Shown: positions 1 through 10,831 of the stretch, one piece after another
Layout of the letters: each line of letters opens with the position of its first letter
Numbering within the stretch: position 1 is the first letter of the stretch
Source: Paraclostridium ghonii
GTDB taxonomy: Bacteria > Bacillota > Clostridia > Peptostreptococcales > Peptostreptococcaceae
Assembly: GCF_023653455.1 (NCBI RefSeq)
Contig: NZ_JAKEDR010000114.1
Location: forward strand, 1 to 10,831
Length of the DNA: 10,831 nucleotides
Direction: 5' to 3'
The notes under the pieces: model-generated
Told to the model about the DNA's origin: nothing
The model's input: only the letters and a program-made list of their open reading frames with translations
The model's database searches: none
Program-made: the position numbers and the translations under genes

Positions 1-34
1 ATCATATATGCTTTTAAATTCACCATCGATATTA

Positions 35-58
35 ACAGGTAACTTTGATAGTTCCTGT
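35..58 (-). terminator. Possible hairpin terminator after the RidA-repeat gene
   Basis: Arms ACAGG+AACT (35-39, 41-44) pair with AGTT+CCTGT (50-58), with one bulged T and a five-base loop. The hairpin lies 20 bases past the stop codon of the minus-strand gene. A second, AT-only hairpin (57-74) overlaps its edge. There is no clear T tract on either strand, so termination is a guess based on position. Confidence 0.3.
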
Positions 59-77
59 ATTTAAAAATAAATACTTA

Positions 78-1346
78 TTATACTTGTGGCGGTGTACCTT
101 CAACGTTTGATACAACTGCATCTATTTGAATTAAAGCATCTTTAGGTAAAGCTGATACTCCAACTATTCTTCTTGCAGGAACTCCGCTTGGGAAGAATGT
201 TTTATAAACTTCATCTAAAGCATCAATATCTTCGATATTTTTAAGGAAGATATTTACTTTAACCACATCGTCCATAACATGATCAACACTTTCTACAATT
301 GCCTTGATATTTTTTAAACATTGTTCAGCCTGCTCTTTAACACCACCATCTACCATTTCACCAGTTTTTGGGTCTAAAGGTAATTGAGCTGAAAGATGAT
401 TATAATGAGAAAAAGCTACAGTTTGTGTATGTAGAGAACTTTTTGGAGCATTTTCTGTATTGTTTGCTTCTATAATCAATCCATGTCTGTCTTCAACAGC
501 TTGTGGAGGTGTACCGTCTCCGTGTGACACTACAGCTTCAATTTGTACCAAAGCATCCATAGGTAAATCTTCAACTGCAACTGTTGTACGTGCAGGTACA
601 TAGGCTACGGCTCTAGCGATAGCCGAGTCTGGGAAAAATGTTGTATAAACTTCGTTTACGGCTTCAATATCCGAAAGATTTTTAAGGAATATATTAATTT
701 TAACAATATCGTCAAAAGGAACGTCGATACTTTCTAAAATTGCCTTAATATTCTTTAAGCACTGTGCAGCCTGCTCTTTCACACCACCAGCTACAACTCT
801 ACCTGATTTTGGATCGATAGGCAATTGAGCTGAAAGATTGTTGTAATGAGAAAAGGCTACAGTTTGCGTAGATAGATTACTTGTTGGCGCATTTGCTGTA
901 TTATTTGTAAGTTTTATAAGGTTTGCTGTTTGTGGTGCGTTTGGAATCGTACCTTCAGCATTTGAAACAAGTGCTTCAACTTGAACTAAAGCATCCATAG
1001 GTAAAGCTTTAACTACAACTACCGTACGTGTAGGGACATAGTTTGAGAAGAATGTTTTATAAACTTCGTCTACAGCATCAATGTCTTTAATATCCTTAAC
1101 GAATACAGTTATTCTAACCACATCGCTCATAACATGGTCGATGCTTTCTACAATTGCCTTTATATTTTTAAAACACTGTTCAGCTTGCTCTTTTATACCA
1201 CCAGCTACTAATTCACCAGATTTTGGATCAATAGGTAATTGAGCTGAAAAATTATTGTAATGAGAAAAAGCTACAGTTTGTGAATATAAAGAACTTTTTG
1301 GAGCATTTTCTGTATTTCTTGCTAATACTACGTTATCGCTGTTCAT
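78..1346 (-). CDS. Triple-domain RidA/YjgF/YER057c/UK114 family protein
   Basis: This 422-aa protein consists of three tandem RidA domains (about 10-133, 147-279, 295-419). Each holds the block QTVAFSHYN, then SAQLP and a KEQA.QC.KNIKAI helix. RidA proteins are about 130 aa, form trimers and hydrolyse reactive enamine/imine intermediates; one chain could supply all three subunits of a trimer. The carboxylate-binding arginine is kept in every repeat (R107, R253, R392). The paired acidic residue is E124 and E270 but D409 in repeat 3. The tyrosine of the usual PYSQ motif is present only in repeat 1 (Y21); repeats 2 and 3 have S159 and H306. Repeat 2 has an extra stretch of about ten residues (about 240-250) just before its arginine. 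The start ATG has AAGGGG nine bases upstream. The gene looks clearly GC-richer (near 40%) than its neighbours, suggesting a separate origin. Family assignment is firm; substrate and activity are unknown. Confidence 0.93.
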   Translation of the reverse strand: MNSDNVVLARNTENAPKSSLYSQTVAFSHYNNFSAQLPIDPKSGELVAGGIKEQAEQCFKNIKAIVESIDHVMSDVVRITVFVKDIKDIDAVDEVYKTFFSNYVPTRTVVVVKALPMDALVQVEALVSNAEGTIPNAPQTANLIKLTNNTANAPTSNLSTQTVAFSHYNNLSAQLPIDPKSGRVVAGGVKEQAAQCLKNIKAILESIDVPFDDIVKINIFLKNLSDIEAVNEVYTTFFPDSAIARAVAYVPARTTVAVEDLPMDALVQIEAVVSHGDGTPPQAVEDRHGLIIEANNTENAPKSSLHTQTVAFSHYNHLSAQLPLDPKTGEMVDGGVKEQAEQCLKNIKAIVESVDHVMDDVVKVNIFLKNIEDIDALDEVYKTFFPSGVPARRIVGVSALPKDALIQIDAVVSNVEGTPPQV

Positions 1347-1409
1347 GATAGTATTCCCCTTTATGCAATGTATTTATTGATAGAATTCTTAAAATTCATC
1401 TAATATACA

Positions 1410-1438
1410 TATAAACATTTGATTATATATAATGTCAA
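1410..1438 (-). promoter_or_regulatory. Candidate promoter for the RidA-repeat gene
   Basis: On the minus strand a perfect TTGACA (1438-1433) is followed after 17 bases by TTTATA (1415-1410), a poor match to TATAAT. It lies about 65 bases before the start codon, and the -35 box is the main support. Another TTGACT lies farther upstream (1477-1472). Confidence 0.4.
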
Positions 1439-1513
1439 TAGATATTATTAATATTATTAAATACGCAAGAGAGTCAAATGCCCATAGAAAACGTTATCTA
1501 CATTAATCAACCC

Positions 1514-1568
1514 GTTGCTATAACCATTGTTTATCTTGTTTTTAAATAAGGTTATAGTTAACTTTTTT
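1514..1568 (+). terminator. Terminator-like hairpin facing the plus strand
   Basis: The left arm GTTGCTATAACC (1514-1525) pairs imperfectly with GGTTATAGTTAAC (1550-1562); the core is 8 perfect bases (CTATAACC/GGTTATAG). Six T residues follow directly (1563-1568). The loop is long (24 bases). No plus-strand gene precedes it, so it may end an unseen small transcript or be a chance structure. Confidence 0.3.
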
Positions 1569-2088
1569 ATTTAAAATTTTTATAAAATATTTTCTAAAAT
1601 AACATAGATATAATTTAGTAAGTTCGATAATTTTAATAATTATTTCAATACATTTACTATTAATTCTAATTAATTATTAAAGTTATTGATATTTTAAAGT
1701 GCAAAATAAATTATGACATACATAAATATTTTCTATTTATTTCGTTTAAAATTTTATATTTAATTTGTAATATTAGTTTTAATGATAAAAGTATCTACCA
1801 TTTAAGGTCCTAGTTGTGAAGATAATGTCCATAAATAGATTGGCTTTGTAGATAGATCTGTAGTTATCGTTTAGATATTTGCAATTAACTAACTATCAAG
1901 AATCCTTCGAATTTATTCATAGTGGGTATCAATATACAAATTAATATATTGTGAATGCGCCCATATGGAGGTATGAGTTATTCAATAAAATTAAAAACAA
2001 AAAACTATGTATATCTATTTAAAAGTTTTGGTTTTAACATATATACCTCTTACATTAAAATTCTATATATTGATATAAGTTCAATAAA
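1569..2088. other. AT-rich gap without an intact gene
   Basis: Both strands are broken by stops in all frames. From about 1790 onward the base composition becomes a little less extreme, and a possible transposase remnant appears. A 43-codon plus-strand frame starting at 1974 has GGAGG only one base before its ATG and ends inside the next hairpin, so I do not call it. A 7-base inverted repeat (GAGGTAT 1968-1974, ATACCTC 2043-2049) spans that frame. Confidence 0.5.
1789..2022 (+). pseudogene. Possible decayed IS3-type transposase (OrfB) fragment
   Basis: In one plus-strand frame, broken by stops, residues HSGYQYTN (1918-1941) resemble the HSDxGxQYT motif around the second catalytic Asp of IS3/IS150-family integrase cores. 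Twelve bases later in the same frame comes NAPI (1954-1965), like the DNAPxE motif that follows it in these proteins. The DQ/DR pair is missing. The spacing between the motifs is much shorter than in intact transposases, so at least one internal deletion is needed. No terminal inverted repeats were found. The two motifs in correct order are the only support. Confidence 0.25.
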
Positions 2089-2128
2089 AATAGCTGTATC
2101 CTAGTACATATACCAGGATACAGCTATT
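2089..2128 (-). terminator. Terminator of the XRE/membrane-protein operon
   Basis: A perfect 14-base inverted repeat (2089-2102 with 2115-2128; core TAGCTGTATCCT) has a 12-base loop. On the minus strand it is followed by TTTTTATTG. It lies about 140 bases past the stop of the six-pass membrane protein gene, in the right orientation to end that operon, and implies a long 3' untranslated region. Confidence 0.65.
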
Positions 2129-2250
2129 AAGTGAATTATCATCCACTTAAAGGTAGGCTTACACCCTCCACCCCCTTTGGTGAGGAAGAGAAATTTCGCT
2201 TTCTTATAGGTTAAATATAAAAATCATATTTTATGTTTACCTATTTTTAT
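2129..2250. ncRNA. Inverted-repeat block, possible structured RNA or convergent terminators
   Basis: Several hairpins are packed together. TTAAGTG/CACTTAA flank a 10-base loop (2128-2151). CCTCCACC (2165-2172) pairs with GGTGAGG (2179-2185) inside a C-rich island unlike the surrounding AT-rich DNA. A long AT stem joins 2206-2222 to 2229-2244 and is followed on the plus strand by TTTTATTA, so it looks like a plus-strand terminator opposing the minus-strand one at 2089-2128. Overlapping 3' ends of this kind occur in type I toxin-antitoxin loci, but I found no convincing hydrophobic toxin frame. No known RNA family is recognised. Confidence 0.3.
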
Positions 2251-2265
2251 TATATGTATTTACCT

Positions 2266-3060
2266 TTACTTTGACTTTGAATATTTAATTGATTCCATAG
2301 AATAAGAAATTATTTGAACTAACCATATAATAGTTACAATAACCATAGGTATGATACCAAAGTCCCATAAATCATAACCTATTATACAAAATAACCAAAG
2401 AATAATACATGTTCTAGATACACAAGTACATGCTTTATAAGAGCTTTTAAACATGCCTAACTTTGCAGATTCATCGCAACTATCTAACCATTTTTTAGTA
2501 AATTTCATATCGTATATACTTCCATTTAATAATGGATTAATTTCTTTTCGGAAATTTATTATTTTCTTTTGAATTAGTATATTAGATATAACACATAGTA
2601 TAATTCCTATTAAAAAACAAATATCTTTTATAAAACTAAGATTGCCAGTTCTATTATCTAAAGGCATTAACACCTTTCCTATTCCATAAAAGAAAATTCC
2701 AATAATACAATTTACGCTAACGATTAAATTTAAATAAGATAAATTTTCTTCAATTTTATCTATACTATTGTCATCTTCATTTGATTGTTTCCATAACTCA
2801 TATCCTTTTCGTGAATCAGTGTATATTATTTTGCTTATTAGTATTACTAATATAGAAAGAATAATATTTGCAAATGGTGTAATCTCTTTGAGTATGTTTA
2901 TTAGAGAAATAGATAAATTCTCACCAATAATTTGTTTTAAATTTTCAGACATGAACCCTAAAAAGCCTCCAACAATCCCAGCTATTACTAGTATAGTTAT
3001 AAAACTTTTAAAAGCTTTTTTATCCTCTTTTTCAATTTCATTTATACATTTATTACTCAT
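2266..3060 (-). CDS. Six-pass membrane protein paired with an XRE regulator (DUF3169-like)
   Basis: This 264-aa protein has a charged start (NEIEKEDKKAFKSF) and about six hydrophobic segments: near 20-40, 55-78, 108-132, 146-166, 218-236 and 238-260. The first contains a GGFLGF stretch. I chose the ATG at 3060, not an in-frame ATG ten codons earlier, because GGAGGA lies about nine bases upstream and the start overlaps the regulator's end by 8 bases (ATGAGTAA), a usual coupling arrangement. Membrane proteins of this size with an EEDKKAFKKF-like start, next to a short XRE regulator, are typical of the DUF3169 family, whose function is unknown. The assignment to that family is from memory of its look, not from a search. 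It is co-transcribed with, and likely controlled by, the repressor gene. Confidence 0.8.
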   Translation of the reverse strand: MSNKCINEIEKEDKKAFKSFITILVIAGIVGGFLGFMSENLKQIIGENLSISLINILKEITPFANIILSILVILISKIIYTDSRKGYELWKQSNEDDNSIDKIEENLSYLNLIVSVNCIIGIFFYGIGKVLMPLDNRTGNLSFIKDICFLIGIILCVISNILIQKKIINFRKEINPLLNGSIYDMKFTKKWLDSCDESAKLGMFKSSYKACTCVSRTCIILWLFCIIGYDLWDFGIIPMVIVTIIWLVQIISYSMESIKYSKSK

Positions 3061-3268
3061 TAACCCCGTCCTCCTCATAACTAAAAACATCCTCTACACT
3101 TACATTAAAAATCTTTGCTATTTTTAATGCTAAAGTAACTGAAGGAGAATAATCCCCTCGTTCAATTTGGCTTATTGTTTGTCTAGATACGCCAACTAAT
3201 ATCCCCATTTCAGTCTGATTTACATTAATTTTAGCTCTATATTCTTTCAAGCGATTATTTAATGGCAC
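3053..3268 (-). CDS. Short XRE/Cro-type DNA-binding regulator
   Basis: This 71-aa protein is nearly all helix-turn-helix. NRLKEYRAK opens helix 1, the HTH lies at about 17-37 (NQTEMGILVGVSRQTISQIE), and RGDYSPSVTLALKIAKIFNVSVEDVF follows. This is the usual form of the small regulators in clostridia and bacilli that sit before a membrane protein gene. The start is taken as GTG at 3268, with AGGAGGG five bases upstream; an upstream in-frame ATG (3319) would place the start inside the operator and lacks a ribosome binding site. It likely represses its own operon through the repeated TGACAA/TTGTCA sites. The inducing signal is unknown. Confidence 0.92.
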   Translation of the reverse strand: MPLNNRLKEYRAKINVNQTEMGILVGVSRQTISQIERGDYSPSVTLALKIAKIFNVSVEDVFSYEEDGVNE

Positions 3269-3290
3269 GTAATCCCTCCTGACTATTTTT

Positions 3291-3354
3291 ATTGTCATTA
3301 TGACAATTATATTTGTCATTATTAAATATAACTTATGACAACTATATTTGTCAA
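3291..3354 (-). promoter_or_regulatory. Promoter with two (perhaps three) XRE operators
   Basis: On the minus strand TTGACA (3354-3349) and TATATT (3330-3325) are 18 bases apart. Two near-identical dyads TGACAA-N6-TTGTCA lie at 3336-3353 and 3301-3318, centres 35 bp apart. The upstream dyad lies in the -35 box and spacer, and the downstream one lies just past the start of transcription. A third, overlapping perfect palindrome, ATTGTCAT-T-ATGACAAT, covers 3291-3307. This is a typical layout for autorepression by the downstream XRE gene. Confidence 0.75.
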
Positions 3355-3554
3355 GCTTGTAAATTTATCATGTATAACTACACATTTCGAGTCTACTTAG
3401 AATTACTTTAGGGTTAATATTTTCATCTTAGTCCAAGATTATCCCATGTTAGTCCATTTTTATAAAAAATGACAAATTTTATGATAGTATTGTTACTGGA
3501 AAATATTTAATATGAATACTTAATAAATTGATATGAATAGATTTAAACACAATA

Positions 3555-3590
3555 TATAATTGTAAAGTATTACACATAAGGGAGAGGGGA
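3555..3590 (+). promoter_or_regulatory. Possible -10 box and ribosome binding site for the 94-aa gene
   Basis: TATAAT (3555-3560) has no good -35 at 16-18 bases; TTGATA at 3528 is 21 bases away. GGAGAGGGGA (3581-3590) is the ribosome binding site, 11 bases before the ATG, slightly far. A lone TGACAA half-site at about 3467 might link this gene to the XRE repressor, but this is weak. The rest of 3355-3550 shows nothing. Confidence 0.3.
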
Positions 3591-3601
3591 TTAGAATTCG
3601 T

Positions 3602-3886
3602 ATGTTAAAATCAAGAAAAAATATTTCGTTTGTATGTATTTCGGTTGCTATATTTTCGGTTTTATTGTCTATAAATTTGCCAATAGTAAAAGAAACTGTA
3701 GGAGCATTGATATTCTCTACGTTTAATTATAAATATAATACAATATACTCTGTAATATTTTTAATAGGATCATTAGGAGTATTTTCTTTAGTATCTAAAA
3801 ATATTGAAGACATTAATTTAAATAGGTTTAAAAAGGTGCTTTCGTTTACAATCTTCCTAGCATTAGCATCCTCTATTTTAATTTAA
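3602..3886 (+). CDS. Small three-pass membrane protein of unknown function
   Basis: This 94-aa protein begins with a basic stretch (LKSRKN), then hydrophobic segments at about 8-26, 46-65 and 78-94, separated by short loops (NYKYN; KNIEDINLNRFKK). I do not recognise the family. It has its own ribosome binding site and a strong terminator directly after it, so it is a single-gene unit transcribed divergently from the XRE operon. Small multi-pass proteins near bacteriocin genes are sometimes immunity proteins, but it lies 1.3 kb before the RiPP cassette with an opposing gene in between, so no role in immunity can be claimed. Confidence 0.7.
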   Translation: MLKSRKNISFVCISVAIFSVLLSINLPIVKETVGALIFSTFNYKYNTIYSVIFLIGSLGVFSLVSKNIEDINLNRFKKVLSFTIFLALASSILI

Positions 3887-3907
3887 GTAATTAAATTAAA
3901 GTTTAAT

Positions 3908-3936
3908 GCCCTAGGGGTTTCCCTAGGGCGTTTTTA
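3908..3936 (+). terminator. Strong intrinsic terminator
   Basis: A perfect 9-base stem GCCCTAGGG (3908-3916) / CCCTAGGGC (3921-3929) with a GTTT loop is followed by GTTTTTAG. It lies 22 bases after the stop of the 94-aa gene. On the opposite strand the downstream run is ATTAAACTTT, so action against the convergent VOC gene would be weak. Confidence 0.9.
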
Positions 3937-4015
3937 GTACATACCCTCATTTTTTAGTTATTTATAAATATGTGGGTGCGGAGATGACAGCGTTCATATT
4001 CAACTTAATACTATT

Positions 4016-4447
4016 TTACTTTATATAATCTGAATTCTTAAAGTAGATTTTGTTGTCATAAATAAGCCCTATTCCTATCAATCTTTTATCAATATCTTCA
4101 ACAACAAATTCATAAGAACCATAATCTGTTTTTCTTGGTTCTTCTATCACTTTAACACCATTTGATAAAAATTCATGATAAAGATGATCTACCCCACCAA
4201 TAGTATCTGGATTTATGTAAATATCATACCCTGCACCATATCTTTTTGCATTTGACTCAACTTTTCCAAACTTTGATTGAACAACTACCAATTCAATCGA
4301 ATCCCTGTATAGGGTTGCAAAATTATCAATTTTATCATTATGTTTTGCATAGTTAAATCCAAGTTTTTTAACATAAAAGTTTACTGTATTTACTATATCT
4401 TCTGAAATTAATACTGGACATACATTTATTAATTTTACATTTATCAT
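4016..4447 (-). CDS. VOC-fold (glyoxalase / bleomycin-resistance-like) protein
   Basis: This 143-aa protein has the vicinal oxygen chelate pattern: a first half with CPVLISEDIVNTVNFYVKKLGF and a beta strand IELVVVQ, and a second half with GYDIYINPDTIGGVDHLYHEFLSNGVKV.EEPRKTDYGSYEFVVEDID. The length suits a single-chain BRP-like member that dimerises. The DG...F.V.DPDGN-type end is degenerate, and I cannot point to a full set of metal ligands, so an enzymatic role is uncertain; binding or sequestration of a small molecule is an alternative. The start ATG has GAGGTGG upstream. The gene stands alone, convergent with the 94-aa gene. Confidence 0.82.
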   Translation of the reverse strand: MINVKLINVCPVLISEDIVNTVNFYVKKLGFNYAKHNDKIDNFATLYRDSIELVVVQSKFGKVESNAKRYGAGYDIYINPDTIGGVDHLYHEFLSNGVKVIEEPRKTDYGSYEFVVEDIDKRLIGIGLIYDNKIYFKNSDYIK

Positions 4448-4468
4448 AAAAATTCCACCTCTATCCTT

Positions 4469-4485
4469 ATATACTAAAAGTATAT
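4469..4485. promoter_or_regulatory. Palindrome upstream of the VOC gene
   Basis: ATATACT-AAA-AGTATAT is a perfect 7-3-7 dyad, 22 bases before the VOC start codon. On the minus strand it contains a TATACT that could serve as a -10 box, but no clear -35 is seen. It could be an operator. Confidence 0.35.
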
Positions 4486-4498
4486 ATTAAGATTTTTA

Positions 4499-4852
4499 TT
4501 TAGTACTTTTTTCTGCTTAAAATTAACATGCATAATTTATCAATTTTATTTATCAAAACAAGTGCATTTAATTGTAAAAAATAAAATCTAAATAAAGTTT
4601 TTTAGACATTTATTTAGTAAATATCAATTAGTATATTAAAATATATCCTAAGAATAAAAAAGGCTTAACAAAGTATTTTCAAATAATCGGAATATTTTAT
4701 TTGCAATTTGTATTACAATTTAATTAACTAATTATTTTACAATTTGTTTATGAATTTATTTAACTATTTTTTAATAAATACATTAACAAATATAAATACA
4801 ATCAATTCAAAATAATAAATTAACAACCTCTTGTTAAATTTGTTAATTTACA
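4499..4852 (+). repeat. Diverged second copy of the region upstream of parA
   Basis: This stretch matches 9164-9519 in order. The segment 4601-4631 agrees with 9231-9261 at 27 of 31 positions by hand count. GGCTTAA-rich and TTACAATTT-rich stretches follow in both. TTAAATTTGTT-AATTTACA (4834-4852) matches 9500-9519 with a single one-base gap. An inverted repeat AAATTAACAA/TTGTTAATTT (4817-4826, 4840-4849) occupies the place of the 9487-9511 palindrome. Similarity ends where the other copy has the parA ribosome binding site, and no parA follows. It may be a partition-site relic or a live binding site for the RHH partner. Confidence 0.6.
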
Positions 4853-4859
4853 TTGAAAA

Positions 4860-4891
4860 AACCTTGAAAAATATGTATATTTTTCAAGGTT
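4860..4891 (-). terminator. Perfect 15-base hairpin at the end of the duplicated par region
   Basis: AACCTTGAAAAATAT (4860-4874) is perfectly complementary to 4877-4891. On the minus strand the stem is followed by TTTTTTC, so it would act as a terminator in that direction, although no minus-strand gene lies to its right. It starts eight bases after the homology to the parA upstream region ends. Confidence 0.5.
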
Positions 4892-5130
4892 GATATTACT
4901 CTTATTTAAAGAATCAAAACACTTAAAACTTTAATTTTAAAGTATAATAAGCAAATATATATATTATTTATATAATTTTTACAAAAAAAACGGAATTAAT
5001 AAAAAAATGTTTACATTACCATTTTTTTCCATTACTATTATTTAGGAAAGGCAAACGCATCTTGAAAGAGGTTAAATTTATAACAACCAAAAATCATCTC
5101 TAGAAATATCATCACTTTATTTTTTCTCTT
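4892..5130. other. AT-rich leader region before the RiPP cassette
   Basis: No gene is seen. An AT-only hairpin AAAAAAATG/CATTTTTTT (5001-5009, 5020-5028) is present. GGCAAAC followed by TTGAAAGAGG (about 5049-5071) faintly recalls the first half of a c-di-GMP-I riboswitch, but the second half (GACGCAAAGC) is absent. Confidence 0.4.
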
Positions 5131-5206
5131 TTTAAACAATTTTAGAAATCTAATATAAAGCCTAAATTTTAATTTATTATATAAAATAATCATATATCAA
5201 GGGGGA
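5131..5206 (+). promoter_or_regulatory. Candidate promoter and ribosome binding site of the RiPP operon
   Basis: TTTAAA (5131-5136), 17 bases, TATAAA (5154-5159). The ribosome binding site AAGGGGGA (5199-5206) lies five bases before the ATG. The 13 bases ATATCAAGGGGGA here are repeated before the precursor gene (6863-6875), indicating shared initiation signals. Confidence 0.4.
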
Positions 5207-5211
5207 TCTCT

Positions 5212-6792
5212 ATGAACGAAACAAAAGCATTAATCGGGGATTATAAAAAGTTTGAGGATATGTTTCTTAAACTAAAAGGAGGATTACGCTTTTCACGATT
5301 AGGAAAGCCATTTGAAACAAATAACAATAAATATTTTCTTGATTCTGGAACAGGAAAAATATTTGAAGTAAATGATAATGTGTATAGTGTTTTAGAGTGT
5401 TTATGGAATACAGATAATTTCAATGAGCTATTTGAACTAGGTATGTCGGATAAAGACTTATTAAGTGCATTGAATGAAGTCGAAGAAGTAGTACAAAGTG
5501 AAAATATATTACAAATGCAGCCTATAAAAACTATGCATTTTAATAATGTAGATATTAATAATTACAAAATAGAAGATACACAAATGAAAAACCTTTCAAT
5601 AGAAATGACAGAACGTTGTAACCTACGTTGTAAATACTGTGTATATCATGAGGATCAAGGTGGATTTCGTACTTTTGGAAAAAAAGATATTACATTTGAC
5701 GTAATAAAGAAAGCTATTGATTTATTAGCATTATCAACAGAAGATGAAGCATTTATTTCTTTTTATGGTGGAGAACCTTTACTTAAATTTGATTTAATAA
5801 AACAATCTATAGACTATTGTAATAAAAAATTATCTAATAAAAAATTGCATTATAATATGACTACAAACGCTACATTAATTACTGAGGAAATTGCAAGCTA
5901 CTTATCATCATTAGAAAATTATTTTACAACAATTAGCTTAGATGGACCAGAATTAATTCATAATAAAAATAGAGTTTTTGCTGATGAAACAGGTTCTTTT
6001 GAAAAAACAATGAAAGGTTTAAGCAATTTAGTTAAGGCCGAAGGAGAAAATGCATCTAAAAGAATTCACTTTAATATAGTTTTAGATGATACAAGTAAAG
6101 AAACTTTTGAAAAAATACAAGACTTTTATAATGTCTCAGAATGGATTCCAAATGGATCAAATATTACAACATCTTATATTACAACTGGGAATAAAGAATT
6201 CGAATATTTAGGTGTAGGTACTGAAGAAGAAAAAAAAGTTGCAAAAAGTGTGGAAAAAGAATCAAATCCTTTATCAGACTGGAATATTGAAAAGATAAAT
6301 TCAGGAGAATCTGCTATAGATAAAAATCCATTAATTTCTAAGGATTTTATAGATAAGGGGCTACATGCTATACATAAAAGAATGTTGATAGATCAACCAG
6401 CTAAGGTACACTATATGAATGGATGTTGTATTCCTAGTGCAAGAAAATTATATCTTACAGTAGATGGGAATTTTTCAGTATGCGAAAGAATAGGTCCATC
6501 ACCATTTATAGGAAATGTAGATGAAGGTATAAATTTTGATAAAATAAGAAAATATTATATTGAAGATTTTACAAATGAAGCATCAAAATACTGTAATGAC
6601 TGTTGGGCAGTCCATATATGTTCACTATGTTATATGAATTGTTATGATGAAGATGGTATACATATATCATATAGACATGCTCATTGTTTAGGTCATAGAC
6701 AAGAAATAGAAAGCAATCTAGTTAGATATCATGAGATTTTAGAAAATAACCCTAAATCATTAGCTTATTTAAATGATATAGTAGTTAGTTAA
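5212..6792 (+). CDS. SPASM-domain radical SAM peptide maturase (sactisynthase-like)
   Basis: This 526-aa enzyme has three parts. Residues about 25-115 resemble a PqqD-like leader-binding domain (RRE): KYFLDSGTGKIFEVNDNVYSVL. The radical SAM core carries C136-NLR-C140-KY-C143, the Cx3Cx2C that binds the SAM-cleaving 4Fe-4S cluster, then YGGEP (185-189) and SLDGP (242-246). The C-terminal SPASM region has C405, C406, G419 and C424, then C461, C464, C470, C473, C477 and C492, enough ligands for two auxiliary clusters. Family enzymes such as RumMc, AlbA and SkfB link cysteine sulfur to carbons of acceptor residues. The next gene encodes the obvious substrate, 90 bases downstream, and an exporter follows. 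The start is fixed by AAGGGGGA. A ranthipeptide-type bond (beta or gamma carbon) is possible; bond type cannot be read from the enzyme. Confidence 0.92.
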   Translation: MNETKALIGDYKKFEDMFLKLKGGLRFSRLGKPFETNNNKYFLDSGTGKIFEVNDNVYSVLECLWNTDNFNELFELGMSDKDLLSALNEVEEVVQSENILQMQPIKTMHFNNVDINNYKIEDTQMKNLSIEMTERCNLRCKYCVYHEDQGGFRTFGKKDITFDVIKKAIDLLALSTEDEAFISFYGGEPLLKFDLIKQSIDYCNKKLSNKKLHYNMTTNATLITEEIASYLSSLENYFTTISLDGPELIHNKNRVFADETGSFEKTMKGLSNLVKAEGENASKRIHFNIVLDDTSKETFEKIQDFYNVSEWIPNGSNITTSYITTGNKEFEYLGVGTEEEKKVAKSVEKESNPLSDWNIEKINSGESAIDKNPLISKDFIDKGLHAIHKRMLIDQPAKVHYMNGCCIPSARKLYLTVDGNFSVCERIGPSPFIGNVDEGINFDKIRKYYIEDFTNEASKYCNDCWAVHICSLCYMNCYDEDGIHISYRHAHCLGHRQEIESNLVRYHEILENNPKSLAYLNDIVVS

Positions 6793-6818
6793 ATATATTT
6801 ATAATCAATAATTGCTTT

Positions 6819-6851
6819 AAAAGAATTTTATTAATTTAATAAAATCCTTTT
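6819..6851 (+). promoter_or_regulatory. AT hairpin between maturase and precursor genes
   Basis: The arms 6819-6832 (AAAAGAATTTTATT) and 6838-6851 pair at 13 of 14 positions with a 5-base loop. A TATAAA (6853-6858) follows. It could be an mRNA processing or stabilising element that raises precursor over maturase, a weak terminator, or part of an internal promoter. No good -35 box is seen. Confidence 0.4.
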
Positions 6852-6882
6852 ATATAAAAATAATATCAAGGGGGAATTTTAA

Positions 6883-7098
6883 ATGAAAATTGTAAATCCA
6901 TTAGGACAAACTGTACAAGGTGGGGATATATCTAGAAACCCTAGAGGTGGATGTATTTGTTTTACTGACTCATCTCATATTTCTGGTAGAAGCCAAGTTG
7001 GAAATAGTTGCTTCTCTTGTGGTTGTAATTGCCAATCTGGGAATACAGACAATTTAGTTGCTAACCGTAATATGGCAGCAAATAGAATGACTTATTAA
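6883..7098 (+). CDS. Cysteine-rich RiPP precursor, ruminococcin C-like sactipeptide
   Basis: This 71-aa peptide starts at an ATG with AAGGGGGA eight bases upstream. The leader, about 1-21, is MKIVNPLGQTVQGGDISRNPR. The core has six cysteines: C24-I-C26, then 16 residues, C43-FS-C46-G-C48-N-C50, followed by an Asn/Ala/Arg-rich tail ending NRMTY. As I recall it, mature RumC1 has Cys3-x-Cys5, 16 residues, Cys22-xxx-Cys26 and an Asn/Ala-rich tail, with four thioethers making two hairpins. The C26-C43 spacing here is identical, GC-[VI]-C is shared, and both leaders contain KIV near the start. The difference is CxxCxCxC in place of CxxxC, giving two extra cysteines. The product is probably a secreted thioether-bridged antimicrobial peptide. 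Acceptor residues cannot be assigned from sequence alone. Confidence 0.88.
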   Translation: MKIVNPLGQTVQGGDISRNPRGGCICFTDSSHISGRSQVGNSCFSCGCNCQSGNTDNLVANRNMAANRMTY

Positions 7099-7111
7099 TT
7101 AATTTACTTAA

Positions 7112-7152
7112 AAAGTACTACTTACAAAAAAGTAAGTAGTATTTTATTTTTT
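7112..7152 (+). terminator. Terminator/attenuator between precursor and exporter
   Basis: TACTACTTAC (7116-7125) pairs perfectly with GTAAGTAGTA (7132-7141) around an A6 loop. Further A-T pairs extend the stem, and ATTTTATTTTTTTA follows. It lies 13 bases after the precursor stop. Partial readthrough would keep exporter mRNA below precursor mRNA, a common arrangement in RiPP operons. Confidence 0.75.
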
Positions 7153-7223
7153 TATATTCAATATTAATGAATATTACTTAATTTCAATTTACAATCAACC
7201 CCATATTTAAGGAGGTATATAGT

Positions 7224-8915
7224 GTGCTACAGGAATATAAACAAGATTTACTACTATTTTATAAAACTATAAAGAGCTTAAAAGTTAGTAGAATTAAACT
7301 ATCTATAATATTTATTCTAATGATTTTATCAAATATTTTACAACTAGCCACTCCTTTACTATTTGGAAATATAATTAATGCTATTATAAATAAATCAATG
7401 TATTTAATTAAATTAAATTTATTATGTATGTTTTTAATTTTTGCTATATCTACTATATTAAATTATATAGATAGCACCATGTTAATTAAACTTACTTATA
7501 ATTTAGAACTGAATATGAAAGACAATATATTTAGTTCAATATTAGAAATGCCATATTCTAAATTTCTAAAAAACGATAAAGGAAAGCTAATTAATAATAT
7601 AGAAGATGATGCAAGCGTTTTTTCAGGTTTAATTTCAGATAATCTTAATATTTTAATACAATTTATAAACATGATAATTTCTTTTATATTTATGATTTAT
7701 ATAAGTCCATTATTAACATTCATTATAATTTTAACATTCCCTATAACAGGCATATTGTTTATGTATTCAGGGAAACAAATAAAAAATAAAGAAATTGAGT
7801 ATAGAAATAATCATGATAAGTTTCTCTCATTTTTATATGAATCGCTTTATGGATGGAAATTTTTAAAAATATTTAATGCCGAAAGTAAAAGAAATAATAT
7901 ATTTAGAAAAGATCTTCAGACTCTTAATTTCTTGAAAATTAAAAAGTTTAAAATTGAACTTATATCTCAAATTTTAACTAGTTGGATAACTTTTGTTATA
8001 AATGTTTTAAACATAGTAATTGCAGTATATTTGATTTTTAATGGCAAACTTACTTTGGGTATGTTAACAGCATTTAATGAATATGCAGAAGGATTTAAAG
8101 GGACATTGCTTATGTTTTCTAAACTTAACTCTACTATTCAACAAATATCTGTTTCTATAACAAGAGTTAATGAAGTGTTAAAATACAATATAGAAAAAAT
8201 AACTGAAAAAATTAAAAAATCCAAATTAAGCTCTTCAATTGAAGAATTAACAGTACGAAATTTATCATATTCTACAAATGAAAATATTGAGATTTTAAAA
8301 AACACTAATCTTAAATTTTCTAAAAATAATATATATATAATTAAGGGAGAAAGTGGATCTGGAAAAACTACACTACTTAATATACTAAGTAGTTTTTTAG
8401 AAAACTATACTGGTGAAATACTATTAAATAATACAGAACTAAAACATATAGATACAAAATTTATAAGAAACAAGATAAGTTATATTACACAAGAAAATTA
8501 TTTATTTTCTATGTCAATTAAGGAAAATATAGCATTATATAGAGATATCGACTTAGATGATATAGAAAATGTTTGTAAAAAATTAAATATACATGAAACT
8601 ATAATATCTCTACCTGAAAAATACGATACAATTATAAATAAAAATGGAACTAATTTATCAGGTGGACAAATTCAAAGATTATGTATTGCAAGAGCGATTG
8701 TAACCGACCCTGATGTATATTTATTTGATGAAATTACTTCTTCTATTGATAAGAAAAATACAGATGAGATAGTTAATATAATTGAAGAGATTTCAAAAAA
8801 TTCAATTGTAATACTAACCTCTCACGAAGATCTTAAATTTTCAATTCCAACAATAGAATACCATTTAGAAAATAAGAACTTTGAAATACATTTAGAAGAA
8901 GCATTACAAATATAA
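7224..8915 (+). CDS. ABC exporter (fused permease and ATPase) for the RiPP
   Basis: This 563-aa half-transporter has about six hydrophobic segments in residues 20-300 (type 1 exporter fold), then an ATPase domain. Walker A is GESGSGKT (375-382), the Q-loop Q423, the signature LSGGQ (478-482), Walker B VYLFDE (498-503), and the switch histidine H534. It would work as a homodimer in the membrane. There is no C39 peptidase domain at the N terminus, so unlike PCAT-type bacteriocin exporters it cannot cut the leader during export. The start is GTG, with AAGGAGG eight bases upstream. The gene follows the precursor and is probably expressed by readthrough of the intervening hairpin. The substrate is inferred from context, and a self-protection role by efflux is also possible. 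Confidence 0.92.
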   Translation: MLQEYKQDLLLFYKTIKSLKVSRIKLSIIFILMILSNILQLATPLLFGNIINAIINKSMYLIKLNLLCMFLIFAISTILNYIDSTMLIKLTYNLELNMKDNIFSSILEMPYSKFLKNDKGKLINNIEDDASVFSGLISDNLNILIQFINMIISFIFMIYISPLLTFIIILTFPITGILFMYSGKQIKNKEIEYRNNHDKFLSFLYESLYGWKFLKIFNAESKRNNIFRKDLQTLNFLKIKKFKIELISQILTSWITFVINVLNIVIAVYLIFNGKLTLGMLTAFNEYAEGFKGTLLMFSKLNSTIQQISVSITRVNEVLKYNIEKITEKIKKSKLSSSIEELTVRNLSYSTNENIEILKNTNLKFSKNNIYIIKGESGSGKTTLLNILSSFLENYTGEILLNNTELKHIDTKFIRNKISYITQENYLFSMSIKENIALYRDIDLDDIENVCKKLNIHETIISLPEKYDTIINKNGTNLSGGQIQRLCIARAIVTDPDVYLFDEITSSIDKKNTDEIVNIIEEISKNSIVILTSHEDLKFSIPTIEYHLENKNFEIHLEEALQI

Positions 8916-9000
8916 ATTTTTAATACCCATGAAATATTTAATCAATTTAGTTGAGTCTGTAGGAAAAAATACATAACAAGTACCGTAACCTTAGTAATAT

Positions 9001-9040
9001 AAACGAATGTATTATTTTATAATAGTGCATTCGTTTTTTA
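9001..9040 (+). terminator. Terminator of the RiPP operon
   Basis: AAACGAATG (9001-9009) and CATTCGTTT (9028-9036) form the base of a stem that continues imperfectly inward, followed by TTTA. It lies 86 bases past the exporter stop. Outer arms AAGTACC (8978-8984) and GGTACTT (9041-9047) bracket the whole hairpin. Confidence 0.75.
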
Positions 9041-9163
9041 GGTACTTAAAATTATAAAACATAATAAAATTAACGGTTTTAATTAACTTTGTTGAAAATC
9101 TATATAAAAAACGGAAATTAACCTAGTAATAATTAAATTTTTAGTCATTATTTTATAAATTGA

Positions 9164-9519
9164 TTAAGTACCCCTTTCTGTACAGTTACTTAGTAATTAT
9201 AAGAATTATCTTTTATTAAAATTAAAGGATTTTAGATACTTATCTAGTAAATATAAATTAGGGCATTTTAATTTTTTTCAAAGATACAAATGGCTTAATA
9301 AAACATTTCCGAATATATTCGTATATTGTATTGACAAGTTATAATACAAATTGATAAACTAATAATATAACTAGTTAAAATACAATTAGTTATACAATTA
9401 ATACAACAAATTGAAAACAATTAGTTATACAATTTAAAATACAAATTAAAAAACAATTTATACAAAAAATAGTTTAACAAATAATCAAACAAATTTTTAT
9501 TAAATTTGTTTAATTTACA
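9164..9519 (+). repeat. Iteron-rich putative centromere and parA control region
   Basis: Short TACAATT/ACAAATT motifs recur from about 9345 to 9465. ACAATTAGTTATACAATT occurs twice exactly (9382-9399 and 9417-9434), 35 bp apart. A perfect 10-5-10 palindrome AAACAAATTT/AAATTTGTTT (9487-9496, 9502-9511) stands just before the parA ribosome binding site. Small RHH partners of ParA bind repeated sites before their own operon both as centromere and as operator, which fits this layout. A diverged copy lies at 4499-4852. Confidence 0.65.
9331..9358 (+). promoter_or_regulatory. Candidate parA promoter
   Basis: A perfect TTGACA (9331-9336) is followed after 16 bases by GATAAA (9353-9358). A TATAAT (9340-9345) lies in between without a -35 at proper distance. 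The promoter abuts the repeats, consistent with repression by the RHH protein. The mRNA leader would be about 165 bases long. Confidence 0.4.
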
Positions 9520-9532
9520 AGGAGGAAGTATT

Positions 9533-10339
9533 TTGAAAATATGTTCATTTTTTAATGTAAAGGGTGGAGTAGGAAAGACAACTCTAACTGCCTTAACTGC
9601 TATTAAATTAAGTAAAGAAGATAACAAAGTTTTAATCATCGATGCAGACACTCAAGCAAACTTAACTCAATTTTTATACAAAGTTACTCATAATAATAAA
9701 ACTATGTTTGAAGCCTTAACTGATAATTCAAGCGCAGAGGAAGTTATAATTAAATCTCCACTTCCGACATATTCTAATATAGATTTAATACCATCTGATT
9801 TAAGTTTAAGTGTTCTTTCTGAATTTCTTACAACTAAGACTAACAGAGAAAAATCAGTTTGGAGATGGTTCAAATCTAATATAAAAACTTTAAAAAGTTA
9901 TGATTATGTATTTATAGATTTATCTCCATCATATGATCTAATTGCTAGAAACTTTATGATAGTATCAGATTCGATTATAACGCCTTTAGAGTTTCAAGAT
10001 ATAGCCTCTATAAGAGGATGCGAATTATTTTACAAGAAGTTTAATCAAGACTTAGTGGATATGGAAATGGAAAACACAGCTAAAAGAGCGGTAATTATAA
10101 ACTCATATACAGAAAGAAAACTTTCTACAGGAGATATATTTAATGATTATTTAAATCAATTTGAAGATATTAAAAAAGATTTACTAGATAAAAAATTAAG
10201 TGATACAACTTTAATTAAAAATGCAATATTAAATAAGTTAGATATAGAAGATTATTGCAAAAAGATGAAAAGAAGTCACAAGGTTAGAGAAGAATTTAGT
10301 GAATTGATAGAAGAGTTAAAAGAAAAGGATGTGTTGTAG
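9533..10339 (+). CDS. parA: ParA-type partition ATPase
   Basis: This 268-aa deviant-Walker ATPase drives segregation of plasmid copies over the nucleoid. It has KGGVGKTT at 10-17, DAD at 37-39 (Walker A') and VFID at 126-129 (Walker B). There is no N-terminal DNA-binding domain, which makes it a type Ib ParA like ParF or the delta protein of pSM19035; Soj-like chromosomal proteins are less likely given the small partner and repeats. The start is taken as TTG at 9533, with GGAGG seven bases upstream; the in-frame ATG at 9506 lies inside the palindrome with no ribosome binding site. The partner gene follows three bases after the stop. Confidence 0.93.
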   Translation: MKICSFFNVKGGVGKTTLTALTAIKLSKEDNKVLIIDADTQANLTQFLYKVTHNNKTMFEALTDNSSAEEVIIKSPLPTYSNIDLIPSDLSLSVLSEFLTTKTNREKSVWRWFKSNIKTLKSYDYVFIDLSPSYDLIARNFMIVSDSIITPLEFQDIASIRGCELFYKKFNQDLVDMEMENTAKRAVIINSYTERKLSTGDIFNDYLNQFEDIKKDLLDKKLSDTTLIKNAILNKLDIEDYCKKMKRSHKVREEFSELIEELKEKDVL

Positions 10340-10342
10340 AAT

Positions 10343-10720
10343 ATGGGAATCGATAAATTTTTAGTAGATGAAGAAAAAGTAGAGCTACCTAAAAAAAATT
10401 ACAAGTCAAAAGTAGATGATAAATTAAAAAGTAAATTTGAAGAAGATGAAGTAATAAGTAATTCACTTAATTTATTAGATATGGAAGAAGATAAAAAGGT
10501 AAATAAGAAAGTTTCTATGTCAATATACTTTAATGATGAAGATTTAAAATTGTTAAAAGCTATATCAAAGTTAAAAAATACAACTGTTAATAAAACAATA
10601 ATGAGTATATTGGAAGGACCTTTAGATACAACTAAAAATAATCTTCCAAGTGATTTTAATATAGATAAATTAGCAAAAGAATATGATAAAAATAGTAGGA
10701 ATAAAAAAGTTAAAAGATAG
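10343..10720 (+). CDS. Small RHH partition protein (ParB/ParG-like)
   Basis: This 125-aa, highly charged protein has a flexible N terminus (1-53). A ribbon-helix-helix domain follows: strand VSMSIYF at 57-63, then helices at about 65-78 and 81-91 (LKLLKAISKLKN, TVNKTIMSILEG). A basic tail ends in KKVKR. Such partners of type Ib ParA bind the centromere repeats as dimers, stimulate the ATPase and repress the operon. The start lies three bases after the parA stop; AAGGA is 14 bases away, so translation is probably coupled to parA. The sequence is too diverged to name a specific subfamily. Confidence 0.8.
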   Translation: MGIDKFLVDEEKVELPKKNYKSKVDDKLKSKFEEDEVISNSLNLLDMEEDKKVNKKVSMSIYFNDEDLKLLKAISKLKNTTVNKTIMSILEGPLDTTKNNLPSDFNIDKLAKEYDKNSRNKKVKR

Positions 10721-10727
10721 AAATACA

Positions 10728-10797
10728 AACTAATTGAATACAATTTATACAATAAATTATAAAACAAATTGTTTAAGTAATTGTATTTTTATTAGTT
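10728..10797 (+). terminator. Large inverted repeat after the par operon
   Basis: AACTAAT-TG-AATACAATT (10728-10745) pairs with AATTGTATT-TTT-ATTAGTT (10779-10797). The inner palindrome AAACAATTTGTTT-like stretch (about 10763-10774) repeats the motif seen upstream of parA. A T run (10786-10790) lies within the right arm. It could end the operon and also be a second block of RHH binding sites. The region continues past the window with more ACAAAT motifs. Confidence 0.45.
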
Positions 10798-10831
10798 AAA
10801 CAATTATTATTAAAAATTACAAAACAAATAG

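What the first reader, a model, noticed from the sequence alone, without database searches (positions are those of the whole stretch)
5212..8915. A RumC-related sactipeptide cassette with a new cysteine layout
Seen: a SPASM radical SAM gene, a 71-aa Cys-rich precursor and an ABC exporter in a row. Known: RumC1 is GCxC, 16 residues, CxxxC, with four thioethers in a double hairpin. The precursor here keeps GCIC and the exact 16-residue gap but has CxxCxCxC at the second hairpin. Inferred: an anti-Gram-positive peptide in a separate branch of the RumC group, possibly plasmid-borne, giving competitive advantage and plasmid maintenance.
Basis: partly seen in the sequence, partly recalled or inferred. 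Interest (0 to 1): 0.8.

Follow-up and report, generated by a model that had tools for sequence, protein, structure and literature searches.

The report
Six-cysteine relative of ruminococcin C cassette
A probably plasmid-borne gene cassette for a cross-linked, likely antibacterial peptide related to ruminococcin C; the cassette is real, but its cysteine pattern belongs to an already catalogued family whose chemistry is not yet known.

Summary
The cassette is real and at the stated coordinates: a radical SAM/SPASM maturase (5212-6792), a 71-aa six-Cys precursor (6883-7098) and an ABC exporter without a listed peptidase domain (7224-8915), all on +. The maturase's best NCBIfam model is RumMC (455.6 bits; cut-off 720), far ahead of the ranthipeptide enzymes PapB (142.9) and SCIFF (118.5), and it keeps the published RumMC cysteine spacing exactly. 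The sactipeptide reading stands. The "new cysteine layout" does not: CxC-(12..18)-CxxCxCxC is in 68 of 86 relatives found and in all five scanned loci that pass NCBIfam TIGR04067, "Apre_1838 family putative sactipeptide bacteriocin". The founding cluster, on an Anaerococcus plasmid, was described in 2011. The 16-residue gap shared with RumC is one value of a varying spacer. The precursor scores 44.7 bits on a held-out six-Cys profile, RumC1 12.8. Plasmid location is likely: parA and its neighbour are 87% identical in DNA to two Paraclostridium bifermentans plasmids, and three related cassettes lie on plasmids. Bridge number and partners are unknown. A new member of a known, uncharacterised kind.

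The parts
5212..6792 (+). radical SAM/SPASM peptide maturase, 526 aa, RumMC-like
   Evidence: NCBIfam RumMC 455.6 bits, E 2.1e-136, under cut-off 720; Pfam Radical_SAM; exact CX3CX2C and CX13GX4CX36CX2CX5CX2CX18C; tree
6883..7098 (+). six-Cys precursor peptide, 71 aa; conserved start MKIVNPLG; Cys at 24, 26, 43, 46, 48, 50
   Evidence: NF035954 39.1, TIGR04067 32.0, RumC NF035950 19.1 bits, all under cut-offs; held-out profile 44.7 bits; only copy found in its genome at E<=1
7112..7145 (+). terminator-like hairpin followed by a T tract, between precursor and exporter genes
   Evidence: consensus scan, 14 pairs; 4 terminator-like sites in 3400-9500 (two of them this hairpin read on either strand) against 0.8 expected
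7224..8915 (+). ABC exporter, membrane and ATPase domains fused, GTG start
   Evidence: Pfam ABC_membrane and ABC_tran, no C39 peptidase among the 19 families listed; 54% identical over 556 aa to the exporter on P. bifermentans plasmid CP124692, 52% over 354 aa (locus cut there) to that on the Sarcina plasmid
9334..9494 (.). AT-rich direct repeats upstream of parA, possibly a partition site (context, not part of the cassette)
   Evidence: role is inference
9506..10339 (+). ParA-type partition ATPase (context)
   Evidence: PF13614; 94% identical over 257 aa to ParA of plasmid pHD0315_2-2
10343..10720 (+). small protein beside parA, perhaps its DNA-binding partner (context)
   Evidence: 85% identical over 125 aa to its counterpart on pHD0315_2-2; weak DUF6290 match, E 0.0058, under cut-off; role is inference

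Best explanation
A probably plasmid-borne RiPP bacteriocin cassette of the six-Cys (Apre_1838-like) branch of the RumC/RumMC group. The maturase recognises the conserved precursor start (MKIVNPLG), its radical SAM cluster takes a C-alpha hydrogen from chosen core residues, and cysteine thiols close sulfur-to-alpha-carbon thioethers, making two hairpins: C24/C26 in the first, C43/C46/C48/C50 in the second. The ABC exporter, in which no peptidase domain was found, carries the peptide out with its leader; a protease from outside the cassette removes the leader, perhaps after Arg18 or Arg21 (Arg21 stands three before the first Cys, as Lys19 does in RumC). The product probably inhibits other Gram-positive bacteria. 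Shown: genes, order, families, motif spacing, relatives. Inferred: chemistry, number and partners of bridges, leader recognition and removal, activity.
For: RumMC is the best NCBIfam model at 455.6 bits; next CcpM 282.5, then further down PapB 142.9 and SCIFF 118.5. The published RumMC cysteine spacing is exact, and is so in 115 of the 120 listed maturase homologues, the window's own counted. The precursor hits three sactipeptide models, below their cut-offs, and a held-out six-Cys profile at 44.7 bits. The maturase lies in a 45-row set (97*) with the Sarcina-plasmid, Peptoniphilus and one unnamed six-Cys locus, all inside an 80-row set (99*) that also holds the Anaerococcus-plasmid and L015 six-Cys loci. 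Order maturase, precursor, ABC-transporter gene in all three plasmid records found. RumC has four C-alpha thioethers, needed for its activity (passages).
Against: Maturase and precursor are below the curated cut-off of every NCBIfam model named above. No true RumMC sequence was obtained for the tree. RumC has four Cys and this precursor six, so bridge number and partners cannot be read over. C48 is missing in 4 of 54 aligned rows, so not every cysteine need be bridged. No immunity gene was recognised: ORF 3602-3886 has no NCBIfam, Pfam or PADLOC match. The nearest solved structure by sequence is 5wgg (80 bits), which I recall as the SCIFF maturase CteB. A single-sequence search with the precursor found one relative only; the wider family appeared with a profile.
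Confidence: 0.8

Rival explanations
1. A ranthipeptide: the links go to beta- or gamma-carbons, as in SCIFF or PapB products.
For: Six cysteines in a short core recall SCIFF; the maturase has hits to SCIFF (118.5 bits) and PapB (142.9 bits) models; the nearest solved structure, 5wgg, is recalled as a SCIFF maturase.
Against: RumMC scores 455.6 bits and its cysteine spacing is exact. A true SCIFF maturase, the host's own on contig C314, shows the reverse: SCIFF 729.5 bits, RumMC 116.3; its neighbour passes the SCIFF peptide model at 84.8 bits, cut-off 50. In the tree that enzyme is a very distant root.
Confidence: 0.08
2. A modified peptide with a non-antibacterial role (signal or metal binding), the CxxCxCxC cluster being partly free thiols, disulfide or metal-binding.
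For: Four clustered cysteines exceed the two that RumC uses in its second hairpin; no recognisable immunity gene among the ORFs scanned.
Against: Dedicated exporter and probable mobile location fit a bacteriocin; RumC, the nearest characterised relative, is antibacterial; related clusters carry further ABC transporter genes that could give self-protection (inference).
Confidence: 0.12

Closest known systems
Apre_1838 / CLOSPO_01332 family putative sactipeptide bacteriocin (NCBIfam TIGR04067); Pfam PF27802, precomputed on 85 of the 86 relatives
   Same: six-Cys layout CxC-n-CxxCxCxC, MKxxNPxG start, maturase and ABC gene as neighbours, plasmid location in Anaerococcus and Sarcina
   Different: window precursor 32.0 bits, under the 45-bit cut-off; spacer 16 against 12-14 in the five loci over the cut-off; Gln where 47 of 52 rows have Arg at residue 9, Asn where 44 of 54 have Asp at residue 41
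Ruminococcin C (RumC1-C5) with RumMC1/RumMC2
   Same: maturase family by best score and exact cysteine spacing; GCxC then 16 residues; a basic residue three before the first Cys
   Different: RumC has four Cys (CxxxC in the second hairpin), five precursor genes and two maturases; here six Cys and one of each; RumC1 scores 12.8 bits on the six-Cys profile, the window peptide 44.7
Paraclostridium bifermentans plasmid CP124692 cassette
   Same: maturase stretches 50% and 60% identical, six-Cys precursor with spacer 13, exporter 54% identical, same order
   Different: its maturase is annotated as two ORFs and looks broken; a VanZ gene lies beside it
CA_C0660 family putative sactipeptide bacteriocin (NF035954)
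   Same: best-scoring NCBIfam model for the window precursor (39.1 bits)
   Different: under its 60-bit cut-off

Membership tests
RumC/RumMC (NF035950, NF035951) | CX3CX2C radical SAM motif and CX13GX4CX36CX2CX5CX2CX18C SPASM spacing | tested here: met
RumC/RumMC (NF035950, NF035951) | maturase over the curated cut-off of 720 bits | tested here: not met
   455.6 bits
RumC/RumMC (NF035950, NF035951) | precursor over the curated cut-off of 40 bits, four Cys as CxC-16-CxxxC | tested here: not met
   19.1 bits; six Cys
RumC/RumMC (NF035950, NF035951) | N-terminal RRE domain in the maturase | tested here: inconclusive
   the RumMC profile aligns from residue 26 on; no structure could be run, the machine was busy
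RumC/RumMC (NF035950, NF035951) | four S-to-C-alpha thioethers in a double hairpin | not testable with these tools
   needs MS or NMR
Apre_1838 / TIGR04067 | six-Cys layout CxC-n-CxxCxCxC | tested here: met
   shared with five of five loci over the cut-off among nine precursors scanned
Apre_1838 / TIGR04067 | precursor over the curated cut-off of 45 bits | tested here: not met
   32.0 bits; so a relative, not a member of the curated model
Apre_1838 / TIGR04067 | maturase grouped with those beside TIGR04067 precursors | tested here: met
   80-row set (99*) holds the window and all five; the 45-row set (97*) holds the window, L006, L013, L021, while L014 and L015 lie in a separate 23-row set (99*).
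PF27802 | match to the Pfam model | tested here: inconclusive
   precomputed on P0001, 90% identical; the local Pfam copy gives no match for the window peptide nor for P0123, which bears PF27802, so it seems to lack the model
Ranthipeptides (SCIFF, PapB) | maturase over TIGR03974 (425) or NF047865 (340) cut-off | tested here: not met
   118.5 and 142.9 bits
CA_C0660 / NF035954 | precursor over the curated cut-off of 60 bits | tested here: not met
   39.1 bits

The most novel reading that the evidence does not exclude
All six cysteines are bridged to alpha-carbons, giving a sactipeptide with six thioethers: a RumC-like first hairpin and a second hairpin tied by four nested thioethers, a scaffold that I know from no characterised sactipeptide (recall, not a search).
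Probability: 0.25. Interest if true: 0.55.

Novelty: new member of a known kind. Interest (0 to 1): 0.25.

Why it matters
RumC1 is described as a drug candidate (passages). Its six-Cys relatives are catalogued and some are plasmid-borne, but the listings showed no paper on their chemistry. This single-maturase, single-precursor cassette is a compact test object for how a RumMC-like enzyme handles four clustered cysteines.

Tried and rejected
New cysteine layout: rejected. Ranthipeptide: disfavoured. Closed 10.8-kb circle: no exact terminal overlap of 10 bases or more, so probably a fragment. Second precursor in the genome: none at E<=1. Rfam: none at gathering scores. RumC1 by tblastn in plasmids and by scan of viral contigs: no relative. 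The window precursor by tblastn in plasmids: one record, Sarcina. The maturase in phage records: one, MT837814, 32%. Maturase in genome contigs: 23 pattern matches, one relative; in viral contigs: 146 pattern matches, three relatives. Precursor profile in viral contigs: 6 pattern matches, none confirmed, although the viral contig L015 carries such a peptide. The last three searches scored at most 3 candidates a genome. Leader cleavage after Arg as a family rule: rejected; the place of Arg21 is Pro in 46 of 54 rows and the next place varies.

Bias and dropped rows: the profile query was 8 of 10 six-Cys rows, so '68 of 86' leans to that layout; the five TIGR04067 loci were found through the maturase, not the layout. 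The tree took 94 rows: the window (P0002), P0003-P0060, every third of P0062-P0121 plus P0099, and 14 loci; L012 (split gene), L017, L022 and L024 were not put in. One search listed 120 of 4515 hits. The profile took 53 of the 85 precursors P0122-P0206 (those with CxC..CxxC, at most 76 aa, P0160 left out). Maturase-precursor links by equal longest-contig length (labels) are inference. Papers seen as passages only: PMC6779426, PMC8188230, PMC8172795, PMC8456703, PMC13239113, PMC4289311, PMC8792950, PMC3132745, PMC7343975; all others as listings.
Full report
Observation. An AAGGGGGA stretch ends five bases before the maturase ATG, another stands just before the precursor ATG, and AAGGAGG precedes the exporter's GTG (read directly). 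A terminator-like hairpin (7112-7145) lies between precursor and exporter; such a hairpin would let more precursor than exporter message be made (inference).

Maturase. Its best NCBIfam model is RumMC (455.6 bits, cut-off 720), then CcpM (282.5, cut-off 500), lachnocin maturase (182.2), GG_samocin (170.9), PapB ranthipeptide maturase (142.9) and, further down, SCIFF maturase (118.5). The cysteine pattern that PMC6779426 gives for RumMC1/2 (passages) is present with each spacing exact; 115 of the 120 homologues listed, the window's own counted, have it too. The nearest other sequences are 66-72% identical; named ones are Paraclostridium sp., P. sordellii and Clostridioides difficile. The best match among solved structures is 5wgg (80 bits, residues 42-270), which I recall as a SCIFF maturase. 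As a control, the host's own SCIFF maturase scores 729.5 bits on SCIFF and 116.3 on RumMC, the reverse of the window enzyme.

Tree. In a 94-row tree rooted on that SCIFF maturase, the window enzyme falls in a 19-row set (99*), within a 45-row set (97*) with the enzymes of the Sarcina-plasmid, Peptoniphilus and unnamed L021 six-Cys loci. The Anaerococcus-plasmid and L015 enzymes are in a separate 23-row set (99*); both sets lie in an 80-row set (99*). The root branch is very long and no true RumMC was available, so the exact join with RumMC is open.

Precursor. GCIC-16-CFSCGCNC. NCBIfam gives CA_C0660 39.1 (cut-off 60), Apre_1838/CLOSPO_01332 32.0 (45) and RumC 19.1 (40) bits. Of nine related precursors scanned, five pass the Apre_1838 cut-off, and all five (L006, L013, L014, L015, L021) have CxC-n-CxxCxCxC with n of 12-14. 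A profile search found 86 proteins; 68 have the layout: n=13 in 31, 14 in 20, 16 in 7, 12 in 5, 15 in 4, 18 in 1. Of the other 18, four are CxxCxxxC variants, one lacks the last Cys, and 13 look cut short or frame-shifted. In 54 aligned rows C24, C26, C43, C46 and C50 are in 54, C48 in 50, N61 in 53. A profile built without the window and its 90% relative gives the window 44.7 bits, RumC1 (recalled letters) 12.8, and at best 29.7 in 500 shuffles with fixed cysteines. Direct BLASTP of window against RumC1 gives only 11.5 bits. So the peptide belongs with the six-Cys group more than with RumC itself, and the 16-residue spacer is not a RumC signature.

Prior art. PMC3132745 (2011, passages) describes Apre_1837/Apre_1838 on plasmid pAPRE01 as a thuricin-CD-like cluster whose 65-aa peptide has several cysteines. 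PMC4289311 (2014, passages) lists Apre_1837 and CA_C0658 as putative sactipeptide loci. PMC8792950 (passages) found both sactipeptide clusters of the Clostridium estertheticum complex on large plasmids. [quoted passage not shown] bifermentans. The listings showed no paper on the chemistry of a six-Cys member; most subscription papers are not held, so this does not prove absence.

Location. The window is the whole of contig C18, 10,831 bases, in a 374-contig assembly. Bases 9460-10771 match two P. bifermentans plasmids of 109 and 86 kb at 87%; these were the only two plasmid records matched by the whole window, each with one further place that the table does not show. ParA is 94% and its neighbour 85% identical to those of pHD0315_2-2. 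AT-rich direct repeats stand just upstream of parA. The protein cluster that holds the identical maturase has a longest contig of 115,869 bases; the one for the 90% precursor has 312,520, which need not be a plasmid. The three plasmid records with a related maturase each have a precursor and an ABC gene after it. A plasmid fragment is likely; no replication gene was recognised among the ten ORFs scanned and the contig does not close.

Mechanism. Shown: genes, order, families. From work on RumMC2 (PMC8188230, passages): an RRE predicted by HHpred, C-alpha hydrogen abstraction, bridges closed in a set order. By analogy the window maturase should do the same on six cysteines. RumC's second hairpin links two cysteines, 41 and 45, to residues 61 and 53; here four cysteines stand in that place, so two may stay free, form a disulfide, or all four be bridged. 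Self-protection is unexplained: related plasmids carry VanZ genes (L012, L014) and separate ABC ATPase/permease genes (L013, L014), and neither kind was seen among the ten window ORFs scanned.

Verdict.

Noticed in passing
window 78-1346 (-): A 422-aa protein made of three Rid (YjgF/L-PSP) domains in tandem; three stretches match TIGR00004 and PF01042. Rid proteins are usually single-domain (recalled).
   Followed up: no
window 4853-4891: A perfect 15-bp inverted repeat (4860-4891) overlaps one of the four best promoter-like sites (10 of 12) some 330 bases upstream of the maturase; a possible operator. Promoter-like sites overall are fewer than in shuffles (44 against 55.5).
   Followed up: no
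window 2266-3319 (-): An HTH regulator gene overlaps one for a DUF3169 protein; relation to the cassette unknown.
   Followed up: no
L012 5001-6541 and L019 23248-23679 (CP124692): The related P. bifermentans plasmid maturase is annotated as two hypothetical proteins and looks broken; a further 149-aa maturase-like stretch (40% identical) lies elsewhere on that plasmid.
   Followed up: partly
   Followed up: no
L002 1197-1340 and 1483-2853: The host genome also carries a SCIFF ranthipeptide and its maturase on contig C314, both over their curated cut-offs.
   Followed up: yes
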